In this document: in pieces, positions 1-64,000 of the stretch
Layout of the letters: every line of letters begins with the position of its first letter
Position numbering within the stretch: position 1 is the stretch's first letter
Source: Cyanobium sp. WAJ14-Wanaka
Lineage (GTDB): Bacteria; Cyanobacteriota; Cyanobacteriia; PCC-6307; Cyanobiaceae
Direction of reading: 5' to 3'
DNA length: 64,000 nucleotides
Assembly (NCBI RefSeq): GCF_024345375.1
Contig: NZ_JAGQAZ010000001.1
Span: forward strand, 744,001-808,000
The notes under the pieces: model-generated
What the model was told of the DNA's origin: nothing
Seen by the model: only the letters and a program-made list of their open reading frames with translations
The model's database searches: none
Made by a program: the position numbers and the translations under genes

Positions 1-421
1 CAACGAATTTTTGATCAGCAGCCGTGACCTTCGGGTAACAACCTTGCTTGACCTGCGCCACCACTTGCACGATCGTGCCATTGACTATCTGGCCAACTTC
101 CAACTTGCCGCTACCGGCAATTTCACTGCCGTATTTAGCGCTGACCACATAGGCAGCACCCTGGGAGAGGGCAATAACCGCCGCCTGAACAGGCACCTTT
201 TGCTCTACGGCCAGGTTGCAGACCCCTACGGCTGCGGCGAGCGTTAGGTCATTCATCAAATTGATACTTGCCGGCTGGCTGGCTGCCGGTGGTGTAGCCG
301 CTGCCTGGGCAAAAACGGGACCCGCTGAGGCAACAAAGGCACTTAGGCAAGTGGCCGAAAGGGCCACAACGGAACGCAAAACCACCGGGCAGGAGGGGAT
401 TAGTTGCCCCCACTGTGCCAT
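1..421 (-). CDS. secreted hypothetical protein (3' end outside window)
   Basis: A minus-strand reading frame begins at the ATG at 421 and runs off the window edge, giving 140 visible residues. The first 41 residues form a signal peptide: a hydrophobic stretch ending in Phe-Ala-Gln-Ala. After an Ala/Pro-rich linker comes a small domain with two cysteines (Val-Cys-Asn and Gly-Cys-Tyr), the usual look of short periplasmic proteins in picocyanobacteria. I do not recognise the family. The plus-strand frames in the same region are shadows. Confidence 0.6.
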   Translation of the reverse strand, partial: MAQWGQLIPSCPVVLRSVVALSATCLSAFVASAGPVFAQAAATPPAASQPASINLMNDLTLAAAVGVCNLAVEQKVPVQAAVIALSQGAAYVVSAKYGSEIAGSGKLEVGQIVNGTIVQVVAQVKQGCYPKVTAADQKFV

Positions 422-673
422 CTGTGGAGCCTCAAGTCGAGAAAAGCGGCTCTAATCTTTCGCCTAGGCCAGACTGGGCACGGACCAGGGGCCAAAGCAT
501 TAGGCCGTGGGCCATGAAGCGCACCGCACTCAGGACGGCCAGGCCCACGCAGAGGGGGCAATGGGTAATCGACATGGCCCGCTTCCCTCGATAAATCCAC
601 CATGACAGGCCATGCTGGTTCTGGAGGGCGGCTGAAATAAATCGCGTCCCAAAACCTTCCTGGAGACTCGCCG

Positions 674-2395
674 GTGCTGCGGCTCAGTGAGCTGAAATTA
701 CCCCTTGACCACAGCGAGGTGGAGCTCAAGGCTGCCATCTGCAGGCGATTGGGGATCACACCTGACCAACTCAGGACTCACCAGTTGGTGAAGCGCAGCG
801 TGGATGCCCGCAAACGCCAGCAGCTGGCCCTGGTTTACAGCTTTGATCTCGAACTAGAGCTCAGCCCAAAGGCCGAAGCGAAGCTGCTGCAGCGCTTCCG
901 GGGCGACCCCCACCTAAAAGCCAGTCCAGACACCCGCTACCGCCTGGTTTGCGAGCCAGCGGAATTGGCATGCCCACCACTGCTGCGTCCGGTCGTAATC
1001 GGGGCTGGACCCTGCGGTTACTTCGCCGCCCTATTGCTCGCCCAGATGGGCCTAAAACCGCTACTCCTTGAACGCGGCAAGGCCGTTAAGGAGCGCAGCG
1101 CCGACACCTTCGGCTTTTGGCGCGGCAAATTGCAATTCAATCCCGAATCCAACGCCCAATTTGGCGAGGGAGGGGCGGGCACCTTCTCCGACGGCAAGCT
1201 CTACAGCCAGGTGAGTGAAGCCAAGACCTATGTGCGCAAGGTGCTGGAGGAACTAGTGGCGGCCGGGGCCAATCCGGAGATCCTCACCCTGCACCACCCC
1301 CACATCGGCACCTTCAAATTGGCCACCGTGGTGCGGGGTCTGCGCAGCCGCATCGAGGAGCTCGGCGGAGAGGTGCGATTTGAAGCCAGGGTGGATCGGC
1401 TCGAGCGCTGCCAGGCCAGCCGGGCCATCCAGGCGCTAGTGCTGGCCAGTGGCGAGCGGATCGCCGCCAACCAGGTGGTGATGGCTATCGGCCACAGCGC
1501 CCGGGACAGCTTCGCCATGCTCCAGGCGGAGGGCATAGCCATGGAGGTAAAACCCTTTGCCGTGGGTTTGAGGATCGAGCATCCCCAACCGCTGATTGAT
1601 CGGGCCCGCTGGGGACCCGCCGCCGGCCACCCGAAATTGGGTTCGGCGGAATACAAACTTGTGCACCACTGCACTGGCACCAACAGCTCTGGGCGCAGTG
1701 TTTACAGCTTCTGCATGTGCCCTGGCGGATTGGTGGTAGGTGCCACTTCAGAGCCGGGGCGGGTGGTAACCAACGGCATGAGCCAACACTCCCGCAACGA
1801 GCGCAATGCCAACAGCGGCCTTGTGGTGACCGTGAATGGGGCCGATCTCGAGCCCTATGGGGCCTATCCGGGCGATCCCCTGGCCGGGGTCGCCTTCCAG
1901 CGCCACTGGGAAGCCCAGGCATTTGTGGCTGGAGGCGGCAACTACAAAGCGCCGGCCCAAAGGCTGGGCGATTTTCTAAGGGGTGAGGCCTCTAGCCCCG
2001 ACAGCAGCGAAGCAGTTAAGCCCTCCTATCAACCGGGAGTGAGTTTTGGCAGCCTGGAAAACTGCCTACCCAGTTTTGTAATTGCGGCGATTCGAGAGGC
2101 CCTGCCAGCCTTCTCCAAAAACATTCCCGGCTTCCTGATGGAAGGGGCCGTGCTGACCGGCGTCGAAACCCGCACCTCCTCACCTGTGCGCATCCCCAGG
2201 CACAAAGAAACCCTGGAGTGCATAAACACCCCAGGGCTATATCCGGCAGGAGAGGGGGCGGGCTATGCCGGCGGAATTCTCTCAGCTGCCATTGATGGGA
2301 TCAAGGTGGCAGAGCAGCTCGCCCTGGCCCAGATCACTCTTCGTCGTCTTCAGCGCCAAGGGGAACCAGGCGAATCTGCTTGCGACCAAGCTTGA
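674..2395 (+). CDS. FAD-dependent dehydrogenase-like protein (COG2509 type)
   Basis: A 573-residue flavoprotein. About 105 N-terminal residues precede a Rossmann dinucleotide-binding motif, VIGAGPCGYFAAL, near residues 108-120. A GEGGAGTFSDGKL motif follows near residue 165, and a C-terminal GEGAGYAGGI motif completes the FAD site. This layout is that of the COG2509 'uncharacterised FAD-dependent dehydrogenase' family; the substrate is unknown. The start is GTG with no ATG nearby. The last 62 bases overlap the convergent cyAbrB gene. Confidence 0.85.
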   Translation: MLRLSELKLPLDHSEVELKAAICRRLGITPDQLRTHQLVKRSVDARKRQQLALVYSFDLELELSPKAEAKLLQRFRGDPHLKASPDTRYRLVCEPAELACPPLLRPVVIGAGPCGYFAALLLAQMGLKPLLLERGKAVKERSADTFGFWRGKLQFNPESNAQFGEGGAGTFSDGKLYSQVSEAKTYVRKVLEELVAAGANPEILTLHHPHIGTFKLATVVRGLRSRIEELGGEVRFEARVDRLERCQASRAIQALVLASGERIAANQVVMAIGHSARDSFAMLQAEGIAMEVKPFAVGLRIEHPQPLIDRARWGPAAGHPKLGSAEYKLVHHCTGTNSSGRSVYSFCMCPGGLVVGATSEPGRVVTNGMSQHSRNERNANSGLVVTVNGADLEPYGAYPGDPLAGVAFQRHWEAQAFVAGGGNYKAPAQRLGDFLRGEASSPDSSEAVKPSYQPGVSFGSLENCLPSFVIAAIREALPAFSKNIPGFLMEGAVLTGVETRTSSPVRIPRHKETLECINTPGLYPAGEGAGYAGGILSAAIDGIKVAEQLALAQITLRRLQRQGEPGESACDQA

Positions 2396-2696
2396 TTTCG
2401 AATTCATCGCCGGGCTTGAGATCCAGCATGGCGGTGTAGGCCTTGCCCACCATCAGGTTGCCGTTGAACTGCACCTTGGTGCTGTAGCTCAACTTGCGAC
2501 CGCCCTTGCCAGTTTTGCCTACGCCGGCAAAATCCAGACCCTTAGCCCCAAGCAGGGCTTCATAGAAAGCGGTGAAATTGAGGCGTTCGCTGCCGTCTTT
2601 TTTGCTGGAAACGTAACCGCAGGCGCGAACCAAATCAGATTTACTGATATCGCCCATGTCCTTGACCTTAGCCAAGAGTTCAGATCCAGTGAGCAT
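2334..2696 (-). CDS. cyAbrB-type transcriptional regulator
   Basis: A 120-residue protein of the cyanobacterial AbrB-like family. The N-terminal half resembles the cyAbrB lead domain (SELLAKVKDMG, LVRACGY). The C-terminal half carries the DNA-binding part, ending in KPGDEFEIKLGRKQIRL and an acidic tail. In cyanobacteria these proteins adjust carbon and nitrogen genes and may act on chromatin. I cannot tell cyAbrB1 from cyAbrB2. A purine-rich AGGAAAA ribosome site precedes the ATG. The 3' end overlaps the convergent flavoprotein gene. Confidence 0.88.
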   Translation of the reverse strand: MLTGSELLAKVKDMGDISKSDLVRACGYVSSKKDGSERLNFTAFYEALLGAKGLDFAGVGKTGKGGRKLSYSTKVQFNGNLMVGKAYTAMLDLKPGDEFEIKLGRKQIRLVPLGAEDDEE

Positions 2697-2720
2697 TTTT
2701 CCTAGATATGCAACCTTCGC

Positions 2721-2750
2721 ATTATGTCACCCCATTGCCACTACTCGCAA
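2721..2750 (-). promoter_or_regulatory. possible promoter of the cyAbrB gene
   Basis: Read on the minus strand, TTGCGA and CATAAT are 18 bases apart and end about 25 bases before the ATG at 2696. This resembles a housekeeping sigma-factor promoter giving a very short leader. It is a pattern match only. Confidence 0.35.
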
Positions 2751-2794
2751 GTGGGCCATAGCTCAAAAACAAAAATAATTAAATTCTTGCCGAC

Positions 2795-3613
2795 TCAAGC
2801 CTGGGAAACAATGCCACTCCATTGCACAGCCTTCACCTGGTCACGGCGCCAGGAATGAAATAGCAGGGGTTCGGTAGCAGTACTGAGGGGGCATATCGCT
2901 ATTTGATTGGACCCAACTCCGAGGTGGATAAGTTGTTGACGGGCCGCGGAGCGAATGTCCAGGCGGTCATGGCCGGCAAGGCCATCGGCCTGCAGGCCGC
3001 CGCACTCGGCCAAGTCGGCCAGGGCCTGGTCCAAGGGGATGGGTTCTGCCTCTGAGGGGCGCAGGGCCAGGGCCACCTGCTCGCTTACGGACCGCTGCAC
3101 CTGGTAGTCAGCAGCCGCAATGGCTGGTCCGAGGGCCACCAACAAATCCGAACTGCGGGAACCAGAAACAACCAAAGCCCTAACCGCCAGCTCCAGGATC
3201 CGACCTGCCACCCCCCGCCAGCCGGCATGGCAGGCGGCGGCATGCCCCGTGGCCGGGTCGGCCAGGAGTACGGGCGTGCAATCGGCTCCACAGACCCACA
3301 AACTCTGGCCGCCCCCATCACTGACCAGGCCATCGGCCTCCGGCCAGGGGGCACAGCTGGCCTGGCTAGCGGGGATCACCAAGGCGCTGTGCACCTGCTG
3401 GGGGCGATGCACACTCACGCCAGCACTCACATAGCCGGCCAAAACTTCTGGGGTGCGGCCCTGCCATTGGCGGGTGAAAAAGCCGTGCTCAAAATCAGCG
3501 AGCAGATCTGATTGGAGGTAGTAGCCGCCGTAGCAGCCCACCCAGGTCCAATCCTCCAGCTGGTTGAACTCGAGGTCGGGGCGATCAAAGGGCGGATCGA
3601 CTGCTTCAGCCAT
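2795..3613 (-). CDS. pgeF: laccase-domain protein, PgeF/YfiH family
   Basis: A 272-residue protein of the PgeF/YfiH (DUF152) family. Members are zinc-dependent purine-nucleoside-processing enzymes and peptidoglycan-editing factors. The family's metal site is seen in the CGADCTPVLLADP stretch, the CHAGWRG motif and the late LGPAIAAADYQV stretch. I chose the ATG at 3613: its first base is the last base of the upstream Tab2 stop codon (TAATG), which implies translational coupling. A longer reading frame runs ten codons upstream but would overlap Tab2. Confidence 0.88.
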   Translation of the reverse strand: MAEAVDPPFDRPDLEFNQLEDWTWVGCYGGYYLQSDLLADFEHGFFTRQWQGRTPEVLAGYVSAGVSVHRPQQVHSALVIPASQASCAPWPEADGLVSDGGGQSLWVCGADCTPVLLADPATGHAAACHAGWRGVAGRILELAVRALVVSGSRSSDLLVALGPAIAAADYQVQRSVSEQVALALRPSEAEPIPLDQALADLAECGGLQADGLAGHDRLDIRSAARQQLIHLGVGSNQIAICPLSTATEPLLFHSWRRDQVKAVQWSGIVSQA

Positions 3614-4491
3614 TAGGCATCGGGCAGGTCCCGCAGGAGCCAAAAGCCCTCAAAGCGGGTTTCCTCCTCATCGGCCTGGATGGCCACAAACTGCAGGCCC
3701 CCGGCCCGCTGCCGCGAATCGGCGAAGGCCTGGGCAGCGGTCTTGGCCTCACTCGCCTCCAGGTTGGTAAGCAGCCATCTGTCCTCCAGGCCGGCCTCCA
3801 GCACCAACTGCTGGTCAGCGATTTCCAGTCGCACGGGCTCCAGGCCTGCCATCCAGCCGGCCATGGCCAGGGAGCGGGTGGCACTAAAAAGCCTGATTCC
3901 CGGCACCGGCGCCTCCGGATCCAGGCCTTCAGGCAGGGGGACCAGTCCCTGGAAACCCATCTCCCAGTCGGGGGCCTCGGCCAGGTCCTTGAGGGGCAAG
4001 GTTGCCCAGGCCCAACGGTCGCCCCGGGCCGCCTCAGGCAAGGGCACCGCAACGGCACGAATGGGCAGGGGTGCTGGAGCCAATGGGCCCGCCATGTAAC
4101 CGTCCTCGAGGGGGTAAACCTCGCGCTCCCGCTCCTGCAACCAATTCACCAGGGCATAGCAGCGGCGACTGGGCACCAGCTCAAGGGCCAGGCCCTCGGC
4201 GGCCCGTTGGACCATCGTGCGCATCGATCCCCGCCAGCAGCGCAGGCGGCGGGGGGCGGCAAAGCCCTGGTCGGTGGCCTCCCCAAAGGCCTGCTCAAGG
4301 GCCTCCCTTAGCCAGATCGAGTTGACGCTGGTGGCTGGGCAAGCTTTGACGAAACGGAAACAGGGATCCTCTGATCCCACCTCAGGGGTGGAGCTAATCA
4401 ACAGCTCCCAGCGCTTCTTGCCATCGCTCTCCAGGATCGGCCTGGAGTAGTAATCAAGCTCCCAATCGGGGCCCCAATCCCCTGAGCTCAT
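3613..4491 (-). CDS. Tab2/Atab2-family RNA-binding protein (DUF1092)
   Basis: A 292-residue protein matching the cyanobacterial and chloroplast Tab2/Atab2 family. Visible hallmarks are the opening WELDYYSRPI, WELLISSTP and the run LRCWRGSMRTMV. In algae and plants Tab2/Atab2 helps translate photosystem mRNAs such as psaB, so a role in photosystem protein synthesis is inferred. It lies mid-operon: its ATG overlaps the stop of the S1-like gene (ATGA), and its stop overlaps the pgeF start. Confidence 0.85.
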   Translation of the reverse strand: MSSGDWGPDWELDYYSRPILESDGKKRWELLISSTPEVGSEDPCFRFVKACPATSVNSIWLREALEQAFGEATDQGFAAPRRLRCWRGSMRTMVQRAAEGLALELVPSRRCYALVNWLQEREREVYPLEDGYMAGPLAPAPLPIRAVAVPLPEAARGDRWAWATLPLKDLAEAPDWEMGFQGLVPLPEGLDPEAPVPGIRLFSATRSLAMAGWMAGLEPVRLEIADQQLVLEAGLEDRWLLTNLEASEAKTAAQAFADSRQRAGGLQFVAIQADEEETRFEGFWLLRDLPDA

Positions 4492-5804
4492 CCGGCGGCC
4501 TGTTCGTGCTGGCGCAGCACGGAGCGGGCCCGGTTGGCGCGGTCTGCGGCCTCAGCCATCACCTTGTCTTTTTCGATCAGCAATTCACCGGGCTGACCCT
4601 CCAGCAGGGCCGTATTTAGGGCAATGCGGCCGCGGCCTGGATCCAGGTCGGTAATTAGGGCCTTGACCCGGTCTCCCTGGTTGAACACTTCGCGAATGTC
4701 GCGCAACTGCCCACCTGAGATCGAGGACTGGTGCAGCAGCCCACTGACTCCGCCCAGGTCGACGAAGAAGCCATAGGGCTTCACCGACACCACCAGCCCC
4801 TCGACCAGTTGGCCCACCTCCAGTTCGGCAAATTTGGCAGCAGTGGTTGCCTTCTTTTCGGAAAGCACCAACTTGCGGGTTTCCGGATTCACCTCCAGGA
4901 AGGTGACCCCCAGGGTTTTGCCCACCAGGGCCTCATGGTTTTCACCTTCCAGCAGCTGGGAGCGGGGAATAAAGCCCCTCAGGCCCTCCAGATCACAGGT
5001 CAAACCGCCGCGATTAAAGCCAGTGACCTTGACCTGCACAACCTTGGCGTCCTTCTCCATGACCCGCAGCTTTTCCCAGCTCTGGCGTAGGGCCAGGGCC
5101 CGGGCACTGATGGTGACCATGCCATCGGCATTCTGTTCCCGGGTAACCAAAACCTCAATTTGCAGTCCCTTGGGGAAACGCTCCTTGAGGTTGGTAATTA
5201 CCCCCAGACCGCACTCGGCCTTGGGCATGAAGCCCGGTGCCTTGCCACCGATGTCGACATAGACACCATCACTCTCGAGGGCAATCACCACGCCACTGAC
5301 CACTTCACCGGTGGTGCCAACCGGCTCGTTTTCATCGAGGGCGGAGAGGAAGGCCTCCTCGTCGAAGTCGAAGTCGTCGACGCTATGGGTAACCACATTG
5401 CTGGCCCCACCAGCACCGGCGCCAGGCAGGCTGGCCCCCTGGGACTTGGCTGAACCACTGCTCCCCTTGGCCTTGCGGCTGGAATCTGGGCCCAGCAAAT
5501 CGGCCATGGTCAGGCCCTCCATGGAGCCCATGTCGAAGAGATCCTCGTCGCTGCGCCTAACCGGTGCACCGGCGGTGGCAACCGGCACCGGTGCTGGGGG
5601 CGCCAAGCGAACTGCAGGAGCCTGGCTGGAGGCCGGGGCGGTTTCTTGCTCGAGGGCCTCGGGCTGGGGCTCGTCTTTTTTGAGCATCAGCACCTGGGGC
5701 GGCTTGCGCAGGGGCGCCTGCAACTGGGGTTGCTGGGGGCGCTGCGCACCCGGGGGCACTGGCCGAGCCGAGGAAGCGGACTGCTGGTTGCCGGTTCCGG
5801 GCAT
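4488..5804 (-). CDS. S1-domain RNA-binding protein (ribosomal protein S1-like)
   Basis: About 438 residues from the ATG at 5804. The N-terminal third is Pro/Gln/Ala-rich and low-complexity. Then come three S1-type OB folds (GEVVSGVVIALESDGVYVDIG, VVQVKVTGFNRGGLTCDL, GQLVEGLVVSVKPYGFFVDL) and an alpha-helical basic tail. It resembles the second, shorter S1 homologue of cyanobacteria, which binds mRNA. The start is uncertain: an in-frame GTG at 5831 is possible, and the frame is open to 5978, but that would overlap the divergent creatininase gene. It heads the operon with Tab2 and pgeF. Confidence 0.85.
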   Translation of the reverse strand: MPGTGNQQSASSARPVPPGAQRPQQPQLQAPLRKPPQVLMLKKDEPQPEALEQETAPASSQAPAVRLAPPAPVPVATAGAPVRRSDEDLFDMGSMEGLTMADLLGPDSSRKAKGSSGSAKSQGASLPGAGAGGASNVVTHSVDDFDFDEEAFLSALDENEPVGTTGEVVSGVVIALESDGVYVDIGGKAPGFMPKAECGLGVITNLKERFPKGLQIEVLVTREQNADGMVTISARALALRQSWEKLRVMEKDAKVVQVKVTGFNRGGLTCDLEGLRGFIPRSQLLEGENHEALVGKTLGVTFLEVNPETRKLVLSEKKATTAAKFAELEVGQLVEGLVVSVKPYGFFVDLGGVSGLLHQSSISGGQLRDIREVFNQGDRVKALITDLDPGRGRIALNTALLEGQPGELLIEKDKVMAEAADRANRARSVLRQHEQAAG

Positions 5805-5854
5805 CACCACATAGGGCGGGGAGCCCCACACTGTAGTGATCTGTTCTAAGGGCA

Positions 5855-6658
5855 ATGACGCGGGAGTTTCAGCTCGGGCAAATGCGCTGGCCCGAGGTCG
5901 CCCAGGCCGCGGCCCGGCCAGGCAGCACGGTGGTCTGGCCCTTTGGCTCCATGGAGCAACACGGGCCCCACCTGCCACTGCACACGGACAGCCTGTTTGC
6001 GGAGCGGCTGATCGACAGCGTTCTGGAACGCTTGCCAGAGAACCTGCCGATCTGGCGACTGCCCCTGCAGCCGCTTGGCTTCTCGCCTGAGCACAGGGGT
6101 TTTGCCGGCACCCTGAGCCTGCCGGCCGAGTTGCTGATTGCCCAGGTGGTGGCGGTGGGCCAGGAGCTGGCGGGCTATGGCTTCCAGCGTCTTGTCCTGT
6201 TCAACGGCCATGGCGGCCAGATCAGCTTGCTGCAGACCGCGGCCAGGCAGCTGCGCAGCTCGTTGCCCACCCTGGGGGTGCTGCCCTGCTTCATTTGGAG
6301 TGGGCCCGAGGGGATCCAGGAGTTGATTCCCGAACCGGAGCGCAGCGAAGGCCTCCACGCCGCACTGGCCGAAACAAGCCTGATGCTGCACCTGGCCCCG
6401 GGGCTGGTGGCTGCGGAACGGCCGATCGATGGCAACCAGGGCGGCCTGCCCCCCCGGGGCTGGAGCCTGGAAGGGGCAGCACCCAATGCCTGGCTTACCC
6501 GAGACCTCAGCAGCACGGGGGTGGTGGGCAACAGCTCTGGCGCCAATGCGGAGCTGGGCGCTGAGCTTTGGCAGAAACTTGGGGAAGGCTGGTTGCAACG
6601 CTTTGAGTCGTTGCTTGCCAGTGATTGGCCCCCCACCGATAGGCCTGAAGCCCGATGA
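5855..6658 (+). CDS. creatininase-family amidohydrolase
   Basis: A 267-residue protein with creatininase-family signatures: [17 protein letters not shown] near the N-terminus (metal-binding Glu, His and Asp), FNGHGGQ, and [11 protein letters not shown] with its metal-ligand Glu. Members hydrolyse cyclic amides or related bonds; the substrate here is unknown. It is divergent from the S1-like gene, and its stop region overlaps the longest possible frame of the downstream ado gene. Confidence 0.85.
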
Positions 6659-6699
6659 GGGTGGTTACAGTCGATGCACTAATTGAGAGTGATGTCGGT

Positions 6700-7452
6700 A
6701 TGGCAACCATTACCTCCCCAGGGTTTGCCCCCTCAGACGCCGCCCCATCAGCAGCAGCCCCATCAGCAGCAGCCCAAGGCGAGCAGCTGCCTGACTTCAG
6801 CACCGAGACCTACAAAGACGCTTACAGCCGCATCAACGCCATCGTGATTGAGGGCGAGCAGGAAGCCCACGACAACTACATCTCCCTCGGCGGCCTGATT
6901 CCAGACCAGGCAGAGGAGCTGGCCAGGCTGGCCCGGATGGAGCTCAAGCACATGAAGGGCTTCACGGCCTGTGCCAACAACCTGGGCGTAACCGCAGACA
7001 TGGCCTTTGCCAAGGAGTTCTTTTCACCCCTCCATGGCAATTTCCAAAAGGCTCTGGCTGAGGGCAAGGTGGTCACCTGCCTGCTGATTCAGGCCCTGCT
7101 GATCGAGGCCTTCGCCATTGCGGCTTATCACATCTATATCCCTGTGGCCGATCCCTTCGCCCGCAAGATCACCGAGGGGGTGGTGAAGGACGAATACACC
7201 CACCTCAACTACGGCCAGGAGTGGTTGAAGGCCAACCTGGAAGCCAGCCGCGAAGAACTGGAGCAGGCCAACCGCGAAAACCTGCCCCTGGTGCGCGAGA
7301 TGCTCAACCAGGTGGCCGGCGATGCGGCGGTTCTTCACATGGACAAGGAAGACCTGATCGAAGACTTCCTGATCGCCTACCAGGAAGCCCTGGTTGAGAT
7401 TGGCTTTACCACCCGGGAAATCGCCAAAATGGCCGCCGCCGCCCTGGTTTGA
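6700..7452 (+). CDS. ado: aldehyde deformylating oxygenase
   Basis: A 250-residue ferritin-like di-iron enzyme that converts fatty aldehydes to alkanes plus formate. All six expected ligands are present at spacings matching characterised ADO: Glu53, Glu81 and His84 (MELKHMKGF), Glu136 (LLIEAF), Glu165 and His168 ([10 protein letters not shown]). The start is the ATG at 6700; an upstream frame to 6655 would overlap the previous gene. The N-terminal extension is Ala/Pro/Ser-rich and includes a 15-base tandem duplication. aar follows 65 bases downstream, the usual alkane-synthesis pair. Confidence 0.95.
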
Positions 7453-7517
7453 GCGGGACCCTCTCCCATCCCCAACTCGGCGAGCTGTAGCGTCGGCGAC
7501 ATCGCCGGGCTGAAAGG

Positions 7518-8579
7518 ATGTTTGGGCTGATCGGTCACTCCACCAGTTTTGAGCAGGCCCGCAGCAAGGCGGCAGGCCTGGGCTTCCCCGAATTTGCGGA
7601 TGGGGATTTGGATATGTGGTGTAGTGCCCCGCCCCAGCTAATAGAGCGGGTCTCCCTGACCAGCCGCACCGGCAAAACGATCGAGGGTGCCTACATCGAC
7701 TCCTGCTTTGTGCCGGAGATGCTCAGCCGCTTCAAAACCGCTCGGCGCAAGGTGCTCAACGCCATGGAGCTGGCCCAGAAATCAGGCATCAACATCACCG
7801 CCCTGGGGGGATTCACCTCGATCATTTTCGAGAACTTCAACCTGCTCAAGGAGCAACAGATCCGCGCCACAACCCTGGAATGGGAGCGCTTCACCACCGG
7901 CAATACCCACACCGCCTGGGTGATTTGCCGCCAGGTTGAGGCCAATGCCCCTGCCCTCGGTATAGACCTCAAGCAAGCGAAAGTGGCCGTAGTAGGGGCC
8001 ACCGGAGACATCGGCAGTGCCGTTTGCCGCTGGCTCAGTCAACGCACCGGCGTCAAGGAACTGCTTTTGGTGGCTCGCCAGCAGCAGCCCCTGCTGGATC
8101 TGCAAACAGAATTGGGTAGTGCGCGGATCCTCAGCCTCGAGGAGGCCCTGCCCGAAGCGGATGTGGTGGTCTGGGTGGCCAGCCTGCCCCAAACCCTGAC
8201 CATCGATTCAGCCAACCTCAAATCACCCTGCCTAATGATTGACGGGGGCTATCCCAAAAACCTCGACCGCAAGGCCAGCGGTGCTGGCATCCATGTGCTG
8301 AAGGGAGGGATTGTCGAATTCTGGAGCGAGATTGGCTGGCAGATGATGGAGGCAGCCGAGATGGCGAAACCCCAGCAGCAGATGTTTGCTTGCTTCGCTG
8401 AGGCAATCCTGCTGGAATTCGAAGATATCCACACCAATTTCAGCTGGGGGCGCAACAACATCAGCCTCGAAAAAATGGACCTAATTGGCGCCGCCTCGCT
8501 CCGCCATGGCTTCCAGGCCCTGGGCCTCGAAGACCAGGCTGCTGTCCCTGCCCGCCAAGACGCTCTGGCCCCAGCGTGA
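7518..8579 (+). CDS. aar: long-chain acyl-ACP reductase
   Basis: A 353-residue NADPH-dependent reductase that makes the fatty aldehyde used by ADO. It opens with [15 protein letters not shown], typical of the family. A Rossmann motif ([16 protein letters not shown]) lies near residues 156-171, preceded by the [12 protein letters not shown] region. The stop codon overlaps a possible GTG start of accA, so aar and accA are probably co-transcribed, linking alkane and fatty-acid synthesis. Confidence 0.95.
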
Positions 8580-8617
8580 GTCCACCACCCACAAACACCA
8601 CCGCCCGTCCCCAAGCC

Positions 8618-9607
8618 ATGGCCCGCCGCGCTCTGTTGGACTTTGAAAAGCCCCTGGTGGAGTTGGAGGAGCAAATCGAGCAAATCCGCCAGCTGGCCCG
8701 CGATTCAGAAGTGGACGTGAGCCAGCAGCTACTCCAGCTCGAAACCCTTGCCACCCGCCGTCGCAGCGAAATTTTTGAGGCCCTAACCCCTGCCCAAAAG
8801 ATCCAGGTGGCCCGCCATCCCCAGAGGCCCAACACCCTGGATTACATCCAGGTGATCACCGATGAATGGGTGGAGCTCCATGGGGATCGCCGCGGCAGCG
8901 ACGACCAGGCCCTCGTTGGTGGCGTGGGCAGGATCGGCGACCAGGGAGTGGTCCTCCTGGGCCACCAGAAGGGGCGAGACACCAAGGAAAACGTGGCCCG
9001 CAATTTCGGCATGGCCTCGCCAGGGGGCTACCGCAAGGCGATGCGCCTGATGGAGCATGCCGATCGCTTTCGTCTGCCGATCCTCAGTTTCATTGACACC
9101 CCTGGCGCCTACGCAGGAGTGCTGGCGGAGGAGCAGGGCCAGGGCGAAGCGATTGCGGTCAACCTGCGGGAGATGTTTCGGCTGCGGGTACCCGTGCTCG
9201 CCACGGTGATTGGGGAGGGGGGCTCGGGGGGGGCCCTTGGTATCGGCGTAGCCGACCGACTGCTGATGTTTGAGCACAGCGTTTACACCGTTGCCAGCCC
9301 GGAAGCCTGTGCGTCGATCCTCTGGCGCGATGCCGCCAAGGCACCAATTGCCGCAGAAGCCCTCAAGATCACCGGCCCTGACCTACTCCAACTGGGCATC
9401 GTTGACCAGGTGCTTCCCGAACCCTGCGGGGGCAACCATTGGTCGCCCCTGCAGGCAGCCGAAACCCTGAAGGCAGCCCTGCTTGAGCAGCTCAACCAGC
9501 TCCAAAGCCTGAGTGAAGCGGAATTGCTGGAACAGCGCTATGCCAAGTTTCGACGCATGGGCCGCTTCCTGGAAAACGGCGTCCCAGCTCCTTCGCTGAG
9601 CACCTAA
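8618..9607 (+). CDS. accA: acetyl-CoA carboxylase carboxyltransferase subunit alpha
   Basis: A 329-residue subunit that, with AccD, transfers carboxyl from biotin to acetyl-CoA in the first step of fatty-acid synthesis. The start [12 protein letters not shown] matches the family's conserved N-terminus, so I prefer the ATG at 8618 to a GTG at 8576. Crotonase-fold signatures include [18 protein letters not shown] and [13 protein letters not shown]. It lies directly behind aar. Confidence 0.95.
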
Positions 9608-9626
9608 TCCCCATGCCGAAAAACCC

Positions 9627-10355
9627 GTGCCTGTTGCCCTGATCACCGGCGCCTCCCGCGGCATTGGCGCAGCGGCGGCGGCGGGCTTTGCCAAAGCTGG
9701 CTACGACCTACTGCTGCTCTCCCGGCCCGGCCCCGATGGCCTGCCCAGCCCAGAGCTCGAGGCCGTGGCAAATGCCCTGCGCACCCAGGGCAGGAGAGTG
9801 GAAACCGCAGGCATTGACCTGGCCGATGCAGGCAGCACGGAAGCAGCGATGGCCGAACTGCTCCAGCGCGGCCTCCTGCCCAACGTGGTTATCAATAACG
9901 CCGGCGCCGCCTACACCGGCCCCCTTGCGGCCATGGATCTGGCCCGCTGGCAGTGGCTACTGCAGCTAAACCTGACCGCCATTTTTCAGGTCTGCCAGGC
10001 CGTCATTCCCGGCATGCGCCAGGCCGGTGCAGGCCTGATCATCAACGTGAGTAGCCACGCAGCCCACAACACCTTTCCCGACTGGGGTGCCTACGGCGCC
10101 AGCAAAGCCGCACTGGTGTCCTTCAGTCGCTGCTTGGCCGCCGAGGAACGGGCCCATGGGATCAGGGTCTGCACCCTCACCCTGGGGGCGGTAAATACGC
10201 CCCTTTGGGACAGTGAAACGGTCAACAGTTCGTTTGATCGCCGTGCCATGCTTGATCCTGGTCAGGTGACTGAGGCCCTGCTTGTTCTGGCCCAACAGCC
10301 CTCCAACCAGGTCATCGAAGACCTCACACTTATGCCGGCTGTCGGCGCTCTCTAG
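9627..10355 (+). CDS. short-chain dehydrogenase/reductase
   Basis: A 242-residue SDR-family NAD(P)-dependent oxidoreductase. It shows the cofactor motif TGASRGIG near residue 7, NNAG near residue 91, a catalytic Ser (VSS), and the YGASK catalytic pair. The start is GTG at 9627. Substrate cannot be told from sequence. It sits between accA and folE on the same strand. Confidence 0.85.
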   Translation: MPVALITGASRGIGAAAAAGFAKAGYDLLLLSRPGPDGLPSPELEAVANALRTQGRRVETAGIDLADAGSTEAAMAELLQRGLLPNVVINNAGAAYTGPLAAMDLARWQWLLQLNLTAIFQVCQAVIPGMRQAGAGLIINVSSHAAHNTFPDWGAYGASKAALVSFSRCLAAEERAHGIRVCTLTLGAVNTPLWDSETVNSSFDRRAMLDPGQVTEALLVLAQQPSNQVIEDLTLMPAVGAL

Positions 10356-10364
10356 AGCTATCAA

Positions 10365-11105
10365 ATGACGTCCACCCTGCCTTCCAGCCTCCCCGCCCGG
10401 GCAACTGCTCCCGAGATGGGGCCAGGCCCGGTGAGCTTGCGCATCCGCGAGCGCCTAGATGCCGCCCAGGTGCCCTACCTGGCCAACGACAACATTGCCG
10501 ACCATCTAGAGGATGGTGAGCTCGACCAGCTCGAAATCGAAGTGGCTGGCAAGGTGCGGGAGCTGCTCCGCAGCCTGGTGATCGATATTGACAACGACCA
10601 CAACACCGAAGAAACGGCCGAGCGGGTAGCTCGGATGTATTTGCACGAGGTTTTCAAGGGGCGTTATCACGAGCAGCCCAAGATCGCCAGCTTCCCCAAT
10701 GTCAAGAAGCTCGACGAGATCTATACGGTTGGCCCGATCACCGTCAGGTCTGCCTGCTCCCACCACCTGGTGCCAATTCTGGGCAACTGCTGGATTGGCA
10801 TCAAACCCGGTGACCAGGTAATTGGCCTTTCCAAGTTCTCCCGGGTGGCCGACTGGGTGTTTTCCCGCCCCCACATCCAGGAAGAGGCGGTAATCATCCT
10901 GGCCGATGAAATCGAACGTCTCTGCAAGCCCCAGGGCCTGGCGATCCTGGTCAAAGCCCAGCATTACTGCATGAAGTGGCGCGGCGTCAAAGAGCCCCAA
11001 ACCTCGATGGTCAATTCAGTAGTTCGGGGTGATTTCCGCCACGATCCCAGCCTGAAGGCCGAATTCTTTGAATTGGTCAAACAGCAGGAATCTGTTCTGT
11101 ACTGA
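10365..11105 (+). CDS. folE: GTP cyclohydrolase I
   Basis: A 246-residue enzyme for the first step of tetrahydrofolate/pterin synthesis, GTP to dihydroneopterin triphosphate. Zinc ligands are visible in VRSACSHHLVP and HYCMKWRG, and the QVIGLSKFSR motif is intact. The N-terminal 40 residues are a variable extension. It starts 9 bases after the SDR stop. Confidence 0.95.
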   Translation: MTSTLPSSLPARATAPEMGPGPVSLRIRERLDAAQVPYLANDNIADHLEDGELDQLEIEVAGKVRELLRSLVIDIDNDHNTEETAERVARMYLHEVFKGRYHEQPKIASFPNVKKLDEIYTVGPITVRSACSHHLVPILGNCWIGIKPGDQVIGLSKFSRVADWVFSRPHIQEEAVIILADEIERLCKPQGLAILVKAQHYCMKWRGVKEPQTSMVNSVVRGDFRHDPSLKAEFFELVKQQESVLY

Positions 11106-11130
11106 ATTCCTGCCGTAGCGAATCAGCCCT

Positions 11131-11676
11131 TTAAAGGGAATTGGCCGGCTGAATCGGGCCCACGGCAGGGCTGGCCTGGCGCTGGCTACCGGTGGCCGTT
11201 GGTTGGGCCACCACCAGCATCACCTGGTTAGATACATCGCTGGCGCTCAGCACGTAGGTTGGACCAGAGGCCCCCTGGATCAAGATCCAGTTGCTGGCTC
11301 CTGGCTGGCGGCTATACCAATGGAAGGCCCCCGGAGGCAGGCTGGCCAGCAGATCGGCGTTGATCGTGGCTGCCAAAATCTGCCCCTGCACCGCCTGACC
11401 CGCCAACACCAGTTGATTGAGGCCATTGATCTGCTGCTGAACTGCTCCCTCTAGCTGGATATCGCTGGCAATCTCAGAGCGCAGGGCCTTGATTTGCGCG
11501 GCGGGCTGGGGGCTAACCCCGGGCACGCAGGAGAGGAGGCCATCAACAATTTGGCAACCCACCAGGTCCTGGGCCCTGCCGGCACCAACTGGGAGACCAG
11601 CAAAGGATCCAAGCAGGGAAACCCCCAGCACCGAAGCGCCGAGCAGGGCCGTTCTGAAACGGGGTTGCGAAGTCAT
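11131..11676 (-). CDS. secreted hypothetical protein
   Basis: A 181-residue protein with an N-terminal signal peptide (TALLGASVLGVSLLGSFAGL) followed by a cysteine pair (VGCQIVDGLLSC). A helical middle is followed by a C-terminal stretch, FHWYSRQPGASNWILIQG, TYVLSASDVSNQVMLVV, that resembles small Ig-like beta modules of exported proteins. I do not recognise a named family. The ATG at 11676 shares a base with the trpF stop (TGATG), so the pair is an operon. Confidence 0.7.
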   Translation of the reverse strand: MTSQPRFRTALLGASVLGVSLLGSFAGLPVGAGRAQDLVGCQIVDGLLSCVPGVSPQPAAQIKALRSEIASDIQLEGAVQQQINGLNQLVLAGQAVQGQILAATINADLLASLPPGAFHWYSRQPGASNWILIQGASGPTYVLSASDVSNQVMLVVAQPTATGSQRQASPAVGPIQPANSL

Positions 11677-12356
11677 CAAAGACCGGTTGAAGTTCCTTGA
11701 TCTTGGCTGTTGTCGCGCACCGCAGCCACCAGCTCCCTCACCAGTTGCAGATCCTTGTCGCCTGGGGCACGCTCCACCCCACTCGAAGCATCCAGGCCAT
11801 CGGGCTTCAGGCGGGCCAACACCTTGGTCACCCGATCGGCCCGCATGCCACCGGCCAGCCACCAGGGCAAGGGGGGAGCAAAACCCTCGAGCCACTCCAA
11901 GGGAATGCGATGGCCGCTGCCCCCCAACTGATCCGGCACCCAGGCATCCAAAAGCAGGGCATCCACCGCATCGCCATAGGCCATCGCCCCAGCCAGATCG
12001 GCAGCAGAGCGGATGCGCAGGGCCTTCCAAATTTCACAACCGAGCTGCTGGCGCAAAAAACTGCACCGCTGCGGACTCTCACCACCATGGAGCTGGAGAA
12101 CCCGATGGCCCCAGCTGGGTTTAAGGCTGTCAAGCTCGGCATCGCTGGGATCGGCAACCACCAGGACCCCTTGGCAGAGGGGATTTATCTCCGCCACGCC
12201 AGCAAATAGCTGGCGGCGCTCAGGCTGGGGCAGAAACCTGGGCGATTGGGGCACAGCAATCACACCAATCGCAGCCACCCCCAGGCCGGCCACAGCCTGG
12301 GCCTGGTCCAGCCGGGTCAAGCCACAGATTTTGAGGTTGGGGGATGGGAAGCCCAC
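11676..12356 (-). CDS. trpF: phosphoribosylanthranilate isomerase
   Basis: A 226-residue TIM-barrel enzyme of tryptophan synthesis. Typical motifs are KICGLTR at the N-terminus (catalytic Cys), VLQLHGGES, LLLDAW, WWLAGGM and the C-terminal GLDASSGVE phosphate-binding loop. It is divergent from the site-2 protease gene. Confidence 0.93.
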   Translation of the reverse strand: MGFPSPNLKICGLTRLDQAQAVAGLGVAAIGVIAVPQSPRFLPQPERRQLFAGVAEINPLCQGVLVVADPSDAELDSLKPSWGHRVLQLHGGESPQRCSFLRQQLGCEIWKALRIRSAADLAGAMAYGDAVDALLLDAWVPDQLGGSGHRIPLEWLEGFAPPLPWWLAGGMRADRVTKVLARLKPDGLDASSGVERAPGDKDLQLVRELVAAVRDNSQDQGTSTGL

Positions 12357-12377
12357 TGTTAGCGATGGGGAGGTGAA

Positions 12378-13742
12378 ATGGGTATGTCGGAGCTAGCGGG
12401 CGGGGAATTTAGGTCGGTACGCCAGACCTTTCTAGGATCGATGGCCGAGGTCCAGCCCTGGAGTTGGACTTACTCGAAGGGGGCAACCGTGGGCGATGGC
12501 TGGCAGGTAATGACAATCAGGGGCATACCCCTGCGGGTGCACCCGAGCTGGTTTGTAATTTTGGTGCTGGCCACGGCGGCCTTCTCCCAGCAATACGCCG
12601 CCAGGATCGATCCGGCCATTTCGGTGCCCACCCAGTGGAGCATGGGGTTTGTCACAGCCCTACTGCTGTTTGTCTCGGTTCTGCTGCATGAACTGGGCCA
12701 TTCCCTGGTGGCCCTGGCCCAGGGTGTGAAAGTGCGCAGCATCACCCTGTTTCTGCTCGGTGGAGTCGCCAGTGTCGAGCGGGAATGCAGCTCGGCCATG
12801 GGGGCCCTGCAGGTGGCGGTGGCCGGTCCTGCGGTCAGCCTCGTGCTCGGCTTCGCCCTACTGGCCATCAGCCAGGCCGCGCAAAATTCCTCCCCCCTGC
12901 TGGGTTCCATGGCCGGCGAATTGGGGGCCCTGAATCTGGTGCTTGGCCTTTTCAACCTGTTGCCCGGCCTGCCCCTAGATGGGGGCTTGATCGTCAAGGC
13001 CCTGGTCTGGCAGTTCAGCGGCAACCAGCGCCGGGGAGTGGAGGTGGCCAACAGCTGTGGCCGCTTTCTGGCCTTCATGGCAATCGGCCTAGGCGCACTT
13101 TTAATCTTTAAGGGTTCCGGCCTAAGTGGCACCTGGCTGATCCTGCTGGGCTGGTTTGGCCTGGGAGCAGCCCGCAACCAAAGCCAGTTGCTGACCCTGC
13201 AACGCCTATTGCATGAGATGGCAGTGGCCGATGCGGCAGGCCGGCGCTACCGGGTACTGGAGGCCAATGGATCCCCCAGGGAGCTCAGCCAAATCCAGCT
13301 TGGTGAGGCCAAGGAAATGGGCCAGGGGGATTGGCTGCTTGTCTGCGATCGGGGCCGCTGGAAAGGAGTGATCGACGACGCACTCCTCCAACAACTGCCC
13401 GTACAGCGCTGGGACACCGACCGGATCGGGGACCACATCAAACCCCTCGATAGCCTGCCGGCGATTGCGGCCACTGCCCCCCTCTGGCAGGCGGTACAAC
13501 AACTAGAAGATGGGAACCACAGCCGGCTGCTGGTACTCAGTGCCGCTGGTTTGCCCTGCGGCACCCTGGAGCGCCCCGAACTCGGGGCCGCGGTGCTGGC
13601 CCGCCTAGGACTGAAACTCCCTACCCCCCTACTGGAAATGGCCCGCAGGCAAAACACCTATCCCCTCGGCCTGGGCCTGCCCCAGGTGGTGCGCACGATG
13701 GTGGCTACCGGTGAGGTGCAAGCTCGGGAAGCAACCGACTGA
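12378..13742 (+). CDS. site-2 protease family membrane metalloprotease
   Basis: A 454-residue intramembrane protease of the M50 / Rv2869c-like group. The zinc motif HELGHS lies near residue 102, and the second ligand motif NLLPGLPLDGG near residue 195, with about five hydrophobic segments between residues 50 and 265. The C-terminal 190 residues are a soluble, CBS-like region. The gene overlaps the convergent lipoate-ligase-like gene by 38 bases. Several ATG/GTG starts are possible within the first 50 codons. Confidence 0.88.
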   Translation: MGMSELAGGEFRSVRQTFLGSMAEVQPWSWTYSKGATVGDGWQVMTIRGIPLRVHPSWFVILVLATAAFSQQYAARIDPAISVPTQWSMGFVTALLLFVSVLLHELGHSLVALAQGVKVRSITLFLLGGVASVERECSSAMGALQVAVAGPAVSLVLGFALLAISQAAQNSSPLLGSMAGELGALNLVLGLFNLLPGLPLDGGLIVKALVWQFSGNQRRGVEVANSCGRFLAFMAIGLGALLIFKGSGLSGTWLILLGWFGLGAARNQSQLLTLQRLLHEMAVADAAGRRYRVLEANGSPRELSQIQLGEAKEMGQGDWLLVCDRGRWKGVIDDALLQQLPVQRWDTDRIGDHIKPLDSLPAIAATAPLWQAVQQLEDGNHSRLLVLSAAGLPCGTLERPELGAAVLARLGLKLPTPLLEMARRQNTYPLGLGLPQVVRTMVATGEVQAREATD

Positions 13743-14451
13743 TTTGCTGCCATTCGGACTCCTGCAGAGGCTCAAGCGAGCCAGGCAGCAGGGCTGCTGG
13801 CAAGGCCAAACGGGCGGCGGCCAGCAACTGTCCCTCAAGCTCCTCGCTGGGAAAAGCTAGGGGAGTAGGAGATTGGCCAAAAAGCTGCTGCCACAGCTCT
13901 GGCGGAGGATTCACCGGAATTGAGCCGTGCTGCAGCAGGTTGCCCTGGCGCCATAGCTGGGCATTGCCAATGCGCTTGACGCCCCTGGCGTTTACCAAAT
14001 CAGCTGGCGTACGCAGCGCAAAACAATTGCCGCTGCTCCCCAGCAACTGCTGGTCGCCAAATTGCAACGGTTCTCCCATGGCGGCAAAGGCCCTTTGCAG
14101 CCAGGTGCAACAGAGGCGATAGGCCTCCTGGCGATTGGCGGGAGCCCCTGGCCACACCAGGGCATAGGTGAGGTCGCCGGCATGCAAAACCGCCCGCCCG
14201 CCGCTGGGCCTGCGCACCATATCGATCACCCCTTGCTCAGCCAGGCTTGACCAGTGGGACGGCCACTGCTGCTGGTGAAAACCCAGCGACAGGGTTGGCC
14301 GCTGCCAGCGATAGAGCCGGAAGGCCGGTCGCCCCTGGTCCAGCAACCAGCGATCCAGGGCCATCTGCCAGCTACCTTCCAACTCCAGGGTTGGCAGCCA
14401 CCGGGCCCCAGCTGATGGGTTTAGGGCTGGAGCTGGGGCACGGTTGGCCAT
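13705..14451 (-). CDS. lipoate--protein ligase A-like protein
   Basis: A 248-residue member of the biotin/lipoate A/B ligase family. Family motifs are RRPSGGRAVLHAGDLTYALV (the RxxGG ligand loop) and the later INAQL-type stretch RIGNAQLWRQGNLLQHGS with its conserved Lys just before. It probably attaches lipoate or octanoate to an E2 or GcvH-type carrier. I chose the ATG at 14451, which overlaps the 3' end of the CRR6-like gene by 31 bases. Confidence 0.82.
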   Translation of the reverse strand: MANRAPAPALNPSAGARWLPTLELEGSWQMALDRWLLDQGRPAFRLYRWQRPTLSLGFHQQQWPSHWSSLAEQGVIDMVRRPSGGRAVLHAGDLTYALVWPGAPANRQEAYRLCCTWLQRAFAAMGEPLQFGDQQLLGSSGNCFALRTPADLVNARGVKRIGNAQLWRQGNLLQHGSIPVNPPPELWQQLFGQSPTPLAFPSEELEGQLLAAARLALPAALLPGSLEPLQESEWQQISRLLPELAPHR

Positions 14452-15014
14452 TGACCCAGATTGCCTGGAGAAGCAGGCAGCAACTCCCAAAATCCCGAAT
14501 CCAGCTCGTAACCCAAGACTGCCGCCATCTGGGCCAAACCCTGGCGGCAATTGAGACCCTGGCCCTGGGCCCAGGCATCTAGCCCAAACAGGCGATGGGT
14601 AATCCAGAGCTCCATGGCCTCTGGAGCGAAGCGAATGCCCTCTTTGCGGCTGAAATGGTGGGGCAACAGCATCGCCACATGGCGGGTGAGCTGGCCGCTA
14701 GCCCGCTCTAAAACCAGGGGCAGCCATGGATAGGTGGCATCCGCGTAGAGGGTCCAGAGGCGAAGCTCGGCAATTTCGGAAAGTTCGCGCGGATCATCGG
14801 CCTGGCGGGGCCAGAGGTAGCTGAGCTCTAGGCAGCCCGCAGCTCTGACCAGATCAACAGCCCCAAGCTCGGCCCAGCTGGCCAAGGGAGTCAAATCCAA
14901 GCGCCCGATGGCAGCGGCCCCAATTTCTACGGCCCCTGGTGCGGCCCCTGGCGCGGCCATGGCCCCTTCCTCTTGTGCTTGCACTTGATCAAAACTCCCT
15001 GGGTCAATGGCCAT
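14421..15014 (-). CDS. CRR6-like protein (DUF1817), NDH-1 assembly factor homologue
   Basis: A 197-residue protein resembling chlororespiratory reduction 6. The recognisable core is LRLWTLYADATYPWLPLVLE followed by QLTRHVAMLLPHHFSRKEGI and the MELWITHRLF segment. In chloroplasts CRR6 helps assemble the NDH complex, so a role in NDH-1 maturation is inferred. The ATG at 15014 directly follows an in-frame TTG. The first 30 residues are Ala/Gly/Pro-rich and poorly conserved in appearance. Confidence 0.7.
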   Translation of the reverse strand: MAIDPGSFDQVQAQEEGAMAAPGAAPGAVEIGAAAIGRLDLTPLASWAELGAVDLVRAAGCLELSYLWPRQADDPRELSEIAELRLWTLYADATYPWLPLVLERASGQLTRHVAMLLPHHFSRKEGIRFAPEAMELWITHRLFGLDAWAQGQGLNCRQGLAQMAAVLGYELDSGFWELLPASPGNLGQWPTVPQLQP

Positions 15015-15099
15015 CAAGAGCTGTGACAGCAGGCCATTAATTCCTGGACCGTAGCTACTTCAAGCAGAACAATGGATCAACCACAACTTCTATTGAGCC

Positions 15100-15204
15100 A
15101 TGGTGTCTTCCCTCAGCCAAGCCGAAATCCTGATTGCCCTGGTGGTGGCTGCCCACGCTGGCGTTTTGGCCGTTCGCCTCTGCTTCAGCCTCTACGAGGC
15201 CTGA
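15100..15204 (+). CDS. psaM: photosystem I reaction centre subunit XII (PsaM)
   Basis: A 34-residue protein too short for usual ORF lists. After seven polar residues comes a single membrane helix, EILIALVVAAHAGVLAVR, and a short tail ending in LYEA. The length, single helix and the (G/A)VLAxRLxxxLY pattern fit PsaM, which packs at the periphery of the PSI trimer. It is preceded by 85 bases of upstream spacer shared with the divergent CRR6-like gene. Confidence 0.78.
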   Translation: MVSSLSQAEILIALVVAAHAGVLAVRLCFSLYEA

Positions 15205-15294
15205 TTCGGGAAAACTGATCCTGAAATCCTGTTCGGATAGGGGGGATAGATTGCGGCGGCACGCTTTAACCGCTAAAAAACCCTCAATCCGGCG

Positions 15295-16726
<1,432 letters not shown>

Positions 16727-16742
16727 CCCAAACAGCTAACCA

Positions 16743-17204
16743 TCAAAGGCGGCGGCGGAAACCATCGCCACCAAAGCCATTGCTTGCACCCCTCTCGCCG
16801 TCGTCGGAGCTGCGGCTGAGCTTCCACACGTTGCGGCTGACCCGCCGGGCCAACAGGCCGCCGCGCTCCACCAGGGCAGTACCAGGCCTGGCCCCCAGCA
16901 GGTGGCTCACTTCAGCGGTGCTCAAGGGTGCGCTGGTCTGAATTGCCAGCTGAATCAATTCGAGCCGTTGGCGCAGGGCGGCCAGGTCCGCTTGACCACC
17001 ATCCTCTCCCTCATTCCAGGACCAGGGCAGGTCCTGGCCGGCGGCGGCCATTTTCTGCATCAAACCCAGGCCAATGAAGGCCAGGGCCTGTTCGGGCTTC
17101 ACCCCATCGGCGGCGGCCTGGGCCATCCATTCCTGCATCGGTTTAGCGGTGGTGGAGGTAGTGGTTGTGGCGGTGGCGGTCTGGGAGTTGCGCTTGGTGG
17201 CCAT
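16743..17204 (-). CDS. hypothetical protein with C-terminal winged-helix-like region
   Basis: A 153-residue protein. A Thr/Ala-rich N-terminus is followed by a helical segment (MQEWMAQAAADGVKPEQALAF). Residues about 95-135 (LSTAEVSHLLGARPG, GGLLARRVSRNVWKL) look like a small winged-helix DNA-binding unit. The tail is Gly/Asp/Arg-rich. It is convergent with por (16 bases apart). I do not recognise a named family. Confidence 0.55.
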   Translation of the reverse strand: MATKRNSQTATATTTTSTTAKPMQEWMAQAAADGVKPEQALAFIGLGLMQKMAAAGQDLPWSWNEGEDGGQADLAALRQRLELIQLAIQTSAPLSTAEVSHLLGARPGTALVERGGLLARRVSRNVWKLSRSSDDGERGASNGFGGDGFRRRL

Positions 17205-17323
17205 CGGAATCAGGTCCAACGATGGCTGGACGGTACCGGCTCCTTTTCAGGCCGCAAGGGCCTGGCGGCTGAGCGGTAAAGTCTCGCCACCAGTAAGTAG
17301 CGCGGGGCGAGCCACATAATTAG

Positions 17324-18139
17324 ATGCCCCCAAGCTCGCTGCCACCCTCGAGATCTGCCGCCCGGATAGGGGCGAGATCTGGAGCCCTTGGGGCCAGATC
17401 TGGTGAGCGCACTGCAATTACGGGCACAGTGGTCAGCGGCGAGAGCAGCGGAGCCAGCTGCGTCATCACCACCGACAGCGAAGGTTCAAGGCTGGCGCGG
17501 CAGTCCAGCCACGTGCAGTCGATTGAGCTGCGCACCTACGTTTTCCTCGATTCCCTGCAGCCCCAACTGGCTGCCTACATGGGCACGGTCTCCCAGGGAT
17601 TCCTGCCCATTCCAGGCGATGCCTGCCTCTGGCTTGAGGTGTCGCCGGGGATGGCGGTGCACAGGGTCACGGACATAGCCCTCAAGGCCAGCACCGTGCG
17701 CCTGGGCCAAATGATCGTGGAGCGGGCCTTTGGCTCGCTCGCCCTCTACCACCGCGACCAGAGCAATGTGCTCCACTCCGGCGATGTGGTGCTGGAAGCG
17801 ATCGGCAGCAGCATCGAGCGCCGCAGCCGCTGTGAAGTGAGCTGGACCGAAATCATTCGAGCCATCACCCCAGACCATGCGGTGCTGATCAACCGCCAAA
17901 ACCGGCGCGGCTCGATGATCCAGTCGGGGATGAGCATGTTCATCCTCGAAACCGAGCCCGCCGGCTACGTGCTCATAGCGGCCAACGAGGCAGAGAAGTC
18001 GTCCAACATCACGGTGGTGGATGTCAAAGCGGTCGGGGCCTTCGGTCGCCTCACCCTGGCTGGCAAAGAGGGCGATGTGGAGGAGGCTGCAGCTGCGGCG
18101 ATGCGGGCCATTCACCACATCAACCAATCTGCCCAATAG
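17324..18139 (+). CDS. csoS1D: carboxysome shell protein CsoS1D (tandem BMC domains)
   Basis: A 271-residue protein with about 60 disordered N-terminal residues and two BMC domains (roughly 66-165 and 166-268). The [21 protein letters not shown] opening and the [11 protein letters not shown] junction match CsoS1D, a pseudohexameric trimer whose stacked, gated pore is proposed to pass larger metabolites such as RuBP. It lies about 2.2 kb upstream of the cso operon, separated by rdgB and sbtAB. Confidence 0.9.
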
Positions 18140-18141
18140 GG

Positions 18142-18747
18142 CTAGAGGCCCAGCAGACGCCTTAGGCCCGGGGCCAAATCCCTGGCCGCCTTGCCTCGGC
18201 TACCCAGCCTGAAGCGCAGGTGTGCGCCCAAGGATCCGTAGCTATTACCGGCCTCGCGCACCCAAAAAATCGGGTCGTAGCCCCCACCGGTTCCAACAGG
18301 AGCCGGCAGAATTTCGCCGCGACAAATTCCCTGCGACTCCAGCACTGTTGTGCCCGAAGGATCGGCCAGAGCCATGGCGCTATTGAAACTGGCGCTTCGG
18401 TAGGGGGTGTCCCCCAGCTCATTAAGCAGTCGCTGGATCCGCTCCCGGTCGGTGGGGGCATAGCGGGCAGACCAGACACCGGGCGCCCCACCCAGGGCAT
18501 CCACCTCCAGGCCAGAGTCGTCGGCCAGGGCCCACTCACCGGTGAGCCGGGCAATCGCTTCGGCCTTCAACCGGGCATTGGCGGCATAGGTGCTGCCCGT
18601 TTCCTCTATTTCCACCCCATCCGGTTGCTGACGGACCTCGAGCTCCACCGCATCGAGCATGGCCGAAATTTCAGCCACCTTGAAGGGGTTGCCACTGGCT
18701 ATCACCAGAACTGGCCGCTGCACGGATGCCCCCTCGGATAGGGCCAT
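18142..18747 (-). CDS. rdgB: RdgB/HAM1 non-canonical purine NTP pyrophosphatase
   Basis: A 201-residue house-cleaning enzyme that hydrolyses ITP/XTP-type nucleotides. Motifs: IASGNPFKVAEI (substrate-binding SGN), ALADDSGLEVDALGG, PGVWSARYA and GGYDPIFW. It is convergent with csoS1D (2 bases apart) and divergent from sbtA. The ATG at 18747 is preferred over an in-frame GTG at 18765. Confidence 0.93.
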   Translation of the reverse strand: MALSEGASVQRPVLVIASGNPFKVAEISAMLDAVELEVRQQPDGVEIEETGSTYAANARLKAEAIARLTGEWALADDSGLEVDALGGAPGVWSARYAPTDRERIQRLLNELGDTPYRSASFNSAMALADPSGTTVLESQGICRGEILPAPVGTGGGYDPIFWVREAGNSYGSLGAHLRFRLGSRGKAARDLAPGLRRLLGL

Positions 18748-18859
18748 TGTGCCCGCCCAGGGCACCGCAGTTTCAAGCAGCGTGTCGCATCGCCGGTGGG
18801 ATGTCAGTTAACCGCTGCCAAGGACCTATCGTTCCGCGACCTTGGTGGCCAGAACCCGC

Positions 18860-19855
18860 ATGGAGACAAGCCTGGTTCTACAGAACCTTCTAACCCCACC
18901 GGTTCTGTTTTTCTTTCTTGGGGTACTGGCGGTGCTAGTGGGCTCAGACCTGGATATTCCAGCGCCCCTGCCCAAGCTCTTCTCCCTCTACTTGCTTCTG
19001 GCGATTGGCTTTCGCGGTGGCCTGGAACTGGCCCATAGCGGCCTAGGGGGCCAGGTTTTGCCGACAATTGTGGCCGCGATTTTGATGTCGCTGGCCGTGC
19101 CTGTTTACAGCTTTTTGATCCTTAAGCTCAAACTCGACAACTTCAACGCCGCCGCCATCGCTGCCACCTTTGGCTCGATCAGTGCGGTCACCTTCATCAC
19201 CGCCCAGAGCTTTCTCGAAAGCCAAAAGATCCCCTTCGACGGCTTCATGGTGGCGGCCCTTGCCCTGATGGAGTCGCCGGCGATCATCGTGGGCCTGCTG
19301 CTGGTGAAACTGGCCGCACCGCAAAAAAGGCCCGACGAAAAAGGGATGCGCTGGGGGGCCGTGCTGCAAGAAGCCTTCCTTAACAGCTCGGTTTTTCTGC
19401 TGGTGGGCAGCCTGATTATTGGCGTGCTGGTGGCCAGTAGCAGCCCCCACGGCGCCGAGAAGATGCTGCCCTTCACCGACAAGCTCTTCTACGGGGCCCT
19501 GAGCTTTTTCCTCCTGGACATGGGCATTGTGGCCGCCCAAAGGCTTTCAGATCTGCGCAGGGCAGGGCCCTTCCTGATTGGCTTTGCAGTGTTGATGCCC
19601 CTGTTCAATGCCCTAGTGGGGGTTCTGATCGCCAAGGGGCTAGGACTGGGCCATGGCAACGCCCTGCTGTTTGTGGTGCTTTGCGCCAGCGCCTCCTACA
19701 TCGCCGTTCCAGCGGCGATGAGAATGACCGTGCCGGAGGCCAACCCAAGCCTCTACATCTCCACGGCCCTGGGGGTCACCTTCCCCTTCAACATCATTGT
19801 GGGCATTCCTGCCTACATGGCCCTGGTCAACAAATTTCTCCCCGCCGCCAGCTAA
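18860..19855 (+). CDS. sbtA: sodium-dependent bicarbonate transporter SbtA
   Basis: A 331-residue integral membrane protein with about ten hydrophobic segments arranged as an inverted repeat. Recognisable stretches: LLLAIGFRGGLELA, ATFGSISAVTFITAQSFLE, ALMESPAIIVGLLL and CASASYIAVPAAMRM. SbtA is the high-affinity Na+/HCO3- symporter of cyanobacteria. The start is the ATG at 18860. sbtB follows after 3 bases. Confidence 0.95.
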   Translation: METSLVLQNLLTPPVLFFFLGVLAVLVGSDLDIPAPLPKLFSLYLLLAIGFRGGLELAHSGLGGQVLPTIVAAILMSLAVPVYSFLILKLKLDNFNAAAIAATFGSISAVTFITAQSFLESQKIPFDGFMVAALALMESPAIIVGLLLVKLAAPQKRPDEKGMRWGAVLQEAFLNSSVFLLVGSLIIGVLVASSSPHGAEKMLPFTDKLFYGALSFFLLDMGIVAAQRLSDLRRAGPFLIGFAVLMPLFNALVGVLIAKGLGLGHGNALLFVVLCASASYIAVPAAMRMTVPEANPSLYISTALGVTFPFNIIVGIPAYMALVNKFLPAAS

Positions 19856-19858
19856 GCC

Positions 19859-20140
19859 ATGAAACGTGTTGACCTAATCCTGAGCGAACGGGAGCTAGAC
19901 CGGGTAATCAGGGCCATCGAGGCCTCCGGCTGCCCCGGCTATTCGGTGATGCGCCACGTGACGGGCAAGGGGCCCCACGGCGAAGTTTCCGAAGCCATGG
20001 ACTTCAGCGGTCTGGGGGCAAATGCCCATGTGATCCTGTTTTGCGAGCCCGAACTTCTGGTGAAGTTGCGGGAAGGGATCCAACCCCTGCTCGATTACTA
20101 CGGCGGGGTGGCCTTCGTTTCCGAAGCAACAACTCTTTAG
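19859..20140 (+). CDS. sbtB: PII-like regulator SbtB
   Basis: A 93-residue PII-superfamily protein that binds adenyl nucleotides and controls SbtA. The ferredoxin-like fold is visible (VDLILSERELDRVIRAIEAS), with T-loop region RHVTGKGPHGEVSEAMD. The protein ends shortly after GGVAFVSEA and has no Cys-containing C-terminal extension, unlike the Synechocystis form with a redox-sensitive loop. It is co-transcribed with sbtA. Confidence 0.92.
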   Translation: MKRVDLILSERELDRVIRAIEASGCPGYSVMRHVTGKGPHGEVSEAMDFSGLGANAHVILFCEPELLVKLREGIQPLLDYYGGVAFVSEATTL

Positions 20141-20260
20141 CTGAACAAAAAATTCGGCCGCGGTCAACACCAAAAGCCGCCAAGGTGCTCAAATTCACAC
20201 CATTGAGAACCCCTGCAAACACTGGGCCCAGAAGCGATCCCAAAGTTTTGTAAGCAACTA

Positions 20261-20334
20261 ATCAGCCTCACTTATCAATGGCAGCCAAGAAGGTGATGGC
20301 AAAACGGGCCGAAATGGCTTGACGGGAGGCTGAT
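20261..20334. promoter_or_regulatory. inverted repeat and possible control region upstream of csoS1
   Basis: The 247-base gap between sbtB and csoS1 contains ATCAGCCTC at 20261-20269 and its exact complement GAGGCTGAT at 20326-20334. A TTGACG hexamer lies at 20319-20324. This may be an operator/promoter of the carboxysome operon; no protein can be assigned. Confidence 0.3.
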
Positions 20335-20387
20335 CAGACGAGCATGGTTGCTTGCGAACATTCCACCCCCTCCTTCAGGAGCAGGCA

Positions 20388-20699
20388 ATGGCTAACGAAT
20401 CCATGGGCATCGCCCTAGGCATGATCGAAACCCGGGGTCTTGTCCCCGCGATCGAAGCGGCAGACGCAATGACCAAGGCCGCGGAAGTGCGCCTCATCGG
20501 TCGCGAATTTGTCGGCGGCGGCTACGTCACCGTGATGGTCCGTGGCGAAACCGGTGCCGTCAACGCAGCTGTGCGCGCTGGCGCTGATGCCTGCGAGCGC
20601 GTCGGCGACGGCCTGGTGGCAGCCCACATCATTGCCCGCCCCCACAAGGAAGTGGAGCCCGCGCTAGGCAATGGCAACTACGCAGGTCAAAAGGACTGA
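20388..20699 (+). CDS. csoS1A: carboxysome major shell protein CsoS1 (BMC-H)
   Basis: A 103-residue single-BMC protein forming the hexameric facets of the alpha-carboxysome. It contains ALGMIETRGLVPAIEAADAM and FVGGGYVTVMVRGETGAV, nearly identical to the BMC part of the csoS1E gene downstream. First gene of the cso operon; a purine-rich AGGAG ribosome site lies 6 bases before the ATG at 20388. Confidence 0.95.
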   Translation: MANESMGIALGMIETRGLVPAIEAADAMTKAAEVRLIGREFVGGGYVTVMVRGETGAVNAAVRAGADACERVGDGLVAAHIIARPHKEVEPALGNGNYAGQKD

Positions 20700-20762
20700 G
20701 TTGAGCGACGCCTGAGGCGTTAAACCAACCCATTCCCTTACCGACCCAACCGCAGAAACTCC

Positions 20763-22175
20763 ATGAGCAAGAAGTACGACGCCGGGGTTAAGGAGTACCG
20801 CGACACGTATTGGACTCCTGATTACGTCCCCCTAGATACCGACCTGCTGGCGTGCTTTAAGTGCACCGGCCAGGAAGGCGTCCCCAAGGAAGAAGTTGCC
20901 GCAGCCGTGGCCGCTGAATCCTCAACCGGCACCTGGTCCACTGTGTGGTCCGAGCTCCTCACCGATCTCGACTTCTACAAAGGCCGTTGCTACCGCATCG
21001 AAGACGTTCCTGGCGACAAGGAAGCCTTCTATGCCTTCATCGCCTATCCCCTCGACCTGTTCGAGGAAGGTTCGATCACCAACGTTCTGACCTCCTTGGT
21101 CGGCAACGTGTTTGGTTTCAAAGCCCTGCGCAACCTGCGCCTGGAAGACATTCGCTTCCCGATGGCGTTCATCAAGACCTGCATGGGTCCCCCGAACGGC
21201 ATCGTGGTTGAGCGCGACCGTATGAATAAGTACGGCCGTCCCCTCCTTGGTTGCACCATCAAGCCGAAACTCGGCCTGAGCGGCAAGAACTACGGCCGGG
21301 TTGTGTATGAATGCCTCCGCGGTGGTCTTGACTTCACCAAGGACGACGAAAACATCAACTCCCAGCCCTTCCAGCGTTGGCAGAACCGTTTCGAGTTCGT
21401 CGCTGAAGCCACCAACCTGGCCCAGCAGGAAACCGGCGAGAAGAAGGGGCACTACCTCAACTGCACCGCCGCCACTCCTGAGGAGATGTATGAGCGGGCC
21501 GAGTTCGCCAAAGAACTGGGCCAACCCATCATCATGCACGACTACATCACCGGTGGCTTCACCGCCAACACCGGTCTTGCCAAGTGGTGCCGTAAGAACG
21601 GCATGTTGCTGCACATTCACCGTGCAATGCACGCTGTGATTGACCGTCACCCCAAGCACGGCATCCACTTCCGGGTGCTGGCCAAGTGCCTGCGCCTCTC
21701 CGGTGGTGACCAGCTCCACACCGGCACCGTGGTCGGCAAGCTAGAGGGCGACCGCCAGTCGACCTTGGGCTACATCGACCAACTTCGTGAATCCTTCGTT
21801 CCCGAAGATCGCAGCCGTGGCAACTTCTTTGACCAAGACTGGGGTTCCATGGGCGGCGTGTTCGCCGTGGCCTCCGGCGGTATCCACGTGTGGCACATGC
21901 CCGCACTGGTTGCCATCTTTGGCGACGATTCCGTGCTCCAGTTCGGTGGTGGTACCCACGGTCACCCCTGGGGTTCCGCCGCTGGTGCAGCAGCCAACCG
22001 CGTGGCCCTCGAGGCCTGTGTCAAGGCTCGCAACGCAGGTCGCGAGATCGAGCGCGAAGGTCGCGACATCCTTCTGGAAGCCGCGAAGCACAGCCCCGAG
22101 CTGGCTATCGCTCTTGAGACCTGGAAGGAAATCAAGTTCGAGTTCGACACCGTCGACAAACTCGACGTCAACTGA
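20763..22175 (+). CDS. cbbL: RuBisCO large subunit, form IA
   Basis: A 470-residue large subunit. Active-site elements are intact: [22 protein letters not shown] (carbamylated Lys, Mg ligands Asp and Glu), loop 6 [10 protein letters not shown], and [13 protein letters not shown]. Placement inside a cso operon and the N-terminus ([15 protein letters not shown]) mark form IA. Codon use looks strongly biased to C/G-ending codons, as expected for a highly expressed gene. Confidence 0.98.
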
Positions 22176-22207
22176 TTAATCCATTTCCATCCACCTAAAG
22201 GATCCCC

Positions 22208-22549
22208 ATGCCTTTCAAGAGCACCGTGGGTGACTATCAAACAGTCGCCACCCTGGAGACATTCGGCTTCCTCCCGCCGATGACCCAGGACGAGATCTAC
22301 GATCAAATCGCTTACATCATTGCCCAGGGTTGGAGCCCGCTCGTTGAGCATGTCCATCCCAGCAATTCCATGACGACCTACTGGTCGTTCTGGAAACTGC
22401 CCTTCTTCGGCGAGAAGGATCTTGGTGTAATCGTGAGCGAGCTGGAGGCTTGCCACCGCGCCTACCCCGACCACCACGTGCGTTTGGTCGGCTACGACGC
22501 CTACACCCAAAGCCAGGGCTCCTGCTTCGTGGTTTTCGAAGGCCGCTGA
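22208..22549 (+). CDS. cbbS: RuBisCO small subunit
   Basis: A 113-residue small subunit. Core features are ETFGFLPPM, DQIAYIIAQGWSP, the TTYWSFWKLP stretch and RAYPDHHVRLVGYD. The N-terminus is of the form IA type. It lies 32 bases after cbbL, with an AAAGGA ribosome site. Confidence 0.97.
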   Translation: MPFKSTVGDYQTVATLETFGFLPPMTQDEIYDQIAYIIAQGWSPLVEHVHPSNSMTTYWSFWKLPFFGEKDLGVIVSELEACHRAYPDHHVRLVGYDAYTQSQGSCFVVFEGR

Positions 22550-22559
22550 TCTTCGACAC

Positions 22560-22661
22560 TGAAGTTCATTTCGAACTTCAATGTTGATCTTCACGGACAA
22601 ATCCGGTCCCGGCTTGAGCTGGGACCAACCCCTTTCTGTCCAGCTAACGCTGGACAGATCC
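22560..22661 (+). promoter_or_regulatory. three consecutive RNA stem-loops between cbbS and csoS2
   Basis: The 140-base spacer holds an 8-bp stem (TGAAGTTC/GAACTTCA, 22560-22580), a 9-bp stem with one G-U pair (GGTCCCGGC/GCTGGGACC, about 22605-22626), and a perfect 9-bp stem (CTGTCCAGC/GCTGGACAG, 22636-22657) followed by ATCCTTTT. The last resembles a weak terminator. These could stabilise the cbbLS message or reduce read-through into csoS2. Confidence 0.55.
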
Positions 22662-22689
22662 TTTTAAGCATTCCTTTCGACGGGCGGAC

Positions 22690-25065
22690 ATGGCCAGCAC
22701 ATCCAGCCGGGAAGCGGCTATTGAGCGCCGTAAGGCCCTCACCAACGGCGGTAAAAAAGCCGTAAGCCGCTACACCTCAGCTCCAAGCCGAGTCCGCACG
22801 GTCGGCGACGCCCGTCCAACCCGGACAGGTGCCGCAGAGGCCGCACCAGCCAAGGCAGCCCCCTCTCAGGCAGCCCCCTCTCAGGCAGCCCATGCACCAG
22901 CCCGGGCTGCGAGCCGCTCCCTGCTGGGCACAGCCCCTGCCGCTGGACGCCGCAGTCCCGCCAAGCCAGTTTCAAACCCCAGCCGTGAGTTGGTGCTGGC
23001 CCGCCGCGAAGCCCTGGCCAAGGGCGGCAAGCGTGCCGACACCTCTAAAGACCGTACCCGCACTGATTTTCCCAAGGCTGCGCCCGTGAAGGCCAGCGTG
23101 GATGATCAAAAGGTCGCCACAGAATCGGCCCGTTCTGCAGTTCCCCAGCTGTCCCTTTCGAATCCAGCTGCCAAGAGTGCTGATCGCAGGGTCACCGCAA
23201 AGAGAACCGCCATAACAAACCCCAGCCGGGCCCTGGTTTTGGCCCGCCGTGAATCCCTTTCCAAGCGCGGCAAGTCGGCCAGCACACCCTCCAGCACCAG
23301 TGCCGCAGCCGTTGCCCGCCAAGGCAACAGCGAGATGACCGGCCGTGAACTTTCCCAAAAGGTGCGGGAACTGAAGGCAAAAGTTGGCAGCGCCGGCACC
23401 AGCCGCAGCGGTGGCACCCGTCCTTCCGGCCCCAACATCCACGGCTCCAAGCAGGCAGCCGCCGCTGAAGCCCATTGGAAGGTTGGCGTCAGTGAAACCA
23501 CCAGTGGCCAGGTGGTCACGGGCACCCAAGCCAACCGCTCGGTCAAAACCACTGGCAATGAGGCCAGCACCTGTCGTTCGATCACAGGTACCGAATACAT
23601 GGGGGCGGAGATCTTCCGCACCTTCTGCAAGAGCGAGCCCAGCCCCAGCCAGCCGGCCAAGGTGCGCGTCACCGACACCAGCCACGGCAACCGGGTCACC
23701 GGCAATGAGGTGGGCAGATCCGAGAAGGTCACCGGCGACGAGCCCGGGACCTGCAAAAACGTGACCGGCACTGAATATGTGTCGGCCAACCAAATGGCCT
23801 CCTACTGCGGCGGCGGCAAGCCCAGCCCCCGCAAGGTGGGCCGCAGCCAGACCCAATCGGGCCAGGCTGTCTCCGGGGTGATGGTGGGTCGCTCTGAAAA
23901 GGTGACTGGCGATGAATCCGGTTCAGGCAAGCAACTCACTGGCAGCCAATACGTGGGCGATCAAAGCCAGATCGCTGGCAGGGCTCCCACCAAGGTTTCC
24001 ACCCTCAACACCCTTAGGGGCACTGGCATTACCGGCACCCACGTGGGCCGCAGCCAGCACGTGACCGGCGACGAACCCGGCAGTTGCCGCATGGTGACCG
24101 GTGACGAATATGTGGGCAGCCAGCAATACGACAGCTTCTGCGGCACCAAGCCCGCCCCCGAGGCCGCCAAGGTGGGCTTTAGCGTCACCAACCGGGCCCA
24201 GGTGGTGAGCGGCACCCGCACCGGCCGCTCCGAAAAGGTGACGGGCGATGAGCCTGGCAGCTGCAAAGTTGTGACCGGCACCCCCTATGCAGGCCTTGAC
24301 CAGGCAGGCAGCTTCTGCAATAGCAACCAGATCAGGGAAATTCGCCAGCGCACTCCGGTACGCGGCTCAAACAGGATGAGTGGAATCCAGCCAGGCATTG
24401 GCGGCGTGATGACCGGTGCCGGCCGCGGTGCCTGTGAATCCATTAGTGGCACTCCTTACATCGGCTCAGACCAACTGGCTGAAGCCTGCGGTGCGGCCAG
24501 TGCCACTGATGCCGACTTTCCCCAAGCCCTGGGCGGCAGCCAACCCTGGCAGCAATTCAGCGTCCAATCCCCAGCCCGCGTGGCCCACACCGCCCGTGAG
24601 CAGAGCAAGGCCGTAACCGGCACTAGCTACGAGCAAGGGAGCAGGATTACCGGCCCTTTTGATATGGCCGGTGACAAAGTCACCGGCACCGAGCAGTTCC
24701 GCTTTGACCGCCGTGGTGCCCAGTTCTCCCGCGGACCGGTGGCCCCTGAAGCCGCCCACGCCACTGTCGCCCCTGTCAGTGTGGATGAAGACGCCCGTCC
24801 CGTTTCAAGGGTCACCGGCGAAGGAATTTCAGCTGGCCTGAAAATCACCGGCGACGACTGGGACCGTGGCGACCGGGTAACCGGTACGGAAGGGGTTTCG
24901 GCCCGGCGTCGCAATCCCACCCGCACCGGTCCGATGTCGGCCATGGCCGGCCAACAGCCGAAGCGCAATGACGCCGTACCTGAGCCCGTCAGCCGGGTGA
25001 CCGGTTCAAGCGGGAACACCAGCGCCGGCTCCTTGATCACGGTTTCCGGCGGAGCCCGCGGTTAA
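22690..25065 (+). CDS. csoS2: carboxysome assembly scaffold CsoS2
   Basis: A 791-residue disordered scaffold linking RuBisCO to the shell. The N-terminal region has four RuBisCO-binding repeats (SREAAIERRKALTNGGKKA, SRELVLARREALAKGGK, SRALVLARRESLSKRGK, and a weaker TGRELSQKVRELKAK). The middle region has six repeats built on VTG(D/N)E and GTCKxVTG, most with paired cysteines. The C-terminal region (ITGPFDMAGDKVTGTE onward) ends in a conserved peptide, SAGSLITVSGGARG, that anchors to the shell. The third middle repeat lacks its cysteines. No convincing frameshift site was seen. Confidence 0.96.
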   Translation: MASTSSREAAIERRKALTNGGKKAVSRYTSAPSRVRTVGDARPTRTGAAEAAPAKAAPSQAAPSQAAHAPARAASRSLLGTAPAAGRRSPAKPVSNPSRELVLARREALAKGGKRADTSKDRTRTDFPKAAPVKASVDDQKVATESARSAVPQLSLSNPAAKSADRRVTAKRTAITNPSRALVLARRESLSKRGKSASTPSSTSAAAVARQGNSEMTGRELSQKVRELKAKVGSAGTSRSGGTRPSGPNIHGSKQAAAAEAHWKVGVSETTSGQVVTGTQANRSVKTTGNEASTCRSITGTEYMGAEIFRTFCKSEPSPSQPAKVRVTDTSHGNRVTGNEVGRSEKVTGDEPGTCKNVTGTEYVSANQMASYCGGGKPSPRKVGRSQTQSGQAVSGVMVGRSEKVTGDESGSGKQLTGSQYVGDQSQIAGRAPTKVSTLNTLRGTGITGTHVGRSQHVTGDEPGSCRMVTGDEYVGSQQYDSFCGTKPAPEAAKVGFSVTNRAQVVSGTRTGRSEKVTGDEPGSCKVVTGTPYAGLDQAGSFCNSNQIREIRQRTPVRGSNRMSGIQPGIGGVMTGAGRGACESISGTPYIGSDQLAEACGAASATDADFPQALGGSQPWQQFSVQSPARVAHTAREQSKAVTGTSYEQGSRITGPFDMAGDKVTGTEQFRFDRRGAQFSRGPVAPEAAHATVAPVSVDEDARPVSRVTGEGISAGLKITGDDWDRGDRVTGTEGVSARRRNPTRTGPMSAMAGQQPKRNDAVPEPVSRVTGSSGNTSAGSLITVSGGARG

Positions 25066-25071
25066 AACCTG

Positions 25072-26625
25072 ATGCCCCGCCGACCTGCAGCCACCCCCTA
25101 CCGCCCCATGGCAGCAACGGCTCCCCGCCGGCGCCCTGGGGCTCCAGCAGTGGCTTCCCGGTCAGCCTTCAGCCCCGGCTCGCCCGCAGTTGTCGGTGGA
25201 AATGGCGCCAGAGGTGGCAGCCTCCATCCCCTGACAGAGCGCCAGCAAAACGCCAGCCTGCATGCCTACGAAAGCCAGGTAAAAGGCAACTTTGATCGGA
25301 TTGTGCCGCTTCTGAAGCGGCTCTCCGCCCTGCAGCACGAGGACAATTTCATCGAAGCGGCCCAGGGCCTATCGAGGGCAGAGCTTGGTTTTGAACTGCC
25401 CCTGCCAATCCTGCAGAAGGCCTGGGTTAGTCAGCTGGACATGCGCACCCTGTTTGCCTGGTGCGTATTTGAAACCTACGAACAGACCAGCGACAGTTTT
25501 TTCCAGGTTGATCCCCTGCAGGGCAAACCGGGCAGCCCGGCGGCAGAAGAATTCAACGCCTTCCTGCTCTCCTGCGGCTTCCACCTGCTGGATGTGACCC
25601 CCTGTGCCGATGGGCGCCTTGCCCATGCGATCGCCTACGCCCTGCGGCTGCCCTTTAGTTCCGTGCGGCGGCGCTCCCATGCCGGTGCCCTGTTTGACGT
25701 GGAGAACACGGTCAACCGCTGGGTAAAAACCGAGCATCGCCGCTACCGGGAAGGCCTACCTAACCCGGCCCATGAGGACAGCCGCTACCTGAAAGTGGTG
25801 CTGTATCACTTCAGCTCCAAGGACCCCAGCCACGAGGGCTGCGCAGCCCATGGCAGTGACGACGGCCTGGCCGCCAGCTGCGGCCTAAACCGGCTGAAGG
25901 ATTTCCAGCAGGCCGTGGAAAACAGCTTTTGCTGCGGAGCCTCGGTGGACCTGCTGTTGATGGGCATCGATACCGACACCGACGCCATCCGCGTACATGT
26001 ACCAGGCATGGACGGCAGCACCAACCTGGAACGCTGGCTCGATGCCCAAGAGGTCTATGGCGCCACCGCCCACCTGGGCAGCGCTGAGGCCAGGGTTCGC
26101 ATCCAGGCGCTGGTGGAGCAGGCCGCTGCCTCAAGTCCTGACCCCGGCATGGTGAAGCTGGTGGCCCGGCTTCTTGAGCACAACATCTCCCAGATCGACT
26201 ACGTGCGCCAACACCACGCCAGCAGTTACGCCGATGCCGGCCATGCCGAGCGGTTCATTGGTGTGGGCATTGGTTTCAAGGAAATCCACCTGCGCAATCT
26301 CACCTACTTCGCATATATGGACACCGTTGAAGAGGGAGCCCCGGACCTCGATGTGGGCGTAAAAATCTTCAGCGGCCTCAATGTTTCCCGGGGTCTGCCA
26401 GTGCCGGTGGTCGTGCGGTTTGACTACAACGGCCAGGTGCCTGGCGCCAAAGAGCGGGCGATTCGCAGCTGCAAACGGGTTCTGGCCGCCATGGAAAACC
26501 GCTATCCGGACCTCTTCTCCCAGGGGTTGCTGCATGCCCTCCTCACCGTGCGGGACCAGGACCGCCACACCCCTGCCGAGGCAGTAGGTTCCACCATCAC
26601 ATTCACCAGCGGAGGGGGGCACTGA
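25072..26625 (+). CDS. csoSCA: carboxysome shell carbonic anhydrase CsoSCA
   Basis: A 517-residue epsilon/beta-derived carbonic anhydrase that makes CO2 from bicarbonate inside the carboxysome. Zinc ligands inferred from spacing to the characterised enzyme are Cys178, His246 and Cys257. The catalytic Asp180-Arg182 pair lies in CADGR. The first 50 residues are Pro/Ala/Arg-rich and probably bind RuBisCO. It starts 6 bases after csoS2. It is also known as csoS3. Confidence 0.95.
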   Translation: MPRRPAATPYRPMAATAPRRRPGAPAVASRSAFSPGSPAVVGGNGARGGSLHPLTERQQNASLHAYESQVKGNFDRIVPLLKRLSALQHEDNFIEAAQGLSRAELGFELPLPILQKAWVSQLDMRTLFAWCVFETYEQTSDSFFQVDPLQGKPGSPAAEEFNAFLLSCGFHLLDVTPCADGRLAHAIAYALRLPFSSVRRRSHAGALFDVENTVNRWVKTEHRRYREGLPNPAHEDSRYLKVVLYHFSSKDPSHEGCAAHGSDDGLAASCGLNRLKDFQQAVENSFCCGASVDLLLMGIDTDTDAIRVHVPGMDGSTNLERWLDAQEVYGATAHLGSAEARVRIQALVEQAAASSPDPGMVKLVARLLEHNISQIDYVRQHHASSYADAGHAERFIGVGIGFKEIHLRNLTYFAYMDTVEEGAPDLDVGVKIFSGLNVSRGLPVPVVVRFDYNGQVPGAKERAIRSCKRVLAAMENRYPDLFSQGLLHALLTVRDQDRHTPAEAVGSTITFTSGGGH

Positions 26626-26626
26626 A

Positions 26627-26908
26627 ATGTTGATCTGCCAGGTGATTAAGCCATTGGTATCCACCAACCGCATACCCGATTTCGAGCACAAACACCTGCA
26701 GGTGGTGCTCGATGGCATCACCCAAAAGGTGGCGGTAGATGCGGTTGGCTGCATCCCCGGCGACTGGGTGATCTGCGTCGGCAGCTCGGCAGCTCGGGAA
26801 GCGGCGGGCAGTAAGTCGTACCCGAGCGATCTCACAATTGTTGGGATCATTGACCACTGGGATCCGGAAGCCGGCAAACCACCTGCTCCAACTGGGGTTG
26901 CCGCCTAA
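26627..26908 (+). CDS. csoS4A: carboxysome vertex protein CsoS4A (BMV)
   Basis: A 93-residue pentameric vertex protein of the EutN/CcmL family. Typical N-terminus LICQVIKPLVSTNRI and DWVICVGSSAAREA are visible. It begins one base after the csoSCA stop, and its own stop overlaps the csoS4B start (TAATG). Confidence 0.93.
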   Translation: MLICQVIKPLVSTNRIPDFEHKHLQVVLDGITQKVAVDAVGCIPGDWVICVGSSAAREAAGSKSYPSDLTIVGIIDHWDPEAGKPPAPTGVAA

Positions 26909-27159
26909 TGGAAATCATGCAGGTCACCGGTTCATTGGTCTGCACCCAGCGGGTGCCCGGGCTGGAACACTCCAACCTGCGGGTGCTACGGACCCCCAAG
27001 GGCAAGCTCAGCGTGGCCGTTGATCCGGTGGGTGCATCTCCAGGCAACTGGGTGTTCACCGCCAGCGGCTCCGCGGCCCGCTTCGCCTGCGGCAATCCCG
27101 AGGTCCAAACCGATCTAACGATCGGCGGAATCATCGATTTTTGGGAGCCAGACGGCTAG
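26908..27159 (+). CDS. csoS4B: carboxysome vertex protein CsoS4B (BMV)
   Basis: An 83-residue paralogue of CsoS4A that also caps icosahedral vertices. It shows IMQVTGSLVCTQRVPGLEH and NWVFTASGSAARFA. It is coupled to csoS4A by a one-base overlap. A short hairpin (GGGCAG-TTTT-CTGCCC, 27167-27182) follows before csoS1E. Confidence 0.93.
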   Translation: MEIMQVTGSLVCTQRVPGLEHSNLRVLRTPKGKLSVAVDPVGASPGNWVFTASGSAARFACGNPEVQTDLTIGGIIDFWEPDG

Positions 27160-27222
27160 GGGCATCGGGCAGTTTTCTGCCCCAACCCCGGTCTTACCCA
27201 CAGCCCCCAACCCCCCTGAGCC

Positions 27223-27900
27223 ATGGCCACCCCACCACCACCTCCCAACTCCCGAACAGCCCCAGCCACCAAGGCGCAAGGCAGTTCAGCCGCGCCCTCT
27301 GGCACAGGAGCCCCTGCATCAGTGCCCCCCAAGGCCCTGCCGGCAGCCGCACCCAAGGTTGCTGATACCAAGGCTTCCGAGATCAAGGCTGCTGAGAGCA
27401 AGTCCACCGTCGTCAAAGCCACCGTCGTCCCCAAGGCGACCACGGCAAGGTCTTCGGCAGCCAGGTCTTCGGCAGCTAGCTCCAGGGCTACCACGTCCAA
27501 AGCAACCGGGGCCAGCACTCCGGCCCGCAACACCAGTGCCGGTGGCGGCGCTGGCACCTCCCGTCCCACCAACTCCCCCCGCAGCAACGCCATGGCTCCT
27601 TCCATTCAGGGCATCGCCCTCGGCATGATCGAAACCCGTGGCCTGGTCCCCGCGATTGAAGCGGCTGACGCCATGACCAAGGCGGCTGAAGTGACCCTGA
27701 TCTCCAGGGAATTTGTCGGCGGCGGCTACGTCACCGTGATGGTTCGCGGCGAAACCGGTGCCGTTAATGCCGCTGTGCGCGCCGGTGCAGACGCCTGTGA
27801 GCGCGTTGGCGACGGCCTTGTCGCTGCCCACATCATTGCCCGCCCCCACACCGAAGTGGAGCCCGCCCTGATCGCCACCGCCACCACCCGCCGTCTCTGA
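27223..27900 (+). CDS. csoS1E: carboxysome shell protein CsoS1E (BMC with long disordered N-terminus)
   Basis: A 225-residue protein. Residues 1 to about 125 are Ala/Ser/Thr/Pro/Lys-rich and look disordered. Residues 128-225 are a BMC domain almost identical to CsoS1A. This matches CsoS1E of some alpha-cyanobacteria. The basic, low-complexity extension could face the lumen or bind cargo, which is inference. An internal ATG at the BMC boundary (AMAPSIQ) could in principle yield a bare BMC protein. Its stop overlaps the next start (TGATG). Confidence 0.85.
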   Translation: MATPPPPPNSRTAPATKAQGSSAAPSGTGAPASVPPKALPAAAPKVADTKASEIKAAESKSTVVKATVVPKATTARSSAARSSAASSRATTSKATGASTPARNTSAGGGAGTSRPTNSPRSNAMAPSIQGIALGMIETRGLVPAIEAADAMTKAAEVTLISREFVGGGYVTVMVRGETGAVNAAVRAGADACERVGDGLVAAHIIARPHTEVEPALIATATTRRL

Positions 27901-28373
27901 TGACCATGGGCGCCGTCCATCCGCGCGTCCTGGGTTATCTCGGTCGCACCCTAAGCCTTGAACTGTCTGCTGTGCAGCAGTACATGACCCAGGCCTCCCT
28001 TGTGGGGCTATGGGGAGATATGGACGCGGCCGAACGTTTTCGCCACGAGACCGTGGAGGAAATGCAGCACGCTGAAAAAATTGTGCAGCGCATGCTGGCC
28101 GTTGGGGTGGCCCCTGCCGCATCCCAGCTGCGCGCCGTTGCCCATGCCCCTGACCTGGTGGGGCTGCTGCGCCACAACACCGTGCTGGAAAACGACCTAA
28201 TCCAGCACTACGGCGAAGCAGTGCGCTTCTGCCTGCTCATTGGCGACGGCGCCAATGCAGAATTTTTCCAAGAGCTTCTCAGCGACGAACAGCACCACGG
28301 TGCCGAACTGGACGCCTGGCTCAAGAGCCTGGGCGGACAAAGCAGCCGACACCTCGAGCGGGCCACTTTCTAA
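27900..28373 (+). CDS. ferritin-like (bacterioferritin-family) protein of the cso operon
   Basis: A 157-residue four-helix ferritin-like protein. Iron-ligand-type motifs are LSLELSAVQQYMTQ, RHETVEEMQHAEKI and LSDEQHHGAELD. Ferritin-like genes often accompany alpha-carboxysome operons; the role is unresolved (iron or oxygen handling has been suggested). It is coupled to csoS1E by overlap. The next gene starts 12 bases later. Confidence 0.85.
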   Translation: MTMGAVHPRVLGYLGRTLSLELSAVQQYMTQASLVGLWGDMDAAERFRHETVEEMQHAEKIVQRMLAVGVAPAASQLRAVAHAPDLVGLLRHNTVLENDLIQHYGEAVRFCLLIGDGANAEFFQELLSDEQHHGAELDAWLKSLGGQSSRHLERATF

Positions 28374-28385
28374 AACCAAGCCCCC

Positions 28386-30230
28386 TTGAATCCCCCCCTT
28401 CCCCTGCCGATCCAGCTGGTCTGGCTGATACCGCTCTACGGGTTCAGCGGCATGGTGTTTTCATTGCCCTGGACGGCCGGTTGGTTCCCCCGCAATGGCC
28501 CCCGGCCCGCTGCCTACCTCAATCTGCTCCTGACTCTCGTAGCCGTCTTACACGGCAGTTGGATTTTGGGGCTGGTTTGGGAGCTGGGCCCCCAACACCT
28601 GGATTGGCCCTGGTTGACGGTGGCCGACCTAGATCTGCGCATCGGCTTCGAGCTTTCGCTCACCAACCTGGCGGCCCTCGAACTGGTTACCTGCATGAGC
28701 CTGGTCAGCCAGGTTTTTGCCCTGGGCTACCTGGATAAGGATTGGTCCCTGGCCCGTTTCTATGCCCTGGTGGGCTTTTTCGAGGGGGCCATGGCGGGAG
28801 TGGTGCTGAGTAGCAACCTCTTTTTGAGCTATTTCCTGTTGGAAATGCTCACCCTCTCCACCTATTTACTGGTGGGTTTTTGGTACGCCCAACCCCTGGT
28901 GATTACCGCAGCCAGGGATGCCTTCCTGACCAAAAGGGTGGGGGATGTGCTTTTACTGATGGGCATGGTGACCCTGTCGGCCTGGGCCGGCTCGATGGAA
29001 TTCAACGATCTCTATGCCTGGAGCGCCCAGGCAAACCTGCGGCCCCTGGCTGCAACCCTGCTGGGATTAGGCCTGATCGCTGGGCCGATAGGCAAGTGCG
29101 CCCAATTCCCGATGCACCTCTGGCTGGATGAGGCCATGGAGGGTCCCAACCCGGCCTCAATCCTGCGCAATTCGGTGGTGGTGACCGTTGGTGCCCTGGT
29201 TTTGCTGAAGTTGATGCCCCTGTTGCAGATGTCGCCCCTGGCAACCCAGGTGCTGCTGGCCGTGGGCGTGATCAGCGCCCTGGGCGGCGCCCTGGTGGCG
29301 ATTGCCCAGGTGGACCTGAAACGGGCCTTCTCCTATTCCACAAGCTCCTATTTGGGCCTGGTTTTTATCGCCATTGCCCTGCAAAAACCGGGCCTGGCAC
29401 TGCTCCTGCTATTTGCCCATGGCCTGGCAAAGGCCCTGCTGTTCATGAGCGTTGGCAGCGTGATTGCCACCACCAGCTGCCAGGACCTCACCGAGCTAGG
29501 CGGCCTGGCCGGCAGGATGCCAGCCACCACCATTGCCTACCTGGTGGGCGGCGCCGGCCTGGTGGGGTTGCTCCCCCTGGGATGCTTCTGGTGCTACGGC
29601 CTGCTGGTTCAAAACCTGAGTGCCAGTGCCCCCTGGTTTGCAGCTGTTTTTGTGGTCACAAACCTGCTGACGGCCCTCAACCTCACCCGGGTATTCCGCC
29701 AGGTGTTCCTGGGGCCTGCCAGGCCAAAAACCAAGCGGGCACCTGAGGTCAATTGGCTAATGGCCACGCCGATGGTGGCCCTGAGCGTGGTGGTGCTGCT
29801 GATGCCCTGGATCATGGCCCGCATTGATCCGGTGCCCGGCATCGCCTCCTTCTCCATACCGGTCGCAGCAACCGTGGCGGCCAGTGGCCTGGCAGGGGTT
29901 TTGATTGGCTGCCAACTAAGGCTCGACACCTTCTGGTCGCGCTCCCTCCTTAAGCCCCTGCGGGTGCTCCAGGATCTGCTCGCCTACGACTTCTACACCG
30001 AGACGATTTACCGAAAAACCGTGGTGGCCTTTGTATCCCGCCTGGCCCAACTCACCGATTGGCTTGATCGGATGGTGGTGAATGGTTTTGTAGATGGCCT
30101 GGGGCGGTTTTCGCTAGTGAGTGCCGAGAACCTCAAGCTGGGCGTGAGTGGCCAACTGCAGAGTTACGTGCTCACCGTGATCGTGGCGATCGTGATCCTG
30201 CTCAGCTCCCTCACCTGGCTCTTCGCGTAG
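28386..30230 (+). CDS. ndhF4: NDH-1 subunit NdhF4 (CO2-uptake type)
   Basis: A 614-residue proton-pumping antiporter-like subunit with about 14-16 membrane helices. Key regions: LTLSTYLLVGFWYAQP, KRVGDVLLLMGMVTL, LIAGPIGKCAQFPMHLWLDEAMEGP (conserved Lys and loop Glu) and RAFSYSTSSYLGLVF. It is grouped with ndhD4 and cupB, defining the constitutive CO2-uptake NDH-1 complex. The start is an unusual TTG at 28386, since no ATG precedes the first helix; a later ATG would cut it. Confidence 0.88.
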   Translation: MNPPLPLPIQLVWLIPLYGFSGMVFSLPWTAGWFPRNGPRPAAYLNLLLTLVAVLHGSWILGLVWELGPQHLDWPWLTVADLDLRIGFELSLTNLAALELVTCMSLVSQVFALGYLDKDWSLARFYALVGFFEGAMAGVVLSSNLFLSYFLLEMLTLSTYLLVGFWYAQPLVITAARDAFLTKRVGDVLLLMGMVTLSAWAGSMEFNDLYAWSAQANLRPLAATLLGLGLIAGPIGKCAQFPMHLWLDEAMEGPNPASILRNSVVVTVGALVLLKLMPLLQMSPLATQVLLAVGVISALGGALVAIAQVDLKRAFSYSTSSYLGLVFIAIALQKPGLALLLLFAHGLAKALLFMSVGSVIATTSCQDLTELGGLAGRMPATTIAYLVGGAGLVGLLPLGCFWCYGLLVQNLSASAPWFAAVFVVTNLLTALNLTRVFRQVFLGPARPKTKRAPEVNWLMATPMVALSVVVLLMPWIMARIDPVPGIASFSIPVAATVAASGLAGVLIGCQLRLDTFWSRSLLKPLRVLQDLLAYDFYTETIYRKTVVAFVSRLAQLTDWLDRMVVNGFVDGLGRFSLVSAENLKLGVSGQLQSYVLTVIVAIVILLSSLTWLFA

Positions 30231-30236
30231 GACCAG

Positions 30237-31739
30237 ATGCTCAGCGCCCTCCTACTGATTCCCTTCCTGGGAGCCCTGCTGCTGCTGCTCTGGCCCACCA
30301 AGGCAGAGCCGGGCCAGCTGCGGGCGGTGGCAATCGCCGTACTGACGACCCAACTGCTGGCCAGCCTGCTGGTGCTGCTGCGCTTTGATCCCAGTGAAAG
30401 CGGGATGCAACTGCAGGAATCACTCAGTTGGGTGGTGAGCCTGGGCCTCGATTACAGGCTGGGGGTGGATGGACTATCCCTGCCCCTGGTCCTGATCAAC
30501 GCAGGCCTGACCCTGGTTTCCGCAATCTGCACCAGGGACATCAGCCAAAGGCCCCGCATTTACTTCGCCCTGCTGCTGGTGATCAGTGGGGCGGTTAATG
30601 GGGCGTTTTTGGCGGAAAATTTGCTGCTGTTTTTCCTTTTCTACGAACTGGAACTAATTCCCCTGTGGGCCCTGATCAGCATCTGGGGCGGGGCCAACCG
30701 GGCCTACGCCGCCACCAAATTCCTGATTTTCACAGCGATCTCGGGGATGCTGATCCTGGGTTCCTTTCTGGGCCTGGCACTCTTTACGGGCTCGGTGGAC
30801 TTCAGCCTCACCCCGGTCACTAGCGAGACCCTGGCCATGGGCAGTCAGCTGGTATTGCTGGGGGCGATGTTGGTGGGATTTGGGATCAAAATCCCCCTAT
30901 TCCCTTTCCACACCTGGCTTCCTGACGCCCATACCCAGGCCTCCACCCCCGTTTCGGTGCTGCTGGCCGGGGTGCTGCTCAAACTGGGCACCTATGGAAT
31001 GCTGCGCTTTGGCCTGGGCCTATTTCCTGAGGCCTGGGCCGTTCTGGCCCCCTGGCTTGCCATCTGGGCAGCCATTTCGGTGCTCTACGGCTCCCTGGCC
31101 GCCATTGCCCAGCAGGACATGAAACGGATGGTGGCCTACAGCTCGGTGGGACACATGGGCTACATCCTCCTAGCCGCTGCTGCAGCTACGCCAATCAGCC
31201 TGCTGGGGGCAGTGTTCCAAATGGTCAGCCATGGCCTGATCTCAGCCCTGCTATTTCTGCTGGTTGGCATCGTGTACCGCAAAACCGGCACCCGCGATCT
31301 GCAGGTGCTCCGTGGTCTGCTCAACCCCGAGAGGGGCCTGCCCTTGACCGGTACCTTGATGATTCTTGGCGTAATGGCCAGTGCCGGACTGCCTGGCATG
31401 GCGGGCTTCATCTCGGAATTTCTGGTATTCCGGGGCAGTGTGGCTAGCTTTCCGGTCGCCACCCTGCTCGCCATGGTGGGTTCTGGCCTGACCGCCGTTT
31501 ATTTCCTATTGCTTGTGAACCGGGCCTTTTTCGGGCGATTGGCGATCACCCCGCCCACCGATCCCAGCACCGATCGCCGTCTCGATGTGCAACTGGCGCC
31601 AGTGGCCCCCAGGGAGATAGTGCCCGCCCTAGCCCTTTCCCTGCTGGTAATTGGCCTCGGCCTGGTGCCATCTTGGCTTTCCCGCATCAGTGAATCCGCC
31701 AGCACGGCCCTGGCCCTGTTACCCGGAGGCCTGGGCTGA
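30237..31739 (+). CDS. ndhD4: NDH-1 subunit NdhD4 (CO2-uptake type)
   Basis: A 500-residue membrane subunit homologous to NuoM. It shows the family's LFFLFYELELIPLWALISIWGG (conserved Glu), GIKIPLFPFHTWLPDAHTQA and KRMVAYSSVGHMGYI. It starts 6 bases after ndhF4 and is coupled to cupB by a one-base overlap (TGATG). Confidence 0.92.
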   Translation: MLSALLLIPFLGALLLLLWPTKAEPGQLRAVAIAVLTTQLLASLLVLLRFDPSESGMQLQESLSWVVSLGLDYRLGVDGLSLPLVLINAGLTLVSAICTRDISQRPRIYFALLLVISGAVNGAFLAENLLLFFLFYELELIPLWALISIWGGANRAYAATKFLIFTAISGMLILGSFLGLALFTGSVDFSLTPVTSETLAMGSQLVLLGAMLVGFGIKIPLFPFHTWLPDAHTQASTPVSVLLAGVLLKLGTYGMLRFGLGLFPEAWAVLAPWLAIWAAISVLYGSLAAIAQQDMKRMVAYSSVGHMGYILLAAAAATPISLLGAVFQMVSHGLISALLFLLVGIVYRKTGTRDLQVLRGLLNPERGLPLTGTLMILGVMASAGLPGMAGFISEFLVFRGSVASFPVATLLAMVGSGLTAVYFLLLVNRAFFGRLAITPPTDPSTDRRLDVQLAPVAPREIVPALALSLLVIGLGLVPSWLSRISESASTALALLPGGLG

Positions 31740-32875
31740 TGCCTGTTATCTCGGCCGATCTGGTCCGCCGCGGGCCCATGGCCACGGCCAGCGAGCTGCA
31801 GGAGCAGTTGTTGGGCGGCCAAACCCTGCTCAGCGAAAGCCGCGAGCACCTAATCGAGGTGGTGGATGTGCTGGCGAGCTATGGGGAGGTGCTGGATGCC
31901 TACAGCATCAATCTGATTTACCAGGCAGAGCGGCAGTTCCTGGTGCCCTTTCCCCTTTTCAAGTACCTCGATGGCGACGTCAATCCGGCAAAAATCTGGC
32001 GCCATCTCTGGCACGACCGGATCAACTTTGAGTACGCCGAATACTGCATGAAGGCGATGCTCTGGCATGGCACAGGGGGCATGGATGCCTACCTGGATTC
32101 GGAAGCCTTTGCTGAATCCTGCAGGGCGATCATCCGCCGCAAAACCAAACGCGATCCCCTGCTCGCCCTACTCAATCCCCTATTTCGCAACTTCCTGCCC
32201 GAGTTGATTCGCACCGCAGCCACCACCCATGCCCTTGGCCAGTTTTGGCGGGTAATGAGTGATTTGTTTGTGGCCCTCGCCCAGGCTGAGGCCGATGGGC
32301 GGGTGGATTCGATTGAGAAGGTGGTGGAATTTATTAAAGATGGCCTGGTGGCCGCCGCGGCCCAGCCAATTACCTACGCCGTGGAAATTGACGGTGAAAA
32401 GTTTTGGGTGCTACCTCCAGAGGCGGGGCTTACCTTCCTGGGGGATGTGGCCGTGCCCTACGTGGAGGCCGTTTTCCTGCGGGGCCTGCCCTTCCTGGGT
32501 ACGGTCAGTTTCAATGCCCAGGCCCAGCAAATTTCCCCCGACCAGGGCAAGTTCGCCTATGGGGCCCTATTTGCCGATCCCCTGCCGACCATGGGATCTG
32601 GCATTCCCCCCAGCCTGTTAATGCAAGACATGTTTCGGCATCTACCGGAGCGTTTGCACCAGCTCTACCGCCAGAAGGGCCGGGGCGAAGGGGATGTGAG
32701 GGTGAAGATCTGCATGAGTTTCCAGAAGTCGATGTTCTGTGTGACCAATGCGGCCATCAGGGGCACCTTTCCCCACTCCCTGGCCAGCAGCGACCCGGCA
32801 GAAACAGCCGCCAACAGCGCCTATGCGGCCAGCTGGGCGAGCCGCCTAAGCCTGGCCCGCACCGATTGCCTCTAG
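31739..32875 (+). CDS. cupB: CO2 hydration protein CupB/ChpX
   Basis: A 378-residue protein of the CO2 hydration (ChpX/ChpY, CupA/CupB) family. Recognisable stretches: YQAERQFLVPFPLFKYLDG, NFEYAEYCMKAMLWHGTGG, and MQDMFRHLPERLHQLY. It docks on the NdhF4/NdhD4 module and converts CO2 to bicarbonate at the thylakoid. Its partners just upstream make CupB (ChpX) more likely than CupA. An internal ATG at 31778 is an alternative start. Confidence 0.88.
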   Translation: MPVISADLVRRGPMATASELQEQLLGGQTLLSESREHLIEVVDVLASYGEVLDAYSINLIYQAERQFLVPFPLFKYLDGDVNPAKIWRHLWHDRINFEYAEYCMKAMLWHGTGGMDAYLDSEAFAESCRAIIRRKTKRDPLLALLNPLFRNFLPELIRTAATTHALGQFWRVMSDLFVALAQAEADGRVDSIEKVVEFIKDGLVAAAAQPITYAVEIDGEKFWVLPPEAGLTFLGDVAVPYVEAVFLRGLPFLGTVSFNAQAQQISPDQGKFAYGALFADPLPTMGSGIPPSLLMQDMFRHLPERLHQLYRQKGRGEGDVRVKICMSFQKSMFCVTNAAIRGTFPHSLASSDPAETAANSAYAASWASRLSLARTDCL

Positions 32876-32909
32876 GGAGAAAGAGCAGAGCTGGCCTAGG
32901 GTTAGGGCC

Positions 32910-33170
32910 ATGGATCAGCCCTGGACCCCTCGCCCCAAACCGGAACAAGCCGACCGACTAGAGCGGCGGATTGAATTTGGGGATTACGAGGCAACTCGCC
33001 TATTTCTTGAACAGTTGAATGCCCTTTCGGAGGAGCAACAGCGCTTTCCCGATATCAGCTTTGGTCGCACCTACGTGAACCTCACGGTGCGACCAGAAAG
33101 TGATGGGGCTGCGATTGATGGGCAAGACCAGGCCTTTGCCGCCGCAATCGACGCCCTCCTAAACCAATGA
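32910..33170 (+). CDS. alpha-carboxysome RuBisCO assembly factor (acRAF, PCD-like)
   Basis: An 86-residue degenerate pterin-4a-carbinolamine dehydratase. The pattern [20 protein letters not shown] and the later [10 protein letters not shown] fit acRAF, which chaperones form IA RuBisCO, not the metabolic dehydratase. It lies between cupB and cbbX; its stop overlaps the cbbX start by 4 bases. Confidence 0.85.
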
Positions 33171-34087
33171 GCACTGGTGCCGATGGCGACCAGGTCGATC
33201 TGCGGGCCGCCTACGAAGGGGCAGGCATTCAAGCCGTGCTGGAGCAACTGGACCAGGAGCTGATTGGCCTCCGGCCGGTAAAGGCCCGCCTCAGGGAAAT
33301 AGCCGCCCTGCTGGTGGTTGACCGGGCCCGGCAGCAGGTGGGCCTGGAGACGGCTCCCCCAAGCCTGCACATGTCCTTCACCGGCCGCCCCGGCACGGGC
33401 AAAACTACAGTGGCAGAAAGGATGTCCAAAATCCTGCACGGCCTTGGTTATGTGCGCAAGGGGCACGTGATCACGGCCACCCGCGACGACCTGGTGGGCC
33501 AGTACATCGGCCATACGGCGCCCAAAACCCGCGAGATGCTCAAAAAGGCCATGGGTGGGGTGCTGTTTATTGATGAGGCCTATTACCTCTATCGCCCAGA
33601 AAACGAAAGGGACTACGGCTCCGAGGCAATTGAAATCCTGCTGCAGGTGATGGAAAACAACCGCGATGATCTTGTTGTGATCTTTGCTGGTTATAAGGAT
33701 CGGATGGATGTGTTTTATCAATCCAATCCCGGGCTTTCTTCACGGGTTGCAAACCACATCGACTTCCCCGACTACAGCGCCGATGAACTACTGGCCATTG
33801 CCCGACTGATCCTGGCGGCGGAAAACTATCGCTTTAGTGAAGAGGCAGTGGCGGCCTTTGCCGATTACATCCAAAGGCGGATGCAACTGCCCTTCTTTGC
33901 CAATGCCCGCTCCATTCGCAATGCGATTGACCGGACCCGGATGCGTCAGGCCAACCGGCTGTTTAGTCGCATGGATAGCCCGCTCACCAAGCTCGACCTA
34001 ATGACCCTGGAGGCGGAGGACATCACCGCCAGCAGCGTGTTTGCAGGCGAAGTTGAAGGGCTTGACCCTGCCAAGCCCCTCACCTAG
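33167..34087 (+). CDS. cbbX: RuBisCO activase CbbX (AAA+)
   Basis: A 306-residue AAA+ ATPase that remodels inhibited RuBisCO. Walker A is [12 protein letters not shown] near residue 72; Walker [13 protein letters not shown] near residue 129; then arginine-finger-type residues in [10 protein letters not shown] and the sensor-2 region [13 protein letters not shown]. It is coupled to acRAF (ATGA overlap) and is the last gene of the CCM island. Confidence 0.95.
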
Positions 34088-34120
34088 GGTCTGCCGAAAT
34101 CCCCTTCGCAGCCTCCCCCA

Positions 34121-34618
34121 ATGAAATTGATCCGCCAAGCCCAAGACAACCTGGCAAAGGTCGGATTGGCGGTGGGACTGGGGCTGGGCATGGCAATCAT
34201 TGATCCCCTCGCCGGCGTTGCTGGCCCATGCAGCTTCCTGCAACCCATAGGTGGCAATGGCAGCTCGCCAATAGTTGCCAAGTCGGTGGGTAGGGGCAAA
34301 CTGATCGGCCAAACCAATTGGAACACCGACTTTTTTGTCACCCAGCCCTATAGCAGCTACAAATTCTTCTTTACCGCAAATTCCTCTGACCCCAATGCCC
34401 AGTACCCGGTAGAGGCCTACATGAAGTTCAGCGATGGCTCCAACCTGCAGGTTGTCAACACCTTGATGAATCCGCCGATGGGCACCGGGAAAATGTTTGG
34501 TCCTTTCCCCTCTATTCCAGGTAAGCAGACCAGCCAGATGAACTTCAAGGTGGGAGCCAGCAACGACCCGGGGGCCCTTGGATTCAGCTATCGCATCTCC
34601 GTGCAGGGATGCCTCTGA
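34121..34618 (+). CDS. secreted hypothetical protein
   Basis: A 165-residue protein with an N-terminal signal region (VGLAVGLGLGMAIIDPLAGVAG) and two cysteines, one at the start and one at the end of the mature part (GPCSF and QGCL), which may form a disulphide. The body is Gly/Ser/Asn-rich beta-type. I do not recognise a named family. It follows cbbX by 33 bases and is convergent with dnaA. Confidence 0.6.
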   Translation: MKLIRQAQDNLAKVGLAVGLGLGMAIIDPLAGVAGPCSFLQPIGGNGSSPIVAKSVGRGKLIGQTNWNTDFFVTQPYSSYKFFFTANSSDPNAQYPVEAYMKFSDGSNLQVVNTLMNPPMGTGKMFGPFPSIPGKQTSQMNFKVGASNDPGALGFSYRISVQGCL

Positions 34619-34638
34619 TCTAAAGGGCTCGGGTTTCC

Positions 34639-36036
34639 CTAGCGCCTTTTGCGGCAGTCAATCTGCAGCAAATCGCGCACCTGCTGGACCTGGCGGGAGA
34701 GCTGGGGATCAGTGTTGAGGCGTTTTTCAACCTGATCCACGGCATACATCACGGTGGAGTGATCCTTGCCGCCAAAGACCTCGCCGATGCGGGGTAGGGA
34801 AAGGTCCGTGCTCTGACGAATTAAAAACATCCCCACCTGGCGGGCCTGGCTCACGGCCCGCTTGCGGCTGGCACTGCGCATCTCATCGACGCCCACCCCA
34901 AACACCTCAGAGACCTTCTCAATCACCTTTTCGGGCTTGACCTCCACGTCCACCCCGGCCGGGTCAAGCATCGGCGCCACCGATTCCACGGTCATGGGCA
35001 GACCGGTGATCGAAGCGAAGGCCACGGCGCGGGTGAGGGCACCCTCCAGCTCTCGGATGTTGGAGGTGAAACGCCCAGCAATGAACTGGATCAGCTCCCG
35101 GGGCAAAACCATCTGCTCCTGCTCGGCCTTTTTATGGAGAATCGCCATGCGCGTTTCCAGATCAGGCGCCTGGATGTCGGCGATCAAACCCATCGAAAAG
35201 CGTGAGATCAGACGTTCCTGGAGGCGGGTAATTTGGCCGGGGGGCCGGTCGGAGGCAATCACGATTTGGCGGCCCGCCTCATGCAAGGCGTTGAAGGTAT
35301 GGAAAAACTCTTCCTGGGTGTACTCCTTGCCCTCAATGAACTGGATGTCGTCGATGAGGATCAGATCAGCGGCGCGATAGCGGTCGCGGAAGGCCTGCAT
35401 GCCGTCCTTGCGGATCGCCTGGATTAGGTCGTTGGTGAAGGTTTCGGTGCTCACGTAGAAAACCCGTGCCTCGGGGTTGATCTCCAGGCGGTATTGGCCG
35501 ATGGCCTGCATCAGGTGGGTCTTACCTAGCCCCACGCCACCACAGAGAAACAGGGGGTTGAATTCCCGGCCTGGGGCCTCCGCCACCGCCAATGAGGCGG
35601 CGTGGGCCATGCGGCTGTTGGGACCCACCACAAAACGGTTGAAGACGTAGCGGGGGTTCAGTCCGGGCGCCATTTTGCGAGGTGCTTCGCCCGTGGCCTT
35701 GGCGGGGAGCGCCGCAGGGGCTGGAGACCCGGCAGCTGGTGATCCCGCCACTGGTGATCCGGCGACTGGGGGGGCCAGGATGTCATCGCCGCTGGCGGCC
35801 GACACCAACACCTGCACGGAGTGGCCGGCAATTTCGCTTGCCACCGCCTCAATCGTGCCGAGGTAGTTCTTGTGCAGCCAGCCGCAGGCAAAGCTGTTGG
35901 GGGCCAAAAGCTGCAGTTGGCCGTCCGTGAAGGAGGTGCAACGGGCCGGCCGTATCCAGGTCTCGAAGGTGGGCTTACTGAGGTTGGCCTGGAGTGCCTG
36001 TTGAACCTGGTGCCACAGCTGGTCTTCCTGCAGCAC
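34639..36036 (-). CDS. dnaA: chromosomal replication initiator DnaA
   Basis: A protein of about 465 residues. Domain I opens with [10 protein letters not shown]; a Pro/Ala/Gly linker with repeated SPVAG units follows. The AAA+ domain has Walker A ([13 protein letters not shown]) and Walker B (LILIDDIQF). Domain IV carries the DnaA-box motif DHSTVMYA. No ATG exists near the true N-terminus: GTG at 36036 best fits homologues, with GTG 36051 and TTG 36078 as alternatives. It is divergent from an HtrA gene; no origin or DnaA-box cluster is seen nearby. Confidence 0.95.
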
Positions 36037-36097
36037 CAGAAACTTCGCCACCAAGGGTGCTGAATATACGCAGATCAAACGGGTCCGTCCGTCTTAA

Positions 36098-37252
36098 ATG
36101 AGTCGAAATCACACCTGGCCCACACCCCCGCCCATGCGCCGCCTTTCCCTGGGCCTCAGCACTGGCCTGCTGCTCCCTTTAACGCTGCTGGCAAGCTGCG
36201 GCACGGGCTTTCCAGGTTTTAGCCAGGGCCCCAAGGATGGCCGGATCAGCGATGCCGCCCCCGCGGCCGTGCTGAGCGGCAGCAACAACGTGATCGTGGC
36301 TGCGGTGGCCAAGGTGGGGCCGGCGGTGGTGCGGATCGACACCCTCAAGCGCCTGGTAAATCCCCTCGGCGGCCTGTTTGGCAATGGACCCACGATCCAG
36401 CAGCAACAGGGCCAGGGCTCCGGCTTCATTACCCGCTCCGACGGAATTGTGCTGACCAACGCCCACGTGGTCGAAGGGGCCTCGGAGGTGAGTGTCACCC
36501 TGCCCGATGGCCGCAGCTTCAGCGGCAAAGTGCTGGGCTCTGATCCCGTTACGGATGTGGCGGTGGTGAGGGTTGTGGCCAGCGGCCTACCGGTGGCCCC
36601 CCTGGGGGATTCAGCCAAGGTGCGCCCGGGCGAATGGGCCATTGCCATCGGCAATCCCCTTGGCCTCGACAACACGGTGACCGCCGGGATCATCAGCGCC
36701 ATCCAGCGGACCAATGCCCTCGGCGAGGGTCAACGGGTGCCCTACATCCAAACCGATGCGGCGATCAATCCGGGCAACAGCGGCGGCCCCTTGATCAACG
36801 ACAACGGCCAGGTGATTGGCATCAACACGGCGATTCGCAAGGCCCCTGGCGCCGGCCTCAGCTTTGCGATCCCGATCAATGTGGCCCGCCAAATCGCAGG
36901 CCAGATTCTCCAGCGGGGCAGCGCCAGCCATCCCTACATCGGCGTGCGCCTGCAGGCCCTAACCCCCCAGCTGGCGAGGGAAATTAACGCCAGCACCAGC
37001 GAGTGCCAGGTGCCCGAGGTGAATGGGGTAGTGGTGGTGGAGGTGGTACCTGGCAGCCCGGCCGCCAGGGCTGGATTGCGGCCCTGCGACCTGCTCGAGA
37101 AGGTGGGTGATCGGGCCGTCAGGAACCCCTCAGAGGTGCAACTAGCCGTGGAGCAGGGGGAGGTCGGCAAGCCCCTCGTCCTGGTGGCCAGGCGCCAAAA
37201 CACGATCAAAAACCTGATGCTTCACCCGGTCGAATTGCCCCAGAAAGGTTGA
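36098..37252 (+). CDS. HtrA/Deg-type trypsin-like serine protease with PDZ domain
   Basis: A 384-residue exported protease for protein quality control. The N-terminal signal ends in LLASC, a lipobox-like site. The catalytic triad is visible as His in TNAHVV, Asp in DPVTDVAVV and Ser in NPGNSGGPL. A PDZ domain occupies roughly residues 285-375. Its stop overlaps a TTG start of the next gene. Confidence 0.93.
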   Translation: MSRNHTWPTPPPMRRLSLGLSTGLLLPLTLLASCGTGFPGFSQGPKDGRISDAAPAAVLSGSNNVIVAAVAKVGPAVVRIDTLKRLVNPLGGLFGNGPTIQQQQGQGSGFITRSDGIVLTNAHVVEGASEVSVTLPDGRSFSGKVLGSDPVTDVAVVRVVASGLPVAPLGDSAKVRPGEWAIAIGNPLGLDNTVTAGIISAIQRTNALGEGQRVPYIQTDAAINPGNSGGPLINDNGQVIGINTAIRKAPGAGLSFAIPINVARQIAGQILQRGSASHPYIGVRLQALTPQLAREINASTSECQVPEVNGVVVVEVVPGSPAARAGLRPCDLLEKVGDRAVRNPSEVQLAVEQGEVGKPLVLVARRQNTIKNLMLHPVELPQKG

Positions 37253-37908
37253 GCGACCTGGTGCCAAAACGGCCGCGGCCAGCCCAGCTGGTGGTGATGG
37301 CCCGTTGGCCTGCCCCTGGGCGCTGCAAGGGGCGCCTGGCCCGGGGTCTGGGTGACGGCCGGGCAGCCCAGGTCCAACGGGCCCTAACGGCCCACACCCT
37401 TGCCACAGCCAGCAGTCTGGCCGCGACCAACAGCCTGCGCAACTTTGAGGTTGTGCTCGCCGTCAGTGGCCTGGCCGCCAGGGCAGCCCAGCGCTGGTCC
37501 AGTGCCCTGGGGGCCGATCGCATGGCGCTCCAGGGCAGCGGATCCCTGGGCCTGCGCCTGCAGCGGCAGGTCCATAGAGGGCTTAGGGAGGGGGCGCCCC
37601 AGGTGGTGGTAATTGGCAGCGACCTACCTGGCCTCGAGGCCACGGACCTGGAGCAGGCCTTTGCCGAACTGGGGTCTGCCGGGGCAGAAGGCAGAAGCTG
37701 CCTGGTGTTGGGGCCCGCCAGCGATGGGGGCTATTGGCTGGTGGGTCTAAACCGCTCCTGGCCGAGGCTGTTCGCCGGCATTCCCTGGGGCAGTGAGCGG
37801 GTGCTGGCCGCCACCACGGAGCAGGCCTCAGCGCTCGGTATCAAACCCCATTTGCTGCAGGAGCGCAGCGACCTGGATTGGCCTGCGGACCTGGTGCCAT
37901 GGCGTTGA
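37249..37908 (+). CDS. TIGR04282-type (DUF2064) glycosyltransferase
   Basis: A 219-residue GT-A-fold protein: QLVVMARWPAPGRCKGRLARGLG at the N-terminus, then VVVIGSDLPGLEA (the DxD-like spot) and PASDGGYWLVGL. Members often sit beside a TIGR04283 enzyme, as here, and in some genomes beside the arsenosugar gene arsS; no arsS is present here. The start is TTG 37249 or GTG 37261. Confidence 0.85.
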   Translation: MSDLVPKRPRPAQLVVMARWPAPGRCKGRLARGLGDGRAAQVQRALTAHTLATASSLAATNSLRNFEVVLAVSGLAARAAQRWSSALGADRMALQGSGSLGLRLQRQVHRGLREGAPQVVVIGSDLPGLEATDLEQAFAELGSAGAEGRSCLVLGPASDGGYWLVGLNRSWPRLFAGIPWGSERVLAATTEQASALGIKPHLLQERSDLDWPADLVPWR

Positions 37909-38657
37909 AGCCCGATCGGTCGCCGCGTCTGTCGGCCCATAACCCGCCCCTTGCCGTGGTGATTGCGGCCCGCAATGAGGCCGAGCACCTCCCCCTGCTG
38001 CTGGCCGATCTGCAGGCCGCCCCCGGCCTGGTGGCGGAAGTGGTGGTGGTGGATGGGGGCAGCAGCGACGCCACCGGTGCCATCGCCCGAGCGGCGGGGG
38101 CCCGGGTGCTGCCAGCCCCGGCATGCCGGGGGGCGCAGCTGGCCTGGGGTGCGGCCCAAACAAGCGCCCCCTGGCTGCTTTTTTTGCATGCTGATGGCCG
38201 CCTGGCCAGGCAATGGGATCAAGCCATCAGCGCTGGAATAAATCGCCCAGATGCCGCTAATGGCCCAGCAAATGGCCAAGCCCAGCAAGCCTGGTATTTC
38301 TCCCTGCGCATCGACGGGGCAGGGCTCGGCTATCGGCTCCTGGAGGGGGCCGTGGCCCTGCGCAGTGGCTGGCGCCAACTGCCCTACGGCGACCAGGGGC
38401 TACTGATCAAGCGAGCCACCTACGACTCAGCCGGGGGGATTAGGCCCCTGGCACTGATGGAAGACCTGGAATTTGTGGAGCGATTGCGCCGGCGGGGCAA
38501 ACTGCGCTGCCTCGGAAAGGCGATCACGGTGAGTGGCCGGCGCTGGCAGCAAAGGGGAATCTGGCGGGTCTGCTGGCAGAACTGGCAACTGCGGCGGGCC
38601 TGGCGCCGCGGCGTGGCTAGCGGGGCCCTGGCGGCCCGCTACTACGCAAGCCCCTAG
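37899..38657 (+). CDS. TIGR04283-type family 2 glycosyltransferase
   Basis: A 252-residue GT2 enzyme: LAVVIAARNEAEHLPLLLADL, VVVDGGSSDATG and LLFLHADG (DxD-like), then GDQGLLIKR. It overlaps the previous gene by 10 bases and forms a two-gene unit with it. It touches the convergent GNAT gene by 4 bases. Confidence 0.87.
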   Translation: MALKPDRSPRLSAHNPPLAVVIAARNEAEHLPLLLADLQAAPGLVAEVVVVDGGSSDATGAIARAAGARVLPAPACRGAQLAWGAAQTSAPWLLFLHADGRLARQWDQAISAGINRPDAANGPANGQAQQAWYFSLRIDGAGLGYRLLEGAVALRSGWRQLPYGDQGLLIKRATYDSAGGIRPLALMEDLEFVERLRRRGKLRCLGKAITVSGRRWQQRGIWRVCWQNWQLRRAWRRGVASGALAARYYASP

Positions 38658-39142
38658 GGCGAATACCAAAAGGCGCAGCGGCGATTCAGGGGTTCCAGCT
38701 CCCAGCCCTGGGCCTCGTAGAAGCTCACCACCTCGGGGTCGGCAAACAGGGTGACCCGATCCAGCTCCAGCTCGCCCAACTGGTCGAGCACGTAGACCAT
38801 CAACTGCTTGCCCAGGCCCGCCCCCTGGTAGAGGGGATGGACGGCGACGTCCCAAACCGTGGCCTCAACTACCCCATCGCCGGTGCAGCGGGCAAATCCC
38901 ACCAACTTGGGCAGCCGGGGATCGTGGCGCCACAGGCCCACCCGTAAAAGGCTGTGCTCCAGGGCCTTACGCACCCGCCTTATCGGCCTACGGCTCCAGC
39001 CCACCGCGTCGCAGAGCCGCTCCAGCTCAAACAGGTCAATCGGCCGCTCCCGGCTCAAGACAAGCGACAAATCGGCCTTGGGGGTGGGGCAGATCCGATG
39101 CTGCTGCCCATAGAGGCTGGTGAGGAGCTCGGCGGTGGCCAA
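38654..39142 (-). CDS. GNAT acetyltransferase, plastid NSI/SNAT-like
   Basis: A 162-residue GNAT protein. The N-terminal half (LERLCDAVGWSRRPIRRVRKAL) and the acetyl-CoA motif HPLYQGAGLGKQLMVYVL, followed by LFADPEVVSFYEAQGW, resemble chloroplast GNAT2/NSI and serotonin N-acetyltransferase-type enzymes. Its likely job is lysine or amine acetylation. The start is TTG at 39142 by necessity; no ATG lies upstream of the conserved region. Confidence 0.78.
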   Translation of the reverse strand: MATAELLTSLYGQQHRICPTPKADLSLVLSRERPIDLFELERLCDAVGWSRRPIRRVRKALEHSLLRVGLWRHDPRLPKLVGFARCTGDGVVEATVWDVAVHPLYQGAGLGKQLMVYVLDQLGELELDRVTLFADPEVVSFYEAQGWELEPLNRRCAFWYSP

Positions 39143-39205
39143 AAGCGAAGTGCAGAAGCGCTGAACTGACCCGATCTTCGCTGATCACGGCCACCTGCCC
39201 ATGGC

Positions 39206-41005
39206 CTAAAGGGCTGCCAGGCCGCGCTCCTGGAGGTCCGCCAACTGGGCATAGAGGCCGCCGGCCGCCCGCAGGGCCTGGTGGCTGCCCTCCTCGATTA
39301 GTCGACCTTTTTTGAGCACAAAAATCCGGTCTGCCGCCTCCACCGTGGCCAATCGGTGGGCAATCACGATGGCCGTGCGCTGTTGGAGCAGGCGATCAAG
39401 GTCGCGCTGCAGGGTGGCTTCCGTGGAGGGGTCCAGGAAGGCCGTGGCCTCATCCATCACCAGCACCGAGGGATCACGAATGGCCACCCGCACCACCGAC
39501 AACAGCTGGCGCTCTCCAGAAGAAAGGTTTCCGCCCCGTTCGCGCAGTTCGGTGGTCAGGCCGTCGGGTAAGCGAGAGAGCAGGGGATCGAGGCCCAGAT
39601 CACGGCAGAACTGGCTGAGCTGCTCGTTACTAACGGGAGAATCAAGGCGCAGGTTGTCGGCCACATTGCCGCTGAACAGGAAGGTGTCCTGCAGCACCAC
39701 CCCAAGCCTTTGGCGCAGGGTGGGAATTGGCAGTTCCCGAATGTCGACCCCATCCAGCAGGATCCGACCCTGTTGGGGCTCATAGAGCCTGCAAAGCAGG
39801 CGAATTACGGTGGTTTTGCCCGAGCCCGTCGGACCCACCAGGGCCACATGTTCCCCCGGTGCTACGCGGAAACTGAGGTCCGTAAGGATCGGGTCATCGG
39901 GGCGATAGGAGAAGGAGACATTTTCAAAAATCACCTCGCCGGCGCTGCGGCGCTCCCGGCCACTGACCACCGCCGCGGCACTGCGCTGGCTGGCTGGCAA
40001 TTCGGCAATTTCAATCGGTTGCTCCAGCAACTCACCAATGCGCTCGACGGCGGTGAGACCACCCTGGATCTGGGTAAAGCGCTCGGCCAGTTGGCGCAGG
40101 GGATCAAAAAGTCGTTGGGAATAGAGGATGAAGGTGGTGAGGGTGCCCAGGCCAATCCAGCCACCGCTAACCATCGAACCGCCCAGGCCCAACACCACGG
40201 CCACGGCACTGAGGGCCACCCATTCAATGAAGGCCGAAATCGAGCTGTCGTAGAAGATCGTGCCGGTTACGGCCTGGCGATAGGAGCCGGTGGTGCGGGC
40301 AAAACTGGCGCTGTTGTAGGCCTCACGCCGAAACATTTGGACCACCTCCAATCCCTGCAGGTTTTCCTGGAGGTCGGCATTGAGTTGGCCAAGCTCCTCC
40401 CTCACCCGGTAGTTGGCCTTGCGGAAGCGGCTCTGCAGCCAAAGGATGCCGACAATTACTGGGATCTGGCTGAGGAGCAGCAGCAGCCCCAGGCGCCACT
40501 CAATCGTGATCATGGTCACGGCGATCACCAGCAGGGTGACCATGTCTGCGAGAACGCCGACGGCGCCACTGCCAAATACCTCCGCCAGGGCATCCACATC
40601 ACTGGTGAGCCTGGTCAGCAACTTGCCCACGGGGGTGCGGTCGTGGAAGCGCAGCGAGAGGCCCAGGGCATGGGCAAAGAGATCGTCGCGGATGCGGGCG
40701 GTCAGGCGCTGGCCCACGGCCTGGACGTTGAAGCTCTGGAAGCCCTGCAGACCGAGCCTGACCAGCACCGCCACCAACAGCAGGCTCACCAGGGTGCGCA
40801 GCTGCTGGGCGACGGGTTGGCCCGCCAGCCATGGCATCACCGGTTCGTGGCGTAGGGCCGAGATCGCCTGGCCCACGAGCAGGGGCTGGATGGCGGCCGC
40901 AAAGGCCACAGGGAGCAATAGCACCAGGGTGAAGGTGAGCCGGCGCCGATCGCGGCCCAGGTAGGGCAGCAGGCGCAGTAGCCGCTGTCGATCGAGGTTG
41001 GCCAT
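39206..41005 (-). CDS. ABC exporter, fused permease and ATPase (MsbA-like)
   Basis: A 599-residue half-transporter. Six membrane helices span residues 20-320. The ATPase has Walker A (GPTGSGKTTVIR), Q-loop (VLQDTFLFSG), signature LSSGERQLLS, Walker B (VLVMDEATAF) and the H-loop VIAHRLATV. It probably works as a homodimer exporting a lipid or drug-like substrate. Its ATG shares a base with the hisG stop. Confidence 0.92.
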   Translation of the reverse strand: MANLDRQRLLRLLPYLGRDRRRLTFTLVLLLPVAFAAAIQPLLVGQAISALRHEPVMPWLAGQPVAQQLRTLVSLLLVAVLVRLGLQGFQSFNVQAVGQRLTARIRDDLFAHALGLSLRFHDRTPVGKLLTRLTSDVDALAEVFGSGAVGVLADMVTLLVIAVTMITIEWRLGLLLLLSQIPVIVGILWLQSRFRKANYRVREELGQLNADLQENLQGLEVVQMFRREAYNSASFARTTGSYRQAVTGTIFYDSSISAFIEWVALSAVAVVLGLGGSMVSGGWIGLGTLTTFILYSQRLFDPLRQLAERFTQIQGGLTAVERIGELLEQPIEIAELPASQRSAAAVVSGRERRSAGEVIFENVSFSYRPDDPILTDLSFRVAPGEHVALVGPTGSGKTTVIRLLCRLYEPQQGRILLDGVDIRELPIPTLRQRLGVVLQDTFLFSGNVADNLRLDSPVSNEQLSQFCRDLGLDPLLSRLPDGLTTELRERGGNLSSGERQLLSVVRVAIRDPSVLVMDEATAFLDPSTEATLQRDLDRLLQQRTAIVIAHRLATVEAADRIFVLKKGRLIEEGSHQALRAAGGLYAQLADLQERGLAAL

Positions 41006-41661
41006 CAGTTGGAGCTAGCCAGCCCAGCTGTCGATGCCAGGGCAAGGCGATCGACAATTTCCTGCAGGGCGCCGCCATCTAGGCGCAGCGAGATCGGATG
41101 GCCCACCAGCCGGGCGGTGGATTGGAACAAATCCTCGATAGCAACCAAACCGTTTTCGGCGAGAGTGCGGCCCGTGGCCACCAAATCCACAATCGCCTCA
41201 CTCATGCCCGTAATCGGGCCCAATTCCACCGAGCCCGCCAGATGGATCAGCTCCACCGGCAGGTCCAGGGCCTGGAAATAGGTCTCGGCGCAACGGGTGA
41301 ATTTGCTGGCAATGCGGCAATGGGCCGGCAGGTCTGCGGCGCGCTGGTAACCACTGGAGGCCTTAACCGCCACGCTCATCCGACAGCCACCAAAACCCAA
41401 ATCGAGCAGCTGGGCCACGGGCAACTGGTGCTCCTGGAGCACATCGAAACCAACCACCCCCAGCTGGGCCTGGCCGTAGGCCACGTAGACCGGCACATCG
41501 GCATTGCGCACCAACAGCGCCCGGGCCGTGCCACAGGTGCTGGGCACCATCAGCTGGCGGTTTTTAGGGTCGAGCACGGCCGAAAAATCAAGCCCGGCAG
41601 CGGCAAACCGTCCGACACTGTCCTTAAGAAGGGCCCCTTTCGCCAGAGCGACGGTGATCAT
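41005..41661 (-). CDS. hisG: ATP phosphoribosyltransferase, short form
   Basis: A 218-residue HisG of the short (HisZ-requiring) type, which starts histidine synthesis. Motifs: [44 protein letters not shown] and [16 protein letters not shown]. It is transcribed divergently from the glyoxalase II gene. Confidence 0.93.
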
Positions 41662-41697
41662 GGAATTGCACCGTGGTCCGGAAAAAGGATTTTAACG

Positions 41698-42438
41698 ATG
41701 GCGCTGCCTGCCGAGAGCCTGGGAGTGGAGCTGATCCCCGTACTCAACGACAACTACGTATTTCTGCTGAGCCGTGGGGGCCAGGCGGTGGTGGTGGATC
41801 CGGCCATTGCCGAACCGGTGCGGGCAATTCTTGAGGAGCGGGGCTTGGAATTGATCGCCATCCTCCAAACCCACCACCACTCAGACCACATCGGCGGCAC
41901 GGCGGGCCTGCTGCGTCGCTGGCCCAAGGCAGCAGTGTTTGCCTCCCATGCCGACCGCGACCGCATTCCCCTGCAGACCGAGGGGGTGGCCGGAGGAATG
42001 GGCTTCCAACTACTGGGGGAGGAGGTGGAAGTGATCGATGTGCCAGGCCATACCCGGGCCCACCTGGCCTATTGGTTACCCGAATCCGGCCACCTCTTCT
42101 GCGGCGACACCCTGTTTGCCGGCGGCTGCGGCCGCCTGTTTGAAGGCACGGCGCAGCAAATGCACAGCTCCCTGCAAAAACTGGGATCCCTACCTGGGGC
42201 CACCAAGGTGTGGTGCGCCCATGAGTACACGGCCTCCAACCTGGGCTGGGCGGCGGCGGAAGAACCCCAGAACCCAGCCATTGCCAAACGCCTAAACCAG
42301 GTGCTGGCGCTGCGCTCAGATGGCGTTGCCACCATCCCGAGCACAATTGACCTGGAGCAGGCAACCAATTTGTTTATGAGGGCAGAAGGCCCCGAGCAAC
42401 TGGCCGCCCTGCGCCAACGTAAGGACAACTGGCGTTAG
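41698..42438 (+). CDS. gloB: hydroxyacylglutathione hydrolase (glyoxalase II)
   Basis: A 246-residue metallo-beta-lactamase-fold enzyme. It hydrolyses S-lactoylglutathione. Metal ligands: THHHSDHIGG near residue 57, VPGHTRAHLAYW, GDTLFAGGCGR and CAHEYTASNL. The start ATG at 41698 gives the family's N-terminus (VELIPVLNDNYVFLL). The much longer open frame upstream only reads through hisG antisense. Confidence 0.93.
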   Translation: MALPAESLGVELIPVLNDNYVFLLSRGGQAVVVDPAIAEPVRAILEERGLELIAILQTHHHSDHIGGTAGLLRRWPKAAVFASHADRDRIPLQTEGVAGGMGFQLLGEEVEVIDVPGHTRAHLAYWLPESGHLFCGDTLFAGGCGRLFEGTAQQMHSSLQKLGSLPGATKVWCAHEYTASNLGWAAAEEPQNPAIAKRLNQVLALRSDGVATIPSTIDLEQATNLFMRAEGPEQLAALRQRKDNWR

Positions 42439-42506
42439 GCCAAATGAACCACCAGCCCTGGGGAGCGATAATTAACAGTGGTGATTAAGGGCTGTTACCC
42501 ATAGCA

Positions 42507-43637
42507 ATGCCTAACCCCGCAAAGAACTGGCTTGCCATCACGCGCCGCAGGGGGCTCTGGATCAGCGCCTTCGTAGTTGCCTTGGTGCTCCTGGTTTCAA
42601 ACCTTGACGGCTCCCTGGCCAGCGCGACTGAACAAACACTGCCGCAACGCTTCGAGCCCGCAAATACGGCAGAGCTGCTCAGCAAGGCAAATGCAATCCC
42701 GGTGAAAGTTGGAGCCTATATAGAGAACTACCATGATCTTTCACTTCAGGGGCGCCGCTTTGTGGCCGAGGGCTACTACTGGCTGGAATGGCCAGATTCC
42801 CTTGAAGAGATTCTTGACGCAAACGAGATAGCGCCAGGTGACATAGTTGAAATCACAAACCAAATCGACGAATGGGATTCGAAAATTCGCAGCGTCACAC
42901 CAGGTGCCCGAAAGCTCCCCAATGGCAACAACTACTACCAGGTTCGCTTCTCGGGAAATTTCTACATACCCGATCTAAACCTAAAGCTTTCTCCGTTTGA
43001 AAGCCTCACACTTCCCCTTATCATAGAAGTGCAAGACGACCAACTGGCCCTGCAAAATTCAAATGTAGTGCTTGTGGGAGACCAGGGCAAAGATCAGCTG
43101 CTCGGATCCTATTCAGAGATAGATGGCTATAAAATTTCTTCCACGGCCCTAGAGCCCATGGTCCATTCCTATGGCACCAGCTGGGGCCAGGACAAGGGAA
43201 ACCTGACCTATCCGGCAATTCAAGTGGTCACCAAGCTAAGAAGCTCCGGCTTTTCCAGCTTTCTTACCTGGGTATTTCCGCTCCTAATTGTGGTGGGCAT
43301 TGTGCTGCTGGCACCATCCGTAGCAGGTGAGCTTGGTGATATCCGCCTGGCGATACCCTCAACCGGAATGCTGACCCTAATCTTCCTTCAGCAAACCTAC
43401 GATTCAACCTTGCCGCCCCTTGATTACCTCACATTCCTAGATTGGCTTTATGCGGCTGGCTACCTAATTTCAATTGCCACTTTTCTGTTGTTTGTCTGGG
43501 GCACCAATGCTTACCAGGGCGCAGATGAGGATCAAAAGATCACTACCCTGACCCGGATCAATAAAGTGGATACAATTTTTCAGCTTGGTTCGGTAATCTC
43601 CATGGCTGTAGTTGCCTCCTTGGCCTGGAAGGCTTAA
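42507..43637 (+). CDS. probable pentameric ligand-gated ion channel homologue (Cys-loop superfamily, prokaryotic type)
   Basis: A 376-residue membrane protein. Residues 15-40 form a signal peptide. Residues 41-248 form a beta-rich extracellular region with YYWLEW and the loop SPFESLTLPLIIEV, which parallels the FPFDxQxLxL loop of pLGICs. Four helices follow: TM1 252-272 with a mid-helix Pro (WVFPLLIVVG), TM2 about 279-297, TM3 308-331, TM4 353-374. The TM2-TM3 link and TM3 (LPPLDYLTFLDWLYAAGYL) closely resemble bacterial channels ELIC and GLIC as I recall them. No Cys-loop cysteines, as in other bacterial members. Ligand and ion are unknown. Confidence 0.72.
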   Translation: MPNPAKNWLAITRRRGLWISAFVVALVLLVSNLDGSLASATEQTLPQRFEPANTAELLSKANAIPVKVGAYIENYHDLSLQGRRFVAEGYYWLEWPDSLEEILDANEIAPGDIVEITNQIDEWDSKIRSVTPGARKLPNGNNYYQVRFSGNFYIPDLNLKLSPFESLTLPLIIEVQDDQLALQNSNVVLVGDQGKDQLLGSYSEIDGYKISSTALEPMVHSYGTSWGQDKGNLTYPAIQVVTKLRSSGFSSFLTWVFPLLIVVGIVLLAPSVAGELGDIRLAIPSTGMLTLIFLQQTYDSTLPPLDYLTFLDWLYAAGYLISIATFLLFVWGTNAYQGADEDQKITTLTRINKVDTIFQLGSVISMAVVASLAWKA

Positions 43638-43667
43638 ATATCTGTAATTAGCCAGGCACGCTGCCCA

Positions 43668-44066
43668 ATGGATTCCCACCCCCAGGAGGCCGTAACCACG
43701 GCCGGAGCACCAGCTCCCGTAGGGCCCTACAACCAGGCCGTAAAGGCCGGCGGGGTGCTCTATTGCTCCGGCCAAATTGCCCTCGATCCAGCTAGCGGCG
43801 CGATGGTGGGGGGCGGAGATGTGGAGGCAGAAACCAGGCAGGTACTGGCCAATCTCCAGGCCGTGCTCACTGCCGCTGGCTCCAGTGCGGCTCAGGTGGT
43901 GCGCACCACCGTGTTTCTGGCGGATCTTGCAGACTTCGCCAAGGTCAATGCCCTTTACGCCGAGATGTTCGGCGCTGGCATCGCCCCGGCGCGGGCCTGC
44001 GTGGAGGTGGCGGCACTGCCCAAGGGGGCTCGGGTCGAAATCGACTGCATTGCCCTACTGGGTTAG
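43668..44066 (+). CDS. ridA: RidA family enamine/imine deaminase
   Basis: A 132-residue protein that hydrolyses reactive 2-aminoacrylate-type enamines. Motifs: PVGPYNQAVKAGGVLYCSGQIALDP, and the catalytic-site region PARACVEVAALPKGARVEID with conserved Arg and Glu. It ends 86 bases upstream of the tRNA gene. A 7-bp hairpin (CGCCAGC/GCTGGCG, 44111-44128) lies between. Confidence 0.93.
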   Translation: MDSHPQEAVTTAGAPAPVGPYNQAVKAGGVLYCSGQIALDPASGAMVGGGDVEAETRQVLANLQAVLTAAGSSAAQVVRTTVFLADLADFAKVNALYAEMFGAGIAPARACVEVAALPKGARVEIDCIALLG

Positions 44067-44152
44067 GCCCACATAGCTCTCACAGCGATCCATCCCCTTT
44101 TTGAAACCGACGCCAGCTGTGGCTGGCGGGCCGAGGGCTAAGTTGGGAAGGG

Positions 44153-44226
44153 CGGGGCGTGGCGCAGCTTGGTAGCGCGGGTGCTTTGGGAGCACTAGGT
44201 CGCAGGTTCGAATCCTGTCGCCCCGA
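44153..44226 (+). tRNA. tRNA-Pro (anticodon TGG)
   Basis: A full cloverleaf folds: acceptor CGGGGCG/CGCCCCG, D arm GCGCAGCTTGGTAGCGC, anticodon arm GGTGC-TTTGGGA-GCACT with TGG in the loop, and T arm with GGTTCGAATCC. The discriminator base is A and CCA is not encoded. It marks the left border of the accessory region. Confidence 0.95.
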
Positions 44227-44803
44227 TTGACTTTTCAGGGATTGGCACCTAACCCAGGTCTCCAGATTGGTCCCCAGATCTGGAGTTAAGCCACCCCTGC
44301 AACAACCGACGGAGGTTCTGACCCTCCACTAGGGCAGGTCCACAACACCCAGTCGGGCCCCTGGATGGTTTGCTTGCACAATGTCGGCCGCGTGCCCAGC
44401 ATCGAGCGCCTGCACCCTCTGGATGCCGGCGCCAGCAGCAGCATCAAAGAACATGGCGAAATTGGGCATGGGGCACACAGCTAATCCCAAAAGCGGTCCT
44501 GCGCCAAGGCCAGGCTCATGGCCAGCGTATTGACCTGTTCGGCGCTGTAAGGATTCAGCAAGGCGTTTCGCAAGCGCTTTCAAGTGCCGGAAGAGGCTCC
44601 CTCGATCGCGGATCGGATCTGCCAGCGACGCCATCACGAGTGGATCGAAGCTTTTTTGGTGTCGCACAGGTTGGTGCGCTCAGCAGAACAGATCGGTGCG
44701 TCCGGCAGATCAGCACCAACAGCATTAACAGTTTGCGCTCTAAGTCAGAACCGCGGCAGCGCCGCCCATTCTTTGAGTTAAAAAGGTATAGATTCTGAAC
44801 TCT
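44227..44803. other. gene-poor, decayed stretch after the tRNA
   Basis: No intact gene is supported over 577 bases. It contains an imperfect repeat (CCAGATTGGTCC / CCAGATCTGG) just after the tRNA and a short gene tail at 44481-44579 (listed separately). The longer minus-strand frame over 44329-44667 has no recognisable product and reads the tail in a different frame. Confidence 0.5.
44481..44579 (-). pseudogene. truncated gene tail, copy A (matches the tail at 49162)
   Basis: A 32-residue open segment bounded upstream by TGA and ending in TAG. Its last 23 residues (PYSAEQVNTLAMSLALAQ followed by DRFWD) differ at one position from the end of the frame at 49162. No start codon or upstream body remains. 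The parent family is not recognised. Confidence 0.6.
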
Positions 44804-45067
44804 ATGGACTTTGAGTTCGACCCGCTCAAGAGCAAAGCCAACCAGGCCAAGCACGGTATCGACTTCGTGGATGCACAAGCTCTATGGAACGATCCCGACC
44901 TGCTGGAAATACCAGCCCGCACAACTGATGAGCTGCGGTTTCTCGTCATTGCTCAGATCCATGGCAAGCACTGGTCAGCCGTGATCACCCATCGCAGCCA
45001 GGCCATCCGTCTCATTTCTGTCCGTTGCTCACGCCCAGAAGAGGTAAAGCTCTATGAACAGCTCTGA
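44804..45067 (+). CDS. brnT: BrnT family ribonuclease toxin
   Basis: An 87-residue toxin: FEFDPLKSKANQAKHGIDF at the start and HWSAVITHRSQAIRLISVRCSRPEE at the end, the usual BrnT frame with its conserved His, Arg and Glu positions. BrnT is a RelE-fold ribonuclease neutralised by BrnA, encoded here with a 14-base overlap. First intact gene of the accessory region. Confidence 0.88.
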   Translation: MDFEFDPLKSKANQAKHGIDFVDAQALWNDPDLLEIPARTTDELRFLVIAQIHGKHWSAVITHRSQAIRLISVRCSRPEEVKLYEQL

Positions 45068-45308
45068 ATTTGATCGTTGCTTCGATGCTGGTGACGCTGT
45101 TCTAGGCGCACTTGATCTCAACGCCGCGACGCGGCCCCGCCTGCAGCAGAAGCGCGTAAATGTGGATTTTCCAGTTTGGATGGTCGAACAGCTCGACCAT
45201 GAGGCCACCCGCCTTGGGGTGACACGGCAGTCAATCATCAAGGTCTGGCTGGCAGAACGACTGGAGCGACGCACTGAATCCAATCCGGGTATGGCCGCCC
45301 TCACCTGA
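45054..45308 (+). CDS. brnA: BrnA/CopG-type antitoxin
   Basis: An 84-residue antitoxin. The C-terminal half (KRVNVDFPVWMVEQLDHEATRLGVTRQSIIKVWLAERL) is a ribbon-helix-helix DNA-binding domain that would both bind BrnT and repress the operon. It overlaps the end of brnT by 14 bases. Confidence 0.83.
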   Translation: MNSSEFDRCFDAGDAVLGALDLNAATRPRLQQKRVNVDFPVWMVEQLDHEATRLGVTRQSIIKVWLAERLERRTESNPGMAALT

Positions 45309-45355
45309 AGGGCCCCATCACCAGAGACAGATCGGTCCTGGTGTTTGAGTTCGAC

Positions 45356-45775
45356 CTAGTCAGCGTCCGTCGATCTCCTCGGCAGGTGCCTCTCGGCGCC
45401 ACAGATGAGCAGCTTTATCAACTCAGGCCCAGCTCCTGCATCCGCTGCCAGAAGGCACTCTTGCGGCCATGGCCCGTGCGGATGGCGGCCAGCAGGGCCT
45501 TGGCAGAAAGGGCAGCGGAGCGTGGCATCGGGGGAGTGCCGCTGGGATGGCTTGGGCCTGTTGCGCAGACTCAGGTCAGGATCGCAGCAGGGACAACAAA
45601 GGGGCAACCGTGCTGCAGGCCGGGTCACCTGCACAGGCACATCAGCCAATGCCATGGGATCACTGGCTTTTAGCGAGTAGCCGCTGGAGCTGTAGTAACC
45701 GATGGGGCAGCTCCCCGCTTTTGGCAAGGGCTGAACAGGCTGCTGGGCCAGGGCGCTGCTGCCTGTGGAAAGCAT
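45356..45775 (-). pseudogene. degenerate secreted 'SCPxGYYSSSGY' protein
   Basis: A minus-strand frame beginning ALAQQPVQPLPKAGSCPIGYY, closely matching the start of the intact secreted gene at 47442. A good signal peptide exists only if translation starts upstream of the ATG at 45775, but no start codon is available there before a TGA. After SSSGY the sequence diverges into a Cys-rich tail with CxxC pairs (CCPCC, CPFC) that may be out of frame. Probably a broken copy. Confidence 0.4.
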
Positions 45776-45849
45776 TCCGATGGCGAGGGCAAGCGACAGC
45801 CAGAAGGCTGGAAGCGTGCTAGTACAGGTGTACGCATCTGGAGCGGTTC

Positions 45850-46134
45850 ATGGGTGTCCACCTCCCACGGCCTGCGGCCCTGGCCGCCCGGCTTGAAATC
45901 CCTATCGAAGAGTGGCGTTACCTCGATGAGGCTGTGCTGCTCAAGACCCGCAGCCGCAAGGTCTGCATGACCTGCCATTGGTTTAGGCATCACGCTGGGG
46001 TGAACTGCATCCCGGTGCTCACCTGCCAGCTGCACCAAGGGCTGGTCGCCCATGGCGAGCACCTGACCAGCCGCTGCCAGGGCTGGACTGATGACATGAC
46101 GCACAGCCGCGGCTGGGCGCCGGAGCTGGCGTGA
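45850..46134 (+). CDS. hypothetical Cys/His-rich small protein
   Basis: A 94-residue protein. After a short lead it shows KVCMTCHWF, GVNCIPVLTC, HQGLVAHGEHLTSRCQGW: five cysteines and several histidines in a spacing that suggests a zinc or iron-sulphur site. I do not recognise a named family. It ends 7 bases before the DUF1651 gene, so the two are probably one transcript. Confidence 0.55.
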   Translation: MGVHLPRPAALAARLEIPIEEWRYLDEAVLLKTRSRKVCMTCHWFRHHAGVNCIPVLTCQLHQGLVAHGEHLTSRCQGWTDDMTHSRGWAPELA

Positions 46135-46141
46135 GCGGCCG

Positions 46142-46426
46142 ATGAATGTCACGGACAGGACAGGCCAGCCGCCGCTCTCCCCTCTGGAGGGCTGGATCAG
46201 TGATGGCCGTCAGGTCCTGCATTTCCAGCCGCGCCGCTACGACCGCTGGAGCCAGACCCTGGAGGTGACGCTGGGAGAAGTGATGACCAGTGGCGAGCCG
46301 CCGCTGCTGAAACGCCGCAAAGAGCTAACGCGGGAGCAAGCGATGAAGCTTTGGGCCCAGAAGCACCAGCAGGGCTGGCAGGTATGCAAACCGCAGTGGA
46401 CGCCGCCACCGCTGCCACGGGCTTGA
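46142..46426 (+). CDS. DUF1651 domain protein
   Basis: A 94-residue protein of a family confined mainly to marine and freshwater picocyanobacteria. The pattern is EGWISDGRQVLHFQPRRYDRW near the N-terminus and LLKRRKELTREQAMKLWAQKHQQGW near the C-terminus. Function is unknown. It lies directly behind the Cys-rich gene. Confidence 0.75.
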   Translation: MNVTDRTGQPPLSPLEGWISDGRQVLHFQPRRYDRWSQTLEVTLGEVMTSGEPPLLKRRKELTREQAMKLWAQKHQQGWQVCKPQWTPPPLPRA

Positions 46427-46827
46427 GCTGTTGCAGCACAGCAAAGACTTTCAGCTTCTTCCCATCTGCAGCGGGAGGCAATGGGTGTAAAGGCCGATTG
46501 TGCTGAACCGCTGGCCCAGCGATGCTGTGCCCATCAACCCAGGAGGCGCCCACATGGACGACACGCCACCCCGCCAGGTACAAGAAGCACGCTGACTACA
46601 GGCCCCTGCTCCAACAGTCTTTATCTATACGTGGGCGGGTCGTTCAGCCGGGCAAGAGAGCAGCATTCCCCAGTGCAGCTCACCTCGTGCGCCTGACTGA
46701 TCGACACTCCAACTGCACCGCCTCAGGTGCCCACAGGAGAACTATTCGCCCCACACCTGGAATGTATGGCCCCAGGTGCCAACGTCAGCAGCTTCTTTCC
46801 ACTGCCTTGGAATGTTCTTAGCCAGCG
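46427..46827 (+). other. 400-base stretch without a supported gene
   Basis: Several overlapping frames exist, but none has family-like sequence, a convincing ribosome site or consistent codon use. It ends at a strong terminator, so it may be the 3' untranslated part of the DUF1651 transcript or hold an unrecognised small RNA. Confidence 0.4.
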
Positions 46828-46856
46828 CCCCTGAGGTTTTCCTCAGGGGTTTTGTT
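46828..46856 (+). terminator. Rho-independent terminator
   Basis: A perfect 9-bp stem CCCCTGAGG / CCTCAGGGG with a TTTT loop, followed at once by TTTTGTTGT. The T-run orientation fits transcripts from the left. It lies at the 3' edge of the convergent DUF4236 remnant. Confidence 0.85.
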
Positions 46857-46859
46857 GTC

Positions 46860-47436
46860 TCAGCCCAGCCAGCCCTTTTCGGCGCTCAACCGCTGCGCCA
46901 GCTGCACCGCCTCAATGCAGCGCTGGGCGCGGCGCCACTGCTTAGCAGAAGCCTGCGGCTAGGCATCGTCCTGGCCCTGGGCCCGCAATAGATAGCCCTC
47001 CATCGCCTCCGGGGTTTCGATCAGAGTCAACAAGCCCGTGGTGCGCGCACTGAGGGAACCATCAGCCAGCAGGCGGCTCATCAGGCCGTGCTCCCACAGC
47101 TGCTCTCCTAAGGAGCCAGGAGAAAAAAGCTCCTGACGCAGCACCGTTAGCAGCGACTGCTTGAGGGCATCGAGTTGGCCGGGCCGCAGCCGGCGGCTGT
47201 TGGGTAGACCCGCTGCAGGGCCAGGTTCATGCTCAACGCTCCAGCTCAGGCCGGTCCCTGGCAGCCCCAGGGTGGTGCGGGGGCCACCGCTGCGAGCTAG
47301 GGGGATATTGAAGGAAGCACCCCTTCCGCCAACAGAGATCGAGCTCAAGCCCCCCTTGCTGTAGCGGTAGGCCCGCGTAGCGGTAGTTGAAGCGCAGCGG
47401 GCCCAGGCGGGCGGAGCGACGGAAACGGAAGCCCAT
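46860..47436 (-). pseudogene. DUF4236 gene, frameshifted and with an in-frame stop
   Basis: The start MGFRFRRSARLGPLRFNYRY is the classic DUF4236 N-terminus. The continuation SSISVGGRGASFNIPLARSGG is in another frame. Between them TACCGCTAC is present twice, separated by GCGGGCC: a 16-base duplication that, if removed, restores the frame. Further on, an in-frame TAG at 46959-46961 is followed by 32 more plausible residues to a TGA at 46860. DUF4236 has no assigned function. It sits 5 bases downstream of the secreted gene at 47442. Confidence 0.8.
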
Positions 47437-47441
47437 GGCGA

Positions 47442-47684
47442 TCAGCGGCTTTTAACGCAGTAGCCGCTGGAGCTGTACCAGCCCAAGGGGCAGCTGTTGC
47501 CGCTCTTTTCTATGGCGCCACGGGTATTGCCGCCACTGCTCGGCACGCAGTAGCTCCCGGAGCTGTAGTAGCCCAGCGGGCAGCTTCCCACTTTTGGGAG
47601 AGGGCGAATGGGCTGCTGGGCTAGGGCGCTGCCGGCTGCAAGAGCCGCCAGAGCGAGGGGGATCAGCAGGGGAGTGCGGCCCAT
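47442..47684 (-). CDS. small secreted Cys/Tyr-rich protein
   Basis: An 80-residue protein. Signal peptide LIPLALAALAAGSALA, then two imperfect repeats of SCPLGYYSSGSYC / SCPLGWYSSSGYC joined by a Gly/Ser linker. Four cysteines in the mature part could give two disulphides. A degenerate relative lies at 45356. Family and role are unknown; a surface or periplasmic peptide is the simple reading. Confidence 0.65.
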   Translation of the reverse strand: MGRTPLLIPLALAALAAGSALAQQPIRPLPKVGSCPLGYYSSGSYCVPSSGGNTRGAIEKSGNSCPLGWYSSSGYCVKSR

Positions 47685-47752
47685 CGGAGGCAGAAGCAGA
47701 GCTCCAGATTGGCCTGAAGCACACCAGCCCGCCTAGGCGATGCAGGGGCCGC

Positions 47753-48332
47753 ATGGAAACGGCGCCGGTGCAAACTCCGGCGACGGTCAGATGGGTTCTG
47801 CTGGGTGTCGCGCTCTGGGTGTCCGTGGCCGGGCCAGCTGAAGTCCATAGCCAAAGCGTCACGGCCACCGTGCTTTCCATCGGCGATGGCGACACGGTTC
47901 CTGTACGCCAGGCCGGCAGGACCATCACTGTGCGGTTGGCCTGCATCGATGCCCCAGATACCGCCCAGAGCCCATACGGCCAACAGGCCCGCACGTATTT
48001 GCAACAGAGGCTGCCAATTGGCCGGGAGGTCAGCCTCGATGTGAAAACCACAGACCGCTACGGCCGCTTCGTGGCGGAGGTGTTCAGCGGCGTGATCATC
48101 ACCTTGCATTGGTGGAAGGCGGTCAGGCCTTTGCCTATCGCCAGTACTAGGGCGGCTGCAATACCAAGGGGTATCTGGACGCCGAGCACCTGACCAGAAG
48201 TGGGTGACGCTTGACAGGCGCTACCGCTGCAGCGAAATCGATTCCTACGAGCGTGCCCAAGAGCTTATAGGCCATGGGCATAGCTATCTCGATAGCAATA
48301 GTGATGGCGAGGCCTGCGAAAGTTTGCGCTGA
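47753..48332 (+). pseudogene. thermonuclease with excalibur domain, frameshifted
   Basis: A signal peptide and the staphylococcal-nuclease-like core are readable (VLSIGDGDT, TVRLACIDAPD, DRYGRFVAEVF). Near 48090 the frame shifts: LALVEGGQAFAYRQY continues in another frame and meets TAG at 48148-48150. After a further shift an excalibur calcium-binding motif follows (CSEIDSYERAQEL, YLDSNSDGEACESL). The intact protein would have been an exported nuclease; this copy should be inactive. Confidence 0.8.
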
Positions 48333-48427
48333 GCGCATTGGCGAGCAGGGCCAGCCGCACCCCCCTCTGCCAGGAAAGTTGACGCCTCTCCATTTCGATC
48401 ACAAAGGGGGCTCAATGGAGCAGAGCA

Positions 48428-48934
48428 ATGCGTCGTTACAGCGAGGCCGTTAAAGCTGATGTGAGAAGGCGGATGGGTCCTCCACAAAGGCAGAGCGTGG
48501 CCCGGATTTCCAAGGAGCTGGGCATTCACCTTGCCACCCTCTACAGATGGAGAAGGGCTTGGCGACTGCAGGGTCAGGTGGTGCCGGCATCGCAAAAGGA
48601 TCCGGAGAGTTGGGGTTCTACCGATAAGTTCACGGTGGTGGTCGAGACCGCTGGCTTCAATGCCACCGAGCTCAGCGGTTACTGCCGCGAGAGGGGTTTG
48701 TACCCGGAACAGGTAGGAATTTGGCGGCAGGCGGCTCAAGATGCCAATGCCCAGCCTCTGCTGACGATGAGTGACCAGAAGGACCTCCAGAAGCGGCACC
48801 AGGAGGATCAACGGGAGATCAAACGTCTGCAGCAGGAGCTCAGGCGTAAAGAAAAGGCCTTGGCGGAGGCGGCGGCACTGCTGTTGGCTGCAAAAAAGAT
48901 CCAGGCCTTCTGGCCAGAGGACGGGGACGATTGA
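48428..48934 (+). mobile_element. transposase OrfA of an IS3-like element (remnant)
   Basis: A 168-residue protein: an N-terminal helix-turn-helix (SVARISKELGIHLATLYRWRRAW), a second helical domain (ELSGYCRERGLYPEQVGIWR), and a long coiled coil (EIKRLQQELRRKEKALAEAAA). This is the OrfA architecture of two-ORF IS elements. The ORF itself seems intact, but its partner is cut. No clear terminal inverted repeats were found. Confidence 0.8.
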
Positions 48935-49090
48935 CCTCCCCCGGCGATCGTCAGAAGGCTCTGCAGATCTTGGATGAGGGTATTGCTGATGGTGCTCGCG
49001 CTCGTGCGGTGGCCGATCTACTCGGCGTGGGTCTGACCACCCTGCAGCGCTGGCGCAGGCAGTTTGCTGGTAATGCTCTTCATCAAGCAA
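48931..49090 (+). pseudogene. 5' fragment of the partner transposase OrfB
   Basis: The frame overlaps the OrfA stop by 4 bases. It encodes about 50 residues (DRQKALQILDEGIADGARARAVADLLGVGLTTLQRWRR), the helix-turn-helix start of an rve-type OrfB. Homology appears to end near 49090; the DDE catalytic domain is missing. The IS is therefore dead. Confidence 0.72.
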
Positions 49091-49161
49091 AGGGACTACG
49101 AACGCGAGATTCGCCAGCTTCGGAACAGGTGGGTAGACGCAGGCAAGCCGGGGCTGGGCGT

Positions 49162-49330
49162 TTAATCCCAAAACCGATCCTGCGCCAGGGCCAAGCTCAT
49201 CGCCAACGTGTTGGCCTGCTCTGCTGAATACGGAGGTGCTGGCCAATCAGGGCCGAGATACATGTTCAGATCTGCTGCTACCAACTCCCAGTTGATTGGC
49301 TCTTCTACCGGCTCTGGCTCCTTGCGGTGC
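49162..49330 (-). pseudogene. gene tail copy B, joined to a CRR7-like start
   Basis: A minus-strand frame reading EPEPVEEPINWELVAADLNMYLG, then WPAPPYSAEQANTLAMSLAL and DRFWD, ending in TAA. It has no start codon of its own with support. It lies directly downstream of, and out of frame with, the CRR7-like fragment. The same 23-residue ending occurs at 44481. Confidence 0.5.
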
Positions 49331-49426
49331 TCAGGCCAGGGGTTCGGCCGCCGTGAGAATCCGCTCGCCGCCACCTGGCTCCAGCACCACGTAATGATCA
49401 AGCTCCCGCAACAGGGAATCGGACAT
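49331..49426 (-). pseudogene. CRR7-like N-terminal fragment
   Basis: A 31-residue frame, MSDSLLRELDHYVVLEPGG then ERILTAAEPLA, ends in TGA. It resembles the start of chlororespiratory reduction 7, an NDH-1 accessory protein of about 80-90 residues, but the remaining two thirds are absent. Its ATG overlaps the ATG of the divergent DUF6816 gene. Assignment rests on a short stretch. Confidence 0.45.
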
Positions 49427-50090
49427 GACTGGAGCCCTACTGGCACCCATGCTGGCGCTGCTGCTGGCGATCGGGCCGGGCGTGCTGGCGGAACGGGCCG
49501 CCCACTGGCCCGAGTGGCGCCTACCCGCTCCCCTGGAGCGCCCCTCAGCTCGACCCGGCCACCAGGACCTGAGCTACCCCGACTGGATGGCCGGGCGCTG
49601 GCAGGTGCGCAGCGATGACTTGGAGTACGAGGTGCGCTTCAGCCCCGACCCAGGCGGAACGGTAGTGGGAGATCGGGCCTTCAATGCCACCGCGATCGGC
49701 CGGGCCCTACTTGGCGCTGCCCTGCTGCAAGTGCGAAATGATCCGACCAACCCAAACCGCCAGATCGCCTTGCTGGCGAATGATCAGCAGCTGGAATCGA
49801 CGGTGGTGGGACGCCGCAGCGAATCGTCCATGCCGAGCGGCTTCTGGTCTGACGAACTGGCCCTGCAGGTGCTGCATGGCCCCGGCGACCCCCGGGTGAG
49901 CCGGGTGGAAACCCTGAGTCACTACAGCCAAAACCCCGACGGCACGGTGACAACCGAGCAGTGGCAGGCCAGCTATCCCTCTCCTGCCCTAGGTCTGGCC
50001 GCCGCGGCCAGCAGCAGTGGCCACTTCCACCTAACCCTGACACCGCTCAACCCCGCCCCACCTCCAGCACAATCCGATCCCGTCAGTTGA
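49425..50090 (+). CDS. DUF6816 family exported protein
   Basis: A 221-residue protein with an N-terminal signal peptide (LLAPMLALLLAIGPGVLA). Lipocalin-like beta segments follow: LSYPDWMAGRWQVRSDDLEYEVRF, VVGDRAFNATAIGRALLG, NPNRQIALL, TEQWQASY. The family is shared by cyanobacteria and plastids; function unknown. This appears to be a core gene, so the accessory region is interrupted here. The next 247 bases hold no supported gene. Confidence 0.72.
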   Translation: MTGALLAPMLALLLAIGPGVLAERAAHWPEWRLPAPLERPSARPGHQDLSYPDWMAGRWQVRSDDLEYEVRFSPDPGGTVVGDRAFNATAIGRALLGAALLQVRNDPTNPNRQIALLANDQQLESTVVGRRSESSMPSGFWSDELALQVLHGPGDPRVSRVETLSHYSQNPDGTVTTEQWQASYPSPALGLAAAASSSGHFHLTLTPLNPAPPPAQSDPVS

Positions 50091-50337
50091 ACAGGGGTTC
50101 GAGCAGAAGGTGGTCGGCGATGCCGGCCGGCAGAAGGGGCTGTGCTGCTGCCCGTGAGCTTGGTTGGGCCCCCTATGCCATCTGGACCCATGAGGAGTTC
50201 CACTCCACGGGCCGCCCTGAACTTGCCACGACTCTTGAGACCATCCGAGCAACCTATCGCTCTCCCCGGACTGCACAAATTGGGAGTGATAAGTAGCTTT
50301 AGCTGCGCCTTGCCGGGATTGATCGTTCCCCTCCACC

Positions 50338-50799
50338 ATGAATACCAAGGAGCTACTGCTGGCCCAGATGGATGCGGTGCTAATCGAGGCCGCGAGTCAT
50401 CCGCTGCCGCCCCGTCCGCCGACGGGCTGGCTGCGGGCCATACGCCAGGCCCTGGGCATGACCTCGCCCCTACTGGCGGCTCGCTTGGAAATCACTGCCT
50501 CCGGGGTGCGAAAGCTGGAGCAGGCCGAGGCGGCCGAGGCCATCACGCTCGGCACCCTGCGAAGGGTGGCCGAGGCCCTCGACTGTGATCTGCAGTACGC
50601 CCTCGTTCCCAGGCGCCCGTTGCGGGAGATGAGATGGAAACGGGCTCTGCACCTTGCGCAGCAGTGGCAGCAGCGCGCCGGTCGAACGATGGCGCTGGAG
50701 GCCCAGCCCGTTACCTCGCCCTCTGCAACGCCGGATGAGCGACTCGAGGCCATGGCCCAGGAGATCCTCCGCACCAGCGGCAGCCGGCTGTGGGTATGA
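50338..50799 (+). CDS. mobile mystery protein A (XRE-type regulator)
   Basis: A 153-residue protein of the TIGR02612 type. It carries a Cro/C1-type helix-turn-helix (WLRAIRQALGMTSPLLAARLEITASGVRKLEQAE) and LGTLRRVAEALDCDLQYALVPR. It is always reported next to mobile mystery protein B, as here, where they overlap by 4 bases (ATGA). It is probably the antitoxin/regulator of the pair. Confidence 0.82.
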   Translation: MNTKELLLAQMDAVLIEAASHPLPPRPPTGWLRAIRQALGMTSPLLAARLEITASGVRKLEQAEAAEAITLGTLRRVAEALDCDLQYALVPRRPLREMRWKRALHLAQQWQQRAGRTMALEAQPVTSPSATPDERLEAMAQEILRTSGSRLWV

Positions 50800-51341
50800 A
50801 CGACGACCTACCGGCCGGGGCGACGCCTCTCGATGGGGAGGAGCTGGAGGGGCTGCTGCCCACCCATCTAGTGAACCGCAGCCAGCTCAACGAATGGGAG
50901 CAACAGAACATCGAGGCCTGCCTACTCTGGCTATCACGTCTACGGAGGCCGCGGCCGCTGGAAGAGAACTGGCTACGTCGTTTGCACCGCGAGATGTTTG
51001 GCCAGAGTTGGCGTTGGGCCGGTCAATACCTCAACAGCGACAAGAACATCGGTGCCGACTGGCGGCAGATTCGCATGCAGGTGCCGGCCCTGCTGGCAGA
51101 CATCGCCATCCGCTTCCATCACCGGCTGGTCTCCATCCACCCATTCCCAAATGGCAACGGGCGCCATCCGCGCCTGATCGCTGATGTGTTGATCGAGCAG
51201 CTGGGGGCACCTCGCTTCTCCTGGGGAGGCAGCAACTACCTCGTCGATGCCTCTGCCCAGCGCCAGAAGTACATCGCTGCGCTTCAACAAGCAGACCGGG
51301 GCAACATCAGCGCCCTGCTCGCCTTTGCGCGGGCTAGCTGA
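50796..51341 (+). CDS. mobile mystery protein B, Fic/DOC-family protein
   Basis: A 181-residue protein of the TIGR02613 type. The Fic motif reads HPFPNGNGRH, with Asn where canonical Fic enzymes have Asp or Glu, as I recall is usual in this subfamily. LHREMFGQSWRWAGQYLNSDKNIG forms the flap region. Fic proteins transfer AMP or phosphate groups; here a toxin role with protein A as partner is inferred. The start ATG at 50796 overlaps the A gene stop. Confidence 0.85.
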   Translation: MNDDLPAGATPLDGEELEGLLPTHLVNRSQLNEWEQQNIEACLLWLSRLRRPRPLEENWLRRLHREMFGQSWRWAGQYLNSDKNIGADWRQIRMQVPALLADIAIRFHHRLVSIHPFPNGNGRHPRLIADVLIEQLGAPRFSWGGSNYLVDASAQRQKYIAALQQADRGNISALLAFARAS

Positions 51342-51390
51342 TCGGGGCGATGCTCGGCCTGATTCCGACATTGATCTGCTGGTGGTGATG
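51333..51390 (+). pseudogene. fragment of a MNT-type nucleotidyltransferase
   Basis: About 19 codons (ADRGDARPDSDIDLLVVM) match the GSxxRGDxxxxSDIDLLV active-site block of minimal nucleotidyltransferases (HEPN/MNT antitoxins). Nothing of the rest remains. It overlaps the end of the Fic gene in another frame. Confidence 0.65.
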
Positions 51391-51527
51391 CTCAAGCAGC
51401 TCGCTGCTCTTGTTTGTTCTCCTGGAGCTGTTGTGTGTTGCGGTTTCGGCCATGACCCGTCTCGGCTATCTGTGGGATGGCAGCCGAGGAACGAACTATT
51501 CACCACGAAGAGACTTAACCTTCAGGG

Positions 51528-51728
51528 ATGACCACTGTGCAAGCCATAGAAGCTGCTGTCGAGCAGCTGGCTCCCGAGCAACGGGCCCAGTTCCGGGCCT
51601 GGTTTGATGCTTTTGATGCCCGCGAATGGGACCAGCAGATGGACCAGGACCTTGGTGCTGGTCGCCTGGATTGGTTGGCTGACGAGGCCCTCGCCGATCT
51701 GAGCGCCGGGCGCTGCACCGATCGGTGA
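51528..51728 (+). CDS. antitoxin of a type II toxin-antitoxin pair
   Basis: A 66-residue acidic helical protein (IEAAVEQLAPEQRAQFRAWFDAFDAREWDQQM then DLGAGRLDWLADEAL). This pattern accompanies RelE/ParE-type toxins in many bacteria. Its stop overlaps the toxin start by 4 bases. Confidence 0.78.
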   Translation: MTTVQAIEAAVEQLAPEQRAQFRAWFDAFDAREWDQQMDQDLGAGRLDWLADEALADLSAGRCTDR

Positions 51729-51988
51729 AGCATCGCGCCAGTCCTCGCTTCTGGTCCTCATATGAAGCCCTCCCAGTTGCTGTGCAGGAGCTCGCTGATC
51801 GGGCCTATGGGCAGCTCAAGGCCGACCCCCGCCACCCATCACTACACCTCAAACGCATTGGGAGGTTCTGGTCCGTGAGGGTTGGCCTGAGACATCGCGC
51901 CTTGGCAGTGCAAGCCTCAGAGGATGGGCTGGTCTGGGTCTGGATCGGCACGCATGCTCAGTACGACCAGCTCCTCAAAAAAAGCTGA
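51725..51988 (+). CDS. RelE/ParE-superfamily toxin
   Basis: An 87-residue basic protein. SPRFWSSYEALPVAVQELADRAYGQLKADPRHPSL leads to the beta-sheet core LKRIGRFWSVRVGLRHRALAV and ends in WIGTHAQYDQLL. This matches HigB/RelE-like toxins of the cytotoxin family that cleave mRNA on the ribosome. It is coupled to its antitoxin. Confidence 0.82.
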   Translation: MKHRASPRFWSSYEALPVAVQELADRAYGQLKADPRHPSLHLKRIGRFWSVRVGLRHRALAVQASEDGLVWVWIGTHAQYDQLLKKS

Positions 51989-52097
51989 TTGCTGGGCTTT
52001 ACGTCAGTCGATTCGGTTTGTGGGCGCTAGAGGCGCAGAAGGCGATTTAATGGGCTGGGTCTCGCCACTACTGGGATTTTTCTGCTGTCGTGCGGCC

Positions 52098-52379
52098 TTA
52101 CTTGCTATCGAGCTGGTCGAATCGCCGTTTAGTAATGATCTTTGCCAATTCCAGGAAATAGCCAGCTGTGCACCACTTGCCGTGGTTACGCTCGCGATTG
52201 GCTACATCAGTCCTGACCTCGGCAGCCTCTGCCATTACTAGATCTAGCTCCCCTTGGGGCAACTCATAAAGCTCTTGAAGCTCAACTGAGCGGTCCAGCA
52301 AGTGACTTTTAAACCACTTTGGATTCAGCTCTTGGGGAGGGATATCCAAATCAATTTGGCTCCTATTTAGAACTCGCAT
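52098..52379 (-). CDS. hypothetical protein
   Basis: About 93 residues from the ATG at 52379. Acidic and helical: LNRSQIDLDIPPQELN, SVELQELYELPQGELDLVMAEAAEVRTD, and a basic end (AKIITKRRF). Base composition is visibly more AT-rich than surrounding core genes, suggesting recent transfer. It overlaps the end of the upstream hypothetical by 13 bases. No family recognised. Confidence 0.5.
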   Translation of the reverse strand: MRVLNRSQIDLDIPPQELNPKWFKSHLLDRSVELQELYELPQGELDLVMAEAAEVRTDVANRERNHGKWCTAGYFLELAKIITKRRFDQLDSK

Positions 52380-52582
52380 TCTACAGCATTGTCCTCTTCT
52401 TGCCATTCATCCATAAAGTCTTCGAAGCTCGAGTGGAAGCCAGGGTTGTTTAGATAAATCTCCACAAGATCATCCAAGGCTACGAATTCAGGAATAAATG
52501 CACCAGGCCTTTGCTTGTATTCATGCAAGATTTCTTCCCTATTCAATTTACTAAAATCCCAATAGCGCAGCATAGGCGCCAC
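52367..52582 (-). CDS. hypothetical acidic protein
   Basis: A 71-residue protein (LRYWDFSKLNREEILHEYKQ, FVALDDLVEIYLNNPGFHSSF, and an acidic tail). It shares the AT-rich character and reading direction of the next hypothetical, with overlap. The pair could be a small defence, immunity or toxin-antitoxin unit, but nothing in the sequence proves that. It marks the right end of the accessory zone. Confidence 0.5.
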   Translation of the reverse strand: MAPMLRYWDFSKLNREEILHEYKQRPGAFIPEFVALDDLVEIYLNNPGFHSSFEDFMDEWQEEDNAVECEF

Positions 52583-52606
52583 TGACAGCCAGGCAGGGTC
52601 TGCAAT

Positions 52607-53770
52607 TCAAGCCTCACTAACGGGCTGCGGTTGGTAGAAAAAGCCTTCACCGGAGCTGGGCTGCTGCACGACGGCACAACGGGTGGCGACCCGCCATAGG
52701 GCCCGATGGATCGGGGTGGGGTCATAGCGCACGAGATGGGGGAAGCGCTCCTTCAGTAGGGAAGTGGCCCTCCAGGCGTTGTAGTGGGGAATCCGAGGAT
52801 TGACGTGATGGCACACGTGGGTGGAACCAATGCCGTGGTGGAGCAAATTCAAAATTGGGCCGTAGGGGCGATCCACGGTCTGGAGGGCACCCTTGGCCCA
52901 GGTCCAATCAGGGGTGGAAAAGTGGGGAATATCGGTGTCGGTGTGCTGGAGCCAGGTATAACCCACTAGCCAGGAATTGATCACCAGGTAGGGCAGTCCG
53001 TAGACACATAATACCCTCGCTGGAGAGAATTGAATTGCAGCCAACACCAGGATCGCCAACATCCCCAGCAGGCCAAGATTCGAGAGCCGCATCAAGCCGA
53101 TGCAGGCATTCGGGAACAGGGCGCGCCTGCCGTTGCGAAACGGCCCAGCTATGGTGAAGTGGGAAGTTGGCGCACCGTAGTTTTCACCACCCGCCACACC
53201 AAACAGCAGGTATAGCGGCCAGCCCAACAGCAGATGGGTGATCAAGGAGGTGACCCCATAAAGCTCTGGCCCGAGCTGCTTGCTAATCCGCGCCACAAGG
53301 CGTCCTGCGGGCGACCCTGCCCGAGGGGGCACATGGGTTTCCCCCCCCTCCATGTGGTTGCAATTGGCGTGGTGCACCGCATGGCTGTGCTGCCAACTGA
53401 AGTAAGGCACCAGCAGCAGGCTGTGCAAGACGAATCCAACAACAGCCTCCACCCGGGGGTTGGGATGAAAAGCCCGGTGACCACATTCATGGGCGATCAC
53501 CCAGCAACCGCCGGCCACGGTGCCGGCCACCACCGCATAGAGAAGCCAGAGCGGCGCCGCCATGGCTGTCAAGGGAATTTTCGTTCCTAATGCGTAGGTC
53601 AGCAGGGTGAGGCTGAGGGACATCCCCAGACTTCCCCAGGCCTTGACTGGATGGATGCGTAGAAGCTCGGGGGGCAGGCTTGCCAGCAGTTCAGCTTTAC
53701 TGGGGTAGACAGGACGATCAAAAGGAAGCGACCCCGTAGCAAGGGGCCGAAGCGAAACAGAAGTAACCAA
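52607..53770 (-). CDS. desA: membrane fatty acid desaturase (DesA-type, delta-12-like)
   Basis: About 387 residues with four or more membrane helices. The three histidine boxes are intact: HECGH near residue 95, HHANCNH near 131, and HVCHH near 313. This set and overall length fit acyl-lipid delta-12 desaturases. The start is uncertain: a TTG at 53770 gives LVTSVSLRPLATGSLPF, similar to homologues as I recall them; the frame is open to 53872. Confidence 0.88.
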   Translation of the reverse strand: MVTSVSLRPLATGSLPFDRPVYPSKAELLASLPPELLRIHPVKAWGSLGMSLSLTLLTYALGTKIPLTAMAAPLWLLYAVVAGTVAGGCWVIAHECGHRAFHPNPRVEAVVGFVLHSLLLVPYFSWQHSHAVHHANCNHMEGGETHVPPRAGSPAGRLVARISKQLGPELYGVTSLITHLLLGWPLYLLFGVAGGENYGAPTSHFTIAGPFRNGRRALFPNACIGLMRLSNLGLLGMLAILVLAAIQFSPARVLCVYGLPYLVINSWLVGYTWLQHTDTDIPHFSTPDWTWAKGALQTVDRPYGPILNLLHHGIGSTHVCHHVNPRIPHYNAWRATSLLKERFPHLVRYDPTPIHRALWRVATRCAVVQQPSSGEGFFYQPQPVSEA

Positions 53771-53858
53771 TGGGCCGATTGGGTGACGCAGCCACGCTAA
53801 CAAGGCCCAAGCAGACGATGTTGAACATATCCTGAGCCAAATCCCCCGCCAATTTCGC

Positions 53859-54027
53859 TTGCAGAAGATCACCGGACCACTGCGCAGGGCCCTTATCTAT
53901 GGCGTTATTAGCTATGGGGGGCTCGTGCTAATCAACAATGCAGAGTTTGATTTGCCAAACATGTGGATAGCCTATTTGCCGATGTTTATCGGGGTTTATC
54001 TACTCACCCAGTGGTTAGATCGCAGGT

Positions 54028-54038
<11 letters not shown>
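53859..54038 (+). CDS. small membrane protein (TTG start)
   Basis: A 59-residue frame too short for the usual cutoff. It encodes a basic lead, a hydrophobic helix (LIYGVISYGGLVLI), NNAEFDLPN, and a second helix (MWIAYLPMFIGVYLLTQWL) ending in DRRFKN. No ATG is available before the first helix; TTG at 53859 is the best start. Its last 11 bases overlap the convergent futC gene. Protein-like pattern, but expression is unproven. Confidence 0.45.
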
Positions 54039-55143
<1,105 letters not shown>

Positions 55144-55202
55144 TAGGCGGCGGGGCCACGGGCGCTGCGTCCATCTTCCCCCCCGCATGACCATTCGGAT
55201 AT

Positions 55203-56681
55203 TTAGTTGCGCTCAAGCCGATCAAGGCTGGGGATTAGGGCCATGGCCGCCAGGATTCCCAAAGCCAAGATCATCAGAGCTGGCACCAGGGCAGCCCCCA
55301 CCCGCTCATCGCTGGCGTACTGGAACACCCGCACCGCCAGGGTGTCGAAATCAAAGGGCCGTAGGGCGAAGGTGAGGGGTAACTCCTTCACGGTGTCCAC
55401 AAACACAAGCAGCCCCCCCACCAACAGCGGGCCCCTCAGTAGGGGCAGATGGACCCGTTGCAATACCCCCAGCCAACTGCTGCCAAGGGAAGTGGCCGCC
55501 TCATCCACACTTGGAGGAATGCGCTCAAGGGCCGCATCAAGCCCCCCCTTCGACACCGCTAAAAATCGATCGGCATAGCCCCAAACCAACAGGAGCATTG
55601 GCGCCAGAGCCAGGGGCCCGCCAATCAACATCAGTGCCAAGGCCAACACCGCCCCCGGGATCGCGTAGCCCAGGCCCGCCACGAAGGAGAGTCGTTGGAT
55701 CAGGCCGTTGGCAAGCCAGCGTTTGGCGATGGCCAGCACCAAACCGGCCGCCACGGTAAGGAAGGCCGCCAGTAGGGCCAAGCCAAAGCTGCGGCCACCG
55801 AGGGCCAGCAATTCGCTGCTGTCTTCACTGCGAATTTGATCCCAGCTGAGCAGGGCCCACAGCAGGGGCACCCCCAGGCTGACCAGCGGTGGCAGCAGGC
55901 AAACCAGCTGGCCCAGCCAGCGCCGCTGCCGGGCCAGGGGCCAGCGGAGATCGGAGTCGCCATCGTTGCCGAGGTTCCAACAGCGGCTGCGCCCGCGCAA
56001 ATTGCGCTCAGCCGCCACCAGCAACACCACAATCACCAGGGCCATCAATGCCAGGGCCACTGCCCCCTGGGGATCGCCGTCCTGTTGCCAGCGCATCAGG
56101 ATGCCGGAGGAGAGGGTGGGAACACCCAGCAGCTGCACGGCTCCAAGTTCATTCACCACCTCCATTCCCCCCAGGGCCACGCCAGCCCCGATCGAGGGCA
56201 ACGCCATGGGCAGGGCCACCCTCCAAAAGCTGCCCCATGGCCCAACTCCTAGGCTGCGACTTGCTTCTAACTGGCGGCGCCCGCTAACTGAGAAGCTCTC
56301 CGTGGAGAGCAGAAACACGTAGCTGTAGGTGCTCAACAGCAACACCACCAGCGTTGGAGCAAAGCCATGGATCCTGATGCCATAACGGCTGCCAAGGTCG
56401 ATCCAGGTGGCGGCCAGCAGATAGCTCGGGCTGGCCAAGGGGAGCAACTGGGCAATGCGCAACCAGCGCCTTCCTGGAAAACTGCAACGGGCGGTGATCC
56501 AGCCGGTGGCGGTGCCCAGCAGAGCGCTGAGCAGGCCAACAAGGGCCACCAGGGCCAAGGTGTTTTGCGCCTGGGCTGGGCCGTCGGCACCCAGATCAAA
56601 ACTGAGCGACTCGCCTACCGCCCCGCCTACCGCCTCGCCGGGCCCGAAGGCAAACCAGACCAACCCCAGCAGCGGCGCCAA
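55203..56681 (-). CDS. futB: iron(III) ABC transporter permease FutB-like
   Basis: A permease of at least 492 residues, with two fused inner-membrane modules. EAA-type loops are visible as EASRSLGVGPWGSFWRVALP and EAATSLGSSWLGVLQRVHLP. The TTG at 56681 would cut into the first helix. The frame is open upstream to a TGA near 56779 and encodes the missing part (SLLGIGVLLLCGLALAP), yet offers no ATG, GTG or TTG before it, so the true start may be a rare codon such as ATT. Confidence 0.88.
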   Translation of the reverse strand: MAPLLGLVWFAFGPGEAVGGAVGESLSFDLGADGPAQAQNTLALVALVGLLSALLGTATGWITARCSFPGRRWLRIAQLLPLASPSYLLAATWIDLGSRYGIRIHGFAPTLVVLLLSTYSYVFLLSTESFSVSGRRQLEASRSLGVGPWGSFWRVALPMALPSIGAGVALGGMEVVNELGAVQLLGVPTLSSGILMRWQQDGDPQGAVALALMALVIVVLLVAAERNLRGRSRCWNLGNDGDSDLRWPLARQRRWLGQLVCLLPPLVSLGVPLLWALLSWDQIRSEDSSELLALGGRSFGLALLAAFLTVAAGLVLAIAKRWLANGLIQRLSFVAGLGYAIPGAVLALALMLIGGPLALAPMLLLVWGYADRFLAVSKGGLDAALERIPPSVDEAATSLGSSWLGVLQRVHLPLLRGPLLVGGLLVFVDTVKELPLTFALRPFDFDTLAVRVFQYASDERVGAALVPALMILALGILAAMALIPSLDRLERN

Positions 56682-56833
56682 CGCCAGCCCACAGAGCAGC
56701 AGTACGCCGATTCCCAGCAGGCTGCGATCGGAACGGGGCGAGGGAACTGGGAAGGTACTTGAGATGGTGCCTGAAATGGTGAATCAAATATTGCCCAAAA
56801 AGCCTACGGGGCTGCGCATTTGACCGTTTTGAC

Positions 56834-56847
56834 GTGACAAATATCAC
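56834..56847. promoter_or_regulatory. Crp-family operator-like palindrome between futB and futA
   Basis: The sequence GTGACAAATATCAC fits the Crp half-sites exactly (GTGA-N6-TCAC). It lies between the divergent futB and futA genes, about 100 bases before futA. A Crp-family regulator is encoded just downstream of futA and is the obvious candidate ligand. Confidence 0.5.
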
Positions 56848-56946
56848 ATCTGAATGTGGGCAATGATCGCGGCGCTTATGAGGGGGGCCTAGACGGGCTC
56901 CTGCGTGGCCATAGTGCCGTTCAGCATTTAGCTAAACCGCTTGCAA

Positions 56947-58014
56947 ATGGACCGCATGCAAACATTGCAATTGCTTCGCCAAGCCCGGCGTCAAGGAGCC
57001 TTGGCCCTACTGGCCTTAGGCGCCACCGGAGTGGCTATCGCAGCCATCGGCATCGAAGCAGCCCAGGCCCAAACCCAGGAGATCGGGGTCTACTCCGGCC
57101 GGCATTACAACTCCGACAAGCAGCTCTATCAACAGTTCACGGCCCGCACCGGCATCAAGGTGAAGCTGTTGGAGGCCAAGGACGACGCCCTGATTGAGCG
57201 CCTGCGCACGGAAGGGAAAAACAGCCCTGCAGATGTGCTGGTGCTGGTGGATGCAGCCCGACTGGACAACGCCGCCGACCTGGGCCTGTTTCGAGCAAGC
57301 CCATCTGCCGCCCTACTCAGGGACGTACCCCTAAATTTGCGCGATGGCAGGGGCCGCTGGTATGGGCTTACCCGCCGGGTGCGGGTGGTGATTGTCAATC
57401 CAAAGCTGGTGAATCCCAGCAGCATCCGCACCTACGCCGACCTTGCCAATCCGGCCCTGAAGGGAAAGCTCTGCCTGCGCGACAGCAAAAGTGTCTACAA
57501 CCAGTCGCTGGTGGCCGATCAAATGATCCTGCGGGGTGATGCCGCCACGGCGACATGGGTCAAGGCAATGGCTGCCAACGTGACCAAGCCCTATTTCAGC
57601 TCCGATACCCCCCTTATCCGTGCGGTTGCCGGTGGGCAGTGCGCAGTGGGTCTGGTGAACACCTACTACGTGGCGCGCATGCTCTCCGGGGAAAACGGCG
57701 CAGCAGACAAAGCCCTGGCCAGCCAGGTGAAGGTGATCTTCCCCAATCCCGCCCACGTGAATATCAGCGGTGCCGGCGTTGTGAAGACATCAAAGAACCC
57801 CGAGGCGGCCCTCAAGTTGATCGAATTTCTGGCTTCTCCAACGGGCGGCCGCGGTTACGCCGAAGCCAACAACGAATATCCCCTCAAGGGATACGGCAAC
57901 AATCCCATCCTCCAGCGCTTCGGGAGCTTCAAGGGCGATGGCGTTTCCGCCGAGCAGATGGGCGCCAAAAACAAGGCCGCCATCCAGCTAATGGCCAGCA
58001 ACGGCTGGAAATAG
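56947..58014 (+). CDS. futA: iron(III)-binding protein FutA/IdiA-like
   Basis: A 355-residue substrate-binding protein. A signal peptide (ALALLALGATGVAIAAIGIEAAQA) is followed by IGVYSGRHYNSDKQLYQQFT, the typical opening of the family. The LVNTYYVAR stretch carries the paired tyrosines that bind Fe(III). It is divergent from futB-futC; together they form a complete uptake system. Nearby alternative starts are 56941 (TTG) and 56956 (ATG). Confidence 0.92.
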   Translation: MDRMQTLQLLRQARRQGALALLALGATGVAIAAIGIEAAQAQTQEIGVYSGRHYNSDKQLYQQFTARTGIKVKLLEAKDDALIERLRTEGKNSPADVLVLVDAARLDNAADLGLFRASPSAALLRDVPLNLRDGRGRWYGLTRRVRVVIVNPKLVNPSSIRTYADLANPALKGKLCLRDSKSVYNQSLVADQMILRGDAATATWVKAMAANVTKPYFSSDTPLIRAVAGGQCAVGLVNTYYVARMLSGENGAADKALASQVKVIFPNPAHVNISGAGVVKTSKNPEAALKLIEFLASPTGGRGYAEANNEYPLKGYGNNPILQRFGSFKGDGVSAEQMGAKNKAAIQLMASNGWK

Positions 58015-58041
58015 GAGGGCGGCGACTCGCAGCTGGTTATC

Positions 58042-58060
58042 GTTAATGAGAATCGCTTGC
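58042..58060. promoter_or_regulatory. Fur-box-like sequence upstream of the Crp-family gene
   Basis: The 19-base stretch GTTAATGAGAATCGCTTGC matches the classical Fur consensus (GATAATGATAATCATTATC) at 13 positions. It lies 56 bases upstream of the regulator's ATG, where a promoter would be expected. This suggests iron control of the regulator itself. Confidence 0.5.
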
Positions 58061-58115
58061 AAAAGGCAAGATCTTTGTCTACATTGCGACGCATTCGCAA
58101 TTAGTTGCTGTGAGG

Positions 58116-58673
58116 ATGCCGATTGGCCAGAGCGTTTTGCTCGATCCCAACCTGCGGCCCGGGAGCAGCTGCATTGAGGTCCTGGAGGGCATGGCGCGGG
58201 TGTATTGCCCCTGTGAAGAAACCGAAGGGATGACCCTCGCCTTTCTGCAGCCCGGCGACCAGCTGCGCACCGACCGTCTCTGCAGCGAAGGGGTCTGCGT
58301 GGAGGCGCTCACCCCCCTGATATTCAGCACCGAGGCCGAATCCACGGGGGGTAATGCGGGGTTTGATCCGGTCAATGAGTGGACTTTGCAGCTGCTGAGG
58401 ATCCGCCACCTCGGCAATGCTGAACTGCGTTTACACGCCCTGCTGAGCCTGTTGGTGCGCCGCCTGGGGCGCCGCTGCGGCGACTGGTGCGACCTGCCCT
58501 TCCGCCTCACCCATGAGCGCATCGCTGAATTGATCGGCACCACCAGGGTCACCACCACCCGGATGATTTCCAAGATTCGCCATGCCGACTTACTGCAGGT
58601 ACCCAGTGGCGTCAACTGCCTGCGGCTGGCACCGGCCCTAGTTGAATCGGCCCCGCTGGCAGCCGCGCTTTAG
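58116..58673 (+). CDS. Crp/Fnr-family transcriptional regulator
   Basis: A 185-residue regulator. The N-terminal half is a small cyclic-nucleotide-binding-like beta barrel (MARVYCPC, LAFLQPGDQLRTDRLC). The C-terminal half has the Crp helix-turn-helix (RIAELIGTTRVTTTRMISKI). The nucleotide-binding motif of classical Crp is not evident. Its place behind futA and the nearby candidate operators suggest a role in iron uptake. It overlaps the next, convergent gene by 4 bases. Confidence 0.85.
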   Translation: MPIGQSVLLDPNLRPGSSCIEVLEGMARVYCPCEETEGMTLAFLQPGDQLRTDRLCSEGVCVEALTPLIFSTEAESTGGNAGFDPVNEWTLQLLRIRHLGNAELRLHALLSLLVRRLGRRCGDWCDLPFRLTHERIAELIGTTRVTTTRMISKIRHADLLQVPSGVNCLRLAPALVESAPLAAAL

Positions 58674-58966
58674 TCAGTTAGGCGCACCTTTTTCACTGCG
58701 AGCCCTGCTTCGGTGGCGGAACCTGCCGCCAGCGCCAGCAAGCCCAAAAGCCCCACCAACTGGTTTTGGCCTTCTGCTGCGGCATCGGCGTTTTGGCCCA
58801 GCAGCACACCGGCAACAAACCAGGAAGTGGCGATGGCAGAGGTGATCCAGTAGGCCTTCCAGCGCCGTTGATACAGGTAGCCAGCCCCCAGGCCCGGCAC
58901 CACATTCAGCAGCACCGCAACCCAGCCGGCCGAGGCGGCAAGAATCTGCTCACGGGTTGGGGTCAT
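58670..58966 (-). CDS. small membrane protein, TM2-like
   Basis: A 98-residue protein with three hydrophobic segments: AGWVAVLLNVVPGLGAGYLY, AYWITSAIATSWFVAGVLLG and LVGLLGLLALAAGS. The (V/L)PGxGxxYxxRRWxAYW pattern is typical of small TM2-type or similar membrane proteins of unknown function. The start is ATG 58966. Confidence 0.6.
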   Translation of the reverse strand: MTPTREQILAASAGWVAVLLNVVPGLGAGYLYQRRWKAYWITSAIATSWFVAGVLLGQNADAAAEGQNQLVGLLGLLALAAGSATEAGLAVKKVRLTD

Positions 58967-59002
58967 GGATGTGGTGGCGTGGCCTCCCACTTTGGCTTTC
59001 GA

Positions 59003-59296
59003 TCAGCGGGGCAGCGGGCAAAGCAAGGGCCCCGGAACCCGGTAGGTGCGCCAGTCGCCATTGCTGCTACTCACCTCGACGCCGATCAGGCTGGTGGGAT
59101 GGTCGGGCTCACTGAAATGGCCAACCCACTCGATCGCATCGGCAATGGCGTCTTCAAGGGAGCTGTATTGGCCATCGAGCTGGCTGTGGGGCTGGCAGCT
59201 GTCATCGATCAGGCGGAAACGGCGCTCACTTGACTTGGCTCCATTGCTCAGCAGAGCTGTTGTACGCAGCAGAGCAGTTGGACCGGTTGCGGGCAT
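59003..59296 (-). CDS. hypothetical protein
   Basis: A 97-residue protein from the ATG at 59296. The core (RFRLIDDSCQPHSQLDGQYSSLEDAIADAIEWV, LIGVEVSSSNGDWRTYRVP) looks like a compact alpha/beta domain, similar in style to short picocyanobacterial hypotheticals. No named family. It is co-oriented with the TM2-like gene, 36 bases upstream of it. Confidence 0.5.
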   Translation of the reverse strand: MPATGPTALLRTTALLSNGAKSSERRFRLIDDSCQPHSQLDGQYSSLEDAIADAIEWVGHFSEPDHPTSLIGVEVSSSNGDWRTYRVPGPLLCPLPR

Positions 59297-59633
59297 ATCC
59301 CTTCTCCTTGGCTCAATACCTTGGCCAGAACCAGGGGCATCCCGCTGTATCCCAGGGAACACTTTGATCTGTCGTTACAGAGGCCCCGAGGAGGAGGAGC
59401 GATCAATCGAGCGCTCAAGCGAGCGATCAATTGGATGTGGTTGCTGTTGCCCAGGTCTGGAGCTTTTACGAAACTGGGAAGTCAACGGTTGTGAACTGTG
59501 TAAGAACTTGGTCAATTGACCAACTTGCCGGAGAGCGCCAACAAACAGCACCGACAAACAGCACCGACAAACAGCACCGATAAACAGCACCGACAAACAG
59601 AACTGGAAAACAGCCCTGGAAGGCCCCATGCCA
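59297..59633. other. 337-base spacer with direct repeats
   Basis: No supported gene. GAGCGATCAAT occurs twice around 59397-59433, with further GAGCG units between. A 13-base tandem repeat follows at 59541-59605. The minus-strand frame across it only translates repeats. Confidence 0.5.
59541..59605. repeat. 13-base tandem repeat, about five copies
   Basis: The unit ACAAACAGCACCG is present three times exactly, a fourth time with one change (ATAAACAGCACCG), and a fifth degraded copy (ACAAACAGAACTG). There is no spacer, so it is a minisatellite, not a CRISPR. Confidence 0.9.
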
Positions 59634-59984
59634 CTAGCAGCGACCAAAAAGGCGAGCGTCGGCCTCGAGAAAGAGCTGGTAGGTGGTCTCATCGTCTTCG
59701 CCCGCTACGGCTATCGAGACGGTTTGGCGGGGCGGACAGGCCTCCACCGACAGGGAAACGGCGCTTTCACTGTGGAGGGCGTGGTAAGTGGCGCTTTGGG
59801 CATCACTTGAGTAGAGGGTTTCCACCTCCCGCTCGAACCCCATCTCCTTAGAAATCAGGCTGATGCCAGCCAGTGAGTTGGTCAGGCCAGCATCGGACCG
59901 GATAGCAGTCACATAAACGAAGGGTGTGACTGCGGGGGTGTCGTCAGCCAAGCCTTTACTGAGCGTCTGCAGAAACTGCCTCAT
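59634..59984 (-). CDS. hypothetical protein
   Basis: A 116-residue protein (MRQFLQTLSKGLADDTPAVTP, AGLTNSLAGISLISKEMGFE, VSLSVEACPPRQTVSIAV, TYQLFLEADARLF). The amino-acid pattern is protein-like, but I recognise no family. It reads toward the tandem repeat. Confidence 0.45.
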   Translation of the reverse strand: MRQFLQTLSKGLADDTPAVTPFVYVTAIRSDAGLTNSLAGISLISKEMGFEREVETLYSSDAQSATYHALHSESAVSLSVEACPPRQTVSIAVAGEDDETTYQLFLEADARLFGRC

Positions 59985-60164
59985 GGGGAAAGGGGGCTAA
60001 GGGGCTGGTGATGGCCATCAATGGGGCGCCGAGCCAAATCTAGGCACCCCACACCAGATATGCACGCCACTGGCGCGCCAAACACTACCGATAGCGTCTC
60101 AGCCATCGAGTCCCGTTTCCCGCTCCCGCTGGCGCCGGCGCAGCTTTGCGCTGGACACAACAAT

Positions 60165-61062
60165 TCACCCGAGTTCCAGGCATGCCAGGCCATAAACGTC
60201 CCGCAGGGAGACGGAGGGTGACACGCCCCGGTACATCCTCAGGGTTTCGCCGACCACCGTGAAGCCCAGTCCTGCGAGCAGGAGATCGGCCTGGGGATTG
60301 GCCCCAGGTGCATCAATCAAAACCACACCGGCATGGCGCTGCAGCAGGGCGTTGAGCAAGCGGGGCCAGGGCCGGGGTGTCGGCCAGCAGGGGGCCAAGC
60401 CGCCAGCCCAGGCCCGGTTGCAACAGGCAGGGACGAATCCGGCCAAAGCCATGGCAGACCCCCTTGTCGTCGACCAGGGCCAGCACGGTACCGGCGGGAT
60501 GGTCGAGCCAATCGCCCAAAAAGTGGGGCCTGGGGCTGGGCTCACGGGCGGCGTCATAGGCCTGCACCGCAGCTCTAGGAATCGCAGGGCCCTCCAGCAG
60601 GATCAGGCCGTCTGCCGGATCACTTGCACCAACGACACCTGGGCCAACACCGGCACCTGGACCGCCAGCAGCGGGGCTGCCATTCCATTGCCAGCGCCTG
60701 GTTTAAGAGGCCGGTTCAAAACCCCAGCCCGCATAATCGGCGATCCGATCGGGGGCCGCCTCAATGCCAATGCAAGCCAAACCGCTCAGATGGTCGAGGG
60801 CATGGGCCCAGAGCTGGCGGCCATAGCCCTTGCCGCGCTGGGCAGGCTCCACCAGAAATAGGCCAATGAACCCATAGAAATCGTTGTAACGCACCCCAGC
60901 GATGCAACCGATTGGCCGGCCGCCAAGGCAACCGACCCACAGTCCCTGGCGATCGGTGTGGCGATAAATCGCCACATCACCAATTCCCGGGGCAAAACGC
61001 TCGGCCCGGGCCCAGCCAGTTACAAGATCCAGATCGGCCTCCCGCAGGGACCGAATCCGCAT
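60165..61062 (-). pseudogene. double-GNAT acetyltransferase gene, multiply frameshifted
   Basis: Domain 1 (MRIRSLREADLDLVTGWA, VEPAQRGKGYGRQLWAHAL) is intact and stops at TAA 60703-60705. Reading continues after it: MAAPLLAVQVPVLAQVSLVQ in a shifted frame, then LILLEGPAIPRAAVQAYDA and GRIRPCLLQPGLGW in the first frame. An apparent extra C near 60360 shifts it again to LLNALLQRHAGVVLIDAPG and the end VYGLACLELG. The parent would be a two-domain GNAT protein of about 290 residues. Domain 1 alone might still be made (60703-61062). Confidence 0.7.
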
Positions 61063-61189
61063 CGGCTCCGCCCGAGCCGAAGAGAGGGAAGGGGCGCCGC
61101 AATCAGGAGGAAGAATGTCAGCCATAACAAACAGTTAAGGCATATTGACAAAAAGGATGCTTTGCTTAATTCACTCGAGAGTTTTCCTC

Positions 61190-61378
61190 GTGTTTATTAA
61201 ATCTGGAGCAATCGTCAGCCTTCGTTCAAGCCCCGATTCCCACTACCAGGTGGTCAATCTGGATGAGTTTTCAGATTCGGTATGGGTGCGGCGATGGCCC
61301 CTGAGCAGGCACCGGCTGCCAACATTCTCAGTTCCCCATGGCGACATAGCCGCCATTGAACAGGGGACGGCTAGATAA
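61190..61378 (+). CDS. small hypothetical protein
   Basis: A 62-residue protein from GTG 61190 (a TTG 45 bases earlier is possible). The pattern SGAIVSLRSSPDSHYQVV, SVWVRRWPLSRHRLPTFSVP resembles small cyanobacterial SH3-like proteins of unknown function. It lies 20 bases before the GH57 gene and may be co-transcribed. Confidence 0.55.
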   Translation: MFIKSGAIVSLRSSPDSHYQVVNLDEFSDSVWVRRWPLSRHRLPTFSVPHGDIAAIEQGTAR

Positions 61379-61398
61379 ACCAACCCGGCTCCAAAACC

Positions 61399-62898
61399 AT
61401 GGCCCACCAATCCCTGCCACCGATCGCGGGCAACGAGGCCGAGATTCTCGCCCTGGTGCAAAAACCAGGGCCTGTTTTTTTAGCAAACACCAATCTCAAG
61501 CTGGAGCAGATCAGTTCAGGCTTTGCCTGCGCCCTGCACATGCACCAACCCACAATTCCAGCCGGGGCCCATGGGGAACTGATCTCCCATCTCCAATACA
61601 TGCTGGATCACCCCGGCGAAGGAGACAATCACAACGCCGAAGCATTTGCCAACTGCTATCGGCGCCTCGCCGAAATACTGCCCCAGCTAATAAGGGACGG
61701 CTGCAATCCCAGGATCATGCTGGATTATTCCGGCAATTTGCTCTGGGGAATTGGCCAAATGGGCCGCCAAGACATCATCGACGGCCTCAAAAGCCTGGCC
61801 TGCGACCCCAGCCTGCAACCGCACGTGGAATGGCTCGGCACCTTCTGGAGCCACGCCGTGGCACCCTCAACACCAATTCCAGACCTGAAGCTGCAGATCT
61901 TGGCCTGGCAGCACAATTTTGCAGCCCTATTTGGCAACGAAGCCCTCCAAAGGGTGAAGGGATTCTCACCGCCGGAAATGCACCTGCCAAACCATCCAGA
62001 TACCTTCTATGAATTTGTAAAAGCCCTCAAGGAGTGTGGCTACCAGTGGCTGCTGGTGCAGGAGCACAGCGTCGAGAACCTAGATGGCTCATGCCTCAGC
62101 CATGGCCAAAAATATCTGCCAAACCAACTGGTGGCCCGCAACTCAAGCGGCGAAACCATAACCATCCTGGCCCTCATTAAGACCCAGGGTTCCGATACCA
62201 AACTGGTGGGTCAAATGCAGCCCTGCTATGAGGCAATCGGGCTGGGGCGCCAGGCGCTGGCGGGCGTAATGGTCCCGTCGCTTGTTTCCCAGATTGCCGA
62301 TGGAGAGAATGGCGGCGTGATGATGAACGAATTTCCATCGGCCTACATCCAGGCAAACCAAACCATCGCCGCCCGGGCAAAAGATGGGGCCTCTGGCGGG
62401 GCATCTAGCCAGTCAACCGTTGCAATCAATGGCAGTGAATATCTGGAGCTGTTGGAGCAAAGCGGTATCAAGCCAACTGACTACCCAATGATTCAGCCAG
62501 TTCACCAACACAAGCTTTGGCAAAAGGTTGGCAACCAAGCCCCCCAGCCGGCACCGCAGCAGGCCACAGAAGCTGCTATTGCTGAATTACAGGCCACTGA
62601 CCACACCTTTTCGATGGCTGGGGCCTCCTGGACCAACAACCTCAGCTGGGTTGAGGGCTACGCCAATGTGCTCGAACCGATGAACCAACTCAGTGCCGAA
62701 TTCCACCAGGTATTTGATCCCCTCGTGGCGAAGGATCCAGCAATAACCAAAAGCCCCCAATACCAGGAGGCGCTATTGCACCTACTGCTGTTGGAAACCA
62801 GCTGTTTCCGCTATTGGGGGCAGGGGGCCTGGACCGACTACGCCAGCGAAATCCACCGCAGGGGTTCTGCCCTAATCGGCCTAGCTAAACAAAACTAG
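61399..62898 (+). CDS. glycoside hydrolase family 57-like protein
   Basis: A 499-residue protein with GH57 features: ALHMHQPTIPAG near the N-terminus (the HxHQP signature), LDYSGNLLWGI, PPEMHLPNH and the LVQEHSVENLDG stretch. GH57 enzymes cut or rearrange alpha-glucans such as glycogen. Catalytic residues cannot be assigned with certainty from reading alone. It overlaps the convergent hypothetical by 4 bases. Confidence 0.8.
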   Translation: MAHQSLPPIAGNEAEILALVQKPGPVFLANTNLKLEQISSGFACALHMHQPTIPAGAHGELISHLQYMLDHPGEGDNHNAEAFANCYRRLAEILPQLIRDGCNPRIMLDYSGNLLWGIGQMGRQDIIDGLKSLACDPSLQPHVEWLGTFWSHAVAPSTPIPDLKLQILAWQHNFAALFGNEALQRVKGFSPPEMHLPNHPDTFYEFVKALKECGYQWLLVQEHSVENLDGSCLSHGQKYLPNQLVARNSSGETITILALIKTQGSDTKLVGQMQPCYEAIGLGRQALAGVMVPSLVSQIADGENGGVMMNEFPSAYIQANQTIAARAKDGASGGASSQSTVAINGSEYLELLEQSGIKPTDYPMIQPVHQHKLWQKVGNQAPQPAPQQATEAAIAELQATDHTFSMAGASWTNNLSWVEGYANVLEPMNQLSAEFHQVFDPLVAKDPAITKSPQYQEALLHLLLLETSCFRYWGQGAWTDYASEIHRRGSALIGLAKQN

Positions 62899-63284
62899 GG
62901 CCAGTCAACAAAACTCACCGGCTCGTATTTAGCCACCGAAATACGCCAGGCCCTGGGGCTGAGGGCCCTGAGGCTGGCCAGGAAGGTTTCGGTATCGCCG
63001 CCTGATACCCATTGGGCCTTGATCACGGGAAGCTGCTCACTCATCAGCTCCATCGGCATTTCCACCAGCAGCAGGCTGGCATCACCGGCGGCCCGCCGTA
63101 GGGGGCCCTCGTCGCTACGTTGCCAGAGGCGCAACAGCAGCTCCAGGGCTAGGCCACGACCCTTCTCGCCAGGGTCGGTGGCGGTGGCTGCATCTGCGGA
63201 TTGGGTTTTGCCCGCCAGGGGTAGGGCCCGCTTACCGGAAAACTCGACCAGCGCCAAGGCAATGAGATAGGGAGCATCGGCCAT
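62895..63284 (-). CDS. hypothetical protein
   Basis: A 129-residue protein from the ATG at 63284. PYLIALALVEFSGKRALPLAG opens a beta-helix-type domain; LLLVEMPMELMSEQLPVIKAQWVSG and ISVAKYEPVSFVDWP close it. I do not recognise the family. It is convergent with the GH57 gene and divergent from the next membrane protein. Confidence 0.55.
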   Translation of the reverse strand: MADAPYLIALALVEFSGKRALPLAGKTQSADAATATDPGEKGRGLALELLLRLWQRSDEGPLRRAAGDASLLLVEMPMELMSEQLPVIKAQWVSGGDTETFLASLRALSPRAWRISVAKYEPVSFVDWP

Positions 63285-63343
63285 TGTTTGGTTAGGTCGC
63301 AACGCTCCCACCTTGCAGCAGCAATGGCCCTAATCTGCTTTCC

Positions 63344-63631
63344 ATGAAGGCGCTTCCAGGCAAAACAAGGCCCAGGTGGCTGGTACTCGGCGGCCAGATT
63401 GCCGCGGGAGCAGTGCTGATTTCCCTGGTGGTCAGTGCACTGCCGGCGTTGCTGTTCATGTCGTTGGTGATGGCCCTATTGCTCATCCCCGTATTGCGCC
63501 AACTAAGGAAAGAGGCCAGGCGAGCAGGCATCGATTTGGATGCCCCAGCCCGGGAGCAGATGATTGATGTCACCCCGCTACACCGACGCATCGAAAGGGA
63601 TTTCTGGGCTTTTCGTAGGCGCTGGCGCTGA
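63344..63631 (+). CDS. hypothetical membrane protein
   Basis: A 95-residue protein with one long or two short membrane segments (LGGQIAAGAVLISLVVSALPALLFM and LVMALLLIPVL) and a strongly basic cytoplasmic tail ending in RRRWR. No named family. It ends 5 bases before the peptide deformylase gene, so the two probably form an operon. Confidence 0.6.
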   Translation: MKALPGKTRPRWLVLGGQIAAGAVLISLVVSALPALLFMSLVMALLLIPVLRQLRKEARRAGIDLDAPAREQMIDVTPLHRRIERDFWAFRRRWR

Positions 63632-63636
63632 TCGCC

Positions 63637-64000
63637 ATGGCCATAAGAGAAGTATTGCGGATGGGAAATCCGCTGCTGCGCCAGATAGCCGAGCCCGTTG
63701 AAAATCCCCTTGCGGCTGATATCCAGCAGTTGATCACGGATCTTCGGGAGACGATGCAGGCCAGGAGTGGCGCAGGGCTCTGCGCACCACAAATTGGCAT
63801 CTCCAAACGGGTTCTGATCTATGGCAATGGAGCCCCCAATCCCCGCTATCCGGACGCGGGGATAATTCAGGAAACGGTACTAATTAACCCCATACTCACA
63901 GCGATATGCACCGGGCAGCAAACTGAATCTGAGATGCAAACCGGCTGGGAAGGCTGCCTGAGCGTGCCTGGGCTAAGGGGCGAAGTGCAACGTTGGCGGC
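63637..64000 (+). CDS. def: peptide deformylase (3' end outside window)
   Basis: 121 residues are visible of an enzyme that removes the formyl group from new proteins. Motif 1 reads GAGLCAPQIG (usual form GxGLAAPQ), with Cys at the first Ala. Motif 2 reads WEGCLSVPGLRG, with the metal-ligand Cys. The HEXDH motif lies beyond the window edge. The changed motif 1 is reminiscent of type 1A (organelle-like) enzymes. Confidence 0.9.
   Translation, partial: MAIREVLRMGNPLLRQIAEPVENPLAADIQQLITDLRETMQARSGAGLCAPQIGISKRVLIYGNGAPNPRYPDAGIIQETVLINPILTAICTGQQTESEMQTGWEGCLSVPGLRGEVQRWR

Follow-up and report, generated by a model that had tools for sequence, protein, structure and literature searches.

What does a putative pentameric ligand-gated ion channel (pLGIC) do in a picocyanobacterium, and does the gene in question truly belong to that family? 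These questions are raised by an open reading frame in Cyanobium sp. WAJ14-Wanaka, found in a stretch of 64,000 nucleotides (contig NZ_JAGQAZ010000001.1, positions 744,001 to 808,000) the whole of which is referred to below as the window; coordinates are those of the window. The presence of pLGICs in cyanobacteria is already known, and the gene described here adds one member: Tasneem et al. 2004 (PMC549065) list them in Gloeobacter and Crocosphaera, and Jaiteh et al. 2016 (PMC4795631) in Synechococcus and Prochlorococcus, including one isolated Synechococcus sequence that groups with eukaryotic ones at low support. The latter set comes from the same organism group as the window, and no further treatment of cyanobacterial pLGICs was found among literature titles. 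As of 2016, according to PMC4795631, a biological role was known for no pLGIC of unicellular organisms; one published passage proposes that binding-protein-like N-terminal domains may let pLGICs serve chemotaxis or quorum sensing.

Results and discussion

The gene and the predicted structure of its product

The channel gene begins with ATG at 42507 on the forward strand and its stop codon ends at 43637, giving a product of 376 residues; the sequence-only reading had placed it with exact coordinates and strand. Its features are the following.

42507..43637, +, gene for the pLGIC subunit (376 aa), coordinates with the stop codon (open reading frame call, PDB sequence matches, profile, AlphaFold model, Foldseek, VIA)
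42507..42626, +, N-terminal hydrophobic segment, residues 1-40 (sequence; model helix 15-35 at lower pLDDT)
42627..43244, +, predicted extracellular (periplasmic) beta-sandwich domain, residues 41-246 (model strands; Foldseek and VIA matches)
42990..43013, +, Pro-loop (beta6-beta7) SPFESLTL, residues 162-169, with P163 invariant and E165 at the usual place of Asp (alignment; superfamily table of PMC4795631)
43248..43319, +, M1 helix, residues 248-271, with kink proline P258 (model and alignment)
43326..43403, +, M2 pore helix, residues 274-299 (model and alignment)
43434..43520, +, M3 helix, residues 310-338 (model)
43527..43631, +, M4 helix, residues 341-375 (model)

The traits that had been quoted as pLGIC-like are present, namely the SPFESLTL loop (162-169), the M1 proline P258 and LPPLDYLTFLDWLYAAGYL (residues 302-320). 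Judging by the look of the sequence, residues 1-40 are a probable signal peptide or anchor.

A Pfam scan of the window protein gave no match above cut-off, and in an NCBIfam scan the ligand-gated channel model remained far below its cut-off (E 0.018; 14.5 bits vs 500), so that the family call made by eye caught what both standard scans miss. Similarity to known pLGICs is nevertheless significant when sequences of solved structures are searched: the window protein alone found ELIC as its best PDB match (phmmer, E 5.9e-5, residues 137-345), and a 14-row profile of the window protein and 13 relatives matched ELIC at E 1.6e-19, with the ligand-binding and membrane domains both covered, and GLIC entries at E of about 3e-13 to 4e-11 among the best 60 of 219 matches. 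At E up to 1, the Pfam model Neur_chan_memb matched 4 of the 14 profile rows (best 2.7e-5), the window protein not being among these four.

The sequence-only reading had made its family call depend on whether a predicted structure lacks a beta sandwich followed by a four-helix bundle. An AlphaFold2 single-chain model of the window protein (mean pLDDT 91, pTM 0.82), computed from a 64-row alignment in which 80 frames had been thinned at 85% identity to 63 and the window protein added, has both. Strands lie within residues 48-246 and are followed by helices at 248-271, 274-299, 310-338 and 341-375; an N-terminal helix at 15-35 forms a stretch of lower confidence. Searched with this model, Foldseek returned pLGICs for all of the best 50 matches listed (E from 1e-18), and VIA-align 2, which only re-ranks the Foldseek matches, gave a Z of 22.9 to each of sTeLIC, GLIC and GluCl, in alignments of 284-293 residues at 2.9-3.5 A that span about 58-376; the rows are tied at less than 1 Z apart. 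A beta-sandwich ligand-binding domain preceding a four-helix membrane domain is thus found by the model, Foldseek and VIA alike. By its sequence matches and predicted fold, the window protein is a true pLGIC, a bacterial relative of the ion channels of nerve receptors, and the by-eye call of the family is borne out.

ELIC (from Erwinia/Dickeya) is the best sequence match over both domains and shares the fold (8vuw, Z 22.3), but it is 18-19% identical to the window protein, its M2 is without P at 4' and FLQQ, and its acid lies at -1' instead of the -2' of the window's subfamily. GLIC, from the cyanobacterium Gloeobacter, likewise has the same fold (e.g. 6f13, Z 22.9, 285 residues aligned, 3.0 A), but at about 16% identity it is a distant relative and not an orthologue. 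The fold is also that of sTeLIC and DeCLIC (14-16% identity), the second of which has, according to PMC9897478, an extra N-terminal domain that the window protein is without.

Signature residues were counted in an 87-row alignment (the window protein, 81 frames of at least 300 bits and five additional loci, the distant L019 being one of these; near-copies were kept). The Pro-loop proline (P163), the M1 proline (P258), the M2-M3 proline (P303) and, in M2, R at 0' (R280), P at 4' and L at 9' (L289) are each found in 87 of 87 rows, as is an acid at -2' (D in 75, E in 12). With prime numbering fixed by R280 as 0', the window protein has D278 at -2', P284 at 4', L289 at 9', F293 at 13' and Q296 at 16'. 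By analogy with GLIC, which has an acidic ring, the acid at -2' suggests cation selectivity. Conservation of FLQQ in M2 is partly by construction, TL[VI]FLQQxY having been the search pattern for loci. Uniqueness of P at 4' and FLQQ to this subfamily was considered and rejected, L196 and L019, which have canonical Pro-loops, sharing both (by eye). For comparison, Table 1 of PMC4795631 gives superfamily frequencies of 100% for the Pro-loop proline, 77% for the M1 proline, 88% for the M2-M3 proline, 79% for a basic residue at M2 0', 75% for Leu at 9' and, for the beta9 aromatic in the sandwich core, 71% W.

Genomic location and distribution

Two conserved genes border the slot in which the channel gene lies.

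41698..42438, +, gloB (hydroxyacylglutathione hydrolase), upstream neighbour and slot border, 68 bp before the channel gene (Pfam Lactamase_B and HAGH_C; synteny)
43668..44066, +, ridA, downstream neighbour and other slot border, 30 bp after the channel gene (Pfam Ribonuc_L-PSP; synteny)

The sequence-only reading took a position among core genes as a sign of a conserved role, an argument that fails on comparison: of the 16 genus genomes searched, its own genome counted, four have the channel between gloB and ridA, and the remaining 12 have a 91-bp gap without a gene (one genome), about 1.2 kb without a channel (ten) or a contig edge at this place (one). A conserved core role is rejected on the empty slot and the ten channel-free intervals among these 16. 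An antisense ORF resembling an ABC transporter ATPase occupies the slot in every such locus inspected, three from those ten (L114, L121, L125) and one from another genus (L128), an assignment confirmed by Pfam in L114 only. The channel is an accessory gene in a variable slot between conserved genes. Its close orthologues are under purifying selection, pairwise dN/dS among the three closest being about 0.11, 0.15 and 0.21 (dN 0.038-0.063, dS 0.30-0.36). Elsewhere in the window, positions 44804-45308 hold a BrnT toxin gene (Pfam E 5.2e-22) and, overlapping its end, a small ORF that resembles its BrnA antitoxin and gave no Pfam match at E 1e-4.

Channels of this kind, described in the sequence-only reading as sporadic in bacteria, are not rare in this lineage. 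A match was present in 18 of 60 near genomes (own genome counted), in 143 of 400 genomes of the same family at E 0.001, of which 24 are weak (E above 1e-20) and may be other pLGICs or chance, and in 99 of the 251 family genomes of good quality. The window's own genome carries a second pLGIC, 35% identical (G000:C1:107557-108510; L002, L174), which is flanked by an ORF resembling that of ribosomal protein S4 and by one of 1382 codons in the opposite orientation (neighbours named by eye). A species-genome scan yielded 109 relatives, the best 80 of which were taken as loci; these include Synechococcus, Cyanobium, Vulcanococcus, Aphanothece, Myxococcota, Luminiphilus, Halioglobus and Methylococcaceae, with near-copies among them and some contigs short (in L033, 233 bases precede the channel frame). 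Across the phylum, Neur_chan_memb matched 41 of 386 genomes at E 0.001, three of them above cut-off, many weak rows being frames of about 508-528 codons. No channel relative was found in viral contigs.

Broken relatives also occur: the match in G020 is split over two frames (L018/L028) and that in G011 has an internal stop (L027), which indicates that loss of the channel gene takes place in the subfamily; fragments or broken genes (L026-L028) were left out of one set of relatives. In L036, L049, L059 and L072, two different channel branches occupy the same place between a DnaJ gene and hemB (identified by Pfam in L036 and by eye in the others), which suggests an insertion site shared by the two branches. 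In L074 and L087, both of the deltaproteobacterial-type branch, the channel gene is followed by a small protein that is similar in the two loci (by eye).

Binding-protein genes beside related channels

Clustering of flanking ORFs and profile searches around the best 80 of the 109 relatives revealed that two types of binding-protein gene directly adjoin related channels. A UrtA-type gene stands beside the channel in 19 of the 80 loci, drawn from three phyla (Myxococcota, Gammaproteobacteria, and Synechococcus including WH7803): L040-L046, L048, L050-L052, L054, L055, L057, L065, L068, L071, L080 and L086. In 15 of these it precedes the channel gene on the same strand; in L065, L068 and L071 it is the downstream neighbour, and in L055 the two genes converge. 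At putative start codons, stop/start overlaps are possible in L050 (ATGA) and L048 (GTGA). Against the urea UrtA model, the four proteins scanned reached 437-558 bits, two of them exceeding its cut-off of 492.75, and the one partner compared with the PDB is nearest to urea-binding proteins of known structure, for example 7s6e (E 3.7e-152). A Peripla_BP_6-type gene is found in 17 of the 80 loci (among L088-L110), on the opposite strand just upstream of the channel and divergent from it (e.g. L102:889-2346), and Pfam Peripla_BP_6 was identified in all three partner proteins scanned, counting that of L015, which is outside the 80. In two further loci, of which one lies at the end of its contig, a weak Peripla_BP_6-type match alone occurs at that place, and a weak binding-protein match in L084 (24 bits) does not adjoin the channel. 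The two profiles had themselves been made from loci that they later matched, 8 for one and 3 for the other, and those loci match by construction.

In a quick tree of 69 rows, with a single support value and weak deeper forks, pairing is seen in 16 of 17 rows of the UrtA-type branch (support 99) and in 13 of 17 of the Peripla_BP_6-type branch (support 97), two of the rest being weak and two without partner; none of the 10 rows of the window's branch has either type, some flanks being short. The genome G001 has, besides its paired UrtA-type gene, another UrtA-like gene with 83% identity to it, which fits the paired gene being a dedicated copy. That adjacency is constant while gene order changes argues for a functional link between channel and binding protein in the sister branches.

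For the window gene itself the clue applies by kinship alone, binding-protein partners of these two types having been found only in sister branches. No UrtA-type or Peripla_BP_6-type gene adjoins either the window channel, whose neighbours are gloB and ridA, or the paralogue in the same genome, and among 21 loci of unpaired branches inspected by eye the neighbours included no shared binding protein. The window's genome gave no UrtA-like match; it has two Peripla_BP_6 genes, outside the window and beside permease-like and ATPase-like ORFs, an arrangement that by eye is an ABC transporter operon. An orphan PBP-I-type protein serving the window channel was accordingly considered and rejected, and this genome gives no direct reading of the ligand class for the window gene.

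The idea of a solute-binding protein working with a channel has a precedent in bacterial pLGICs with PBP-I fusions and with stand-alone PBP-II neighbours (PMC549065). Unlike those systems, the sister branches have stand-alone PBP-I-type proteins beside them, one kind being near UrtA, and the window gene has none. No description of a UrtA-type partner of a pLGIC was found in the open literature, covered mostly at title level and with most subscription papers outside.

Variation of the gating contact

In the superfamily, the Pro-loop proline is preceded by F (71%) or Y (25%) and followed two places later by D (93%) or E (3%), and a pre-M1 Arg (94%) pairs with this Asp (PMC4795631, Table 1). The window protein departs from the pattern of F/Y before the proline and D at P+2, having S162 and E165; given that the table provides frequencies and not a rule, these residues count as variation that does not exclude membership. 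Among the 87 rows, 21 have D and 16 have E at P+2, and at the pre-M1 place P-12 five have R and seven have K. The nearest pre-M1 Arg of the window protein, R245, lies 13 residues before the M1 proline, vs 12 in GLIC numbering (PMC4795631).

As a control, other cyanobacterial pLGICs were compared, five picked by open-frame length from 30 loci plus L019 (a seventh, L178, is without an open frame of more than 200 codons): [FY]PxD is present in all six, three of which carry the Arg at P-12 and the other three, as counted by eye, at P-13. The presence of Arg at P-13 in three channels with canonical Pro-loops means that E165 and R245 may be an equivalent pair, R245 corresponding to the pre-M1 Arg and the pair being a conservative variant. 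On the same control we do not adopt the view that the gating salt bridge is simply lost in the window protein. The Peripla_BP_6-paired branch has no acid at P+2 in any of 16 rows and G at P-13 in 16 of 16, these rows including L095, L098 and L106, where the partner is absent or only weakly matched; as judged from the aligned residues, it is the one branch in which the contact is clearly absent. In the UrtA-paired branch, D directly precedes the Pro-loop proline in 17 of 17 rows, the unpaired L047 included. With P+2 varying so widely in the subfamily, coupling may differ or some members may be non-conducting.

Proposed function and alternatives

We propose, with a probability of roughly 0.7, that the product of the window gene forms a homopentameric pLGIC of the cytoplasmic membrane, selective for cations and opened by a small solute in the periplasm. 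The computed parts of this explanation are homology to ELIC and GLIC over both domains, the predicted fold, purifying selection and the accessory location; five-subunit assembly, ligand, selectivity and gating are carried over from the family. Five subunits would assemble around a pore, a small periplasmic solute would bind at the sandwich domain, and the Pro-loop and M2-M3 loop would pass the motion on to M2, whereupon the pore, ringed by acids at -2' and narrowest at L9' and F13', would open to cations and depolarise the cell. In the paired sister branches the binding protein probably presents the ligand to the channel, and in the partner-less branch of the window the channel probably binds its ligand directly. 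Pairing with urea-type or Peripla_BP_6-type proteins would point to small nitrogenous solutes as ligands of the wider subfamily. A more far-reaching proposal, which we offer tentatively and at less than even odds, is that the subfamily consists of binding-protein-gated channels: in the sister branches a dedicated, stand-alone UrtA-type (urea/amide) or Peripla_BP_6-type protein would capture a nitrogenous solute and open the adjacent pLGIC, the Pro-loop/pre-M1 coupling having been rewired, and the window channel, being partner-less, would sense a related solute directly.

The nature of the stimulus is where the strongest competing account lies. The window channel might be gated by protons, as GLIC is by its PDB name, or by alkaline pH, as the PDB title states for sTeLIC, and not be opened by an organic ligand at all; both channels are among the best structural matches, and in the loci examined no binding-protein partner accompanies the window's branch. 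The structural rows, however, are less than 1 Z apart and so do not choose between channels, the best sequence match is ELIC, described in PMC3119659 as activated by primary amines, and the sister branches are tied to solute-binding proteins. We consider pH gating unlikely, though worth keeping in view.

Departures from the usual gating machinery allow a different doubt, that the protein is a pLGIC-fold sensor without a useful pore, which binds a solute and signals by contact, or else a decaying relic. The subfamily has a changed version of the superfamily gating contact, the pore could be narrow owing to F at 13' and P at 4', and the split or interrupted relatives in G020 (L018/L028) and G011 (L027) exist. 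Yet dN/dS of 0.11-0.21 among close orthologues speaks against this, many of the invariant columns lie in M2 (FLQQ having been in the search pattern), and P at 4' occurs by eye also in L019 and L196, pLGICs with canonical Pro-loops; we hold this account to be improbable. That the protein is not a pLGIC at all, and is some other membrane protein that combines a beta domain with four helices, could appeal to the want of an above-cut-off Pfam match, but the ELIC sequence and profile matches, the Foldseek and VIA results and the four profile rows matching Neur_chan_memb run against it, and with structure and profile matches refuting it we give it next to no weight. A solute-opened cation channel is the reading that we prefer for the window gene.

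Conclusions

The part of these results worth following is the partner pattern of the sister branches. The wider subfamily offers a testable clue in that its urea-type partners, found in three phyla, and its Peripla_BP_6-type partners let candidate ligands be named. If the subfamily is indeed gated by binding proteins, it would give prokaryotic pLGICs a concrete role, the sensing of dissolved organic nitrogen.
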